Shown piece by piece: positions 1 through 42,122 of a stretch of DNA of 42,122 nucleotides. The notes below the pieces were generated by a model, which searched no databases, was not told where the DNA came from, and saw nothing but the letters and a program-made list of their open reading frames with translations. The stretch lies in NCBI RefSeq assembly GCF_022763305.1, contig NZ_JALEGT010000001.1, positions 1 through 42,122 of the forward strand, in the 5' to 3' direction. The DNA is from Marivita sp. GTDB lineage: Bacteria; Pseudomonadota; Alphaproteobacteria; Rhodobacterales; Rhodobacteraceae. Position numbers and translations under genes: made by a program. Numbering within the stretch: position 1 is the stretch's first letter; the number at the start of each line of letters is the position of its first letter.

Positions 1-93
1 ACCCGGACGCCGACGTCGCGTGCGCGAGACAAAACCAAACCCCACGAAACTGCCCCCCTGAGCAAAAGTTCGCAGCTTCATGAATTATCCGGG
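1..93. mobile_element. Possible end of an insertion element (border repeat)
   Basis: The 13-bp sequence TGAATTATCCGGG at 81-93 is the exact reverse complement of CCCGGATAATTCA at 42031-42043 near the other end of the window. At the right border this sequence starts exactly where a TauE/SafE-like reading frame breaks off, so it behaves like a terminal inverted repeat. By that reading, bases 1-93 are the right end of one element copy that lies mostly outside the window. CTAG follows here and CTAA precedes the right copy. No transposase is visible and I do not assign a family. Confidence 0.4.
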
Positions 94-336
94 CTAGCAG
101 TCTTTGGTGCGTTGTCATGCGTTGCGTAAGGCAGGACCGCGGTTGCCCTGCCTGCCCGGGTCTCGTCGCCCCGTGCCGAACGGGACGATCAGGTCACGCA
201 AGGACACAAGGATACGGGTAAGGTATCCGCCGCCCGGCAAGGCAGGGCACTTCGCAGGTGGCGGAGACGGTATCCGCTTCGAAGGGTAACGCTCCCCACG
301 CTCGATTTGCGCGGGGATTCGTCACGTTTGCCGTAT
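94..336. other. Gene-free stretch left of the decarboxylase gene
   Basis: No convincing gene was found in this stretch. A short arginine- and proline-rich frame at 104-289 has no ribosome binding site and no recognisable domain. The strongest structure in the area is the hairpin at 337-357, described separately. Confidence 0.5.
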
Positions 337-357
337 AAGGCACCGTCTGGGTGCCTT
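337..357 (-). terminator. Hairpin downstream of the decarboxylase gene
   Basis: AAGGCACC (337-344) and GGTGCCTT (350-357) form a perfect 8-bp stem with a 5-nt loop, only 4 nt beyond the decarboxylase stop codon on the minus strand. The stem is followed by TTAT and not by a long U tract. It is therefore a plausible but weak intrinsic terminator, or a 3'-end stabilising stem. Confidence 0.45.
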
Positions 358-361
358 CCAT

Positions 362-2650
362 TCACGCCACGCAATCGGCGAAGTACTGCACGTTGCCATC
401 TTCCCCGGTCTCTTGGACCAGTCCATGAATATCGGTTTCGAAGCCCGGGCATTCCAATGCGAATTCGCGATTGAACTTGAGGAAATCCACGATCTTTCTG
501 TTGAAGACCTCGCCCGGGATCAGCAGCGGAATGCCGGGAGGATAGGGTGTGACAAGGCTGGTCGTGATCCGCCCTTCGAGCTCGTCGATGGGCACGCGCT
601 CTGTTGTGCGACGCGCGATATGCGAATAGGCCTCGCTCGGCTTCATCGCGGGCACCAGATCGCCGAGGTAGATTTCGGTCGAAAGAACCGCAACATCGTG
701 ACGGGCATATTGCCTGTGAACATGCTCGCACAAATCGCGCAGTCCCATATTCTCATAGCGGGGATGCTTCATGCAGAATTCGGGCATGGCCCGCCACATC
801 GGCTGGTTCTTTGCGTGGTCATCCTTGAATTGCTGCAACGCGGTCAACAGCGTGTTCCAGCGACCCTTGGTGATGCCGATGGTGAACATGATGAAAAAGC
901 TGTAAAGGCCCGTCTTTTCAACCACGACGCCATGCTCGGCAAGGTATTTCGTCACGATGGAGGCCGGGATGCCGGAGTCGTCGAACTTGCCCTCGAGGCT
1001 CAGGCCGGGGGTGATGATCGTCGCCTTGATGGGGTCCAGCATGTTGAAGCCCGGCGCCATGTCGCCAAAGCCATGCCAGCTGTCCTCGCCATCCGAGGAC
1101 TGAACGCCGTCGGCATCGGTCCGTTTGAGGATCCAGTCCTTGGTACTGCCGATTCCCTCGTCGGACAGGCCTTCCGGACCCCAGACCTTGAACCACCAGT
1201 CGTCGTCGCCGTATTCCTCGTCGACCTTGCGCATGGCGCGGCGGAAATTCAGCGACTCCTCGATACTCTCTTCCACCAGCGCAGTACCGCCCGGGGGTTC
1301 CATCATCGCCGCCGCGACGTCGCAACTGGCGATGATGCTGTATTGCGGGCTGGTGGACGTGTGCATCAGATACGCCTCGTTGAACAGATGGCGATCGAGA
1401 CTCGCGTTCTGGCTGTTCTGGACAAGGACATGGCTGGCCTGACTGATGCCGGCCAGCAGTTTGTGGATCGACTGCGTCGCATAGGTCACGGAATGCTGCG
1501 GCCGCTCGCGCTTGCGGCCCATGGAATGAAAATTCCCGTAGAAGGGATGGAATGCGGCATGCGGCAACCACGCTTCGTCGAAATGCAGGTTGTCGACATA
1601 CCCATCCAGCAAGGTCTTGATCGTTTCCGTGTTGTACAGAACACCGTCATAGGTGGATTGCGTCAGCGTCATGATCCGCGGTTTGACGGTGTCGGGATCG
1701 ACATCTGCCAGCAGGGGGTTTGCGCCGATCTTGGCTTTGATCGCGTCGACCTCGAAAGCGCTTTGCTGGATCGGTCCGATGATGCCCCAGTGATTGCGCG
1801 TCGGTTTGAGGAATACCGGCACCGCGCCTGTCATGATAATGCTGTGCAGAATGGACTTGTGGCAGTTGCGGTCGACCACGACCACATCGTCGGGCGCAAC
1901 CGTGTGGTGCCAGACCATCTTGTTCGAGGTCGATGTCCCGTTCGTGACGAAGAAACACTGGTCGGCATTGAAGATACGAGCCGCGTTTCGCTCGGACGCC
2001 CCGATGGCCCCGTTGTGATCCAGCAGTTGTCCAAGTTCTTCGACAGAGTTGCACACGTCTGCGCGCAGCATGTTCTCGCCGTAAAACTGGTGGTACATCT
2101 GGCCGACAGGCGATTTCAGAAAGGCAACCCCGCCTGAATGGCCGGGACAGTGCCAGGAATAGGACCCGTCCTCGGCATAATCCAAAAGGGCTTTGAAGAA
2201 CGGCGGCTGAATGCCCTCCAGATAGGCTTTGGCCTCGCGGATGATGTGGCGGGCAACGAACTCCGGCGTATCCTCGAACATGTGGATGAACCCGTGCAGT
2301 TCGCGCAGGATGTCATTCGGCAAGTGCCGGCTGGTCTTGGTCTCGCCGTACACGTAGATCGGAACATCCTCGTTCTTCCACCGCACCTCTTCGATGAAGT
2401 TGCGCAGGTTCACGACCGCCGGATCGAGATCCGGGCCCGGGCTGAATTCCTCGTCGTCGATCGACAAGACGAACGCGCTGGCGCGGGACTGCTGTTGAGC
2501 GAATTTGGAGAGATCGCCATAGCTGGTGACGCCCAGAACCTCGAAGCCTTCCTCTTCGATGGCTTGCGCCATGGCCCTGATCCCAAGGCCCGATGAGTTC
2601 TCTGAACGAAAGTCTTCGTCGATGATGACGATTGGGAAGCGGAACTTCAT
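362..2650 (-). CDS. Orn/Lys/Arg decarboxylase (class III, PLP-dependent)
   Basis: A 762-residue fold-type I PLP enzyme of the bacterial biodegradative arginine/lysine/ornithine decarboxylase family, which removes the alpha-carboxylate of a basic amino acid to give agmatine, cadaverine or putrescine. Residues 1-140 form the response-regulator-like wing domain. The PLP core follows, with the substrate-loop pattern HCPGHSGG near 167-174, the cofactor-binding aspartate in HFDEAW (D358) and the Schiff-base lysine in SIHKLLAG (K397). The C-terminal domain has the usual EVFNRKIVDFL stretch. Length fits the family (about 710-760 residues). The ATG is preceded by an AGG about 12 nt upstream. The next gene on the same strand, an M24 peptidase, is 256 nt upstream, so this is probably a separate unit. 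Substrate choice among Arg, Lys and Orn cannot be read safely here. Confidence 0.93.
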   Translation of the reverse strand: MKFRFPIVIIDEDFRSENSSGLGIRAMAQAIEEEGFEVLGVTSYGDLSKFAQQQSRASAFVLSIDDEEFSPGPDLDPAVVNLRNFIEEVRWKNEDVPIYVYGETKTSRHLPNDILRELHGFIHMFEDTPEFVARHIIREAKAYLEGIQPPFFKALLDYAEDGSYSWHCPGHSGGVAFLKSPVGQMYHQFYGENMLRADVCNSVEELGQLLDHNGAIGASERNAARIFNADQCFFVTNGTSTSNKMVWHHTVAPDDVVVVDRNCHKSILHSIIMTGAVPVFLKPTRNHWGIIGPIQQSAFEVDAIKAKIGANPLLADVDPDTVKPRIMTLTQSTYDGVLYNTETIKTLLDGYVDNLHFDEAWLPHAAFHPFYGNFHSMGRKRERPQHSVTYATQSIHKLLAGISQASHVLVQNSQNASLDRHLFNEAYLMHTSTSPQYSIIASCDVAAAMMEPPGGTALVEESIEESLNFRRAMRKVDEEYGDDDWWFKVWGPEGLSDEGIGSTKDWILKRTDADGVQSSDGEDSWHGFGDMAPGFNMLDPIKATIITPGLSLEGKFDDSGIPASIVTKYLAEHGVVVEKTGLYSFFIMFTIGITKGRWNTLLTALQQFKDDHAKNQPMWRAMPEFCMKHPRYENMGLRDLCEHVHRQYARHDVAVLSTEIYLGDLVPAMKPSEAYSHIARRTTERVPIDELEGRITTSLVTPYPPGIPLLIPGEVFNRKIVDFLKFNREFALECPGFETDIHGLVQETGEDGNVQYFADCVA

Positions 2651-2906
2651 GGAGGCAACCTAGCGCGTGATGTGAGTGACGGGTGGCGCAATACGCTGAA
2701 TTTGTTCCAGTCTGTGGCGGAATATACTCTGCGCCTTTGTTCAAAGCATTTCTGCTGGCGCGCGCCACGTCAAGGGGCAGAAAGTCCTTTCGTCTTTCAG
2801 GGCAGCGGTCTCAATTCAGGCAAAGTGCCACCAGCGCGCCGCATCGAGCCGGCCATGACCGACTGCCCTTCGGCCAAATCGCAGTGGTGCGCCGCGCGAC
2901 GGTCTT

Positions 2907-3989
2907 TCACGCGGGTGCGATGAAGGGATCGCGCGACAGACCCGAAAGGATGCGGCATCCGTCAGATGTCACAACAGCCACTTCTTCCAGCCGCACGCCG
3001 AACCGTCCGGGAAGGTAGATCCCGGGCTCGACCGTGAAGACCATGCCTTCTTCCAGAATTTGCGCGTTGGTTGCGGTGATATAGGGCGGTTCATGCACTT
3101 CCGACCCAAGCCCATGGCCGGTCCGATGCGTGAAATAAGGACCATAGCCGGCATCCGTGATCACATCACGCGCCGCCTTGTCCACAGCCCGTGCCTCGAC
3201 ACCCGGTCGAATGACCGCAAGCGCTGCCTGCACCGCGGCATCCACAACCGCGTGCACCTCGTCATAGCCTTCAGGGGGCTCGCCAAGGCAGGCCATGCGC
3301 GTGATGTCCGAGAAATATCCGTCGACCGTGCCGCCGATATCGACGACGATGGCATCTCCGGCGCGCACGGCTGTATCCCCGGTGTGATGATGCGGATACG
3401 AGGAATGTGCGCCCGTCCCGACAATGGAAAAGGCGACCCGCGATCCGTGTTCTGCAAAGCAGGTCTTGGCCACTTCGGCCAGATCGCTCTCGGTTATGCC
3501 CGCGCGGATCGCCGCGCGCAGCGCGGTCTGAGCCGCATCGGCAATGCGGGCGTTCTTCTCGAGGGCTTCAAGCTCGGATGCGTCCTTGATCATGCGCAAC
3601 GCCCCCAGCGTATCGCCCGCAAAGCTGCGGGCCACGTTGGGAACGGCGTCGAGCAGGAGCAGCGCATGATCCGCGCGCATGGTTTCATCCACCGAGACGC
3701 TGCGCGGTTGCGGGCATATCTTTTTCAAAGCCTCGTCCAGCGCGCTGTCGGGGCCGTCGTCGTCGCGCCATTCCCAGAACGGCAGATCGGTGTGCTGGCG
3801 GGCATCGCCCGCGTTGAGGGCCGGCATGACAAACCCCGCCGCGTCGCGGCCGATCAGCAGCAGGCAGGCGCGCTCGTCCGGATGCGGCATGAATCCCATG
3901 AGCCACCGCATATGCGCGCCGGGGGCCAGCACGATCAGATCGGTGTTGGTGTCGCTCATCTTGCCGCGCAGGCGTTCGAGACGGGTCAC
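2907..3989 (-). CDS. M24 family metallopeptidase (Xaa-Pro peptidase / creatinase-like hydrolase)
   Basis: A 360-residue pita-bread fold protein. Residues 1-130 are a creatinase-type N-terminal domain and residues 140-355 the M24 catalytic domain. The dinuclear metal ligands are all visible: D217 in VVVDIGG, D228 in FSDITR, H292 in RTGHGLG, E321 in VEPGIY and E335 in VRLEEV. The start is GTG, and its first bases overlap the TGA of the upstream GAF gene by 4 nt, so the two are translationally coupled. M24 members in this size range cleave Xaa-Pro bonds or amidinohydrolase-type substrates (creatinase, ectoine hydrolase). Since the gene sits in a run with an ABC binding protein, I infer that it processes the imported compound in the cytoplasm. 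The exact substrate is unknown. Confidence 0.88.
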   Translation of the reverse strand: MTRLERLRGKMSDTNTDLIVLAPGAHMRWLMGFMPHPDERACLLLIGRDAAGFVMPALNAGDARQHTDLPFWEWRDDDGPDSALDEALKKICPQPRSVSVDETMRADHALLLLDAVPNVARSFAGDTLGALRMIKDASELEALEKNARIADAAQTALRAAIRAGITESDLAEVAKTCFAEHGSRVAFSIVGTGAHSSYPHHHTGDTAVRAGDAIVVDIGGTVDGYFSDITRMACLGEPPEGYDEVHAVVDAAVQAALAVIRPGVEARAVDKAARDVITDAGYGPYFTHRTGHGLGSEVHEPPYITATNAQILEEGMVFTVEPGIYLPGRFGVRLEEVAVVTSDGCRILSGLSRDPFIAPA

Positions 3990-4444
3990 GACGGGTCCTC
4001 CATAGGAACATGTTTGAACGCGGCGCGCAGGGCGTCGCTATGGGCATGCACCAGTGCCTCGAGCCTCGCGACGCAGTCGGGCGTGAAGTGGCCTTCCCGG
4101 TCCAGGATGTTCACCGTGCCGACCACCTGTCCGTCTTCGGAGACAGGAATGTTCATTGCCGCTTCGCAGCCCAGTTCGTTGATCAACGCATGGTCCGAGA
4201 AATACGGTGAGAATCCCGCCGTTTCATTGGCGACGAATGTCTCGCCGCGCGTGATGACCTGCGCGGTCCAGGGGCTGTCTCCCATCGGTTTCGTGCCGGT
4301 GACCGGGTAATCCGCGGGATGCGAAGAATAGGCCCGGCGCGCCACACCGGCCCCCCGGTCAAGAACCGTTACGGTAAAAAGCCGTGCGCCACAGGCGTCT
4401 TGGGCCGCGCGGTGCAGCGCGGCGAAGGTGTCGTCAGGTGTCAT
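3986..4444 (-). CDS. GAF domain protein
   Basis: A 152-residue protein that is essentially one GAF domain, with the typical late core EAAMNIPVSEDGQVVGTVNILD at about residues 98-119. No catalytic domain is attached. GAF domains bind small ligands such as cyclic nucleotides, haem or metabolites. A free-standing one between an ABC binding-protein gene and a peptidase gene may sense the imported substrate or a product. Three cysteines are present, but not in the arrangement I know from free methionine-(R)-sulfoxide reductases, so I do not assign that enzyme. The gene overlaps the downstream M24 gene by 4 nt and lies 50 nt after the binding-protein gene, separated from it by a strong hairpin. Confidence 0.8.
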   Translation of the reverse strand: MTPDDTFAALHRAAQDACGARLFTVTVLDRGAGVARRAYSSHPADYPVTGTKPMGDSPWTAQVITRGETFVANETAGFSPYFSDHALINELGCEAAMNIPVSEDGQVVGTVNILDREGHFTPDCVARLEALVHAHSDALRAAFKHVPMEDPS

Positions 4445-4462
4445 GATCTGTCCCTATCGTGG

Positions 4463-4487
4463 GCCGGGGGCGCAACCCGCCCCCGGC
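4463..4487 (-). other. Intercistronic hairpin after ABC binding-protein gene
   Basis: GCCGGGGGCG (4463-4472) and CGCCCCCGGC (4478-4487) form a perfect 10-bp stem with a 5-nt loop. It lies directly after the binding-protein stop and before the GAF gene on the same strand, with no U tract. Such stems usually stabilise the upstream mRNA or partly terminate, so that the binding protein is made in excess of the genes behind it. Confidence 0.6.
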
Positions 4488-4494
4488 TCTGATC

Positions 4495-6090
4495 TCAGTT
4501 CTTTTCGACGAGACGGTAGTACACGTAATCCGAGCTTGCGCCGTTCACGTAGCCCTGCACGTCGTCGTCCATTGCAACCTGCTTGGTCGCCTGGAACATG
4601 ATCACAAAGGGCGCCTCCTGCTGCATGGCCTCCTGCAGCTCGACATACATCTGGTTGCGTGTCTCGGCATCGCGTTCGGCCAGAGCCGCCATCGTCTTCT
4701 TGTTGATGTCCTCGGGCGGCATCCACGCATTGCGCCAAGTCGTGGTCGACACATAGGCGTCGTCGGAATTGTCCGCGTTATAGGCAAAGGCCTTGGCGTT
4801 GGAATGCGGGTCCATGAAATCTGGCCCCCAGTACAGCAGCATCCCTTGATGGGTCCGCGCGCGGTACTTGGTGATCACCTGCGCCCCGGTGCCGGGCAGG
4901 ATGTCGAAGTTGATCCCGGCCGGCGCAAAGGTCTGCTGCAGGCTTGCCGCGATATCCGTGAAGGGGGCCGCATTGATCACGTCGAGTTCGATGTCGAGCG
5001 GCAGCTCGACGCCGCCCTCTTCGAGGATCGCCTTGGCCTTCTCGGGATCGTAGGTGAACGGCGTGTCGGTCAGGGCTCCGGGGAAGCCTTCGGGCCAGAA
5101 CGCCTGATGCACCTCCATCTGCCCCTTGAGGAAGCTGTTGGCCATGCCCTCGTAATCCACGAGGTAGCGGGACGCCTCCCACAGCGCGGGGTTGGTCAGC
5201 GGCTCGTATTTCTGGTTGAAGCTGAACCAATGGACGGCGGTCTGCGGGTAGGTCTCGATGCGAATGTCCGCGTTGCCCTCGAGACCGGCAACCTGATCCG
5301 GAGTCAGGTTCTTGGCCATGTCGACATCGCCGGATTCCAGAAGCAGGCGCTGGGTGGCGGCTTCGGCGACATGCCGGATCAGCACGCGCTGCATGCCGGG
5401 GGCACCATCCCAGTAATCGGGGTTGGCATCGAGCATCAGCACCTCGCCCGGTGCATAGCGCGCGAGTTTGAACGGCCCGGTGCCGGCACTGTTCTGGTTC
5501 ATCCAGCCGTGGCCCATGTCGCCATCGACCTCGTTGGCCATCGCCGTTTCGACATCGACAATGGAGGCCGGACGCGAGGCCAGAACGTTCAACACGAAGG
5601 ACGGCGCGAAGTCGCCCGACCAGCGCGCAGTGACGGTGTTGCCGTCGGTGGTCACCATCTCTTCGAGATTGTCGGCGGTCCAGCCAAGGTTGCCGAGAAT
5701 GAACGCCGGAGCCTTGTTCAGCACCAGAACGCGCTTCCAGCTGCCGACCACGTCTTCGGCACGCAGCGGGTTGCCGGAATGGAACGTCACCCCCTCGCGC
5801 AGCGTGAACGTGACCGATTTCGCGTCGGCGTCGATCTCCCAGTCGGTGGCAAGGCCCGGCGCGAGGGTGGTGGTGTCCTCGGCCCCGTACTGCACAAGCT
5901 GGTCATAGGTGTTGGTCACGTATTCGCCGGACGAGAATTCATAGGCGGTGGCCGGGTCGATGGTGACGATGTCGTCGATGTTCTGGGCGATCACCAGCGC
6001 GTTTGCGGGTGTTTCTGCCAGGGCGGGCGCGGTGGACAGTGCGATCAGGCTGACCGCGAGGGCCTTGGTGAAGGTCGTGGCATGTTTCAT
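4495..6090 (-). CDS. ABC transporter substrate-binding protein, family 5 (peptide/amine type)
   Basis: A 531-residue periplasmic solute-binding protein of the DppA/OppA family (SBP_bac_5). An N-terminal Sec signal peptide of about 25 residues ends at APALA/ET. Domain I then begins with the family pattern around ITIDPATAYEFSSGEYVTNTYDQLV and the highly typical LREGVTFHSGNPLRAEDV. The ATG follows AGGAGAG at a normal distance. The gene lies divergently from permease and ATPase genes at 6842-10285, with a regulator gene between, and I infer that they form one importer. Family members bind di- and oligopeptides, nickel-histidine, opines or polyamine-like ligands. The ligand cannot be read from sequence, though the M24 peptidase and GAF genes behind it suggest a peptide-like or amide-like compound. 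Confidence 0.92.
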   Translation of the reverse strand: MKHATTFTKALAVSLIALSTAPALAETPANALVIAQNIDDIVTIDPATAYEFSSGEYVTNTYDQLVQYGAEDTTTLAPGLATDWEIDADAKSVTFTLREGVTFHSGNPLRAEDVVGSWKRVLVLNKAPAFILGNLGWTADNLEEMVTTDGNTVTARWSGDFAPSFVLNVLASRPASIVDVETAMANEVDGDMGHGWMNQNSAGTGPFKLARYAPGEVLMLDANPDYWDGAPGMQRVLIRHVAEAATQRLLLESGDVDMAKNLTPDQVAGLEGNADIRIETYPQTAVHWFSFNQKYEPLTNPALWEASRYLVDYEGMANSFLKGQMEVHQAFWPEGFPGALTDTPFTYDPEKAKAILEEGGVELPLDIELDVINAAPFTDIAASLQQTFAPAGINFDILPGTGAQVITKYRARTHQGMLLYWGPDFMDPHSNAKAFAYNADNSDDAYVSTTTWRNAWMPPEDINKKTMAALAERDAETRNQMYVELQEAMQQEAPFVIMFQATKQVAMDDDVQGYVNGASSDYVYYRLVEKN

Positions 6091-6111
6091 GGGTCTCTCC
6101 TGTTGGTGTCT

Positions 6112-6741
6112 TTATGGGTCTTCTTGGGCGTCTTGAGGTTCGGGCTGTGCCGGGTTTGGCGGCCCGATCAGGCGCGGTGACGTCCCGGTCCAGAGAAGCC
6201 GGGCAGGGCCGTCACCGACATTGGCGAAGGAATGGGGGGTGTCCCCCATGAAATGCAGGCTGTCGCCGGGGTGAAGGATGAAGGTCGCCGCACCAAGGGT
6301 CTGGCGCACGGTCCCGTCGAGCACCACGATCAGTTCTTCTCCGACATGCGCCGTCACTTCGGACGCATAACCTTCGGGTATGTGCACGACGAGCGATGAC
6401 AGCGTGCCGCCCGGCAGCACCGTCGACAGCCGTTCATACCGGAGCGAACTGTCCGCCAGCGCGAACTGAGGTCGCTCCCCCTGCCGCGTCACGCTGTCAG
6501 CGGGTTTGGGCGTGGCGATGAAGACATCGACATCCACCCCCAGAGCGGCGGCAAGACTCGCCAGCGTGCCAAGACTCGGTGTCGCCTTGCCGCGCTCGAC
6601 CTGGCTCAGGAAGCCGACCGAGATGCCTGCCTGATCGGCCAGTGCCTGCAGCGTAAGCTCTGCCTTGCGCCGCAGGTCCCGAATGCGACCTCCGAAGGCC
6701 GGTGATTGAGACGGCTCGGCTTGGCGCATCGGTTGAGACAT
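6112..6741 (-). CDS. XRE-cupin transcriptional regulator
   Basis: A 209-residue two-domain regulator. A lambda-repressor-like helix-turn-helix spans about residues 17-72, with LTLQALADQAGISVGFLSQV as the helix pair. A C-terminal cupin of about residues 100-185 contains HVGEELIVVLDGTV and LHPGDSLHFMGDTPHSF. Regulators with this arrangement typically control amino acid, polyamine or osmolyte uptake and degradation, using the cupin as ligand sensor. The ATG is preceded by GAGGAGGAATC, a near-perfect ribosome binding site. The gene stands between the binding-protein gene (same strand, 21 nt downstream) and the divergent permease gene, so it probably controls both arms from the 100-bp region at 6742-6841. 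Confidence 0.9.
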   Translation of the reverse strand: MSQPMRQAEPSQSPAFGGRIRDLRRKAELTLQALADQAGISVGFLSQVERGKATPSLGTLASLAAALGVDVDVFIATPKPADSVTRQGERPQFALADSSLRYERLSTVLPGGTLSSLVVHIPEGYASEVTAHVGEELIVVLDGTVRQTLGAATFILHPGDSLHFMGDTPHSFANVGDGPARLLWTGTSPRLIGPPNPAQPEPQDAQEDP

Positions 6742-6781
6742 GATTCCTCCTCGGCTTGCCGAAAAGCGTAGTAAAAAAATT

Positions 6782-6810
6782 TTGATCAGTCAAAAAATCT
6801 TTGCTAGGCT
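6782..6810 (+). promoter_or_regulatory. Candidate promoter of the permease arm, with A/T-rich dyad
   Basis: TTGATC (6782-6787), 17 bp and TAGGCT (6805-6810) fit a sigma-70 type promoter ahead of the permease start at 6842. The -35 region lies within TTGATCAGTCAA, which has TTGA/TCAA half-sites and A-tracts on both sides, unlike the GC-rich surroundings. It is a reasonable operator candidate for the adjacent XRE-cupin regulator. This is inference from pattern only. Confidence 0.4.
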
Positions 6811-6841
6811 GGTCCAAACGGAGCTGCCAGAAGCCTGCCTC

Positions 6842-7843
6842 ATGCCCGCCCTGCGATTCCTGCTGACGCTTGCCGTGACCTTTCTCGGCCTGCTCGCGAT
6901 CACCTTCGTGATCGGTCGGGTCGTGCCCATCGATCCGGTTCTGGCCGTGGTCGGGGATCGCGCCAGTGCCGAGACCTATGAACAGGTGCGCGCGGAAATG
7001 GGTCTGAACGATCCGCTTCCCCTCCAGTTCGCGCGCTATGTCCTGAGCGTCCTGCAGGGCGATCTTGGCCAATCGGTGTCAACCGGTCGTGCCGTGGCCG
7101 AAGACCTTGCCCGGGTGTTTCCGGCCACGCTCGAGATGGCAACGCTCGGCATCATCATCGGCGTGGCGCTTGGTGTGCCGATGGGGGTCTTTGCAGCGGC
7201 GCGTCAGGGATCGTGGGTGGATCAGGTGATCCGCGTGATCGGACTTGCAGGCTATGCGATTCCCGCCTTCTGGCTTGGGTTGGTCGGGCTCGTGATCTTC
7301 TATGCCAACCTGCGCTGGGTCGGAGGCCCGGGGCGGATCGACCTGTTTCTGGACGGCATGGTGCCCGTCCGCACCGGGCTTCTGCTGGTCGACAGTGCAA
7401 TCGCGGGCGACTGGGAGTCCTTCGTCAGCGCATTTTCGCATATCGTCCTGCCTGCAACGATCCTCGGCTTTTTTGCGCTGGCCTACATCGCGCGCATGAC
7501 GCGAAGCTTCATGCTCGAACAGCTGAGCCAAGAGTACATCGTGACCGCCCGCGTCAAAGGTGTGCCCGAGCGGCTGATCCTCTGGCGTCACGCCTTCCGG
7601 CCGATCCGCGTGCAGCTCATCACTGTGATCGGGCTCAGTTATGCGGGTCTGCTCGAAGGGTCGGTCATGATCGAGACCGTCTTCAGCTGGCCCGGCATCG
7701 GCAACTACCTCACCACCGCGCTCTTGAATGCCGACATGAATGCGGTGCTCGGTGCGACGCTGGTGATCGGGGCCGTCTTTGTCGGCATCAACAAGGGGTC
7801 GGACGCGCTCTACCGCGTGCTCGACCCGAGGGCGCGCACATGA
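6842..7843 (+). CDS. ABC transporter permease, DppB type
   Basis: A 333-residue inner-membrane permease (BPD_transp_1) with an N-terminal membrane helix (LRFLLTLAVTFLGLLAITFV) and five further hydrophobic segments. The ATPase-contact loop is around YIVTARVKGVPERLILWRHA and the C-terminal signature is FSWPGIGNYLTTALLNADMN. An in-frame ATG at 6740 would overlap the start of the divergent regulator gene and add 34 residues not typical of the family, so the ATG at 6842 is preferred. The gene is the first of four translationally coupled genes: its TGA overlaps the next ATG. It forms the channel with the DppC-type subunit encoded next. Confidence 0.92.
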   Translation: MPALRFLLTLAVTFLGLLAITFVIGRVVPIDPVLAVVGDRASAETYEQVRAEMGLNDPLPLQFARYVLSVLQGDLGQSVSTGRAVAEDLARVFPATLEMATLGIIIGVALGVPMGVFAAARQGSWVDQVIRVIGLAGYAIPAFWLGLVGLVIFYANLRWVGGPGRIDLFLDGMVPVRTGLLLVDSAIAGDWESFVSAFSHIVLPATILGFFALAYIARMTRSFMLEQLSQEYIVTARVKGVPERLILWRHAFRPIRVQLITVIGLSYAGLLEGSVMIETVFSWPGIGNYLTTALLNADMNAVLGATLVIGAVFVGINKGSDALYRVLDPRART

Positions 7844-8742
7844 TCCCGACCGCCTGGCTTTTGTCCGATGATCCCGAAACGCGCTGGCAGGCCCGGCTTG
7901 GTCAGGGCTACCGGCTGTCTCGCGCATTGCTGCGCAACCCACTGTCGGTTGTCGGACTGTCCATCATCATCGCGCTTCTGCTCGTCGCCGCCTTCGCGCC
8001 ATGGCTGGCCCCGTTTTCGGCCGTCGAGGGCGATCTGGCGGACCGGCTGCAGCCGCCGTCCGCCGTGCACTGGATGGGCACGGATGAGCTTGGTCGGGAT
8101 ATCCTGTCGCGTGTCATCTATGGCGCACGCATCACGCTGGGAATCGTGCTTCTGGTCGCGGTCATTGCCGCCCCGCTGGGTCTGCTGATCGGGACTGTCG
8201 CGGGCTATTTCGGTGGGTGGATCGACCGCGTCCTGATGGGTCTGACCGACATCTTCCTGTCGCTGCCCCGGCTGATCCTTGCCTTGGCGTTCGTGGCTGC
8301 CCTTGGGCCGGGGATCGAGAATGCGGTGATCGCCATCGCCATCACGGCCTGGCCTGTCTATGCACGCATCGCCCGGGCCGAGGTGCTGACCTTCCGCAAC
8401 GCCGAGTTTCTGGATGCCGTGCGCATGCAGGACGCGTCATCCGTGCGGATCATCGCGCTGCATGTCATGCCGCTCTGCCTCTCCTCGACCATCGTGCGGG
8501 TGACGCTCGACATGGCAGGCATCATCCTGACCGCGGCCGGTCTTGGGTTCCTCGGTCTCGGTGCGCAGCCGCCGCTGCCGGAATGGGGTGCCATGATCTC
8601 GCGCGGGCGCGATTTCATCCTCGACCAATGGTGGGTCGCCACCATGCCGGGATTCGCGATTGTCGTGGTCAGTCTGGGTTTCTGCCTCTTCGGCGACGGT
8701 CTGCGCGATGTGCTCGACCCGAAACAACGGGGGCGCGGATGA
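7840..8742 (+). CDS. ABC transporter permease, DppC type
   Basis: A 300-residue inner-membrane permease of the DppC/OppC family. It has the N-terminal OppC_N segment (LLRNPLSVVGLSIIIALLLV at about residues 31-50), the family pattern HWMGTDELGRDILSRVIYGA, several membrane helices and the loop FLDAVRMQDASSVRIIALHV that contacts the ATPase. The C-terminal FLGLGAQPPLPEWGAMI is a hallmark of the family. The ATG overlaps the previous stop codon (ATGA) and the TGA overlaps the next start. With the preceding DppB-type subunit it forms the heterodimeric channel of the first importer in this window. Confidence 0.93.
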   Translation: MIPTAWLLSDDPETRWQARLGQGYRLSRALLRNPLSVVGLSIIIALLLVAAFAPWLAPFSAVEGDLADRLQPPSAVHWMGTDELGRDILSRVIYGARITLGIVLLVAVIAAPLGLLIGTVAGYFGGWIDRVLMGLTDIFLSLPRLILALAFVAALGPGIENAVIAIAITAWPVYARIARAEVLTFRNAEFLDAVRMQDASSVRIIALHVMPLCLSSTIVRVTLDMAGIILTAAGLGFLGLGAQPPLPEWGAMISRGRDFILDQWWVATMPGFAIVVVSLGFCLFGDGLRDVLDPKQRGRG

Positions 8743-9560
8743 CGTTGCTCTCGGTCGAAAACCTGCGCGTGACCTTTCCGTCCGATCACGGTCCGGTCGA
8801 AGTGGTGCGCGGACTGTCCTTCACGCTGGGCCGCGAACGTCTCGGGATCGTGGGCGAGAGCGGGTCAGGAAAGAGCATGACCGGGCGCGCCGTGATGGGG
8901 TTGGTCGCTCCGCCGGGGCGGGTGACGGCGGACCGGCTCGAATTCGAAGGGCGTGATCTGCGCAGCCTGCCGGAACGGGAGTTCCGGGCACTTCGGGGGC
9001 CCCGCATGTCGATGGTGCTGCAGGACCCGCGCTACAGCCTCAATCCCGTGATCCGCATCGGCGCGCAGATCGAAGAGGCTCTGGCCGTACATGGCAACCT
9101 GACCGCAAAGGATCGACGGACGCGGATGCTTGACGCGCTGAACGCCGTGCGGATCGACGACCCTGAACGCGTCGCGCGGCTGTATCCGCACGAAGTGTCA
9201 GGGGGGATGGGCCAACGGGTGATGATTGCGATGATGGTGGTGCTGGAGCCCGCACTGATGATCGCAGACGAGCCGACCAGCGCACTGGATGTGTCCGTGC
9301 GCGGTCAGGTGCTCGATATCCTCGATGATCTGGTAAAACGGCGGGGCATGGGGCTCATGCTCATTTCGCATGACCTCAACATGGTCGCGCGCTGGTGTGA
9401 CCGCATCCTCGTGATGTATCGCGGAGAGGTGGTCGAAGAGCTGGGCGCGGGCGCGTTGCATCAGGCGCAGCATCCCTACACCCGTGGGCTGATCGCGTCG
9501 CTGCCGCGGCTTGACGAAACCCGTGACCGACTGCCGGTGCTGGACCGGAGCCTCTTGTGA
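8739..9560 (+). CDS. ABC transporter ATP-binding protein, DppD type
   Basis: A 273-residue ATPase. Walker A is GESGSGKS at residues 39-46, the Q-loop is MVLQDPRYSLNPV, the signature is VSGGMGQRV, Walker B is [12 protein letters not shown] and the switch histidine is in LISHDLNMV. The C-terminal HPYTRGLIASLP is the oligopeptide-type extension. The signature reads SGGMGQ in place of the commoner SGGM(R/Q)QR spacing, within the tolerated range. It starts with ATG overlapping the upstream TGA, and its TGA overlaps the GTG start of the next gene, so the four transport genes are made in a coupled fashion. Confidence 0.93.
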   Translation: MTLLSVENLRVTFPSDHGPVEVVRGLSFTLGRERLGIVGESGSGKSMTGRAVMGLVAPPGRVTADRLEFEGRDLRSLPEREFRALRGPRMSMVLQDPRYSLNPVIRIGAQIEEALAVHGNLTAKDRRTRMLDALNAVRIDDPERVARLYPHEVSGGMGQRVMIAMMVVLEPALMIADEPTSALDVSVRGQVLDILDDLVKRRGMGLMLISHDLNMVARWCDRILVMYRGEVVEELGAGALHQAQHPYTRGLIASLPRLDETRDRLPVLDRSLL

Positions 9561-10285
9561 TCTCCGTCCGCGATCTTTCCGTACGGTTCGGGGAAACGAC
9601 CGTCCTGCACAGCGTGTCATTCGACGTGGCGAAGGGCGAAAGCTTTGCGCTCCTTGGGGAATCGGGTTCCGGCAAATCGACGATCCTGAAGGCGCTGTCG
9701 GGGCAGGTGACGGATTGGACGGGAGCACTTCAGATCGCGGACACGGTGCTACGGCCGGGCCATCGCGCACGGTTGGCGCGGACTGTTCAGATGGTGTTCC
9801 AGGACCCGTTCGGCAGCTTGCATCCACGCAGAACCCTCGACGACACGCTGTCCGAGCCGCTCGCCATTCACGGGCAACCCGACCGCGACAAACGGGTGCT
9901 TGCCATGCTCGACGCCGTGGGCCTGCCACGCCGTTTCAGGTTTCGTCTGCCGCACCAGCTTTCGGGTGGCCAGCGCCAGCGGGTTGCCATCGCGCGCGCC
10001 CTCATGCTTGATCCTCCGGTGCTGCTGCTCGACGAACCCACGAGCGCGCTGGACGTCAGCGTACAGGCTGAAATCCTGAACCTCTTGAAGTCGCTGCAGG
10101 AAGAGAAAGGTCTGACCTTCCTTCTGGTGACCCATGATCTTCCGGTGGTCAGCTTCATGTGCGACCGCCTCGCGATCCTGCGGGCCGGTCGGATCGAAGA
10201 GATGGCCGATGTCGCGGCGCTGCGGGCCGCAAGACTGGAAAGCGACTATGGACAGGAACTGATCCGGCGGTCCCAACATGGCTGA
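9557..10285 (+). CDS. ABC transporter ATP-binding protein, DppF type
   Basis: A 242-residue second ATPase of the same importer. Walker A is GESGSGKS at residues 34-41, followed by [14 protein letters not shown] (Q-loop), [15 protein letters not shown] (signature), [14 protein letters not shown] (Walker B) and LVTHDLPVV (switch). It starts with GTG at 9557 inside the stop of the DppD-type gene. It is on the short side for DppF proteins (usually 260-330) because the C-terminal peptide-type extension is reduced. It pairs with the DppD-type subunit to energise the permeases. Confidence 0.92.
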
Positions 10286-10340
10286 GACCCATGCGGCAAG
10301 CGACGTGCGGGGCGACAGCCCAACGATGACATCCGGATGT

Positions 10341-10361
10341 CGCGGGCGGGCTTTGCCCGCG
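10341..10361 (+). terminator. GC-rich hairpin behind the first ABC operon
   Basis: CGCGGGC (10341-10347) and GCCCGCG (10355-10361) form a 7-bp stem with a 7-nt loop, 56 nt after the last ATPase stop. It has no U tract. It is preceded by the palindrome GACATCCGGATGTC at 10328-10341. The 288-bp gap at 10286-10573 otherwise shows no gene I can support and must hold the promoter of the second ABC operon, which I could not pin down. Confidence 0.35.
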
Positions 10362-10573
10362 CGAAGCGATCGTTGCCGCAACCGCGTGCACGCTCGGGTA
10401 AGGTCCCACTTTACGCTCTGGACCGCCCTGAAAAAGACCGGAATTCCGCAAGGTCAGGTGTCCGCAACGGTCAAAAACTTTTCCAAAAGCCTTGGCACTT
10501 GGACGGCCTCGTGCTGTGCTGGCGGTATCGTCCCCACCGCAAAGAGGGACATGAATAAACCAGGGAGACCCTT

Positions 10574-12154
10574 ATGACCAAGTTTACTGGCTTGATGGCG
10601 CTTGCCGCGCTGATGTCCACAACGACGCTTGTTTCGGCAGAGACACTGCGCTGGGCGCGGGCAGGAGATGCGCTCACGCTTGATCCGCACGCGCAAAACG
10701 AAGGCCCGACCCACACGATTCGGCATCAGATTTACGAGCCTCTGATCATTCGTGACACAAGCGGCGCGTTCGAGCCGGCGCTGGCCACCGAATGGGGCCC
10801 GAGCGCCGACGACCCGAATGTCTGGGTGTTCAAGCTGCGCGAGGGCGTGACCTTCCACAATGGAGAGGCGTTCACGGCGGAAGACGTGGTTTTCTCGTTC
10901 GAACGCGCAAAACAGCCCAACTCGGACATGAAGGAACTCATCAACTCGATCGTCGAGGTCCGGGCTGTCGACGACTACACGGTCGAGATGGTCACTGACG
11001 GTCCGAACCCGATCCTGCCCTCCAACCTCACCAACCTCTTCATTCTCGACAAGGGCTGGGCCGAGGCGAACAACACGGTGAACGTGCAGGATTTCGAAGG
11101 TGGCGAGATCACTTACGCCACGACCAACGCAAACGGCACCGGACCCTACGTGCTGCAATCGCGCGAACCGGACGTGCGCACCGTCATGACCCGCAACGAG
11201 GGCTATTGGGGCCGCGATCAGTTCCCCATGGAAGTCTCGGAAATCGTCTACACCCCGATCCAGAACGCGGCGACGCGCGTTGCGGCACTGCTGTCGGGTG
11301 AGGTCAACTTCCTTCAGGACATGCCGGTTCAGGATCTGGAACGCGTGAACAATGCCGATGGTCTGGTCGTCAAGAAAGCACCGCAGAACCGGGTGATCTT
11401 CTTCGGCATGAACATGGGGGCCGACGATATCGAGGCCGACAATGTGGACGGAGCCAACCCGCTGGCAGATGCGCGGGTGCGCAAGGCGATGTCGATGGCA
11501 ATCAACCGGGACGCCATCCAGCAGGTCGTGATGCGCGGCCAGTCGGAACCAGCCGGTATGATCGCGCCGCCCTTCGTCAACGGCTGGACCGCCGAGATGG
11601 ACGCGGAATCCACAACCGATATCGAAGGCGCGAAGGCCCTGATGCAGGAGGCGGGCTATGGTGACGGGTTCTCGATCCGGCTCGACTGCCCGAACGATCG
11701 CTACATCAACGACGAGGCGATCTGCCAGGCAGCGGTCGGCATGCTGGGCCAGATCGGTGTGACCGTGAATCTTGACGCCAAGCCCAAGGCGCAGCACTTC
11801 CCGTTGATCACCGACGGCAAGACCGATTTTTACATGCTGGGCTGGGGCGTTCCGACCTACGATTCCGAATACATCTTCAACTTCCTCGTGCATGGCCGCG
11901 AAAGCGATATCGGAACGTGGAACGGGACCGGATATGACAACGACGAGCTGGATGCGAAGATCAAGTCGCTTGCGTCCAACACGGATCTCGACGCGCGGAA
12001 TGCGGACATCGCTGAAATCTGGCGGGTCGTGCAGGATGAGACCCTCTACATCCCGATCCACCACCAGGTGCTGAACTGGGGCATGGCCGATGGTGTCGGC
12101 ATCGAGGTCGATCCGGAGGATCAGCCCAAGGTCAAGTACTTCACGATGAAGTAA
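10574..12154 (+). CDS. ABC transporter substrate-binding protein, family 5 (first of a tandem pair)
   Basis: A 526-residue periplasmic binding protein of the DppA/OppA family. The signal peptide (about 22 residues, cleavage near VSA/ET) is followed by the family opening LRWARAGDALTLDPHAQNEG and the conserved KLREGVTFHNGEAFTAEDVV. The ATG follows GGGAG at a good distance. The next gene encodes a clearly related protein: both contain NDRYxNDEAxCQA, an NxTGP(F/Y) block and PIQNxATxxAALLSG. Two binding proteins for one permease/ATPase set would let a single channel serve two ligands or two affinities. The ligand is unknown. Confidence 0.92.
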   Translation: MTKFTGLMALAALMSTTTLVSAETLRWARAGDALTLDPHAQNEGPTHTIRHQIYEPLIIRDTSGAFEPALATEWGPSADDPNVWVFKLREGVTFHNGEAFTAEDVVFSFERAKQPNSDMKELINSIVEVRAVDDYTVEMVTDGPNPILPSNLTNLFILDKGWAEANNTVNVQDFEGGEITYATTNANGTGPYVLQSREPDVRTVMTRNEGYWGRDQFPMEVSEIVYTPIQNAATRVAALLSGEVNFLQDMPVQDLERVNNADGLVVKKAPQNRVIFFGMNMGADDIEADNVDGANPLADARVRKAMSMAINRDAIQQVVMRGQSEPAGMIAPPFVNGWTAEMDAESTTDIEGAKALMQEAGYGDGFSIRLDCPNDRYINDEAICQAAVGMLGQIGVTVNLDAKPKAQHFPLITDGKTDFYMLGWGVPTYDSEYIFNFLVHGRESDIGTWNGTGYDNDELDAKIKSLASNTDLDARNADIAEIWRVVQDETLYIPIHHQVLNWGMADGVGIEVDPEDQPKVKYFTMK

Positions 12155-12165
12155 GTTTTGGAACC

Positions 12166-12195
12166 GCGGGCCGCTCAGTGTTCCGGGCGGCCCGC
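12166..12195 (+). other. Perfect hairpin between the tandem binding-protein genes
   Basis: GCGGGCCGC (12166-12174) and GCGGCCCGC (12187-12195) pair perfectly over 9 bp around a 12-nt loop. The hairpin starts 11 nt after the first binding-protein stop, and no U tract follows. It most likely protects the upstream message from 3'-exonucleases and sets the ratio of the first binding protein to the rest of the operon. Confidence 0.6.
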
Positions 12196-12228
12196 AGCAA
12201 CAGCCAAACAACAAGCGAGGATGTGACG

Positions 12229-13785
12229 ATGCTCCGCCTTTCGACTGCACTTGTGATGGTTCTGGCCCTGCCTGCCACAGCCGAAGACTTCAAATTCGCC
12301 GTGACGACCGACCCGCAGACGATGGACCCGCACGCGGTCAATTCCGCGCCGGTTCTGGGTTTTCTGAACAACGTCTACGAGGGACTTGTGCGTCGGGGCA
12401 AGGACATGAGCATCGAGCCATCGCTCGCCACAAGCTGGGAGCCGATCGGCGACGGCGCGGGCTGGCGCTTCAATCTTCGGGAAGGCGTGACCTTTCAGGA
12501 CGGCTCTGCGTTCAATGCGGATGATGTCATCTTCTCTTATGAACGCGCATCCTCGGAACAGGCTGACACGTCCAGTTGGTTTGCGCCGGTGAGCGAGGTT
12601 GTGAAGGTCGATGAGTTCACCGTCGACATCCTGACAACGGCGCCGAACCCGATCTTTCCGGATTCGATCGCGAACTGGATGATGATGGACAGCGGCTGGG
12701 CGGAAGCCAACAACGCGGTTCGTCCCGACAAGGATCAGGGAAATTACGCGACGCTGAATGCGAATGGCACCGGTCCCTTCCAGCTGGTCTCTCGCGAGCC
12801 CGATCTGAGGACAGTGCTTGAACCTCATGCCGGCTGGTGGGGTGAGGTCGAACACAACCTCACCCGGGTCGAGATGACACCGATCCAGAACCCGGCCACG
12901 GCGCTGGCGGCCTTGCTGTCCGGTGATGTGGATTTCGTCAATCCGGTGCCCATTCAGGACGTCGAACGCCTGAAGGGCAATCCGGATGTCTCCGTGGTCC
13001 AGGGGGTCGAAGCACGGGTGATCATGTTGGGCTTCGATCAGCAGGAAGGCGCCGCCGAAAGCGGTCAGGGGGCGGCGGACATGTTCCTTGACCCGCGCGC
13101 CCGAGAAGCCGTGGCCAAGGCGATCAACGTGCCCGCCATCCTGCAGACGATCATGCGGGGCAATGCCGAAGTCGCGAGCCAGTTGGTCGATCCCTCGATG
13201 CGGGGATACTCGACCGCGAACGCAGCACCTTACGCCTTCGATGCTGAGGAGGCGCGGCGGCTTGCGGAAGAGGCGGGACTGACAGGGCAGACGATTGCCT
13301 TCAAATGCCCGAATGACCGCTACCTGAACGACGAAGCCGTTTGCCAGGCCATTACCGCAATGCTGGCGCAGGCCGGCATGGATGTGTCGCTGGATACGAT
13401 GCCCGTTTCGAACTATTGGCCCGAACTCCGGGCCGACAATTTCGACATGTATCTGCTGGGATGGTCGCCGGGAACGCTGGATGCCGAACATCCGATCCGG
13501 TTCCTCGCAGCGACACCCAATGAAGAAGCCCGTCTCGGAAGCTGGAATTTCGGCAGCTATTCCAATGCGCGTGTCGACGAACTCTTGCCGCAGATCCAGT
13601 CTGAAATCGACGACAGCGCACGTCAGGCCATGCTCGATGAAGTGGCTGCGATCCTGCAGGATGATGTGGCGTACGTACCGCTTTATGTTGAGCCACTGGT
13701 CTGGGGTGTCCGCTCCGGTGTCGAGCTGACGCAGCGGTCGGACAATTTCTTCATCCTGCGCTGGGTGACTGTCAATCAGGGCTGA
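12229..13785 (+). CDS. ABC transporter substrate-binding protein, family 5 (second of the tandem pair)
   Basis: A 518-residue paralogue of the preceding binding protein, with a short signal peptide (MLRLSTALVMVLALPATAED). The ATG at 12229 is chosen over an in-frame GTG at 12178 because it gives a proper signal peptide and has GCGAGG 8 nt upstream. The GTG lies inside the intercistronic hairpin and would add 17 charged residues. The body shows FNLREGVTFQDGSAFNADDVIF and CPNDRYLNDEAVCQA as in the neighbour. It is co-directional with the permeases that follow and separated from them by another hairpin. Confidence 0.92.
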   Translation: MLRLSTALVMVLALPATAEDFKFAVTTDPQTMDPHAVNSAPVLGFLNNVYEGLVRRGKDMSIEPSLATSWEPIGDGAGWRFNLREGVTFQDGSAFNADDVIFSYERASSEQADTSSWFAPVSEVVKVDEFTVDILTTAPNPIFPDSIANWMMMDSGWAEANNAVRPDKDQGNYATLNANGTGPFQLVSREPDLRTVLEPHAGWWGEVEHNLTRVEMTPIQNPATALAALLSGDVDFVNPVPIQDVERLKGNPDVSVVQGVEARVIMLGFDQQEGAAESGQGAADMFLDPRAREAVAKAINVPAILQTIMRGNAEVASQLVDPSMRGYSTANAAPYAFDAEEARRLAEEAGLTGQTIAFKCPNDRYLNDEAVCQAITAMLAQAGMDVSLDTMPVSNYWPELRADNFDMYLLGWSPGTLDAEHPIRFLAATPNEEARLGSWNFGSYSNARVDELLPQIQSEIDDSARQAMLDEVAAILQDDVAYVPLYVEPLVWGVRSGVELTQRSDNFFILRWVTVNQG

Positions 13786-13791
13786 AACAAC

Positions 13792-13829
13792 GAACCGCCC
13801 CGGAGCTCAGAAGAGTACGGGGCGGGTTC
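13792..13829 (+). other. Hairpin between binding-protein and permease genes
   Basis: GAACCGCCCCG (13792-13802) pairs with CGGGGCGGGTTC (13818-13829) with a single bulged G, around a 15-nt loop. It lies between the second binding-protein stop and the GTG start of the permease at 13845. Its position and strength are those of a 3' stabiliser or attenuator that lowers expression of membrane genes relative to the binding proteins. Confidence 0.55.
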
Positions 13830-13844
13830 CAACGGGATGATCCA

Positions 13845-14813
13845 GTGCTTTCGTTCATCATCAAACGTGTCGGACAATCCATCCTCGTGCTCTTGATCAC
13901 GGGGCTGGTCGCGTTTTCCATGTTCACCTTCGTGGGTGATCCGATCGACAACATGCTCGGTCAGGAGCGCACGATGGAAGACGTCGAGCGGCTGCGCCAG
14001 CAGCTCGGTCTCGATCAGCCTTTCATCGTTCAGTACTACCGCTTCCTCGAACAGGCCGTGCAAGGCAATTTCGGCGTCTCCTATCGGCAAGGCCGTCCGG
14101 TGGCAGAAATCCTGCTCGAACGCGCTCCGGCCACGCTCGAACTGGCAGCGGTATCCGGCATTTTCGCCATCGTGCTGGGCATCGCTCTCGGGGTGTTTAC
14201 GGCGATCCGACGCGATGGGGTGGCGGCGAACCTGATCATGTCCGCGTCGCTCATCGGTGTCTCGCTTCCGACCTTCCTGATCGGCATCCTGCTGATCTAC
14301 CTCTTCAGCGTCGAACTGGGATGGCTGCCCAGTTTCGGACGGGGCGAGACCGTGAAGATCGGGGGATGGTCAACCGGCTTTCTCACCGAGTCCGGCCTGA
14401 AGGCGCTGATCCTGCCGTCCATCACACTGGGCCTGTACCAGATGACGCTGATCATGCGCCTCGTGCGTTCGGAAATGCTCGAAGTCCTGCGGCAGGACTA
14501 TATCCGCTTTGCCAAGGCGCGCGGATTGAGCGACCGGGTCATCAACTTCCGTCATGCGCTCAAGAACACGATGGTGCCCGTGATCACCGTGATCGGTCTG
14601 CAGCTTGGCTCGATCATCGCCTTTGCCATCATCACTGAGACCGTTTTCCAATGGCCGGGGGTCGGGCTTCTGTTCATCAATGCGATCCAATTCGTCGATA
14701 TCCCGGTCATGGCGGCCTACCTGATGCTGATTTCCGTAATGTTCGTGGGGATCAACCTGCTGGTGGACATCCTTTATGCGTTCATCGACCCGCGCCTGAG
14801 GGTGGCAGCATGA
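13845..14813 (+). CDS. ABC transporter permease, DppB type (second importer)
   Basis: A 322-residue permease starting at GTG. It opens with MLSFIIKRVGQSILVLLITGLVAFSMF, a typical DppB first helix. The GDPIDNML and LGLDQPFIVQYYRFL blocks, the ATPase-contact loop YIRFAKARGLSDRVINFRHA and the C-terminal VFQWPGVGLLFINAI are all present. It overlaps the next permease gene by 4 nt (ATGA). The ribosome binding site is weak, consistent with low expression behind the hairpin at 13792-13829. Confidence 0.92.
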   Translation: MLSFIIKRVGQSILVLLITGLVAFSMFTFVGDPIDNMLGQERTMEDVERLRQQLGLDQPFIVQYYRFLEQAVQGNFGVSYRQGRPVAEILLERAPATLELAAVSGIFAIVLGIALGVFTAIRRDGVAANLIMSASLIGVSLPTFLIGILLIYLFSVELGWLPSFGRGETVKIGGWSTGFLTESGLKALILPSITLGLYQMTLIMRLVRSEMLEVLRQDYIRFAKARGLSDRVINFRHALKNTMVPVITVIGLQLGSIIAFAIITETVFQWPGVGLLFINAIQFVDIPVMAAYLMLISVMFVGINLLVDILYAFIDPRLRVAA

Positions 14814-15715
14814 CCCGGTTCTTCGAGAGCGACATCTTCTACGCCTTCCGGTCCAGCCCGGTGGCCATCGTGTCGGCCATTGTCACGGCGCTTCTGGTGC
14901 TGTCTGCCGTTCTTGCGCCTTTGATCGCACCCACCAACCCGTTCGATCCGGCAAGCCTCAACCTGATGAACGGGTTCACGCCGCCGATGGAGCCCAACGC
15001 CTTTACCGGAGACAGCTTTTTCCTCGGCACGGACGACCAGGGGCGGGACGTGTTCTCGACCATTCTCTACGGGTTGCGGATTTCGCTCTTCGTGGGCTTC
15101 GCGGCGGTGCTTTTTGCGATGATCCTCGGCATTCTGCTCGGCCTGCTCAGCGGCTATGTCGGCGGGTGGACCGAAACGATCATCATGCGCGCCGCAGATG
15201 TTCAGCTGACCTTTCCGTCGATCCTTGTTGCCATGCTGATCTTCGGCATCGCGAAAGGGATCACCCCGGTCGAATACCGGGATCAAATGGCGATCTGGGT
15301 GCTGATCCTCGCCATCGGTCTGTCGGATTGGGTGCAGTTCGCGCGTGTGGTCCGCGGCGCGACTCTGGTGGAAAAATCCAAGGATTACGTCGCCGCGGCG
15401 CGTCTGATCGGACGGTCCCCTCTGACGATCATGATACGGCACATCCTGCCGAACGTCCTGTCGCCGGTTCTGGTAATTGCAACGATCTCGCTGGCGCTGG
15501 CAATCATCGCCGAAGCGACGCTCAGCTTTCTGGGCGTTGGCGCGCCACCGACACAGCCGTCGCTGGGAACGCTCATCCGGATCGGCCAAGGATTCCTCTT
15601 TTCGGGGGAGTGGTGGATCCTCTTCTTTCCGGCCTGCACCCTTCTGGCCCTTGCCCTTGCGGTCAACCTGCTGGGTGATTGGCTGCGTGACGCCCTGAAC
15701 CCGAGGCTCCGGTAA
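14810..15715 (+). CDS. ABC transporter permease, DppC type (second importer)
   Basis: A 301-residue permease of the DppC/OppC family: OppC_N helix at about residues 12-40, FFLGTDDQGRDVFSTILYGL, the contact loop DYVAAARLIGRSPLTIMIRH and the C-terminal FLGVGAPPTQPSLGTLI. The start ATG at 14810 overlaps the upstream TGA, and its TAA shares one base with the next ATG (TAATG at 15713-15717). It partners the DppB-type protein encoded just before. Confidence 0.93.
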   Translation: MTRFFESDIFYAFRSSPVAIVSAIVTALLVLSAVLAPLIAPTNPFDPASLNLMNGFTPPMEPNAFTGDSFFLGTDDQGRDVFSTILYGLRISLFVGFAAVLFAMILGILLGLLSGYVGGWTETIIMRAADVQLTFPSILVAMLIFGIAKGITPVEYRDQMAIWVLILAIGLSDWVQFARVVRGATLVEKSKDYVAAARLIGRSPLTIMIRHILPNVLSPVLVIATISLALAIIAEATLSFLGVGAPPTQPSLGTLIRIGQGFLFSGEWWILFFPACTLLALALAVNLLGDWLRDALNPRLR

Positions 15716-17442
15716 TGGCCGAACCTGTTCTTTCGATCCGCAATCTCACCGTCGACATCCCGACGCGGCACGGCCTTTTCAAACCGGTCGAGGGCGTCTC
15801 TTACGACATCCGTCCAGGCGAAATTCGGGGCGTCGTCGGAGAGTCCGGTGCCGGCAAGTCCATGACCGGCAACGCGATCATCGGGCTTCTCGATCCACCG
15901 GCGCGGATTGCGGACGGGGAAGTGTGGCTCAACGGTCGCCGCATCGACCAGATGGGGGCCGAGGAGAAGCGTCGCATCCGGGGCAAGGAGATCGGCATGA
16001 TCTTCCAGGACCCTCTGACCTCGCTCAACCCGCTGTTCACTGTCGGCGAGCAACTCGTCGAAACGATCCAGCTGCATCTTGGAGTAAGCCAGAGCGAGGC
16101 CAGGAAACGGGCCATTGCGCTGTTGGACCGGGTGCGCATTCCCAACCCCGAAGAGCGGTTCAACCAGTATCCGCACCAGTTCTCGGGCGGCATGCGCCAA
16201 CGTGTGGTGATCGCACTTGCCCTCTGTTCCGAGCCTTCGGTGATCGTCGCCGACGAGCCGACAACTGCGCTTGATGTCAGCATTCAGGCCCAGGTGCTCG
16301 ACCTGATCAAGGAACTCGCGCAAGAACGTCAGGTGGGTGTCATCCTTGTGACCCACGACATGGGGGTGATTGCCGATACGACCGATCAGGTGACGGTGAT
16401 GTATGCCGGGCAAGTCGTCGAGCAGGGGCCCACCGACCAGATCCTGGGTGCGCCGCAACACGAATACACCAAGAGCCTGATCGCCGCCGTCCCGCGCCCA
16501 CAGGTCAAGCTGCACCGCTTCCCTCAGGTGAGCTATGGCGGGCGGGATACGACTTTCAAGATCGAAGATCTTGCCCGGAACTGGGATCGGTCCGGTGCGT
16601 CGAAGACCGGGACATTGCTCGAGGTCAGCGGGCTGACCAAGCGCTTCTTGTCGAAAGGTTCGGTGCTGCCGTCGCGGCGGGAATACTTCACCGCCGTCGA
16701 TGACGTGAGCTTCGGCATCAAGGATGGCGAAGTGTTCGGTCTGGTGGGCGAATCCGGGTCGGGCAAGTCCACCGTGGCGCGGATGATCGCCACGCTGTAC
16801 CCGGTCGACGCGGGCACGATCACCTTTGATGGCGATGAGATGACGGCGATGGATGCAGCCGGGCTGGCACGGTACCGGCGTCAGATCCAGATGATTTTCC
16901 AGGATCCGTTCTCCTCGCTTAATCCGCGCATGTCCGTCGGCGATATCGTCGCCGAACCGCTCATCCATCACAAACTGCTCCCCCGCGGCGAGATTGCGGG
17001 CCGTGTGCGGGAATTGCTGGATCGGGTTGGTTTGGCATCGGACGCGCATCGCAAGTATCCGCATGAGTTCTCGGGCGGACAGCGTCAGCGTATTTCCATT
17101 GCCCGCGCCTTGGCGACGCAGCCCCGCTTTCTGATCTGCGACGAGCCGACCTCGGCGCTTGACGTGTCGATTCAGGCGCAGATCCTCAACATCCTGAAAG
17201 ACCTGCAGGAGTATCTTGGCCTTACGATGCTGTTCATTTCTCACGACCTTCCGGTGGTTCGTCAGATGTGCGACCGCGTCGGTGTCATGCGACAGGGCAA
17301 ACTGGTCGAAGTTCAGGAAACCGGGGCATTGTTTGAAAGCCCCCGATCCGACTACACGAAAGAGCTTCTGAACCTGATGCCCCGCCTTGAACAATTGTCC
17401 GAGGACGAAATCGCAAACCTTCGCGCCAAGGAAACAGGCTGA
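15715..17442 (+). CDS. Fused double ATP-binding protein of the second ABC importer (DppD-DppF type)
   Basis: A 575-residue protein with two complete ABC domains in one chain. Domain 1 has Walker A GESGAGKS at residues 42-49, FQDPLTSLNPL, FSGGMRQRVVIAL and VADEPTTALDVS. It is followed by the peptide-type tail HEYTKSLIAAVP. Domain 2 starts near residue 300, with Walker [10 protein letters not shown] near 344, FQDPFSSLNPRM, FSGGQRQRISIARAL and [11 protein letters not shown], and ends with DYTKELLNLMP. All catalytic motifs are intact in both halves. The arrangement matches YejF/GsiA-like fusions and contrasts with the first importer of this window, which uses two separate ATPases. Confidence 0.94.
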   Translation: MAEPVLSIRNLTVDIPTRHGLFKPVEGVSYDIRPGEIRGVVGESGAGKSMTGNAIIGLLDPPARIADGEVWLNGRRIDQMGAEEKRRIRGKEIGMIFQDPLTSLNPLFTVGEQLVETIQLHLGVSQSEARKRAIALLDRVRIPNPEERFNQYPHQFSGGMRQRVVIALALCSEPSVIVADEPTTALDVSIQAQVLDLIKELAQERQVGVILVTHDMGVIADTTDQVTVMYAGQVVEQGPTDQILGAPQHEYTKSLIAAVPRPQVKLHRFPQVSYGGRDTTFKIEDLARNWDRSGASKTGTLLEVSGLTKRFLSKGSVLPSRREYFTAVDDVSFGIKDGEVFGLVGESGSGKSTVARMIATLYPVDAGTITFDGDEMTAMDAAGLARYRRQIQMIFQDPFSSLNPRMSVGDIVAEPLIHHKLLPRGEIAGRVRELLDRVGLASDAHRKYPHEFSGGQRQRISIARALATQPRFLICDEPTSALDVSIQAQILNILKDLQEYLGLTMLFISHDLPVVRQMCDRVGVMRQGKLVEVQETGALFESPRSDYTKELLNLMPRLEQLSEDEIANLRAKETG

Positions 17443-17569
17443 GTTATTCTCTGCCGTCTTGATGCAACGAATGGTTCGGACCGGATGCGAGTCTCTCGCG
17501 ACAGGCTGTCTTGACCATATCGGATTCCAGAACCTTGTCAGAATGCGCAAGTTTGCAAAATACAGTTTG

Positions 17570-18598
17570 CTACTTTGTAAACCGCGTCCGGAACACCCGC
17601 GCCGCCAAGGGGGCACCCATGATGACGACGAAAATCCGTAACACATGGTGCGCCACGACAAAGGCCACGTCTGCGCCCACGATCAGCGCGAGAACGGTCA
17701 GTTCCGCCTGACCTCCCGGAGCAAAGGCGAGCAGGGTTTCCATTCCGGGGGCAAGGCCAAGACCATAGATCGCCTCGACGAAGATCAGGGTCAGCACGAT
17801 CAGGATCAGGCAAAAGCCCAGGCCTGCCGCCAGATCCTTGCGGATCTCACCCATTGTGATCCCGGCGTATTTGGTGCCGATGGTCATGCCGATAAAGAAC
17901 TGTGCCGCCCAGATCGCCTCGGCAGGGGGGCGGTTGTGCAGGCCACCTGCGAGTGTCAGCGCCGCCGTCACGATCAGTGGCCCGAGGATCGACGCACCGA
18001 ACAGGCCCACCCGTTTCGCCAACCGCCAGCCGGTGATGGCGCAGACAGCCATCAGCAGCAGTTCAAGCGGCGGGATGCTGGTTGCGGGTGCGCCCGGTGG
18101 GTTGGACAGGTCCGCCTCCCAGATACCGATGAGCAGGAAAGGCAGGGCGACGACGATCACCATCACCCGTGTCGCATGAATAAGGCTGAGCGCGCGGACA
18201 TTGGCCCCGGCCTCTTCGCCGAAGATGATCATGTCCTGAAGTCCGCCCGGCATGGTGGCGTAGTAGGCGGTGGCGAAATCGTATCCGCAGAACCGCTGGA
18301 AATAGGGCACACCGATGACACCGATCACGGCAACCATGATCGGCACCAAGAGCAGGGTGGGCCACATGGCCGGGAAGGTCGCCAATACGGCAGGGGTCAA
18401 GGTGGCGCCAACGGCGACGCCGAGGATCGTTCGCATCGTGTCGTTGAGCGGTTTGAACCCGCGCATCGGGACCCCGGCCAACGCGGCGGCGAGGCAGGCA
18501 AAGATCGGCCCCATCAACCATGGCAGGGGCAGGTGCAGCAGCTTGAACAGGGCAACGCCTGTGCCGGCAATGGCAAAGGTCCGCAGGATCACGATCAC
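17570..18598 (-). CDS. AbrB-family integral membrane protein
   Basis: A 342-residue, strongly hydrophobic protein with about 9-10 membrane segments and an internal repeat, matching the AbrB duplication family (the membrane AbrB family, not the DNA-binding AbrB of Bacillus). Diagnostic stretches are LPLPWLMGPIFACLAAALAG, LGVAVGATLTP, YYATMPGGLQDMI and, in the second half, LFGASILGPLIV and LAFAPGGQAELTVLAL. Function in the family is poorly known, and a transport role is often proposed. The start is GTG, overlapping the TGA of the upstream GntR regulator by 4 nt, so the two are coupled. It converges on the ABC operon, and no clear terminator is visible in the 127-bp gap. Confidence 0.87.
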   Translation of the reverse strand: MIVILRTFAIAGTGVALFKLLHLPLPWLMGPIFACLAAALAGVPMRGFKPLNDTMRTILGVAVGATLTPAVLATFPAMWPTLLLVPIMVAVIGVIGVPYFQRFCGYDFATAYYATMPGGLQDMIIFGEEAGANVRALSLIHATRVMVIVVALPFLLIGIWEADLSNPPGAPATSIPPLELLLMAVCAITGWRLAKRVGLFGASILGPLIVTAALTLAGGLHNRPPAEAIWAAQFFIGMTIGTKYAGITMGEIRKDLAAGLGFCLILIVLTLIFVEAIYGLGLAPGMETLLAFAPGGQAELTVLALIVGADVAFVVAHHVLRIFVVIMGAPLAARVFRTRFTK

Positions 18599-19245
18599 GT
18601 GGCGATCCCCTTGAGCCTGTAGCGAAGCGAGGTCTGCAGATGTGCTTCGGCCGCATCGGCAGCACGGTCGCCATCGCGCTGGCGCAGGGCGGTGATCACA
18701 TCGCCGTGCTGCGAGACGACGACGCGGATGCGGTCGGGGTCAAGATAGGTGGTCGGCCCCAGCAGGATCAGCGCGTTGTTGATTGCCTCAGCCGAGGCCA
18801 GCAGGAAGCGGTTGCGGGCGGCACGGTAGAGCGCTTCGTGAAAGTCCTGATTGATGGCGGCACCCAGCGTCGGAGTGTCCTGCGCATCGAGGATTCGGGC
18901 GTTCATATCGTCCAGCGCGTCGAATTCAGCCGCGGAGCCATGCTGTGCCGCCATGCGGGCGGCGGTGCGTTCCAGAACGATGCGCATCTCGTAAAGCTCG
19001 ACCACTTCGGTCCGCGAAAGTTTCCGGATCACCGCTCCGATGCGGGGGCGGTGTTCGACAATCCCGCTGAGTTCAAGCCGCCGCAGCGCTTCGCGCACCG
19101 GTGTCCGGGACAGGCCGAGCCGCTGTGCCACGTCCTCTTCGCGCAGCCGGTCACCGGGGGCGAACTCACCGCCGCGCAGGGCGTCGATCAGGCTGGCATA
19201 GGCTGCCTCGCCGCTGGAGAAAGGGGATTTCTTTGGATCGGTCAT
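18595..19245 (-). CDS. GntR family transcriptional regulator (FCD subfamily)
   Basis: A 216-residue regulator with a winged helix-turn-helix at about residues 10-75 (LREEDVAQRLGLSRTPVREALRRLE) and an FCD ligand-binding domain at about 80-205. The FCD domain has metal/ligand-type residues in the stretch YEMRIVLE and in NQDFHEAL. The frame is open to a TTG at 19266, but the ATG at 19245 is preferred: it gives the normal N-terminus, and the TTG lies inside a perfect operator-like palindrome at 19247-19266. No clear ribosome binding site precedes the ATG, so the message may be leaderless. The gene is coupled to the AbrB-family gene, its likely target. Confidence 0.88.
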   Translation of the reverse strand: MTDPKKSPFSSGEAAYASLIDALRGGEFAPGDRLREEDVAQRLGLSRTPVREALRRLELSGIVEHRPRIGAVIRKLSRTEVVELYEMRIVLERTAARMAAQHGSAAEFDALDDMNARILDAQDTPTLGAAINQDFHEALYRAARNRFLLASAEAINNALILLGPTTYLDPDRIRVVVSQHGDVITALRQRDGDRAADAAEAHLQTSLRYRLKGIAT

Positions 19246-19246
19246 T

Positions 19247-19266
19247 TTGTATCCGTTTGGATACAA
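19247..19266. promoter_or_regulatory. Perfect palindromic operator at the GntR gene start
   Basis: TTGTATCC-GTTT-GGATACAA: two 8-bp arms that are exact reverse complements, ending 1 bp before the ATG of the GntR gene. GntR/FCD regulators bind short palindromes of the type TNGTNNNACNA, and TTGTAT/ATACAA half-sites fit this. Autoregulation of the regulator-AbrB pair is the natural inference. Confidence 0.6.
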
Positions 19267-19316
19267 TTCTTATGCGCGAAGCGCGGGTGCATGTCAAATA
19301 CACTGTGCGACATGCA

Positions 19317-19342
19317 AAACGCGCCGACACGGCGGCGCGTTT
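19317..19342 (-). terminator. Intrinsic terminator after the small secreted-protein gene
   Basis: AAACGCGCCG (19317-19326) and CGGCGCGTTT (19333-19342) form a perfect 10-bp stem with a 6-nt loop. Read on the minus strand, the stem ends in GTTTTG, so a short U tract follows. It lies 22 nt after the stop of the gene at 19365-19646 and separates that operon from the GntR gene. Confidence 0.65.
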
Positions 19343-19364
19343 GTCCTGTGTTGCAATGTGAGGA

Positions 19365-19646
19365 TCAGTCTGCCTGGGACAGCTGGAACGGCTGAGGCGT
19401 AATGCCGTGTACGTTTGCATGTTCCAAAGCCCCCGCCTTCTGCAGTTCCTCATGCACCAGCAAGAGCTTCATCCCGTGGGCCAGATCGCTCCGGTCGTGA
19501 ATGGCACGGATCCGGTTTTCCGCATTGGTGTCCAGCTGGCTCAGATCGAAATCCGTGACATAGGTGCCGATCACCTCGGGCAGGGTCTCGGCCGACAGAG
19601 TCAGCGGCATCAGCGTCAGCAGAAATGTTGCAATCATGCGGGTCAT
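19365..19646 (-). CDS. Small secreted protein of unknown function
   Basis: A 93-residue protein with a clear Sec signal peptide (MTRMIATFLLTLMPLTLSAE, cleavage after LSA), followed by a helical, charged mature part of about 75 residues. The ATG at 19646 is preferred because longer versions place proline- and glycine-rich residues before the signal peptide. I recognise no domain. It lies downstream of the AEC transporter gene on the same strand with a gap of about 120 nt and is followed by an intrinsic terminator. Coding support comes from the signal peptide and the terminator. Confidence 0.55.
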   Translation of the reverse strand: MTRMIATFLLTLMPLTLSAETLPEVIGTYVTDFDLSQLDTNAENRIRAIHDRSDLAHGMKLLLVHEELQKAGALEHANVHGITPQPFQLSQAD

Positions 19647-19767
19647 GGTTCGGGTTCCGTTTGGCAGCGGTTCACCAAGGAAACGCGAACCTTCGGCACA
19701 AGGTTCCGCAACCGGGCCACCGGGTTTCGGGGCAAGGCTGTGCAACGCCGCTAAATCTAGAGGATGT

Positions 19768-20703
19768 TCAGGGCAGGGTGCCTAACCAGAACCAGGCCGT
19801 GATCACGGAAAGTGCACTGGCGGCCAGCACCGAGGACGCCACCACCCTGCGGGCACGACCATAGATATTGGCGAAGACATAGCAATTGACGCCCGGTGCC
19901 ATCGCGGCGGTCAAGACCGCGCTTCTGAAGGCGCTGTCGTCGAGATTGAAGGCGGTGCCGAGGGTCCATGTGATCGACGGGTGCAAGAGCAGGCTGATCG
20001 CGCAGATGAACAGGATGATCCGCAAATCCCCTTCGGGCCGGTAGCGATAGAGCACGCCCCCCATCGCGAAGAGCGCGGCGGGCAGGGCGGTGCGCACCAT
20101 CATGTCGAGCGCATCGGTGAAGGTCGCCGGTAGCGTGACGTTCAGAACGTTGAACACCGCGCCCAGAGCGATGCCGACAACCAGAGCGTTCCGGAACATG
20201 GCCTTGACCACGGTCACGGGCAAATCGCGGTTCGGTTTGCCGGTGGCGCGGGCGCGGACGAATTCCATGGTGGTGATGCCCAAGCCATAGCAGATGGGCG
20301 AATGCAGCGCGATGATCGCGTAGTTGGCGGCCAGCGCGTCCGGCCCGAAGGCGCGTTCCGTGATCGCGAGGCCCAGAAGGACGGAATTCGCGAAAAGGCA
20401 GGTAAAGCCGATCGCCACCGCATCTTCCCAGTCGCGCTTGAACAGGTAATGCGCGCCCAGAAGACCGACGAAGAAGCAGGTCAGGGACCCGGAATAGAAG
20501 CTGACCAGAAGCGGCAGCGAAAAGCTGTCCCCAAGGTCCAGTGTCCAGATCGCTCGGAACAACAGACAGGGGATAGCGACGTTCTGGGTAAAGGACATCA
20601 GCCCGTCGATGGAGGCCGCCGACAGCAGCCCGCGCCACGCCACCAGGTAGCCGAAGCCGACGACCAGAAAGACTGGCAGAATGATGTCGAGCAGCGCCTG
20701 CAT
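19768..20703 (-). CDS. AEC family transporter
   Basis: A 311-residue auxin-efflux-carrier-type membrane protein with about 10 membrane helices in two inverted halves separated by a hydrophilic middle (ARATGKPNRDLPVTVVKAMF at about residues 150-170). Stretches such as LLDIILPVFLVVGFGYLVAW, FTQNVAIPCLLFRAI and APGVNCYVFANIYGRARRV are typical. Bacterial members export or import small carboxylates such as malate or malonate, and the substrate here is unknown. It is the tail of the tmk-holB-tatD cluster, 46 nt behind the MBL-fold gene. Confidence 0.88.
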   Translation of the reverse strand: MQALLDIILPVFLVVGFGYLVAWRGLLSAASIDGLMSFTQNVAIPCLLFRAIWTLDLGDSFSLPLLVSFYSGSLTCFFVGLLGAHYLFKRDWEDAVAIGFTCLFANSVLLGLAITERAFGPDALAANYAIIALHSPICYGLGITTMEFVRARATGKPNRDLPVTVVKAMFRNALVVGIALGAVFNVLNVTLPATFTDALDMMVRTALPAALFAMGGVLYRYRPEGDLRIILFICAISLLLHPSITWTLGTAFNLDDSAFRSAVLTAAMAPGVNCYVFANIYGRARRVVASSVLAASALSVITAWFWLGTLP

Positions 20704-20749
20704 CAGCCGCGCGCCCGTACGGTACGACCGCCGTATCGCACGGTTGGGG

Positions 20750-21553
20750 TCACGCCAGCGGCTGCGTGATCACCATGCCGTCATAGGCCGGTGTGATGTG
20801 GTCGGGGGTCTCGGCCTCGACGGTCGCGTAGTCGAGGTCGATATGCATGTTGGTCAGCACGCCTTTGCGCGGTTTGGCCCGGTCCATCCATTCCAGCGAC
20901 TGCGCCAGATGCGCATGGGTCGGGTGCGGATCGCGGCGCAGGGCGTCGAGGATCCAGACATCGAGGTCCTGCAGATGATCGGTCCAGACATCATCGGGGA
21001 TTTTGGCGACATCCGGCAGGTAGGCCAGATCGCCGATGCGGAACCCCAAGGCGTCGATGCTGCCGTGGTTGACCTTGAACGGGGTCAGGGTGACCGTGCC
21101 GCCTGCGCCGTCAATGCTCACAGGACCGTCGATGGTGTTCATGTCGAGGATCGGCGGATACGGGCTGTCCGAGGGTTGCACAAAGGCATAGCCGAAACGC
21201 GAGAAGAGATCGTTCTGCGTGTCGCCATCGGCCCAGACCTGCAGCCGCTTGCGCATGTTGAAGACGATCATCCGCAGGTCATCCAACCCGTGCACATGGT
21301 CGGCATGGCTGTGGGTGTAGACCACCGCGTCCAGCTCTCCGACCCCGGCGCTGAGCAGTTGCGCGCGCATGTCGGGGCTGGTGTCGATCAGGACGCGGGT
21401 GGTGCCTGCGTCGGTCACACGTTCGACCAGCATGGAACAGCGGCGGCGGGTGTTCTTGGGGTTGTCGGGATCACATGCGCCCCAGAGGCCACCAAGGCGG
21501 GGCACTCCGCCTGAGGATCCGCAGCCGAGGATGGTAAAGCGCATCTCGCCCAT
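20750..21553 (-). CDS. MBL-fold metallohydrolase (PhnP-like)
   Basis: A 267-residue metallo-beta-lactamase-fold protein. The dinuclear metal motif THSHADHVHG is at residues 80-89, giving H81, H83, D85 and H86. Further ligands are expected in the KVNHGS and HAHLAQS stretches. The N-terminal FTILGCGSSGGVPR is typical of the PhnP/RNase Z-like branch, whose members act on phosphodiesters such as cyclic ribose phosphates. The true substrate is unknown. It shares a base with the stop of tatD (TAATG), so the two are translationally coupled, as in many alphaproteobacteria. Confidence 0.9.
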   Translation of the reverse strand: MGEMRFTILGCGSSGGVPRLGGLWGACDPDNPKNTRRRCSMLVERVTDAGTTRVLIDTSPDMRAQLLSAGVGELDAVVYTHSHADHVHGLDDLRMIVFNMRKRLQVWADGDTQNDLFSRFGYAFVQPSDSPYPPILDMNTIDGPVSIDGAGGTVTLTPFKVNHGSIDALGFRIGDLAYLPDVAKIPDDVWTDHLQDLDVWILDALRRDPHPTHAHLAQSLEWMDRAKPRKGVLTNMHIDLDYATVEAETPDHITPAYDGMVITQPLA

Positions 21554-22356
21554 TATGCGGCGGCCTCATATTGCGCGGCTTTCCAGAACAGGCGGTCGAA
21601 ATTGGCCTCGGTCCGGGCGGCGAAATCGGCATAGTCCATGCCGTAGATCTCGGCTCCGACGCGGGCGGTGTGTGCGGTGTAGGCCGGTTCATTGCGCTTG
21701 CCGCGATGGGGCGGGGGCGCGAGGTAGGGGCTGTCGGTTTCCACCAGCACGCGGTCCACCGGGGCGGCCGCGAAGATGTCGCGCAGCTCTTGGCTTTTGG
21801 GGAAGGCGGCGATGCCGGACATGGAGAGGTAGAAGCCAAGGTCCAATGCCGCGCGGGCCAGTTCGGCGGATGAGGAAAAGCAATGCATCACGCAGGTATA
21901 GGGCTTGGTCTTGAACCCATCTGTGAGGATGTACGCCATGTCGTCATCTGCCGCGCGGGCGTGGATGATGAGCGGCAGGCCGGTTTCCTGCGCCGCCTCG
22001 ATATGCACCTTCAGCGAGGTTTTCTGAATGTCGGCGCTTTCGGCGGTGTAGTGGTAATCGAGCCCGGTTTCCCCGATGCCGACGAATTTCGGATGCTGTG
22101 CCAGCTTGACCAGTTCATCGACGGTTGTCAGCGGTTCATCCGCCGCACTCATCGGATGGGTGCCTGCGGCGTAGAACACCGGGTCGAACGCTTCGGCAAT
22201 CGCGCGGACCTGCGGCTCAAGGCGCAGGCGGGTGCAGATCGTGACCATGCGGCGCACGCCCGCGTCGAGCGCCCGGGCGATCACCTCGGGGCGTTCGTCG
22301 TTGAAATCCGGGAAGTCCAGATGGCAATGGCTGTCGGTGATCTGTGGTATAGACAT
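21553..22356 (-). CDS. tatD: TatD family metal-dependent hydrolase
   Basis: A 267-residue TIM-barrel nuclease-type hydrolase. The ligands are visible: H10 and H12 in DSHCHLD, the glutamate in GIGETGLDYH, the histidines in LPLIIHARA and CVMHCFS, and the aspartate in LVETDSPYLAP. TatD proteins have 3'-5' DNA exonuclease activity and are linked to DNA repair and quality control. The ATG at 22356 is chosen because the motif-bearing strand then begins about 8 residues in, as in the family. A longer open frame upstream has no family-like sequence. The gene lies between holB and the MBL-fold gene. Confidence 0.92.
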   Translation of the reverse strand: MSIPQITDSHCHLDFPDFNDERPEVIARALDAGVRRMVTICTRLRLEPQVRAIAEAFDPVFYAAGTHPMSAADEPLTTVDELVKLAQHPKFVGIGETGLDYHYTAESADIQKTSLKVHIEAAQETGLPLIIHARAADDDMAYILTDGFKTKPYTCVMHCFSSSAELARAALDLGFYLSMSGIAAFPKSQELRDIFAAAPVDRVLVETDSPYLAPPPHRGKRNEPAYTAHTARVGAEIYGMDYADFAARTEANFDRLFWKAAQYEAAA

Positions 22357-22399
22357 GAGGCTGGTATCAGGGATGCAGGCAGGGGCGTCAAGACGTGGC

Positions 22400-23527
22400 T
22401 TACGACCTGGGGCAGCCCTCTTGCAGGGCAAGGAAGCTGGCGAGCAGGAGCGATCCCGCCTCGACATTCACCGCGCGCCCATGGCGCAGGCGTTCACCCT
22501 GATCCTGTGCCAGTTGCGCCCATTGCCGGGCAGCCGTGGGGGACGGGCAGAGACGCTGGAAGGTCTCTGCCTCGTCTGGTGCGGCTTCGGGTGAGGGCGG
22601 TTGGCCTGTCGCGCCCGTTCGGGCAAGACGGGTCAGGGCGCGGTCGAAGAGGCCCAGAAGCAGGTCGAGCCGCTCTTCCTTGCCGCGCCCGGCGGCGCTT
22701 TCAGCCAGCGCGATGGCGTGCGGACGGCTGAGATTGGGCAGGGTGGAAAGCAGTTTGACGAGATCCGCGTAAAGTTTCAGCCCGTCCTGCTGCATCAGGC
22801 GCACGGCTTCGCCGACCGACCCGCCGGACAGCGCGGCCAAAGCGGCGGGGTCGGACACGGTCTGGTCGATCTCGGTTGCCGCAAGCGCCTGCGCCATGTC
22901 GGCGGCGTTGAGTGGTGCCAGCCGCAATTCGCGGCAGCGGGACCGGATGGTCGGCAAAAGCCGCGAGGGCTGGTGGCTGACCAAAAGCAGCGTCGTGCGG
23001 TCCGGCGGTTCCTCCAGCAGTTTGAGGATCGCGTTGGCCGCGCTGACGTTCATGTCGTCGGCAGCGTCGACAATCACGACGCGGCGCCCGCCATCGGCAG
23101 AGGACAGCGCAAAGAACCCCTTGAGCTTGCGCACTTCATCCACGGTGATCTGGGCCTTCAGGCGTTTCGCCTTGTCGTCATATGGACGGCGCAAGGCAAA
23201 AAGACCGGGTTCCGAGCCTGCGAGGATTCGCCGTGCAACCGGGTGGTCTGATGCGATATGGAGATCGGTCGGGGGGGGCGGGGCACCGAAGAGGCCATCG
23301 TCCTGTGCGATGGGCGTGGCCAGCAGAAACCGCGCGATCTGCCAGGCGAGCGTGGCCTTGCCCACCCCGCGTGGGCCTGTGATCAGCCAGCCGTGATGCA
23401 ATCGGTCAGAGCTGAAGGCCTGCAGGAAATCCGCCTGCGCGGCGTCCTGACCATAGAGTTTGACGGTCTCGCGCGGATGCGGCGCGCCGTCGATGCGGTC
23501 TGGTTCTGGCTGTGTTGCGTCACTCAT
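22400..23527 (-). CDS. holB: DNA polymerase III subunit delta'
   Basis: A 375-residue clamp-loader subunit. An AAA+ domain with the P-loop GPRGVGKAT at residues 51-59 is followed by RRVVIVDAADDMNVSAANAILKLLEEPP (Walker B and sensor region), SRLLPTIRSRC and the C-terminal collar domain. The zinc-binding cysteine cluster of the E. coli protein is not present between the P-loop and Walker B, where the sequence instead has a proline-rich insertion near FGAPPPPT. The start overlaps the tmk stop by 4 nt, a common tmk-holB coupling. Confidence 0.93.
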   Translation of the reverse strand: MSDATQPEPDRIDGAPHPRETVKLYGQDAAQADFLQAFSSDRLHHGWLITGPRGVGKATLAWQIARFLLATPIAQDDGLFGAPPPPTDLHIASDHPVARRILAGSEPGLFALRRPYDDKAKRLKAQITVDEVRKLKGFFALSSADGGRRVVIVDAADDMNVSAANAILKLLEEPPDRTTLLLVSHQPSRLLPTIRSRCRELRLAPLNAADMAQALAATEIDQTVSDPAALAALSGGSVGEAVRLMQQDGLKLYADLVKLLSTLPNLSRPHAIALAESAAGRGKEERLDLLLGLFDRALTRLARTGATGQPPSPEAAPDEAETFQRLCPSPTAARQWAQLAQDQGERLRHGRAVNVEAGSLLLASFLALQEGCPRS

Positions 23528-24150
23528 GTCAGATGCGGGCTTACCGCAGCCCAGACATCCTCTGCAACGCTGTCCGCATCCCGCGCGCCGTCGATCACGC
23601 GGAAGCGGTCGGCGTATTCCTGGGCGAGATCAAGAAAGCCGGCGCGCATCGCCATCTGCAGCGAGGCACCGAAATCCTCGAACCGTTCTTCCAGCGTCTT
23701 GCGGGCTTTGGCGCGGCTGAGCCCCACCTCGGGGTCCATGTCGATCAGAAGGGTCAGGTCCGGCTCCACCCCGATCATCAGGTCATGCAGCGCGTCGACC
23801 TTGGCCCGCAGGTTGCCGCGCGAAAGGCCCTGATACATGCGGGTGCTGTCAGCAAAGCGGTCGCAGATCACGACCTTGCCCGCCTCAAGCGCGGGCTGGA
23901 TCGTGCGTTCCAGATGGTCGCGGCGGGCGGCGGTGAAAAGCAGGATCTCAGTCTCGGCAGACCAGCGGTCGGGATCGCCTTGCAGGACGAGCGCGCGGAT
24001 TTCCTCGGCCCCCGGTGATCCACCCGGTTCGCGGGTATGGATTACATCGACGCCCTGCGCGCGGAGCCGGTCTGCCAGCATCCGCGCCTGTGTGGATTTG
24101 CCCGAGCCATCAATCCCTTCAAAGCTGATGAACAGCCCGGATCGGCTCAC
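23524..24150 (-). CDS. tmk: Thymidylate kinase
   Basis: A 208-residue dTMP kinase that makes dTDP from dTMP and ATP in the cytoplasm. The P-loop EGIDGSGKST is at residues 11-20, followed by the DRx motif in VICDRFADSTRMYQG and a lid region near RAKARKTLEERFEDFG. The length is standard. It overlaps holB downstream and the carboxypeptidase gene upstream by 4 nt each, so the three are made as a coupled unit. Confidence 0.95.
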   Translation of the reverse strand: MSRSGLFISFEGIDGSGKSTQARMLADRLRAQGVDVIHTREPGGSPGAEEIRALVLQGDPDRWSAETEILLFTAARRDHLERTIQPALEAGKVVICDRFADSTRMYQGLSRGNLRAKVDALHDLMIGVEPDLTLLIDMDPEVGLSRAKARKTLEERFEDFGASLQMAMRAGFLDLAQEYADRFRVIDGARDADSVAEDVWAAVSPHLT

Positions 24151-25319
24151 ATCGTGCCCTCGGCCGGGGCTTGCAGGCGGCTCAGCAGCACCTGCGACAC
24201 GCTCATCATGCGGGCGACAAAGCCGCTCGCCGGCACGGCGCTGGCCGCAAAGAGCGGAATGCGATGCTCAGGCAGGCCCTCCGGGCTGATGATCAGCTCG
24301 GCCAGTTGCCGCCCTTCCGCGATCGGCGCCTCGATCGGCCCTGTATAGACCACTTCGGCGGTGACACCTTGGCCGGGCGTGTTCGGCAAGAGCAGGGTGA
24401 CATCCTCTTTCGCCATCAGCCCGACTGTGTCGCTGGCCCCCATCCAGACATCGGCCTCGGCCACCACGGCACCGGCGCGGGTCACGGTCTTTTCAGCGAA
24501 CTGGCGGAAGGCCCAGTTGACGATGGACTCGGATTCCTGCGCACGAGCCTGTGCCGTGTCGAGCCCCGTGATGGTGAAGATCACCCGCCGGTCGCCCTGC
24601 TTGGCCGATCCGACCAGCCCATAGCCCGCTTCCTGGGTATGGCCTGTCTTGAGACCGTCCGCACCGATATCCAGCGCCAGAAGCGGGTTGCGATTGAACC
24701 GGTTGGAGGATTCAGCCTCGTCGAACAGAAACTCCTTCTCGGCGAACATCGGATAGAAATCCGGGAAGTCTTCGATGATGCGTTGGGCCAGAAGCGTGAG
24801 ATCGCGCATCGACATCACATGGCCTTCGGCAGGCCAGCCGCTCGAATTCTTGAAGATCGAATTGGTCATGCCCATCTGCTGCGCGCGCTGGGTCATCATG
24901 CGGGCGAAGCCGGCCTCGGTGCCGTCGGGCGACAGCGCTTCGGCCAGCACGACGCAGGCGTCATTGCCCGACAGAACGATGATCCCGCGGATCAGGTCCT
25001 CGACAGTGACGCGTTCACCCTGGCGCAGAAACAGCGTCGAGCCGCCAAAGGAATTGGCATGGGCCGAGACGGGCAGTTCCTCGTCAAGCCGCAACCGCCC
25101 GTCGCGCACCGCCTCAAAGGTGATGTAGAGCGTCATCAGCTTGGACATGGATGCGGGTGGCATCGGGACATCCGCATTCTTGGCCAGAAGGACGGTCCCG
25201 GTCTTTTCGTCCAGCACGAAGGCGGCCGAGGCGCGGGTGTCGAAGGCGCTGGCTGAGCTTGTCGACAACAGCAGCGCGGCAAGGCCGGCGGAGACGAAGG
25301 CGCGGTATTTGCGGATCAT
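24147..25319 (-). CDS. D-alanyl-D-alanine carboxypeptidase (PBP5/6 type)
   Basis: A 390-residue penicillin-binding protein of peptidase family S11. A signal peptide of about 25 residues (cleavage after SASA) precedes the catalytic triad motifs SxxK (S57-M-S-K60), SGN (117-119) and KTG (224-226). The C-terminal PBP5-type beta domain and a terminal amphipathic helix (FVARMMSVSQVLLSRLQ) that anchors such enzymes to the outer face of the inner membrane follow. It removes the terminal D-Ala from peptidoglycan pentapeptides. It sits between the SPOR lipoprotein gene (33 nt upstream) and tmk. Confidence 0.94.
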   Translation of the reverse strand: MIRKYRAFVSAGLAALLLSTSSASAFDTRASAAFVLDEKTGTVLLAKNADVPMPPASMSKLMTLYITFEAVRDGRLRLDEELPVSAHANSFGGSTLFLRQGERVTVEDLIRGIIVLSGNDACVVLAEALSPDGTEAGFARMMTQRAQQMGMTNSIFKNSSGWPAEGHVMSMRDLTLLAQRIIEDFPDFYPMFAEKEFLFDEAESSNRFNRNPLLALDIGADGLKTGHTQEAGYGLVGSAKQGDRRVIFTITGLDTAQARAQESESIVNWAFRQFAEKTVTRAGAVVAEADVWMGASDTVGLMAKEDVTLLLPNTPGQGVTAEVVYTGPIEAPIAEGRQLAELIISPEGLPEHRIPLFAASAVPASGFVARMMSVSQVLLSRLQAPAEGTM

Positions 25320-25351
25320 GGCAGCTCTCCTGTCATACCTGCGGGGTCGGA

Positions 25352-26239
25352 TCAGTTGGTGACGGCATAGGCGTCGGTAAAGCCGGTATCCTTGATCTTG
25401 GCAAGCAGAGCGCTGCGCTCTGCGCGGGTCTGTGCCGGTCCGACAAGCACGCGCCAGAAGGTTTTGCCGCTCGAGGATTGTTCAAGAACAGTGGGCACCA
25501 TGCCAGCCTGGCGCATCGCGGTGGCGGTATTGTTGGCGTTCTGTTCGATGCTGAAGATGCCGATCTGGATGAAGGGCTTGTCGAGCGTCGATGTCGCAGG
25601 GGCCGGGGCTGCTGCGGGGGCAGGGGGCGGTGCCGCATCAAGGGCTGCGGCCGCGGATTCGGCAATCGGGTCGAGCGTCGTTTCGGCCACGTCGGTGGGC
25701 GCGTCAAAGCCGCCGTCTCCGATGGGGGCATCCTGCGGCGGGGCAGATGTGGCGTCGTCCGGCACTTCCTCGCGGCGCAGGGCCACCACGTTGAGTTGCG
25801 TCGGCGCGCCTGCCAGAACCCCAAGGGCTGCTGCGGCATCGGAGGAGATCTGCAGGCGCGGACCGGGGGTTTCGCGTTCCTTGCGGAACAGCGCGCCGAT
25901 CACGAAATTGCCGTTTGTTTCGTTGCGGATGATCACCCGCTCGGGTTCGGACACGTCGGGATGCGCGGCCCAGACACCGCCCAGCGACGGGCGCCCGTCC
26001 CAGAGACCATTCTCGCTGACCGAGAACACTTCGGGCGCTTCGACATCGCGTTCCACCAGCCGCGTCGACCGGGTGCCCGGAGCTGCGGTGCCATCGGTGG
26101 CAGACGCCCCCTGGCCCCCCTGCAGGAATGCCGGCAGATTGGCCCCGTCGCAGGCGACCAGCGCAATCAGCGCCACCCCGCACATCGCGGTCGCGCGCGC
26201 CCTGCGCCAGAGCGGAGAGTTGGTGATCGTGCTGTCCAT
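25352..26239 (-). CDS. SPOR-domain lipoprotein
   Basis: A 295-residue envelope protein. The ATG at 26239 is preceded by GAAGGCGAG at suitable spacing. A lipobox LVAC follows at about residues 28-31 (GVALIALVAC/DG), so it is probably a lipoprotein. The middle is low in structure and rich in Ala and Pro (DAAPPPAPAAAPAPA), a typical periplasmic spacer. The last 70-75 residues form a SPOR domain (FIQIGIFSIEQNANNTATAM ... FWRVLVGPAQTRAE) that binds denuded glycan strands at the septum. Placement before a D,D-carboxypeptidase gene supports a cell-wall role. Confidence 0.85.
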   Translation of the reverse strand: MDSTITNSPLWRRARATAMCGVALIALVACDGANLPAFLQGGQGASATDGTAAPGTRSTRLVERDVEAPEVFSVSENGLWDGRPSLGGVWAAHPDVSEPERVIIRNETNGNFVIGALFRKERETPGPRLQISSDAAAALGVLAGAPTQLNVVALRREEVPDDATSAPPQDAPIGDGGFDAPTDVAETTLDPIAESAAAALDAAPPPAPAAAPAPATSTLDKPFIQIGIFSIEQNANNTATAMRQAGMVPTVLEQSSSGKTFWRVLVGPAQTRAERSALLAKIKDTGFTDAYAVTN

Positions 26240-26425
26240 TGCCTGCTCGCCTTCTGCTATGCCCATTCGGGCGCATGTCCGGGCATGACACCCCGCGCCG
26301 CTCTTTCTTTTGCGCAAAGCTTACAGGCTTCGATGCGTCAAGAAAAGTCTGACGGTGGCAATGCGCAGATTTTCCCCCGACGCCGCTTTCAGAATCGCAG
26401 ACGTGGGGCTATGTCACTCGCCACC

Positions 26426-26464
26426 GGAGGTTTGGCAGAGTGGTCGAATGCGGCGGTCTTGAAA
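26426..26464 (+). tRNA. tRNA-Ser(UGA), 5' exon
   Basis: The 39-nt 5' half ends with the whole anticodon loop CTTGAAA (26458-26464). This loop is also the intron's IBS1, the exon sequence it pairs with. The intron begins directly after with GTGCG. Confidence 0.92.
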
Positions 26465-26729
26465 GTGCGCCGATTTCGGCGTGAAATTGGTAGAATAGGA
26501 GTCTATTCCACACTGTGTGAATGTGTGTAAAACACCGCGGTTAGGTCGGATCGAAAGAGAAGGCTGAACATAGCATCCGTGGAAAAGCGGCGTTGAGGCG
26601 AACGAGTTGTAGCCAAGGAGAACGCCGCAGTTAAGTTGCATATGGTTAAATCTACACTGATTGAACCCCAGTCTATCCGGGACCACTGCGACCCTTGACG
26701 GAAAAACTCGCGATACCGTCGACTTTGCT

Positions 26730-26758
26730 CAGAGGAAAAGGTTTTCAAGTTTCCTCTG
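26730..26758 (+). other. Domain I hairpin with EBS1 (and delta base)
   Basis: CAGAGGAAA (26730-26738) and TTTCCTCTG (26750-26758) form a perfect 9-bp stem. The 11-nt loop contains TTTCAAG (26743-26749), the exact reverse complement of the exon end CTTGAAA (26458-26464). The base just 5' of EBS1, T26742, can pair with the first 3'-exon base A29039, as expected for the delta-delta' contact of group IIA introns. This fixes the splice and insertion site independently of the tRNA fold. Confidence 0.85.
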
Positions 26759-26989
26759 CCACACAGCAAAGGGAAGCATGCGCGAAGCATGCCAACGGAC
26801 GAAACGGGAACCTAAGTGCAACCTATAACCAGTTTCTCGCAAAATTCGGGAATGCCTAAGGGGAGTAATCCCTATGGTATCGGAGTCGCCGTAGTAGTCG
26901 TTCCGCTGTGCGGTATAATGACGGTTGTAATGATCGTAGAAGACGAAGGGCGACAGGTTCTCAGCTGAAGGATGAGGAGGTTTATCCGG

Positions 26990-28828
26990 ATGGATAACAA
27001 AGGCCTATTAAGACTTCAGAAACTGAAGACGCTGAATGCTGACCCTAACTGGGAAAACAAAGATCTATACCGTCTGATGTATATGGAAGAACTCTATATC
27101 ATCGCCTACGAAAAGATCAAAAGTGAACCCGGTAACATGACTGCGGGGGCGGATAACAAAACCATTGATGGCTTCTCTATGTCGACCATCAATAACACTA
27201 TCCGCAAGATGAAGGACCAGAGTTTCGATTTTACCAGAGCAAGAAGGATGCATATCCCCAAAGCGAACGGTAAGACGAGGCCCTTGGGAATTCCCTCCCC
27301 CAAAGACAAAATCGTTCAAGAGGTCATTCGAATGATTCTCGAATGCATCTATGATGGCTCCACGCCAACATTCTCTGAACGATCTCATGGCTTCCGCGAT
27401 GGAAGAGGGACACACAGTTGCCTACAGGTCGTTCGTTCATGGAACGCTGTTTCATGGTTCATCGAAGGAGACATCAAAGGATGCTTCGATAATGTGGACC
27501 ACCACGTTCTCATGGATATCCTGAAGAGGCGGATCAAGGATCAACGATTTTTGGACCTAATCTGGAAAACTCTTAGGGCGGGGTATATGGAGGGTAACAT
27601 CCACCATAACTCCATCATCGGGACTCCCCAAGGGAGTATCGTTAGTCCTATTTTGGCTAATATCTACTTACATGAGTTTGATATGTGGGTAGAGGACTGG
27701 ATCGCCAATCACGAGAAGTCCCAACGTAAACGGACCAACCCGGAATACACGTATTACGTCAAAGAGCTGAACAGGATCAAGAATGGCAAGAAACGTGTCT
27801 CTCCAGAGAGATACGCCGAACTCGTCAAGGGGAAACTCCACACCCCATCTCTAATGCACAACGACCCCGAACATATCCGGGTAGTATACGTGCGCTACGC
27901 TGACGACTGGCTAACAGCTATCGACGGACCCCGCCACTTGGCGGAGAAATTCAAAGCCGAAGCCACCGAGTTTTTCCTTGGAAAACTCAAACTGGAACTC
28001 AGCGATGAGAAGACGGCCATCAGGAACGCCAGGAAAGAAGAAGCTGTTTTTCTCGGAACCAGTATAACTATCGGTTCTGGAGACAATATTGTTCAACGCA
28101 GCTTACCACCTCGTGGCAAAACGCTGATCAAACGTCGGACAAATACTGCCCACCTCACTTACATGAGGATGCCTACTGAGAAAATTCTTAAAAGGCTTCG
28201 GGAAAATGGCTTTATCGACGGCACCAACCAGCCCCAAGCACGACGCGCTTGGATCAACAAAGAAGACTGGGAAATCGTAGAAGCCTACAATGGCATTATA
28301 CGAGGCTACCGGAACTACTATTCATTCGTGGATAATCCGCGTAGCCTTCACTACCTCCAGTATCTTCTTCAATATTCGTGTGCAAAAACCCTCTGCAACC
28401 AAAAGAGAATTTCCTTACGGAAACTCTTCCGGAAGCACGGGGTTGGATGCAAAGTCCCCAAGAAATGGGATAAAGACGGAAAGGTCATCAAGTTTTCTGA
28501 ACTTGCGCTACAACGCAGCTTCAAGAAAAATCGGATGGATTTCAAATGTGGCAAAGGTCCCTCGGATCAAGTCACACTTGGGATTAAATACCTTACACGA
28601 ACAAAGCTGGACGAAGACTGTGTAATCTGCGGAGAGACCGAAGGCATCCAGATGCACCACGTCAAACATCTCCGAAAAGATAAGGCAAAAGGCTTCACGC
28701 GGATCTTGCAGGCTATCAACCGTAAACAAGTCCCGGTCTGTCATAAATGCCATGTGGGTATTCACATCGGCTCCTACGATGGAATCTCCATCAAGGACTT
28801 GGCAAACCCGGCTGTTGCACGTAAGTAG
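26990..28828 (+). CDS. ltrA: Group II intron reverse transcriptase/maturase with HNH domain
   Basis: A 612-residue intron-encoded protein. The RT domain covers about residues 50-350, with HIPKANGKTRPLGIPSPKDK (RT1-2), WFIEGDIKGCFDNVDHHVL (RT3), GTPQGSIVSPILANIYLHEFD (RT4) and the catalytic YADD at 303-306. The maturase (X) domain includes YNGIIRGYRNYYSFVDN (from 433) and SCAKTL. The C-terminal HNH endonuclease has CVIC (544-547), HHVKH (556-560) and CHKCH (584-588). The pattern is that of the mitochondrial-like lineage, as in fungal cox1 introns and Ll.LtrB. An ATG at 26972 is in frame, but GAGGAGG at 26974-26980 is ideally placed for the ATG at 26990. The protein should promote splicing and retrohoming. 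All key motifs are intact. Confidence 0.95.
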   Translation: MDNKGLLRLQKLKTLNADPNWENKDLYRLMYMEELYIIAYEKIKSEPGNMTAGADNKTIDGFSMSTINNTIRKMKDQSFDFTRARRMHIPKANGKTRPLGIPSPKDKIVQEVIRMILECIYDGSTPTFSERSHGFRDGRGTHSCLQVVRSWNAVSWFIEGDIKGCFDNVDHHVLMDILKRRIKDQRFLDLIWKTLRAGYMEGNIHHNSIIGTPQGSIVSPILANIYLHEFDMWVEDWIANHEKSQRKRTNPEYTYYVKELNRIKNGKKRVSPERYAELVKGKLHTPSLMHNDPEHIRVVYVRYADDWLTAIDGPRHLAEKFKAEATEFFLGKLKLELSDEKTAIRNARKEEAVFLGTSITIGSGDNIVQRSLPPRGKTLIKRRTNTAHLTYMRMPTEKILKRLRENGFIDGTNQPQARRAWINKEDWEIVEAYNGIIRGYRNYYSFVDNPRSLHYLQYLLQYSCAKTLCNQKRISLRKLFRKHGVGCKVPKKWDKDGKVIKFSELALQRSFKKNRMDFKCGKGPSDQVTLGIKYLTRTKLDEDCVICGETEGIQMHHVKHLRKDKAKGFTRILQAINRKQVPVCHKCHVGIHIGSYDGISIKDLANPAVARK

Positions 28829-28839
28829 TAGCGGATTGA

Positions 28840-28929
28840 GGAGCAGTGGCAGAGTGGTCGATTGCGTTCGACTTGAAATCGAATGAACGTTCGCGCGTTC
28901 CGTGGGTTCGAATCCCACCTGCTCCTCCA
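28840..28929 (+). tRNA. tRNA-Ser(UGA) carried inside the intron
   Basis: A complete 90-nt serine tRNA starting 12 nt after the RT stop codon. The acceptor stem GGAGCAG/CTGCTCC is perfect (7 bp). The D stem is GCA/TGC with the same D loop as the host gene. The anticodon stem TTCGA/TCGAA is perfect, with loop CTTGAAA and anticodon TGA at 28874-28876. The variable arm has a 5-bp stem (GAACG/CGTTC) and the T arm is GTGGG-TTCGAAT-CCCAC. CCA is encoded at 28927-28929. The discriminator is U (28926), where most bacterial tRNA-Ser have G. It reads the same codons as the interrupted host tRNA but differs in every stem except the D stem. It lies in domain IV, upstream of domain V, so it is inside the intron. 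Confidence 0.93.
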
Positions 28930-28951
28930 TTAGCGCGTATGGAGAACTGGA

Positions 28952-28985
28952 GAGCCGTGTGCTGTGAAAGCCGCAAGCACGGTTC
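28952..28985 (+). ncRNA. Group II intron domain V
   Basis: A 34-nt hairpin beginning GAGCCGTGTGC and ending GCAAGCACGGTTC, with a GAAA tetraloop (28966-28969), the asymmetric internal bulge and the catalytic AGC triad (28953-28955). Length and sequence match the domain V consensus. This is the active-site element of the ribozyme and appears intact. Confidence 0.92.
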
Positions 28986-28987
28986 GG

Positions 28988-29036
28988 AGGGGGGTTGTTG
29001 GTTATCCTGTCTCAACAGGACCCGGCAGCCTACCCT
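28988..29036 (+). ncRNA. Group II intron domain VI with branch-point A
   Basis: GGTTGTTGG in the 5' strand pairs with CCGGCAGCC in the 3' strand through a fully paired 9-bp stem (with G-U pairs), continued by TCCTGT/ACAGGA. Below the stem, the A at 29032 is unpaired and sits 7 nt from the intron 3' end, the usual place of the branch-point adenosine that attacks the 5' splice site. Confidence 0.8.
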
Positions 29037-29038
29037 AC

Positions 29039-29089
29039 ACCGTTGGGCGTGAGAGCGTCCCCAGGGTTCGAATCCCTGAGCCTCCGCCA
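29039..29089 (+). tRNA. tRNA-Ser(UGA), 3' exon
   Basis: The 51-nt 3' half begins with ACCGT, which pairs with GCGGT of the 5' exon. It then holds the long variable arm, the T arm, the 3' acceptor strand AGCCTCC, discriminator G and CCA. Confidence 0.92.
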
Positions 29090-29372
29090 TTGAATCGCAT
29101 CAAATATTTGATATTATTGTGTTTTGCGGGCGGCATTTGGTCTCTTGCAGCCTTCCTTGCCACCATCGTGGCCGCCATTGCGTGCATCTCTTTGCATTCG
29201 TCCCAGACTCGTTTTGAGGTCTGGGTCGGGGAAGAGTGAAGAGGTGTTTAACCGAGTATTTTCGGGGAGTCTAAGCAATCGACCGTCAGCTGGGGCATGC
29301 GCGTGGCGACGCGACGGCCAAGTCGGGCTAAGAGATGTCTGAGTGCGTTGCGCCAAGACTGTCAATTAACCG
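29090..29372 (+). other. Region behind the split tRNA gene without a supported gene
   Basis: Right after the tRNA CCA a frame encodes a hydrophobic stretch (IKYLILLCFAGGIWSLAAF, then LATIVAAIACISLH) up to a stop at 29239. There is no credible start or ribosome binding site, so it looks like a fragment. The rest of this stretch shows no gene. No integrase gene or repeated tRNA 3' end was seen, so the usual signs of an integrase-type island are absent. Confidence 0.4.
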
Positions 29373-29549
29373 ATGCTCACCCCAAGTTTTTGGTTGAAGA
29401 TGCTAGTCCAGCCGGTCAATCAGGCGCTCGATTCAATCCTCGGAATGGCAGTGCAAATTCCAGCTCTCAAGACCATCGGAGACGAGCTTGGCCTGTCGAT
29501 GGGGGATGCCGTGAAGAAGGTAAAGCGGGACGACGACGCCAAAAGCTGA
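29373..29549 (+). CDS. Small ORF (58 residues), possible gene remnant
   Basis: A frame of 58 residues whose latter part looks genuinely protein-like and not like a chance shadow: LVQPVNQALDSILGMAVQIP, then ALKTIGDELGLSMGDAVKKV and a charged end. No strong ribosome binding site precedes the ATG. It could be a short helical protein or the C-terminal piece of a larger gene whose front was lost, perhaps the origin of the hydrophobic fragment before it. I cannot name a family. Confidence 0.3.
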   Translation: MLTPSFWLKMLVQPVNQALDSILGMAVQIPALKTIGDELGLSMGDAVKKVKRDDDAKS

Positions 29550-29582
29550 CCGAGGCGCCGGAACCCGGATCGGTTTCCTGAA

Positions 29583-29599
29583 TGACAGGCCGACTGTCA
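29583..29599 (-). terminator. Short hairpin at the end of the VOC gene
   Basis: TGACAG/CTGTCA arms (29583-29588 and 29594-29599) with a 5-nt loop overlap the stop codon of the minus-strand VOC gene. There is no U tract, so this is only a weak terminator candidate for the left arm of the catabolic island. Confidence 0.3.
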
Positions 29600-30193
29600 G
29601 TAGGGGTTTCGCGCGCCCCGATCTTCTGAAAGAGATTGCTGGTCGCGCCGCACCAGCAGTTCGATGGCGTCCGCAAGATGTTCCTTGTCGATGTTGTGGT
29701 CGCCGCGCGCGACGCGGATGCGATGGGCTTCGATCATCACATCTGCATGACGGCAGCCTTCAGGCGGTTCAAACCTGTAAGACGCCAATTCGATCCGCAG
29801 GCCCAAAGGATCGCGGAAATAGATCGAGTCCATGAACCCACGGTCGACCGGTCCCGAATGGGGGACGCCCCGTGCGTCAAGGCGGGCTGGAACCTGCCAG
29901 AACGTCGCCTGGCTCACGTTCAGAGCCAGGTGATGCAGCGAACCGGTATCCTCTGGCACCGGAGTGGGGTCAGGCTGGCGATCTTCGGACGTGAAAATCG
30001 TGATCAGGCGGCCATCTCCGGGATCGAAGTAAAGATGGCCCTGAGACGGATCGTCCAGATTGGGCTGATCAAAAATGAACGGCATGCCCAGCGTTCCTTC
30101 CCAGAAATCGATCGATGTCTGACGGTCAGCTCCAATAATCGTAATGTGGTGTACGCCTTGGGTCTGGATCTTGCGCAAGGACGTGTCAACCAT
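29597..30193 (-). CDS. VOC family protein (glyoxalase/extradiol dioxygenase fold)
   Basis: A 198-residue vicinal-oxygen-chelate protein. The first module starts with VHHITIIGAD (H15/H16). The second carries SLHHLALNV and ends with FRDPLGLRIELASY, giving the usual metal set of two histidines and a glutamate. Members of this size include ring-cleavage-like dioxygenases and isomerases. The ATG at 30193 follows AGGAAA and is chosen over a longer frame with no family-like residues. It is the last gene of the left arm of the catabolic island, so I infer a role in degrading the same substrate, possibly on a ring-cleavage product. Confidence 0.85.
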   Translation of the reverse strand: MVDTSLRKIQTQGVHHITIIGADRQTSIDFWEGTLGMPFIFDQPNLDDPSQGHLYFDPGDGRLITIFTSEDRQPDPTPVPEDTGSLHHLALNVSQATFWQVPARLDARGVPHSGPVDRGFMDSIYFRDPLGLRIELASYRFEPPEGCRHADVMIEAHRIRVARGDHNIDKEHLADAIELLVRRDQQSLSEDRGARNPY

Positions 30194-30213
30194 GGGATTT
30201 CCTTTCCGATATC

Positions 30214-31239
30214 TTAGCCAGCGTATTCGGCACGGACGAGCGCGGCGCCGTCTGCCATGGCCTTCATCTTGCCGAAGGCCACATCGCGAGGCAGGTACTT
30301 CAGGCCGCAATCCGGGGCGACCACGACCTTTTCAGCGTCGACATGCGGCAGGGCGCGACGAATACGCTGTGCAATGACTTCAGGTGTTTCCACGTTCATA
30401 TCCGACAGGTCGAGCACACCGACCATGATCGTCTTGCCACGCAGCTCTTCCAGAACGGACGTATCAAGATTGGCCTGAGCCGTTTCGATGCTGATCTGAT
30501 CGCAGAGGCAGTCCTTCATCTGTGGAAGGAAGGAATAGCCTTCAGGTCGTTTCTTTGTCATCGCGGCGTACCCGAAACAGATATGCACGGCCGTGGTGCC
30601 TGCCGCACCTTCCAGCGCCTTGTTGATGGCCTCGATGCCATAGTCGGAAGCGATGTCAGGCTTGGCCTGCAGCCAGGGTTCATCAAGCTGAACAATATCT
30701 GCTCCGGCAGCAAAGAGATCCGCGATTTCCTCTTTGACCGCCTGCGCATAATCCATCGCAGCGTCAGCGGTCGAACCGTAATGATCGTTCTGCGCCTGAA
30801 GGCTCATTGTGAACGGGCCGGGCAGGGTGATCTTGATCTTGCGATCGGTATGGGCGCGCAGGAATTTCAGGTCTTCGACCTCGACCGGTCGCGCGCGGCG
30901 AATAGGTCCGCTGATCCGCGGCACCGGAACCGGACTGCCAGAGCGCGTCATCACGGTGCCATAGTTGTCAAGGTCGAGACCCTCAAGCGCCGTGGCAAAG
31001 CGGTTGGAATAGCTTTCGCGACGAATCTCGCCATCGGTGATGATGTCGAGACCTGCCTTTTCCTGTTCACGGATGGCCACGAGCGTTGCGTCATCCTGTG
31101 CCTGAGACAGAAAAGGCTCCGGGATGCGCCACAGTTCGGCGGCTCGGGTGCGTGGGGGGAACTGGCCTTTAAGCTTGTCGCGGTCGATCAGCCAGTCGGG
31201 TTGGCAATAGCTGCCGACGAGGGTCGTTGGGAAAAGCAT
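30214..31239 (-). CDS. Cobalamin-independent methionine synthase-like methyltransferase (MetE C-terminal type)
   Basis: A 341-residue TIM-barrel protein related to the C-terminal catalytic half of MetE only. The zinc ligands can be traced: the H and C of VHICFGY, the glutamate in QISIETAQ and the cysteine in VAPDCGLKYLPRD. It begins PTTLVGSYCQPDWLI, typical of the family. The ATG at 31239 has AGGAGG upstream. The stand-alone form without the N-terminal MetE half is common in degradation clusters, where it transfers a methyl group from a substrate or intermediate. In this island it may handle a methylated aromatic or amine. The acceptor and donor are not known. Confidence 0.85.
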   Translation of the reverse strand: MLFPTTLVGSYCQPDWLIDRDKLKGQFPPRTRAAELWRIPEPFLSQAQDDATLVAIREQEKAGLDIITDGEIRRESYSNRFATALEGLDLDNYGTVMTRSGSPVPVPRISGPIRRARPVEVEDLKFLRAHTDRKIKITLPGPFTMSLQAQNDHYGSTADAAMDYAQAVKEEIADLFAAGADIVQLDEPWLQAKPDIASDYGIEAINKALEGAAGTTAVHICFGYAAMTKKRPEGYSFLPQMKDCLCDQISIETAQANLDTSVLEELRGKTIMVGVLDLSDMNVETPEVIAQRIRRALPHVDAEKVVVAPDCGLKYLPRDVAFGKMKAMADGAALVRAEYAG

Positions 31240-31290
31240 GGTCTGCCTCCTGATAACCGGGCGTTGGAGTACGCCCGGTCGGGTTGCCAT

Positions 31291-32787
31291 TCAGGCGAAA
31301 AGATCCTGCTGCACGCCGGCCTTTTCAAAAATGTAGTCGCGGCTTTGCTCCAGTTCGGAGCGCAGTTTATCAAGGTCATGGCCCAGAAGCTGTCCCTGCC
31401 ACTTGCGGATCTTGCCTGCGACCATGACGGTGTCGACATTGGTGCGGTCCATCAGCGTCACAACCGCGCCGGGCGCATTGTTGAGCGGTGCAACATTGAG
31501 TGCCTCTGCGTCGAGCAGGATGATGTCGGCCTCCTTGCCGGGCGTCAACGAGCCTGTTTTGCCGTCCAGCCGCAGACCTTTCGCGCCCTCGATTGTGGCG
31601 TGACGAATGGCATCCGAACAACGCATCAGGCTTGGGTGGTCGCCGCCGCCCAGAGCCAGTTCGTTGGCGTGCATGCGCTGCAACGTGATCATGCCCCGCA
31701 TCTGGGTGAAGAAATCCGCCGACATGGTGCATTCGACGTCTGACGACAGTGATACGGACATACCAAGGTCAAGCGCCTTTTGAATCGGCGGCTGACCGTG
31801 GCGCATGTGCATTTCGATAGGTACAGAGAGCGAGACATGCGCACCGGCATCGGCTGCCGCTTTCCATGCATCATCGGTCATGCCTGTCATGTGGATGAAG
31901 ATGTTGTCCGGACCGAACACGCCTTTCTTTGCCAGCGCGTCAAAGGTCGGGGTCATGCCGAATGTGGTCACCACATGCAGCGCAATCTGCAGATCAAGCT
32001 CGCGGCCGATCTGCCACATTTCTTCGTAGCCTTCGATGTAGATCTCGCCACCCATGACCATGCTCAGAAGCTGGTCATCCGAACTGAAATACTGCTCGCG
32101 GATGCGCCGTGCGCCACCGGGATGTTCCTTGCCGTCCCACCAGCCTTCGAAATAGCCGAATACGCCCCGGCGCCCGGCATCGCGCAGACCTTCGATGGCA
32201 GCGTCTGAATGCTGAGCGGAGTGATGGATCTGACTGACATCCATGACCGTGGTCACTCCGGCGTCAAGCTGGGCCAGACCGCCGTAGAGTTCGTTGATAT
32301 AGACATCTTCCGGGCGATAGTGCTGCGAAAACCCGAGCAGCATTGCCTCGTAGTAGTTGCGGGCGTTTTCGGGCTTGCCGTCATTGACCACGATGGCATC
32401 CGACAGAGACGACCGAAGCCCGGTTTCGAACTGGTGGTGGTGCGTGTCTATAAAGCCCGGCATCACGATTTTGCCCGATGCGTCGATGACGTGTGCATCC
32501 GCGGCGTCGATATGGGCTGCGACCTCAACGATCTTGGACCCTTCGATCAGCACGTCACCTTTGGCAAAATTCCCGACCGCGTCATCGACCGACATCACAA
32601 CGCCACCCTTGATCAGGATGCGCGTGCCTTTTTCACCCGAAAGTTCGGGAAGCGGGGCGGCGGTGATGTTGGTGCGCGCGGCCTGCGCTGCCGCCGCGCC
32701 GGAGCTTGTCTCGGTCGGTGGCGAAAAGAGCGGTGGCCTGGCGGGGCACAGCGCGCGGGGCGTGGTTGGACTGCAAAGTCTGCACAT
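31291..32787 (-). CDS. Amidohydrolase family protein (chlorohydrolase/deaminase type)
   Basis: A 498-residue metal-dependent hydrolase. The HxH motif is DTHHHQF (H116, H118), further ligands are H271 in ALHVVTTFG and H299, and the catalytic aspartate is D350 in SLSSDVECTM. The small composite domain wraps both ends (ILIKGGVVMSVDD near 57-69; VAGKIRKWQGQLLGHDL near the C-terminus). The family includes cytosine, guanine and S-adenosylhomocysteine deaminases and triazine hydrolases. The start follows GGGAGGAG closely and is well supported. It adds about 50 residues with a CxxC pair (C2, C5) and C14, unusual for the family. Product and substrate are not readable. Confidence 0.88.
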   Translation of the reverse strand: MCRLCSPTTPRALCPARPPLFSPPTETSSGAAAAQAARTNITAAPLPELSGEKGTRILIKGGVVMSVDDAVGNFAKGDVLIEGSKIVEVAAHIDAADAHVIDASGKIVMPGFIDTHHHQFETGLRSSLSDAIVVNDGKPENARNYYEAMLLGFSQHYRPEDVYINELYGGLAQLDAGVTTVMDVSQIHHSAQHSDAAIEGLRDAGRRGVFGYFEGWWDGKEHPGGARRIREQYFSSDDQLLSMVMGGEIYIEGYEEMWQIGRELDLQIALHVVTTFGMTPTFDALAKKGVFGPDNIFIHMTGMTDDAWKAAADAGAHVSLSVPIEMHMRHGQPPIQKALDLGMSVSLSSDVECTMSADFFTQMRGMITLQRMHANELALGGGDHPSLMRCSDAIRHATIEGAKGLRLDGKTGSLTPGKEADIILLDAEALNVAPLNNAPGAVVTLMDRTNVDTVMVAGKIRKWQGQLLGHDLDKLRSELEQSRDYIFEKAGVQQDLFA

Positions 32788-32813
32788 GGTTGGGTCTCCT
32801 CCCTGAAAGTTCT

Positions 32814-33617
32814 TTATCCCGCCAGCGCGGCGCGCAGCATCGGGTAGCGGGTCAGTTGGTGGCCGATATGAGCGGCTGCCTCGCGCAGCGCGGGCAACCT
32901 TTCGGCAACAAGTTGATCCGGGGTGACGAGCCCGGTGTAGCCGGACGTGTTCAAGGCTGCGACGGTCTGACCGTCCGCATCGCGCACGGGGACAGCCAGA
33001 GCGGTGATGCCATAGTCGAGTTGATCGACGGTGGTGGCATAGCCCTCGCGCCGGGCGACCATGATTTCCGCGCGCAGGGCTTTTGTGTTGGTGCAGGTCT
33101 TGGAGGTGAGTTTGACCATCTCGACCTGCGCCAGATAGCGATCCAGCGCATCGTCGGTCTGCCCGGCAAGAAGCACGCGCCCCATCGACGTGGCATAGGC
33201 CGGATAGCGCGCACCTGCCACAGCGGCCGCTCGGCGCGCGCGCTGTACGGACACATGCGCAACGTAGATCACGTCCTCTCCATCAAGCGCACCGACCGAG
33301 GAGGCATCGCCAAACTGGTCTACGATTGCTCGCAGGTCTTCGCGCAGGATTTCGTCAATCTGCGCTGTCACGTAGAACGCCGATCCCAGGGCCATCAGCT
33401 TTGGCCGCAGGTGAAAGCGCTTGTCCCGGCGCCCGACATATCCCAGCGATTCGAGCGTCATCAAAGAGCGTCGCGCTGCGGCCGGCGACAGCGAGACGCG
33501 GCGTGCCACCTCGGACAACGTCATTTCAGGATTGGAGGCATCGAAGGATTCGAGAATCGCGATGCCTTTGGCCAATGCCTCTACGAACTCTGCCGGTTTG
33601 TCGTCAGCGACGCTCAC
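32814..33617 (-). CDS. IclR family transcriptional regulator
   Basis: A 267-residue regulator with an N-terminal winged helix-turn-helix (MTLSEVARRVSLSPAAARRS at about residues 31-50) and a C-terminal IclR effector domain (LREDLRAIVDQFGDASSVGA ... INTSGYTG-like end at ALNTSGYTGLVTPDQLV). It belongs to the PcaR/PobR-like branch that controls aromatic degradation. The start is GTG at 33617, 5 nt from the stop of the dioxygenase gene, so it is in the left operon and may act on its own promoter through the palindrome at 34582-34598. Confidence 0.9.
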   Translation of the reverse strand: MSVADDKPAEFVEALAKGIAILESFDASNPEMTLSEVARRVSLSPAAARRSLMTLESLGYVGRRDKRFHLRPKLMALGSAFYVTAQIDEILREDLRAIVDQFGDASSVGALDGEDVIYVAHVSVQRARRAAAVAGARYPAYATSMGRVLLAGQTDDALDRYLAQVEMVKLTSKTCTNTKALRAEIMVARREGYATTVDQLDYGITALAVPVRDADGQTVAALNTSGYTGLVTPDQLVAERLPALREAAAHIGHQLTRYPMLRAALAG

Positions 33618-33622
33618 TTGTT

Positions 33623-34486
33623 TCAGCCTTCCGGAGCCAGAACGAAGTCGAATTCGCAGACGGCATCAGGTGTCTTGGTGAGCGTGTAACCCAGATCATC
33701 GATATTCTTTGCGGGCTTCATTTTGGCGATGAGCGACTTGCGCACTCCGAACACCGCGTCGTTGTCGAGATATTCCATGTTCTCGAAGAACACTTCGGTG
33801 GTGATCGAACTCATGCCCGGAGACCGCACCATGTAGTGCAGGTGGGCGGGGCGCCACGCATGGCGATTGCCGGCGCGCAGAAGTCGCCCAACCGGGCCAT
33901 CATAGGGGACGGTATAGGGCTTGGGCAGGACCGTGGTGTAGTAGTAGCGCCCGTTTTCATCAGCCTCGAAAACGCCGCGCAGGTCCATCTTGTCCTGCCC
34001 CTGTTCCTGCTCCTGGATGGGATAAGTGCCTGCGGCATCGGCCTGCCACGTGTCGACGATGGCACCGGGCAGAGGGTTGTGGAGCGAGTCGGTGACCTTG
34101 CCATGAACGAGCACGCACACCCCGTCGCGACCATCGGACAGGTCCGCGCCAAGCGCCTTGCGCGGTGCATTGTCGAGGTAGAAGGGGCCAAGGTTCGAGC
34201 CTTCGGTTGCTCCGCCGCGCGTGTTGATCATATCGACCAGCGCAGACCAGCCGATCACATCCGAAAGCAAAATGAATTCATGACGTTCCGGCGTGGAAAT
34301 CTGCCCGCAATCATAGAGAAACATGAGGACTTCCATCCATTCCTCATGCGTGACCTGGTTTTCGCGGGTGTAGTCATGCACGTGCTCGATGAAACTGTGC
34401 AAGAGCTGCTCGAAGCGGCTGCCTTCTTCGGTCTTGAAAGTTTTTTTCACAGCTTCGGTGATCGTGAACTCGTTGATATCGCGCAT
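33623..34486 (-). CDS. Intradiol ring-cleavage dioxygenase (hydroxyquinol/catechol 1,2-dioxygenase type)
   Basis: A 287-residue non-haem Fe(III) dioxygenase. Residues 20-90 are the N-terminal linker/dimerisation domain of catechol-type enzymes and the beta-sandwich follows. The iron ligands are Y155 (in VDTWQADAAGTYP), Y191 (in LPKPYTVPYDGPVG), H215 and H217 (in RPAHLHYMV). The PYTVPYDGPVG pattern is closest to hydroxyquinol 1,2-dioxygenases, which give maleylacetate. No maleylacetate reductase is in view, so the ring substrate may differ. GGGGAGGAG precedes the ATG. It is the first gene of the left arm and is divergent from the citryl-CoA-lyase-like gene. Confidence 0.92.
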   Translation of the reverse strand: MRDINEFTITEAVKKTFKTEEGSRFEQLLHSFIEHVHDYTRENQVTHEEWMEVLMFLYDCGQISTPERHEFILLSDVIGWSALVDMINTRGGATEGSNLGPFYLDNAPRKALGADLSDGRDGVCVLVHGKVTDSLHNPLPGAIVDTWQADAAGTYPIQEQEQGQDKMDLRGVFEADENGRYYYTTVLPKPYTVPYDGPVGRLLRAGNRHAWRPAHLHYMVRSPGMSSITTEVFFENMEYLDNDAVFGVRKSLIAKMKPAKNIDDLGYTLTKTPDAVCEFDFVLAPEG

Positions 34487-34535
34487 GATTTCTCCTCCCC
34501 GTGTGGCTGACGCAGCGCGCCAGCGACATAATTGC

Positions 34536-34572
34536 TTGACCCGAACCTAGGGCCGCTCATATTTTTCGACAA
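34536..34572. promoter_or_regulatory. Overlapping divergent promoters of the catabolic island
   Basis: Rightward: TTGACC (34536-34541), 18 bp, TATTTT (34560-34565). Leftward, read on the minus strand: TTGTCG (34572-34567), 17 bp, TAGGTT (34549-34544). The two promoters share the same 37 bp, so RNA polymerase binding to one would exclude the other. This is pattern-based inference. Confidence 0.45.
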
Positions 34573-34581
34573 GAGAAAAAA

Positions 34582-34598
34582 TTTTCGCAATGCGAAAA
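34582..34598. promoter_or_regulatory. IclR-type operator palindrome
   Basis: TTTTCGCA-A-TGCGAAAA: 8-bp arms, perfectly inverted around one base, in the divergent gap at 34487-34611. The form matches the TTCGCAATGCGAA-like sites bound by IclR regulators. An imperfect second copy (TTTTTC...GAAAAA) lies at 34562-34580. The main site is just downstream of the rightward promoter, fitting repression there, and upstream of the leftward one. Confidence 0.65.
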
Positions 34599-34611
34599 GG
34601 AGCATATACAC

Positions 34612-35424
34612 ATGCGCATCGGCAAGCAGAACCAAGCCTTCACCGCAATTGCCACATCGGACTCGGAAACGATTACCGTGCGTGGTCTGGATCTGTGTGA
34701 CGACCTGATCGGTAAGATCAATTTCACCGATTATTTCTGGCTTCTGGTGCTTGGTGACAAGCCGACCGAAGCGCAGCGCGACATGATGGATGCTTGTCTG
34801 GTTGCGATTGCCGAACATGGATTGGTGCCCTCGGTGCAAGCCGCGCGGATGACATTGGCAGCGGGACCGGACGCGTGGCAGGGGGCCATGTCGGCGGGGC
34901 TGTTGGGTATGGGCAGCGTGGTTGCCGGGTCATCCGAAGCCGCCGGACGGTATCTTGCCGAGGTCATCGCCAAGGCTGAGGCTGATGGAACCGACATTGA
35001 GACGGCCGCGATTGCCAGCCTTCAGGACCATAAGATCAACAAGCGCAAGGTCGCGGGCCTTGGTCATCCGCAGCACTCGGGAGGGGATCCCCGCGCGGAT
35101 CGTCTGCTCGCCATAGCTGATGAGTTGGGGGTTTCCGGTAGGTATATCGAAACGCTGCGCATCCTCGGCAAACATGCCCCAGGCATCATCGAACGACCCT
35201 TGCCGATCAACGTATCGGGCGCGATTCCGGCTTGCATCCTTGATGCGGGTTGGCCGTTGGAAGCCATCAAGGCGGTGCCGCTATTGGCCCGCGCGGCTGG
35301 TCTGTCGGCGCATCTCTTCGAAGAGGCTCAGCGTTCCATCGGGTTCATCATGTCCCACAAGGCCGATGAGGCCATTGCCTATGACGGCAAGACTTCGTCC
35401 CGCAACACAAAAGCAGCGGAGTAA
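34612..35424 (+). CDS. Citryl-CoA lyase-like protein (short citrate synthase family)
   Basis: A 270-residue protein of the citrate synthase superfamily, much shorter than true citrate synthase (about 430). The conserved region GLGHPQHSGGDPRADRLL (H152, H155, D159, R161) corresponds to the large-domain active-site loop. Proteins of this size are annotated as citryl-CoA lyases, which split a citryl-type CoA ester into acetyl-CoA and an oxoacid. AAGGAG precedes the ATG, just behind the IclR-type operator. The next gene encodes a CoA-transferase 4 nt downstream, so I infer a pair: activate a dicarboxylic or tricarboxylic ring-cleavage product as its CoA thioester, then cleave it. Confidence 0.82.
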   Translation: MRIGKQNQAFTAIATSDSETITVRGLDLCDDLIGKINFTDYFWLLVLGDKPTEAQRDMMDACLVAIAEHGLVPSVQAARMTLAAGPDAWQGAMSAGLLGMGSVVAGSSEAAGRYLAEVIAKAEADGTDIETAAIASLQDHKINKRKVAGLGHPQHSGGDPRADRLLAIADELGVSGRYIETLRILGKHAPGIIERPLPINVSGAIPACILDAGWPLEAIKAVPLLARAAGLSAHLFEEAQRSIGFIMSHKADEAIAYDGKTSSRNTKAAE

Positions 35425-35428
35425 TCAA

Positions 35429-36574
35429 ATGGTCAAACCGCTCAAGAACATCCGCGTCATCGAATTGGGCACCTACATCACCGGGCCTGCTGCCGGCATG
35501 CATCTGGCCGATCTGGGCGCTGACGTGATCAAGGTTGAACGTCCGGGCACGGGTGACCCGTTCCGCGCGTTCAAGGGTGGTCTCTACAGCCCGCACTACC
35601 AGACCTACAATCGCAACAAACGGTCCATCGCTTTGGATACGAAAGACCCGGACGATCTGGCTGTCTTGCATGATCTGGTCGCAACAGCCGATGTGTTCAT
35701 CCAGAACTTCCGGCCCGGTGTGGCGGAAAAGCTGGGTGCGGGTGAGGACGATTTGCGCAAGATCAGGCCTGACCTCATTTATTGTGCCATTTCAGGTTTC
35801 GGAACATCCGGTCCATCGCGGGACCGCCCAGCTTATGATACCGTCGCGCAGGCGGCTTCGGGCTATCTGCGGCTGCTGACACCGCCAAGCAACCCACGCG
35901 TGATCGGTCCGGCGATCGCCGATGCGGTGACTGGACAATACGCAGCGATGGCCTGTCTGGCTGCGCTGTTGGAACGGTCGCAGACCGGAAAAGGCCGGCG
36001 CATCGACATTTCGATGCTGGAGGCGATGTGCCATTTCAACCTCGACAGTTTCACGCATTATTACTCGGTGAACGAGGTCATGGGGCCATTGTCGCGCCCG
36101 GTGGTGTCGCAATCCTACACGTTCGAATGCCGTGACGGAAAATGGATCGCGATCCATCTATCGTCGCCCACGAAGTTCTGGGAAGGATTGCTGGCGGCGA
36201 CCGGTCAGGAACAGTTGAAGGAAGACCCGCGGTTTGCCGAGCGGCTTGAACGGATCAAGTATCAGGACGATCTGATTGCGCATTTCACTCCGGTTTTCAG
36301 AACCAAGACCCGCGATGCCTGGTCCGATCTTTTGCTCGAACATGAAGTCCCGCACTCGCCCGCGTATGACAGCGACGAAGCGTTGGAGGATCCGCAGGCC
36401 CGCCATTTGGGTATCAAGGTCGAGGCACCATCATCGGAGCTGGGCACCTTCACCACCGTGCGCCCACCGTACAATTTCGACGGCGCACCAGAGACAGATG
36501 TTTCAGCGCCGCCGGTTCTTGACGAACATGGTGACGAAATTCGCGACGAGCTTGCTCGGAGGAAGGCAAGCTAG
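35429..36574 (+). CDS. Family III CoA-transferase (CaiB/BaiF type)
   Basis: A 381-residue CoA-transferase. The hallmarks are LKNIRVIELGTYITGPAAGMHLADLGADVIKVE at the N-terminus, NRNKRSIALD (61-70), the NFRPGV motif (93-98) and the catalytic aspartate D137 in RPAYDTVAQAASG. These enzymes move CoA between carboxylic acids through an aspartyl-CoA mixed anhydride. The start at 35429 is 4 nt after the stop of the lyase-like gene. It is likely to activate a carboxylic intermediate of the pathway, with succinyl-CoA or the lyase product as donor. Confidence 0.92.
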   Translation: MVKPLKNIRVIELGTYITGPAAGMHLADLGADVIKVERPGTGDPFRAFKGGLYSPHYQTYNRNKRSIALDTKDPDDLAVLHDLVATADVFIQNFRPGVAEKLGAGEDDLRKIRPDLIYCAISGFGTSGPSRDRPAYDTVAQAASGYLRLLTPPSNPRVIGPAIADAVTGQYAAMACLAALLERSQTGKGRRIDISMLEAMCHFNLDSFTHYYSVNEVMGPLSRPVVSQSYTFECRDGKWIAIHLSSPTKFWEGLLAATGQEQLKEDPRFAERLERIKYQDDLIAHFTPVFRTKTRDAWSDLLLEHEVPHSPAYDSDEALEDPQARHLGIKVEAPSSELGTFTTVRPPYNFDGAPETDVSAPPVLDEHGDEIRDELARRKAS

Positions 36575-36624
36575 TCGTTCAACAGCAAGGCGGAGCAAAG
36601 GCCGCATCCAAGGGGAGGAAGACC

Positions 36625-37674
36625 ATGACTTATCTGCGCGGTGCCGTTCTAGGCGCCCTGTTGGCGGTGCCGGTTTCGGCCCAAGAGACGATCAACCTGA
36701 CCGTTGCGTCCAGTCACCCGACCGTTGTGCCTTGGGTCGGCATGATCAAAAGCCATTTCATGGCCAAGACGGACGAAATCCTCGCGGAAAGCGGCAACTA
36801 CAAGATTGAATGGAACGAGGCTTTTGGCGGCCAGCTTTACAAGGCCAATGCCACACTCACCTCGGTCGAGGAAGGGATCACCGACATCGGTTGGGTCTTT
36901 TCGTTTCTTGAACAGGCCAAGCTGCCACTGAGCCAGGCCTCGTCCAACGCACCTTTTGCGACTTCGAACCCGGCGATCCAATTGCAGGTCCATCAGGAGC
37001 TTCTTGAGACCAACGAGGCCTTCCTGAATGAATGGGAACAGCACAACCTCAAAGTGCTCGGGTTGACGGGCACGGACCTCTACGATCTCTATCTGAAGGA
37101 GCCGCTGACTGGCATCGACGATATTGACGGGATGAAGATCTCGGCACCAGGGGTGCTGGGCACCTGGCTGCGCGGCACCGGTGCAAACGCTGTCGATGGC
37201 GCGCTGACCACCTATTATACCGACATCCAGACAGGCGTGTCCGACGGCGTTCTGACACTTGCGCTGGGTGCGCTGCCGATCAAGGTTTACGAGGTTGCCC
37301 CCTACATCAATCGCTTTGACGCAGGTGGTGCGTTTTCCGGTGCCGTGGCGATCAATCGCGACAGCTGGGATGGTCTGCCTGAAAAAGTGCAGAATGCCAT
37401 GATCGAAGCCGGCCGCTACTACACCGAAGAGCACGGCAAAGACCTTGTTGAGCGGCACGAAGCTGCCCTGAACAAGATGGTCGAGCTGGGTGCTACCATT
37501 GTCGACATGCCGGATGGTGAGTTGGTGAAGTGGGTCAACAAGATGCCTGATGTCGCAAATGACTGGGCTGCTCCGCTGGAAGAACGCGGCATTCCTGCAA
37601 AGGAATTCCTTGCTGCTTACATGGACGGTCTGCGCGCGCGGGGTGAAACACCCGCCCGCGATTGGGACAAGTAA
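36625..37674 (+). CDS. TRAP transporter substrate-binding protein (DctP type)
   Basis: A 349-residue periplasmic binding protein with a signal peptide (MTYLRGAVLGALLAVPVSA/QE). The TRAP-specific core has the patterns FGGQLYKANATLTSVEEGITDIG, the conserved block KISAPGVLGTWLRGTGANAV and TYYTDIQTGVSDGVLT. The arginine that usually binds the ligand carboxylate is expected in LRGTGAN. AAGGGGAGGAAG precedes the ATG. The two membrane subunits follow directly. The gene context suggests that it captures a carboxylated, possibly aromatic, compound that feeds this island. Confidence 0.92.
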   Translation: MTYLRGAVLGALLAVPVSAQETINLTVASSHPTVVPWVGMIKSHFMAKTDEILAESGNYKIEWNEAFGGQLYKANATLTSVEEGITDIGWVFSFLEQAKLPLSQASSNAPFATSNPAIQLQVHQELLETNEAFLNEWEQHNLKVLGLTGTDLYDLYLKEPLTGIDDIDGMKISAPGVLGTWLRGTGANAVDGALTTYYTDIQTGVSDGVLTLALGALPIKVYEVAPYINRFDAGGAFSGAVAINRDSWDGLPEKVQNAMIEAGRYYTEEHGKDLVERHEAALNKMVELGATIVDMPDGELVKWVNKMPDVANDWAAPLEERGIPAKEFLAAYMDGLRARGETPARDWDK

Positions 37675-37683
37675 GGCGCGGCT

Positions 37684-38241
37684 GTGGAGACGCTCACGAA
37701 CAATGGCACCTCCCCCGGTGGGGAGGTGCAGGAGACGGGTTTCGAACGTGCCTGGAGCCGACTGGTCGAAGGTTTCGCGGCTCTTGGCACGCTTCTGATC
37801 GGCGTTTTGATGTTGATCATCTGCGCCGATATCGTTGCGCGGAACATGGCGGGCGCCTCGCTTCCACTGGTCTCGGAGGGTGGCGCCTTGCTTGTTGTGA
37901 CGCTTGTCGCTCTGCAATTGGGGGCCACTGTGCGCGCAGGTCGTCTGGCCCGTACCGAGGTGTTCATCGTCCCCTTCGCAGAACGCAACCCCAAAGCCGG
38001 AGCGGTCCTGAACGGGATGTACGACCTTGTGGGCGCGGTTGTTCTGGGTCTTATTGCGTGGTCGTCCTTGCGGGTCGTGGGAAAGGATTTTGACGCCGCC
38101 GAATTTATCGGCGTGCCGGGTATCGCAACACTTCCGACTTGGCCGTTTCGGGTGTTGGTGCTTGCTGGCTTTGCGGTTGCCGCAATCGAATTCGCGTTCC
38201 GTGTCATGCGCGCCGTCCGGGCCGTAAGGGCTTCCTCATGA
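37684..38241 (+). CDS. TRAP transporter small permease (DctQ type)
   Basis: A 185-residue membrane protein with four hydrophobic segments and the DctQ pattern LLIGVLMLIICADIVARNMAG in the first helix. It starts with GTG at 37684, 9 nt after the binding-protein stop, and overlaps the large permease gene by 4 nt (ATGA). DctQ subunits hold the large subunit in the membrane and are needed for transport. Confidence 0.9.
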   Translation: METLTNNGTSPGGEVQETGFERAWSRLVEGFAALGTLLIGVLMLIICADIVARNMAGASLPLVSEGGALLVVTLVALQLGATVRAGRLARTEVFIVPFAERNPKAGAVLNGMYDLVGAVVLGLIAWSSLRVVGKDFDAAEFIGVPGIATLPTWPFRVLVLAGFAVAAIEFAFRVMRAVRAVRASS

Positions 38242-39548
38242 CTCCGTTCGACATCGGGCTGATCGCAATCCTGCTTCTGGTTGTGCTGATCCTGATCGGC
38301 ATGCCTATTGGCATCGGTATGCTGGCCGTGTCTTTCGGCGGTGTTGCTTTTATCCGCAGCGATACGGTTGCCGTGCGGATGATGACGCAAGTCGCCAATG
38401 ACAGCCTCGAGGAATACCTCTTTGCGGTCGTTCCGCTGTTTGTTCTCATGGGACTGCTTGTCACTGTCTCGGGCGTTGGCAAAGACACATTCGACGTATT
38501 TCAAAGACTGCTGCGCCGGGTGACAGCAGGGCTGGGTGTGGCAACCGTTTTTGCCAATGCGGTCTTTGCTGCGATCACCGGAATTTCGATCGCATCTGCC
38601 ACCGTCTTCAGCCGGATTGCGGTGCCCGAGATGCGCCGTCATGGCTACACCAATCGGTTTTCCACGGGAGTTGTCGCCGGGTCATCTGTGCTGGGCATGA
38701 TGATCCCGCCCTCGCTGCTGATGATCGTCTATGCCGTGCTGGCAGAACAATCCGTGGGGCGGATGTTTCTTGCAGGTGTCGGGCCGGGATTGTTGCTGGC
38801 TGTGGCCTTTACCCTGACGATCCTGCTGCTCGCGTGGACACGGCGCGACTTTGTTTTCGAGTCGAGCGACCACGCCAGTTATGACGACATTACCACCCTG
38901 CAGATTTTCGCCAAATCCATCCCTATCCTGTCGCTGATGATCCTTGTGCTTGGGGGACTTTACGGCGGGTTCCTCAACCCGACCGAGGCGGGCGCAGCCG
39001 GAGCCTTTGGTGCGTTGGTCATCGCCCTTTTGCGCAGGTCGCTGGACCGCAAGACCTTGTGGAGTCTCTTGGTCGAAACCGGGCAGATCACCGTATCCGT
39101 ACTCTTTCTGATCCTTGCAGCAACATTCTTCAGCCGGATGCTGGCGCTGTCAGGGGTGCCACGCGAACTTTCCGAATGGGTTCTGACCGGGAACATCGGT
39201 CCTTACGGATTTCTGCTGGCCTATGTCGTGCTGATCGTGGCGCTAGGCTGTCTTATCGACTCCATCTCGATCATGCTGATCGTTCTCCCGATTTCCCTGC
39301 CGATTGCGCAAGCCGCCGGGCTCGATCTGATCTGGTTCGGCGTGATCACAGTGATCTCGGTCGAGATCGGTCTGCTGACGCCACCCTTCGGTCTGTCGGT
39401 CTATACGATCAAGGCTGCGATGGACGATCCTGACCTCAAGGTGGGCGAGATATTCCGCGGCGCGGTTCCTTTTATCTTGGCGATGTTGGCTTCGCTTGTC
39501 GTCATCATCGCCTTTCCCTCAATCGCCACCTGGCTGGCCCGTTTGTGA
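38238..39548 (+). CDS. TRAP transporter large permease (DctM type)
   Basis: A 436-residue membrane protein with about 12 hydrophobic segments. It shows the family stretches LIGMPIGIGMLAVSFGG, FVLMGLLVTVSGVGKDTFD, ITGISIASATVFSRIAVPEM, GMMIPPSLLMIVYAV, LGGLYGGFLNPTEAGAAGAF and LLTPPFGLSVYTIK. It carries out sodium-driven uptake together with the DctP and DctQ proteins encoded just before. The ATG at 38238 overlaps the DctQ stop. A longer open frame upstream only reads the DctQ gene in another frame. Confidence 0.94.
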   Translation: MTPFDIGLIAILLLVVLILIGMPIGIGMLAVSFGGVAFIRSDTVAVRMMTQVANDSLEEYLFAVVPLFVLMGLLVTVSGVGKDTFDVFQRLLRRVTAGLGVATVFANAVFAAITGISIASATVFSRIAVPEMRRHGYTNRFSTGVVAGSSVLGMMIPPSLLMIVYAVLAEQSVGRMFLAGVGPGLLLAVAFTLTILLLAWTRRDFVFESSDHASYDDITTLQIFAKSIPILSLMILVLGGLYGGFLNPTEAGAAGAFGALVIALLRRSLDRKTLWSLLVETGQITVSVLFLILAATFFSRMLALSGVPRELSEWVLTGNIGPYGFLLAYVVLIVALGCLIDSISIMLIVLPISLPIAQAAGLDLIWFGVITVISVEIGLLTPPFGLSVYTIKAAMDDPDLKVGEIFRGAVPFILAMLASLVVIIAFPSIATWLARL

Positions 39549-39557
39549 AAGCACCTC

Positions 39558-40085
39558 ATGCCCAAAATCCTGATCATCCCCGGAAGTCTGCGTGCAGCGT
39601 CGTCAGCGCGTGCGACGGCACGTGCCATCGAGGCGCGATTCGTCGACAAAGCCGATTTTGACGTCGCTGACATCGGCGCGTTGCCGCATTACAATGCGGA
39701 CGTCCTCAATGATCCGGCCGTGGCGCGTTTCGTGGAGCAGGTTGGCGCGGCAGACGGGGTGCTGTTCGTAACACCGGAATACAACTATTCTATCCCCGGC
39801 GTTTTGAAGAACGCCATCGACTGGGCCTCGCGTCCGGCCTATGCGTCCGTCTTCAAGGACAAGCCATGCTTTATCGTGACTGTCTCTGGTGGTGTCACTG
39901 GCGGCGTCCGGGCGCAGGCTCATCTCAAATACGTGTTGAACGGCATGCTTGCGCGGACGCATCCCTGCAAAGAGGTGTTGGTTACTCAGGCCAATGACAA
40001 GCTGACAGAAGGCGTGTTGACGGACGAAGCTGTGCTGGGCTTCATCGACACGGAATTTACCCCCTTTATCGAAAGCCTCGCCTGA
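39558..40085 (+). CDS. NAD(P)H-dependent FMN reductase
   Basis: A 175-residue flavodoxin-fold protein. The FMN phosphate loop GSLRAASSARATARAI is at residues 9-24 and the second cofactor motif PEYNYSIPGVLKNAIDWASRP at about 74-94. Such enzymes reduce FMN or quinones. In catabolic clusters they often supply reduced flavin to a monooxygenase or reduce quinoid intermediates. No flavin-dependent monooxygenase gene lies in the window, so a quinone-reducing role is as likely. It is 9 nt behind the TRAP permease gene. Confidence 0.87.
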   Translation: MPKILIIPGSLRAASSARATARAIEARFVDKADFDVADIGALPHYNADVLNDPAVARFVEQVGAADGVLFVTPEYNYSIPGVLKNAIDWASRPAYASVFKDKPCFIVTVSGGVTGGVRAQAHLKYVLNGMLARTHPCKEVLVTQANDKLTEGVLTDEAVLGFIDTEFTPFIESLA

Positions 40086-40115
40086 GGCGCTTACAGAAAG
40101 ACAAGGCACTGACGT

Positions 40116-40961
40116 ATGCAACTGGTCACTTTTTCCCGCAACGATGGGACAATCTCCTACGGAACCCTCAACGGCGACAAAATCCGTGATGCCGGGCGCG
40201 TACTGCCTGAGTTTCCGGACCTGAAATCGGTTCTAGCCGCTGGTGCCGTGTCAAAACTCGAAGGTCTGGGGGACGAAATTGCGCTGTCGGACGTGATGCT
40301 GCTTCCGCCTGTGCATAATCCGGACAAGATCATCTGCGTCGGCTTGAACTACCTTCCGCACATCATAGAATCCGGCCGTCCGCACCCGGAGTACCCTTCG
40401 CTTTTCACCCGCTACCCAGAGAGCCTTGTCGGCCACGGCACCCCAATCGAACGCCCGCGGGCCAGCCGGGAATTCGATTATGAAGGCGAACTGGCTTTTG
40501 TGATCGGAAAAGCCGGGCGCCATATCGCATCAGAGGACGCATGGGATCACATCGCCGGTTACACCTGCGTGAACGAAGGCTCGATCCGTGACTACCAGAA
40601 CCACACCACGCAGTTCTGGCCGGGCAAGAGTTTTGAGCGATCCGGCTCGATGGGACCAGCGTTGGTGACCCCCGATGAGGTGGGCGACATCCGTGCACAA
40701 ACTCTGACGACGCGGGTCAACGGTCATGTCGAACAGCATGCGCCGATTTCGGACCTGGCCATCGGCATTCCCGACATCATTGCCTATGCCTCAACCGTCC
40801 TCACTCTGAAGCCGGGTGACGTGATCGTGACAGGGACGCCGGGCGGTGTTGGCCGCTACCGCAAACCGCAATTGTTCCTTGAGCCCGGCATGTCTGTCGA
40901 GGTCGAAATCACCGGCGTCGGGACGCTTGTCAACGCTGTGATTGACGAGCCTGCAACCTGA
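40116..40961 (+). CDS. Fumarylacetoacetate hydrolase family protein
   Basis: A 281-residue FAH-fold protein. The N-terminal cap domain is followed by the catalytic domain with KIICVGLNYLPHI, the metal ligands in EFDYEGELAFVIG (two glutamates), NEGSIRDYQNHTTQFWPGKSF and the C-terminal VIVTGTPGGVG. Members hydrolyse or decarboxylate C-C bonds of ring-cleavage products, hydrate such compounds, or open acylpyruvates. Here it closes the right arm of the island, which suggests a late C-C hydrolase or tautomerase step. No strong terminator was found in the 216-bp gap at 40962-41177. Confidence 0.9.
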   Translation: MQLVTFSRNDGTISYGTLNGDKIRDAGRVLPEFPDLKSVLAAGAVSKLEGLGDEIALSDVMLLPPVHNPDKIICVGLNYLPHIIESGRPHPEYPSLFTRYPESLVGHGTPIERPRASREFDYEGELAFVIGKAGRHIASEDAWDHIAGYTCVNEGSIRDYQNHTTQFWPGKSFERSGSMGPALVTPDEVGDIRAQTLTTRVNGHVEQHAPISDLAIGIPDIIAYASTVLTLKPGDVIVTGTPGGVGRYRKPQLFLEPGMSVEVEITGVGTLVNAVIDEPAT

Positions 40962-41177
40962 CGGCATCTCGTGACCGCCGTGGCTCTGCCCGGCTCCGGG
41001 TTTCTGTCTCATGTCCACTCCTTGGTGGTCACGATGTGCCAGAAACCCTCCCTTATCAAATCACCCTCGACTGACCCGTTTAAGCTGAGGTTGGACAGCT
41101 GGAATTTTCGCGGTGTGAGATTGGTGTGGAAACACCGGAGACTGCGATGGGTGCCGCCATTCGGACAGTTCAGGTCT

Positions 41178-41861
41178 TCAGTGATCAGTCAGCGACATGT
41201 CGATGCGAACGGTGTTCAGATGCTCGGTCATGGACGACGCTGCCGCTGCCGTGTCATGCCGGATGATCGCATCGACGATCGTCTGGTGCTGGTCGCTGTG
41301 CAGCGTCTGAAACGCGTTTGTTCCGATGCGGCGGTAGGTTCTGTCCCATTCGCGCTGCCAGGCGACGCGGCGCCGGACGTTGGAGAGATAATTCAGGAAG
41401 CCGGACAGGATCGGATTGCCTGAGATTTGTGCGAGCGCCCGGTGGAAAGCATCGTCCGCTTGTTCGCAGGCTGCGCGATCCCGGGCCTTCCGACCTGCCT
41501 CGACCTTCTCAAGCAACAAGGCCACGTCCTCGGGGCTTGCGAGGCGCGCAGCCTCAGCCGCGACCATCGGTTCGAGAAGTATACGCGCTTGCATGACATC
41601 CGGCGATGTCGCCCCTTCGATCAGAAGTGTGTCGCGAACCGGAAGATGGCGGGGGCGTGATCCGCGAAACGTTCCCTGACCGACATGGCGCCAGATCTCA
41701 CCGTCTTTTTCGAACAGCGTGAGGCAACTCCTCAGGGTTTGACGGGAACATCCCAGCTGCCTCGCCAGATCGCGTTCGGCCGGCAGCCGTTCTCCCGGTG
41801 ACAGGTCATTCAAAACCGTTCGTATCGCAAGCTGGATGTCTGTCACCGACTTTCTTGGCAT
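41178..41861 (-). CDS. GntR family transcriptional regulator (FadR/FCD subfamily)
   Basis: A 227-residue regulator. The winged helix-turn-helix at about residues 5-70 includes LPAERDLARQLGCSRQTLRS and GQGTFRGS, and the FCD all-helical domain extends to the end (DDAFHRALAQISGNPIL is typical, as is the final SMTEHLNTVR). A weak GGAA lies upstream of the ATG. It is transcribed away from the interrupted TauE-like gene and converges on the catabolic island. Its target could be either neighbour. Confidence 0.87.
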   Translation of the reverse strand: MPRKSVTDIQLAIRTVLNDLSPGERLPAERDLARQLGCSRQTLRSCLTLFEKDGEIWRHVGQGTFRGSRPRHLPVRDTLLIEGATSPDVMQARILLEPMVAAEAARLASPEDVALLLEKVEAGRKARDRAACEQADDAFHRALAQISGNPILSGFLNYLSNVRRRVAWQREWDRTYRRIGTNAFQTLHSDQHQTIVDAIIRHDTAAAASSMTEHLNTVRIDMSLTDH

Positions 41862-41892
41862 CGCGATTTCCTTTCACGGACCAATTTGCAGA

Positions 41893-41906
41893 CCAATCAC
41901 GATTGG
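41893..41906. promoter_or_regulatory. Small palindrome between GntR and TauE-like genes
   Basis: CCAATC-AC-GATTGG, 6-bp perfect arms, with an additional GACCAAT copy at 41878-41884. It lies in the divergent gap next to the FadR-like regulator start, so it is a candidate operator. Support is only position and symmetry. Confidence 0.35.
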
Positions 41907-41948
41907 CGCAAGGGCGCGCATCAACCAATGAACCGGATGCACGCCATG

Positions 41949-42030
41949 ATGATCGACTTCCTTTTGCTTTGTCTCGCCGGTTTCTCGGCAGGCTTCCTGA
42001 ATGCCGTGGCTGGCGGCGGGACTTTCCTAA
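41949..42030 (+). pseudogene. Interrupted start of a TauE/SafE family membrane permease
   Basis: The frame reads MIDFLLLCLAGFSAGFLNAV and then AGGGTFLT, the typical N-terminal helix of TauE/SafE (DUF81) exporters, which move sulfite, sulfoacetate or other organosulfur anions. After FL the reading leaves the family: 42031 starts the CCCGGATAATTCA border repeat, and a stop follows at 42066-42068. Only about 28 of the usual 250 or more residues remain, so the gene is broken here, most simply by an insertion. Several nearby ATG codons (41928 to 41949) could be the original start. Confidence 0.6.
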
Positions 42031-42122
42031 CCCGGATAATTCACGAGAAGGCGGCGGAGGTAGCGTAACCGTCTGAAATGCTGTATGTTTTGGGTGCTAC
42101 CGCCAAATATGCAGCTTTTGAG
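42031..42122 (+). mobile_element. Left end of a probable insertion element
   Basis: It begins CCCGGATAATTCACGAGAAG inside the TauE-like gene. The first 13 bases match, inverted, positions 81-93 at the other window border. The window ends before any transposase motif, so neither family nor completeness can be judged. Confidence 0.45.

Follow-up and report, generated by a model that had tools for sequence, protein, structure and literature searches.

In Marivita sp., the tRNA-Ser(UGA) gene is interrupted between tRNA positions 38 and 39 by a group II intron, and the intron carries a further tRNA-Ser(UGA) between the stop codon of its reverse transcriptase (RT) and domain V. From sequence comparison, we consider it probable that this intron and three of its relatives are directed to anticodon loops and provide a substitute isoacceptor from domain IV. 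The features of the locus are given in coordinates of the window, by which we mean the whole stretch of 42,122 nucleotides that was analyzed.

26426..26464, + strand: 5' exon, host tRNA-Ser(UGA) positions 1-38, identical to the intact gene in 13 of 16 congeners
26465..29038, + strand: group II intron, 2574 nt, starting GTGCGCC and ending CTAC; the site is empty in 16 fetched loci
26685..26689, + strand: candidate EBS2 (ACTGC), pairing with exon positions -12 to -8 (GCGGT) through four Watson-Crick pairs and one G-U pair
26743..26749, + strand: EBS1 (TTTCAAG), 7/7 pairing to CTTGAAA, the anticodon loop at tRNA positions 32-38
26972..28828, + strand: intron-encoded RT/maturase ORF (P0001), 618 aa, with Pfam RVT_1 and Intron_maturas2
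28840..28929, + strand: cargo tRNA-Ser(UGA), 90 nt, CCA encoded, found by ARAGORN and the Rfam tRNA model
28950..29038, + strand: domains V and VI, Rfam RF00029, 64.2 bits
29039..29089, + strand: 3' exon, host tRNA-Ser(UGA) position 39 to CCA

The original prediction held that the exons rebuild a tRNA around a group II intron and that a second complete tRNA lies inside it, and both statements agree with our results. When 26426-26464 and 29039-29089 are joined, they give a 90-nt tRNA-Ser(UGA) that ARAGORN accepts. The same tRNA is uninterrupted in 15 of 16 congeners, 13 of them at 100% identity and the other two at 99% and 98%, while congener G302 gave no full-length match to it. Each of the 16 empty-site loci (15 from congeners, one from another genus) aligns across the junction without a break other than small gaps. 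The cargo tRNA scores 61.3 bits with the Rfam tRNA model (E 5e-11). The RF00029 match (cut-off 40, E 1.7e-10) runs to 29038, so the 3' end of the intron falls exactly at the exon and not before 28840, where the cargo starts; an end before that point would have refuted the original prediction.

The intron ends fit the 5' GUGYG and 3' AY consensus, and GTGCGCC also starts the relatives L109, L110, L111 and L198. The model match is restricted to domains V and VI, and the 5' part is recognized by aligning the sequences of five introns, an alignment from which the RT ORF appears to lie in domain IV. In the ORF, RVT_1 and Intron_maturas2 exceed their Pfam cut-offs and a YADD motif is present; TIGR04416 gives 253 bits, under that model's cut-off of 300, and the match to Pfam MatK_N is weak and under its cut-off. 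By eye only, a Cys/His stretch at the RT C-terminus resembles an HNH endonuclease, and Pfam returned no HNH family in the ORF at E<=0.001.

In the Marivita sp. draft genome (121 contigs), we found no unbroken Ser(UGA) other than the cargo. Among 40 tRNA matches, ARAGORN typed 39, and the serine tRNAs among these are GCT, GGA, CGA and the UGA of the cargo. A BLAST search with the joined tRNA likewise found no second Ser(UGA) in this genome among the matches listed. A caveat to this count is that no Tyr, Ile-GAU or Ala-UGC tRNA is among the 39 typed in the draft, so a second Ser(UGA) may sit in an assembly gap.

Three of the closest RT relatives share the design, and all three are on megaplasmids, two from Pseudomonas and one from Microvirga.

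L110, Pseudomonas silesiensis pPL1: broken tRNA-Leu(UAG), cargo of the same anticodon
L111, Pseudomonas sp. FeN3W plasmid: broken tRNA-Leu(UAA), cargo of the same anticodon
L112, Microvirga lotononidis plasmid: broken tRNA(CAU), cargo of the same anticodon

Insertion is at 38/39 in every case, as read directly in Marivita sp., L110 and L111, and from the 3' exon plus an intact paralogue in L112. Taken together, the two Rfam E-values and this recurrence in independent replicons exclude chance. The possibility that two tRNA genes and an intron were wrongly joined, or are chance neighbors, is very remote: the Marivita sp. assembly is a draft, but the design is repeated in plasmids that other groups submitted as complete records, and the splice-site ends are precise and EBS1 pairs.

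The claim that the cargo replaces the broken gene draws strong support from the same comparison. The cargo anticodon equals that of the broken tRNA in all four introns found in tRNA genes. ARAGORN identified 41 tRNAs on the whole of pPL1 and 55 on that of the FeN3W plasmid, and the sole Leu(UAG) on the former and the sole Leu(UAA) on the latter are the cargo copies. pPL1 also carries a Leu(GAG) tRNA. Counted over one draft genome and two whole plasmids, the cargo is the only unbroken isoacceptor found in three of four cases. The Pseudomonas chromosomes very likely hold their own copies of the broken Leu tRNAs, which makes the essentiality of the broken plasmid tRNAs doubtful in Pseudomonas. 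In the fourth case, the broken tRNA has an intact paralogue elsewhere on the Microvirga plasmid.

How the target is recognized is a point that we add to the original prediction. In the three introns that allowed testing, all 7 nt of the anticodon loop (32-38) are paired by EBS1. The pairing lies near one intron coordinate in all five aligned introns (279 in Marivita sp. and 273-276 in four relatives), and its chance per position is 0.00005-0.0005 in the four introns tested, with the caveats that L110 has a second match at coordinate 60 and that L198 has just a 6-mer with G-U. EBS2, picked as the best 5-mer in the 45-base stretch upstream of EBS1, is at coordinate 221 in Marivita sp. and 220 in L110. 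These alignments support a reading in which EBS1 recognizes the entire anticodon loop.

The cargo itself is divergent from the gene that it accompanies, matching the broken host tRNA-Ser(UGA) at 64/90 positions. We found no close source for it; the nearest match is a Rhizobium phage tRNA-Ser (81% over 80%), and other distant matches are on Rhodobacteraceae plasmids (74-80%) and in one genome of the family (78%), the family-level search giving matches in 3 of 115 genomes, its own included. Capture of a tandem tRNA pair in place was rejected, because congeners carry one uninterrupted tRNA and the cargo is just 64/90 like the host copy. The original prediction had also likened the cargo to a recoded rescue copy, and recoding against re-insertion is only partly supported. 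EBS2 pairing with the cargo anticodon stem falls in Marivita sp. and in L110, which would fit recoding, whereas the cargo stem of the Microvirga intron is almost unchanged from the broken tRNA. The FeN3W intron, in which EBS2 is weak, speaks neither for nor against recoding. EBS1 pairing with the cargo is retained in the three testable introns because the loop holds the anticodon.

In an RT tree of 29 chosen rows with a midpoint root, L110 and L111 group as sisters (96/85), and all four tRNA-gene introns fall in a supported group of seven (97/99) with three members outside tRNA genes; the tRNA-gene label requires two changes. The cargo is downstream of the RT in three introns and upstream in one. 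This difference in position, despite the sister RTs of L110 and L111, suggests that the cargos were acquired separately or have moved, and hence that the match was selected for.

We weighed two further explanations against these observations. The exons could be dead relics that have lost splicing, next to a cargo that became a functional gene by lucky capture and had no rescue role in the spread. The decay of the Microvirga copy, in which the 5' end is replaced and domain V is split by a nested intron, would agree with this, as would the status of the cargo as sole unbroken isoacceptor found in three of four cases. However, each of the three complete copies has undamaged exon halves that still pair, and the recurrence of the design in four separate replicons argues against one lucky capture, so we consider this explanation unlikely. 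The other explanation is the converse: efficient splicing restores the host tRNA, and the cargo is a passenger kept for tRNA supply, intron folding or processing. A passenger with no replacement role should not share the anticodon of the broken tRNA in four out of four cases, and no tRNA was found among the scanned RT relatives outside tRNA genes. We therefore hold it to be quite unlikely, even though the exons are intact and join to a tRNA identical to that of 13 congeners, the Marivita sp. intron retains intact EBS1, EBS2 and domain V, and the large tRNA sets of two plasmids (41 and 55) suggest that tRNA supply is a plasmid habit.

Searches for further introns with tRNA cargo, which the original prediction had called for, yielded the three RT relatives and no case besides Marivita sp. 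in wider genome samples, making four in all. Of 126 relatives, just three, namely L110, L111 and L112, have a T-arm motif in the 700 nt that follow the RT; 110 of the 126 offered at least 250 nt to inspect, and this control is blind to cargo upstream of the RT, a position covered by the ARAGORN scans of relatives. It was used in place of a domain V regular expression, which was too insensitive as a control. The pattern of domain V followed by a T-arm occurs in 7 of 398 Pseudomonadota genomes, and the Marivita sp. match is the only intron in a tRNA; the other six were rejected by eye. In the viral collection the pattern gave 76 stretches, with no intron in a tRNA by eye.

RT searches returned only the intron's own genome among 292 genomes of the order (E limit 1e-30) and among 17 of the genus (E limit 1e-20). 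A profile search at an E limit of 1e-110 returned 2 of 396 genomes of the phylum, its own and G567, where the copy is, by eye, inserted in another RT gene and was rejected as a further case; at the same limit it gave 0/249 in the genus of G615, 0/199 in the order of G413 and 0/150 in the order of G649. All three limits hide weaker RT relatives. A single-protein scan of genome contigs gave 36 loci, at no more than 40% identity over long matches, and it requires exact peptides and could miss relatives at 43-46%; in viral contigs it gave no match. A profile scan of the viral contigs retained 79 loci from 197 relatives, and phage records held no relative of at least 43% among the matches listed.

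To our knowledge, no bacterial group II intron inserted in a tRNA gene or carrying tRNA cargo is known. Genomic islands and phages integrate in tRNA genes and restore the 3' end by site-specific recombination. There, too, the lost function is returned, but it is the same gene that is restored, through identical sequence, whereas here a separate, divergent tRNA is supplied. The chloroplast trnK intron is not known to bring a replacement tRNA, and its splicing is needed by the plastid. With LtrA-type bacterial RT-encoding group II introns, the Marivita sp. intron shares the GTGCG start, AY end, domain V, RT/maturase and the EBS1/IBS1 and EBS2/IBS2 pairings. According to the relevant passages of PMC4424553, most bacterial group II introns lie outside housekeeping genes, and the trnK intron with MatK is likewise a group II intron with a maturase in an essential tRNA gene, although MatK has lost its RT motifs, in contrast to the Marivita sp. 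RT with its YADD and RVT_1. In Thiomargarita and a relative, putative group I introns interrupt bacterial tRNA-Leu(UAA) and tRNA-Arg(UCU); these are a different ribozyme, the interrupted genes are about 320-350 bases going by the coordinates in PMC4853749, and its passages on them mention no tRNA cargo. The mitochondrial atp6 intron of Ophiostoma minus encodes a tRNA beside its ORF, but the host is a protein gene and the ORF is LAGLIDADG, as described in the section of PMC7902536 on this intron. Because atp6 is a protein gene, that tRNA replaces nothing. In the open-licence PMC literature covered here, we found no record of a bacterial group II intron that interrupts a tRNA gene and bears tRNA cargo, nor is one described in the relevant passages of PMC12350094 (reference list), PMC8919778 and PMC8637638.

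We propose that the element is a retromobile group II intron, belongs to a small lineage of RTs and inserts in the anticodon loop of tRNA genes. EBS1 would pair with all seven loop bases, so that a tRNA is recognized by its anticodon and insertion occurs at 38/39, and domain IV would hold the second, divergent tRNA of the same anticodon. Transcription of the broken gene would continue through the intron; no promoter-like site was found upstream of the cargo tRNA, so its transcription would rest on this read-through. Ordinary tRNA-processing enzymes could cut the cargo from domain IV, and once charged, it would decode the codon of the broken tRNA whether or not the exons are spliced. Target tRNAs may be sole readers of a codon, in which case insertion may harm the host, the cargo would be under selection and the element could be likened to a gene drive. 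One consideration counts against this explanation: release of the cargo would cleave the intron RNA within domain IV, at the expense of mobility.

We somewhat favor the broader view that these introns are a natural class of self-rescuing retroelements, in which EBS1 reads the anticodon, a sole tRNA is broken and a functional isoacceptor is brought, the match having arisen more than once and allowed spread through essential genes that other introns avoid. They may be an example, natural to bacteria, of an insertion that comes with its own rescue. The design raises the questions of how cargo processing is balanced against splicing and retrohoming, and how a tRNA matching the EBS1 of an intron comes to be acquired by it. 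More such introns may be hidden where split tRNAs are missed in annotation, and an intron that compensates for its target would open essential, conserved genes as landing sites.

The element in the window is a group II intron on every feature tested; it is the site and the cargo that are unusual. The intron breaks a tRNA-Ser(UGA) gene and carries a complete tRNA-Ser(UGA) between its reverse transcriptase (RT) and domain V, an arrangement that the original prediction had read from the sequence and on which Rfam and ARAGORN agree. The features are as follows:

26426-26464, + strand, first exon of the host tRNA-Ser(UGA)
26465-29038, + strand, group II intron, starting GTGCGCC and ending CTAC
26972-28828, + strand, RT/maturase ORF, 618 aa
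28840-28929 (ARAGORN) or 28840-28926 (Rfam tRNA, 61.3 bits), + strand, cargo tRNA-Ser(UGA)
28950-29038, + strand, domain V/VI (Rfam, 64.2 bits)
29039-29089, + strand, second exon of the host tRNA-Ser(UGA)

ARAGORN accepts the joined exons as a tRNA-Ser(UGA), interrupted between positions 38 and 39, and 64 of 90 positions are identical between this host tRNA and the cargo. The RT ORF contains three TCA codons. Its C-terminal part (28619-28765) has a Cys/His pattern resembling an HNH endonuclease, and no HNH family passes there in Pfam. The neighbors are ordinary chromosomal genes: those upstream encode a D-Ala-D-Ala carboxypeptidase, a DNA polymerase III delta-type subunit and a TatD nuclease, and those downstream serve catabolism and TRAP transport. 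Pfam matches no integrase family in the 20 ORFs scanned.

Empty sites in congeners, an RT restricted to its own genome and a lower G+C content (48.7%, versus 62.6% and 58.8% in the flanks) fit an arrival of the intron in the window's lineage alone. Among 16 congeners, the joined 90-mer is uninterrupted at 100% identity in 13 and at 99% and 98% in two. All 16 fetched empty-site loci (15 from congeners, one from a different genus) align with the left flank through the junction; homology to the window mostly stops at the tRNA 3′ end. The window-type RT is present in one of 17 genus genomes and one of 292 order-sample genomes, in each case the window's own. One genome of the genus (G302, 99% complete) has neither a full-length tRNA-Ser(UGA) match nor an RT of this type, and its lack of the tRNA may reflect either a gap or another disruption. 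The best plasmid matches to the host tRNA are from Ruegeria and Tritonibacter, at 90%, and point to a member of the Rhodobacteraceae. Two congeners have second, partial 3′ copies of tRNA-Ser(UGA) (G140:C74:21577-21623, about 11.4 kb past the full gene, and G297:C39:36150-36179). These resemble attachment-site duplicates, and this tRNA gene may also be an island integration site.

A search for other introns with a cargo tRNA, which the original prediction had suggested, yielded three. The top-ranked RTs in the plasmid collection are from Cupriavidus necator (46% identical to the window RT), Pseudomonas silesiensis pPL1 (43%; NZ_CP143488.1) and Pseudomonas sp. FeN3W (44%; CP136011.1); that of Microvirga lotononidis (NZ_CP141049.1) matches at 43% over 82%. 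Both Pseudomonas introns have the window design, in FeN3W with the cargo upstream of the RT:

L110 (pPL1), 2508-5120, intron splitting tRNA-Leu(UAG) at 38/39
L110, 4898-4981, cargo tRNA-Leu(UAG), between RT and domain V
L111 (FeN3W), 2363-4928, intron splitting tRNA-Leu(UAA) at 38/39
L111, 2797-2881, cargo tRNA-Leu(UAA), upstream of RT

The joined host tRNAs and the cargos all fold as the named tRNAs in ARAGORN, and broken and cargo tRNAs are identical at 70 of 85 positions in L110 and 60 of 86 in L111. The Microvirga intron (L112) has lost its 5′ part; its RT is followed by a tRNA(CAU), and its 3′ exon is a tRNA half. The sole other tRNA match on that plasmid, also a tRNA(CAU), is uninterrupted; its 3′ half has the same sequence as this exon and its flank matches the exon flank at 82% over 388 positions, so the target is a tRNA(CAU) and the break is again at 38/39. 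Cargo and target share 58 of 76 positions. ARAGORN calls the Microvirga CAU tRNAs Met; from its acceptor stem, we take the target to resemble tRNA-Ile2 (compare the CAU tRNA of the window genome). Nested within domain V of L112 is another group II intron, which encodes a separate RT (a bacterial twintron, L112 4660-7080), and by eye a serine recombinase gene appears to replace the outer intron's 5′ part.

Other RT relatives served as controls. ARAGORN found no tRNA in the 32 scanned of 36 genome-contig loci, in any of the 79 viral-contig loci, in a further RT relative (L278) or in four plasmid outgroups. To detect split tRNAs, we looked for a T-arm motif in the 700 nt that follow the RT; three of 126 relatives have one (110 of the 126 offer at least 250 nt there), and these are L110, L111 and L112. 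The Cupriavidus intron (L109), with a frameshifted RT, carries no tRNA and its site is not a tRNA gene; an IMG/VR relative (L198, 43%) likewise carries none, its site by eye apparently a TnpB gene. In a midpoint-rooted tree of 29 chosen RTs, the four tRNA introns fall within a group of seven (97/99) that also holds L109, L198 and L278, with L110 and L111 (96/85) and the window and L112 (99/93) as sister pairs. The tRNA habit requires two changes on this tree, thus either one gain and one loss or two gains; the sisters L110 and L111 have their cargos on opposite sides of the RT. A pattern scan also gave domain V-like sequences outside tRNA genes, at L132 7076 and L158 6002 (IMG/VR contigs) and L120 1501 (genome G396).

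In three of the four cases the cargo is the sole unbroken isoacceptor found within the sequence searched, which comprised the window's draft genome and the two whole Pseudomonas plasmids. The window genome (4.43 Mb, 121 contigs, 99.72% complete) has 40 tRNA matches, of which ARAGORN types 39 and the fortieth begins at a contig end. Four serine anticodons are represented among those typed: GCT, GGA, CGA and, in the cargo, UGA. The cargo is the only unbroken tRNA-Ser(UGA) found in a draft that has gaps, since Tyr, Ile-GAU and Ala-UGC are absent from the typed set. On whole plasmids, ARAGORN finds 41 tRNAs on pPL1, with Leu genes CAA, UAA, GAG and cargo UAG, and 55 on the FeN3W plasmid, with UAG, GAG, CAA and cargo UAA. 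Infernal gives 41 and 56 matches, and none of those unnamed by ARAGORN resembles the missing Leu. The tRNA genes of both plasmids are mostly clustered, in near full decoding sets. They include an odd 87-base 'tRNA-Val(GAC)' with a long variable arm (L321 6244-6330; CP136011.1 755743-755829) and a tRNA-like match with an enlarged anticodon loop, not a plain tRNA per ARAGORN (L318 1485-1562; NZ_CP143488.1 647084-647161).

We located EBS1 by searching for complementarity to the exon end. Each of the five aligned introns has it at coordinate 273-279 (window, L109, L110, L111 and L198, in the last only as a 6-mer with one G-U). For the four introns tested, a 7-mer of this kind would arise by chance at any one position with a probability of 0.00005-0.0005. 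In the three tRNA introns the pairing spans the whole seven-base anticodon loop, at 7/7 in the window and L111 and at six plus one G-U in L110, where coordinate 60 gives a further match. Taking the best 5-mer upstream as candidate EBS2 places it at 220-221 in the window (four pairs plus one G-U) and L110 (5/5); that of L111 is weak. EBS1 pairing with the cargo is retained in the three testable tRNA introns, necessarily so because the anticodon lies in the loop. The original prediction had also likened the cargo to a recoded rescue copy. Candidate EBS2 does pair less well with the cargo, keeping one Watson-Crick and one G-U pair in the window and 3/5 in L110, but the anticodon stem of the L112 cargo is nearly the same as its target's, and this stem would differ between any pair of unrelated isoacceptors. 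Self-protection by recoding is thus possible in two cases and is not general.

We know of no description of a tRNA-breaking group II intron that supplies a replacement tRNA. Chloroplast trnK/MatK shares the type of site (PMC4424553), group I introns in bacterial tRNAs use a different ribozyme (PMC4853749), and the tRNA carried by an atp6 intron of fungal mitochondria replaces nothing (PMC7902536). In the simplest account, the cargo would be processed out of a read-through transcript and then serve translation; no promoter-like site was found before the window cargo. Release need not stop splicing, because domain IV, the location of the break in most natural trans-splicing introns (PMC4424553), tolerates such cuts. 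It should, however, block retrohoming of that RNA molecule. We speculate that a cargo could be acquired if the RT switched templates to a tRNA that EBS1 had bound by its anticodon loop.

Four chance anticodon matches would be expected about once in 2.5 million, assuming about 40 possible anticodons, and this low chance favors replacement. The target tRNAs Ser(UGA), Leu(UAG), Leu(UAA) and, provided that it is Ile2, the CAU tRNA are usually alone in reading UCA, CUA, UUA and AUA. Judged from these sequences, the anticodon match in four of four introns is hard to explain except by the cargo replacing the tRNA that its intron breaks.
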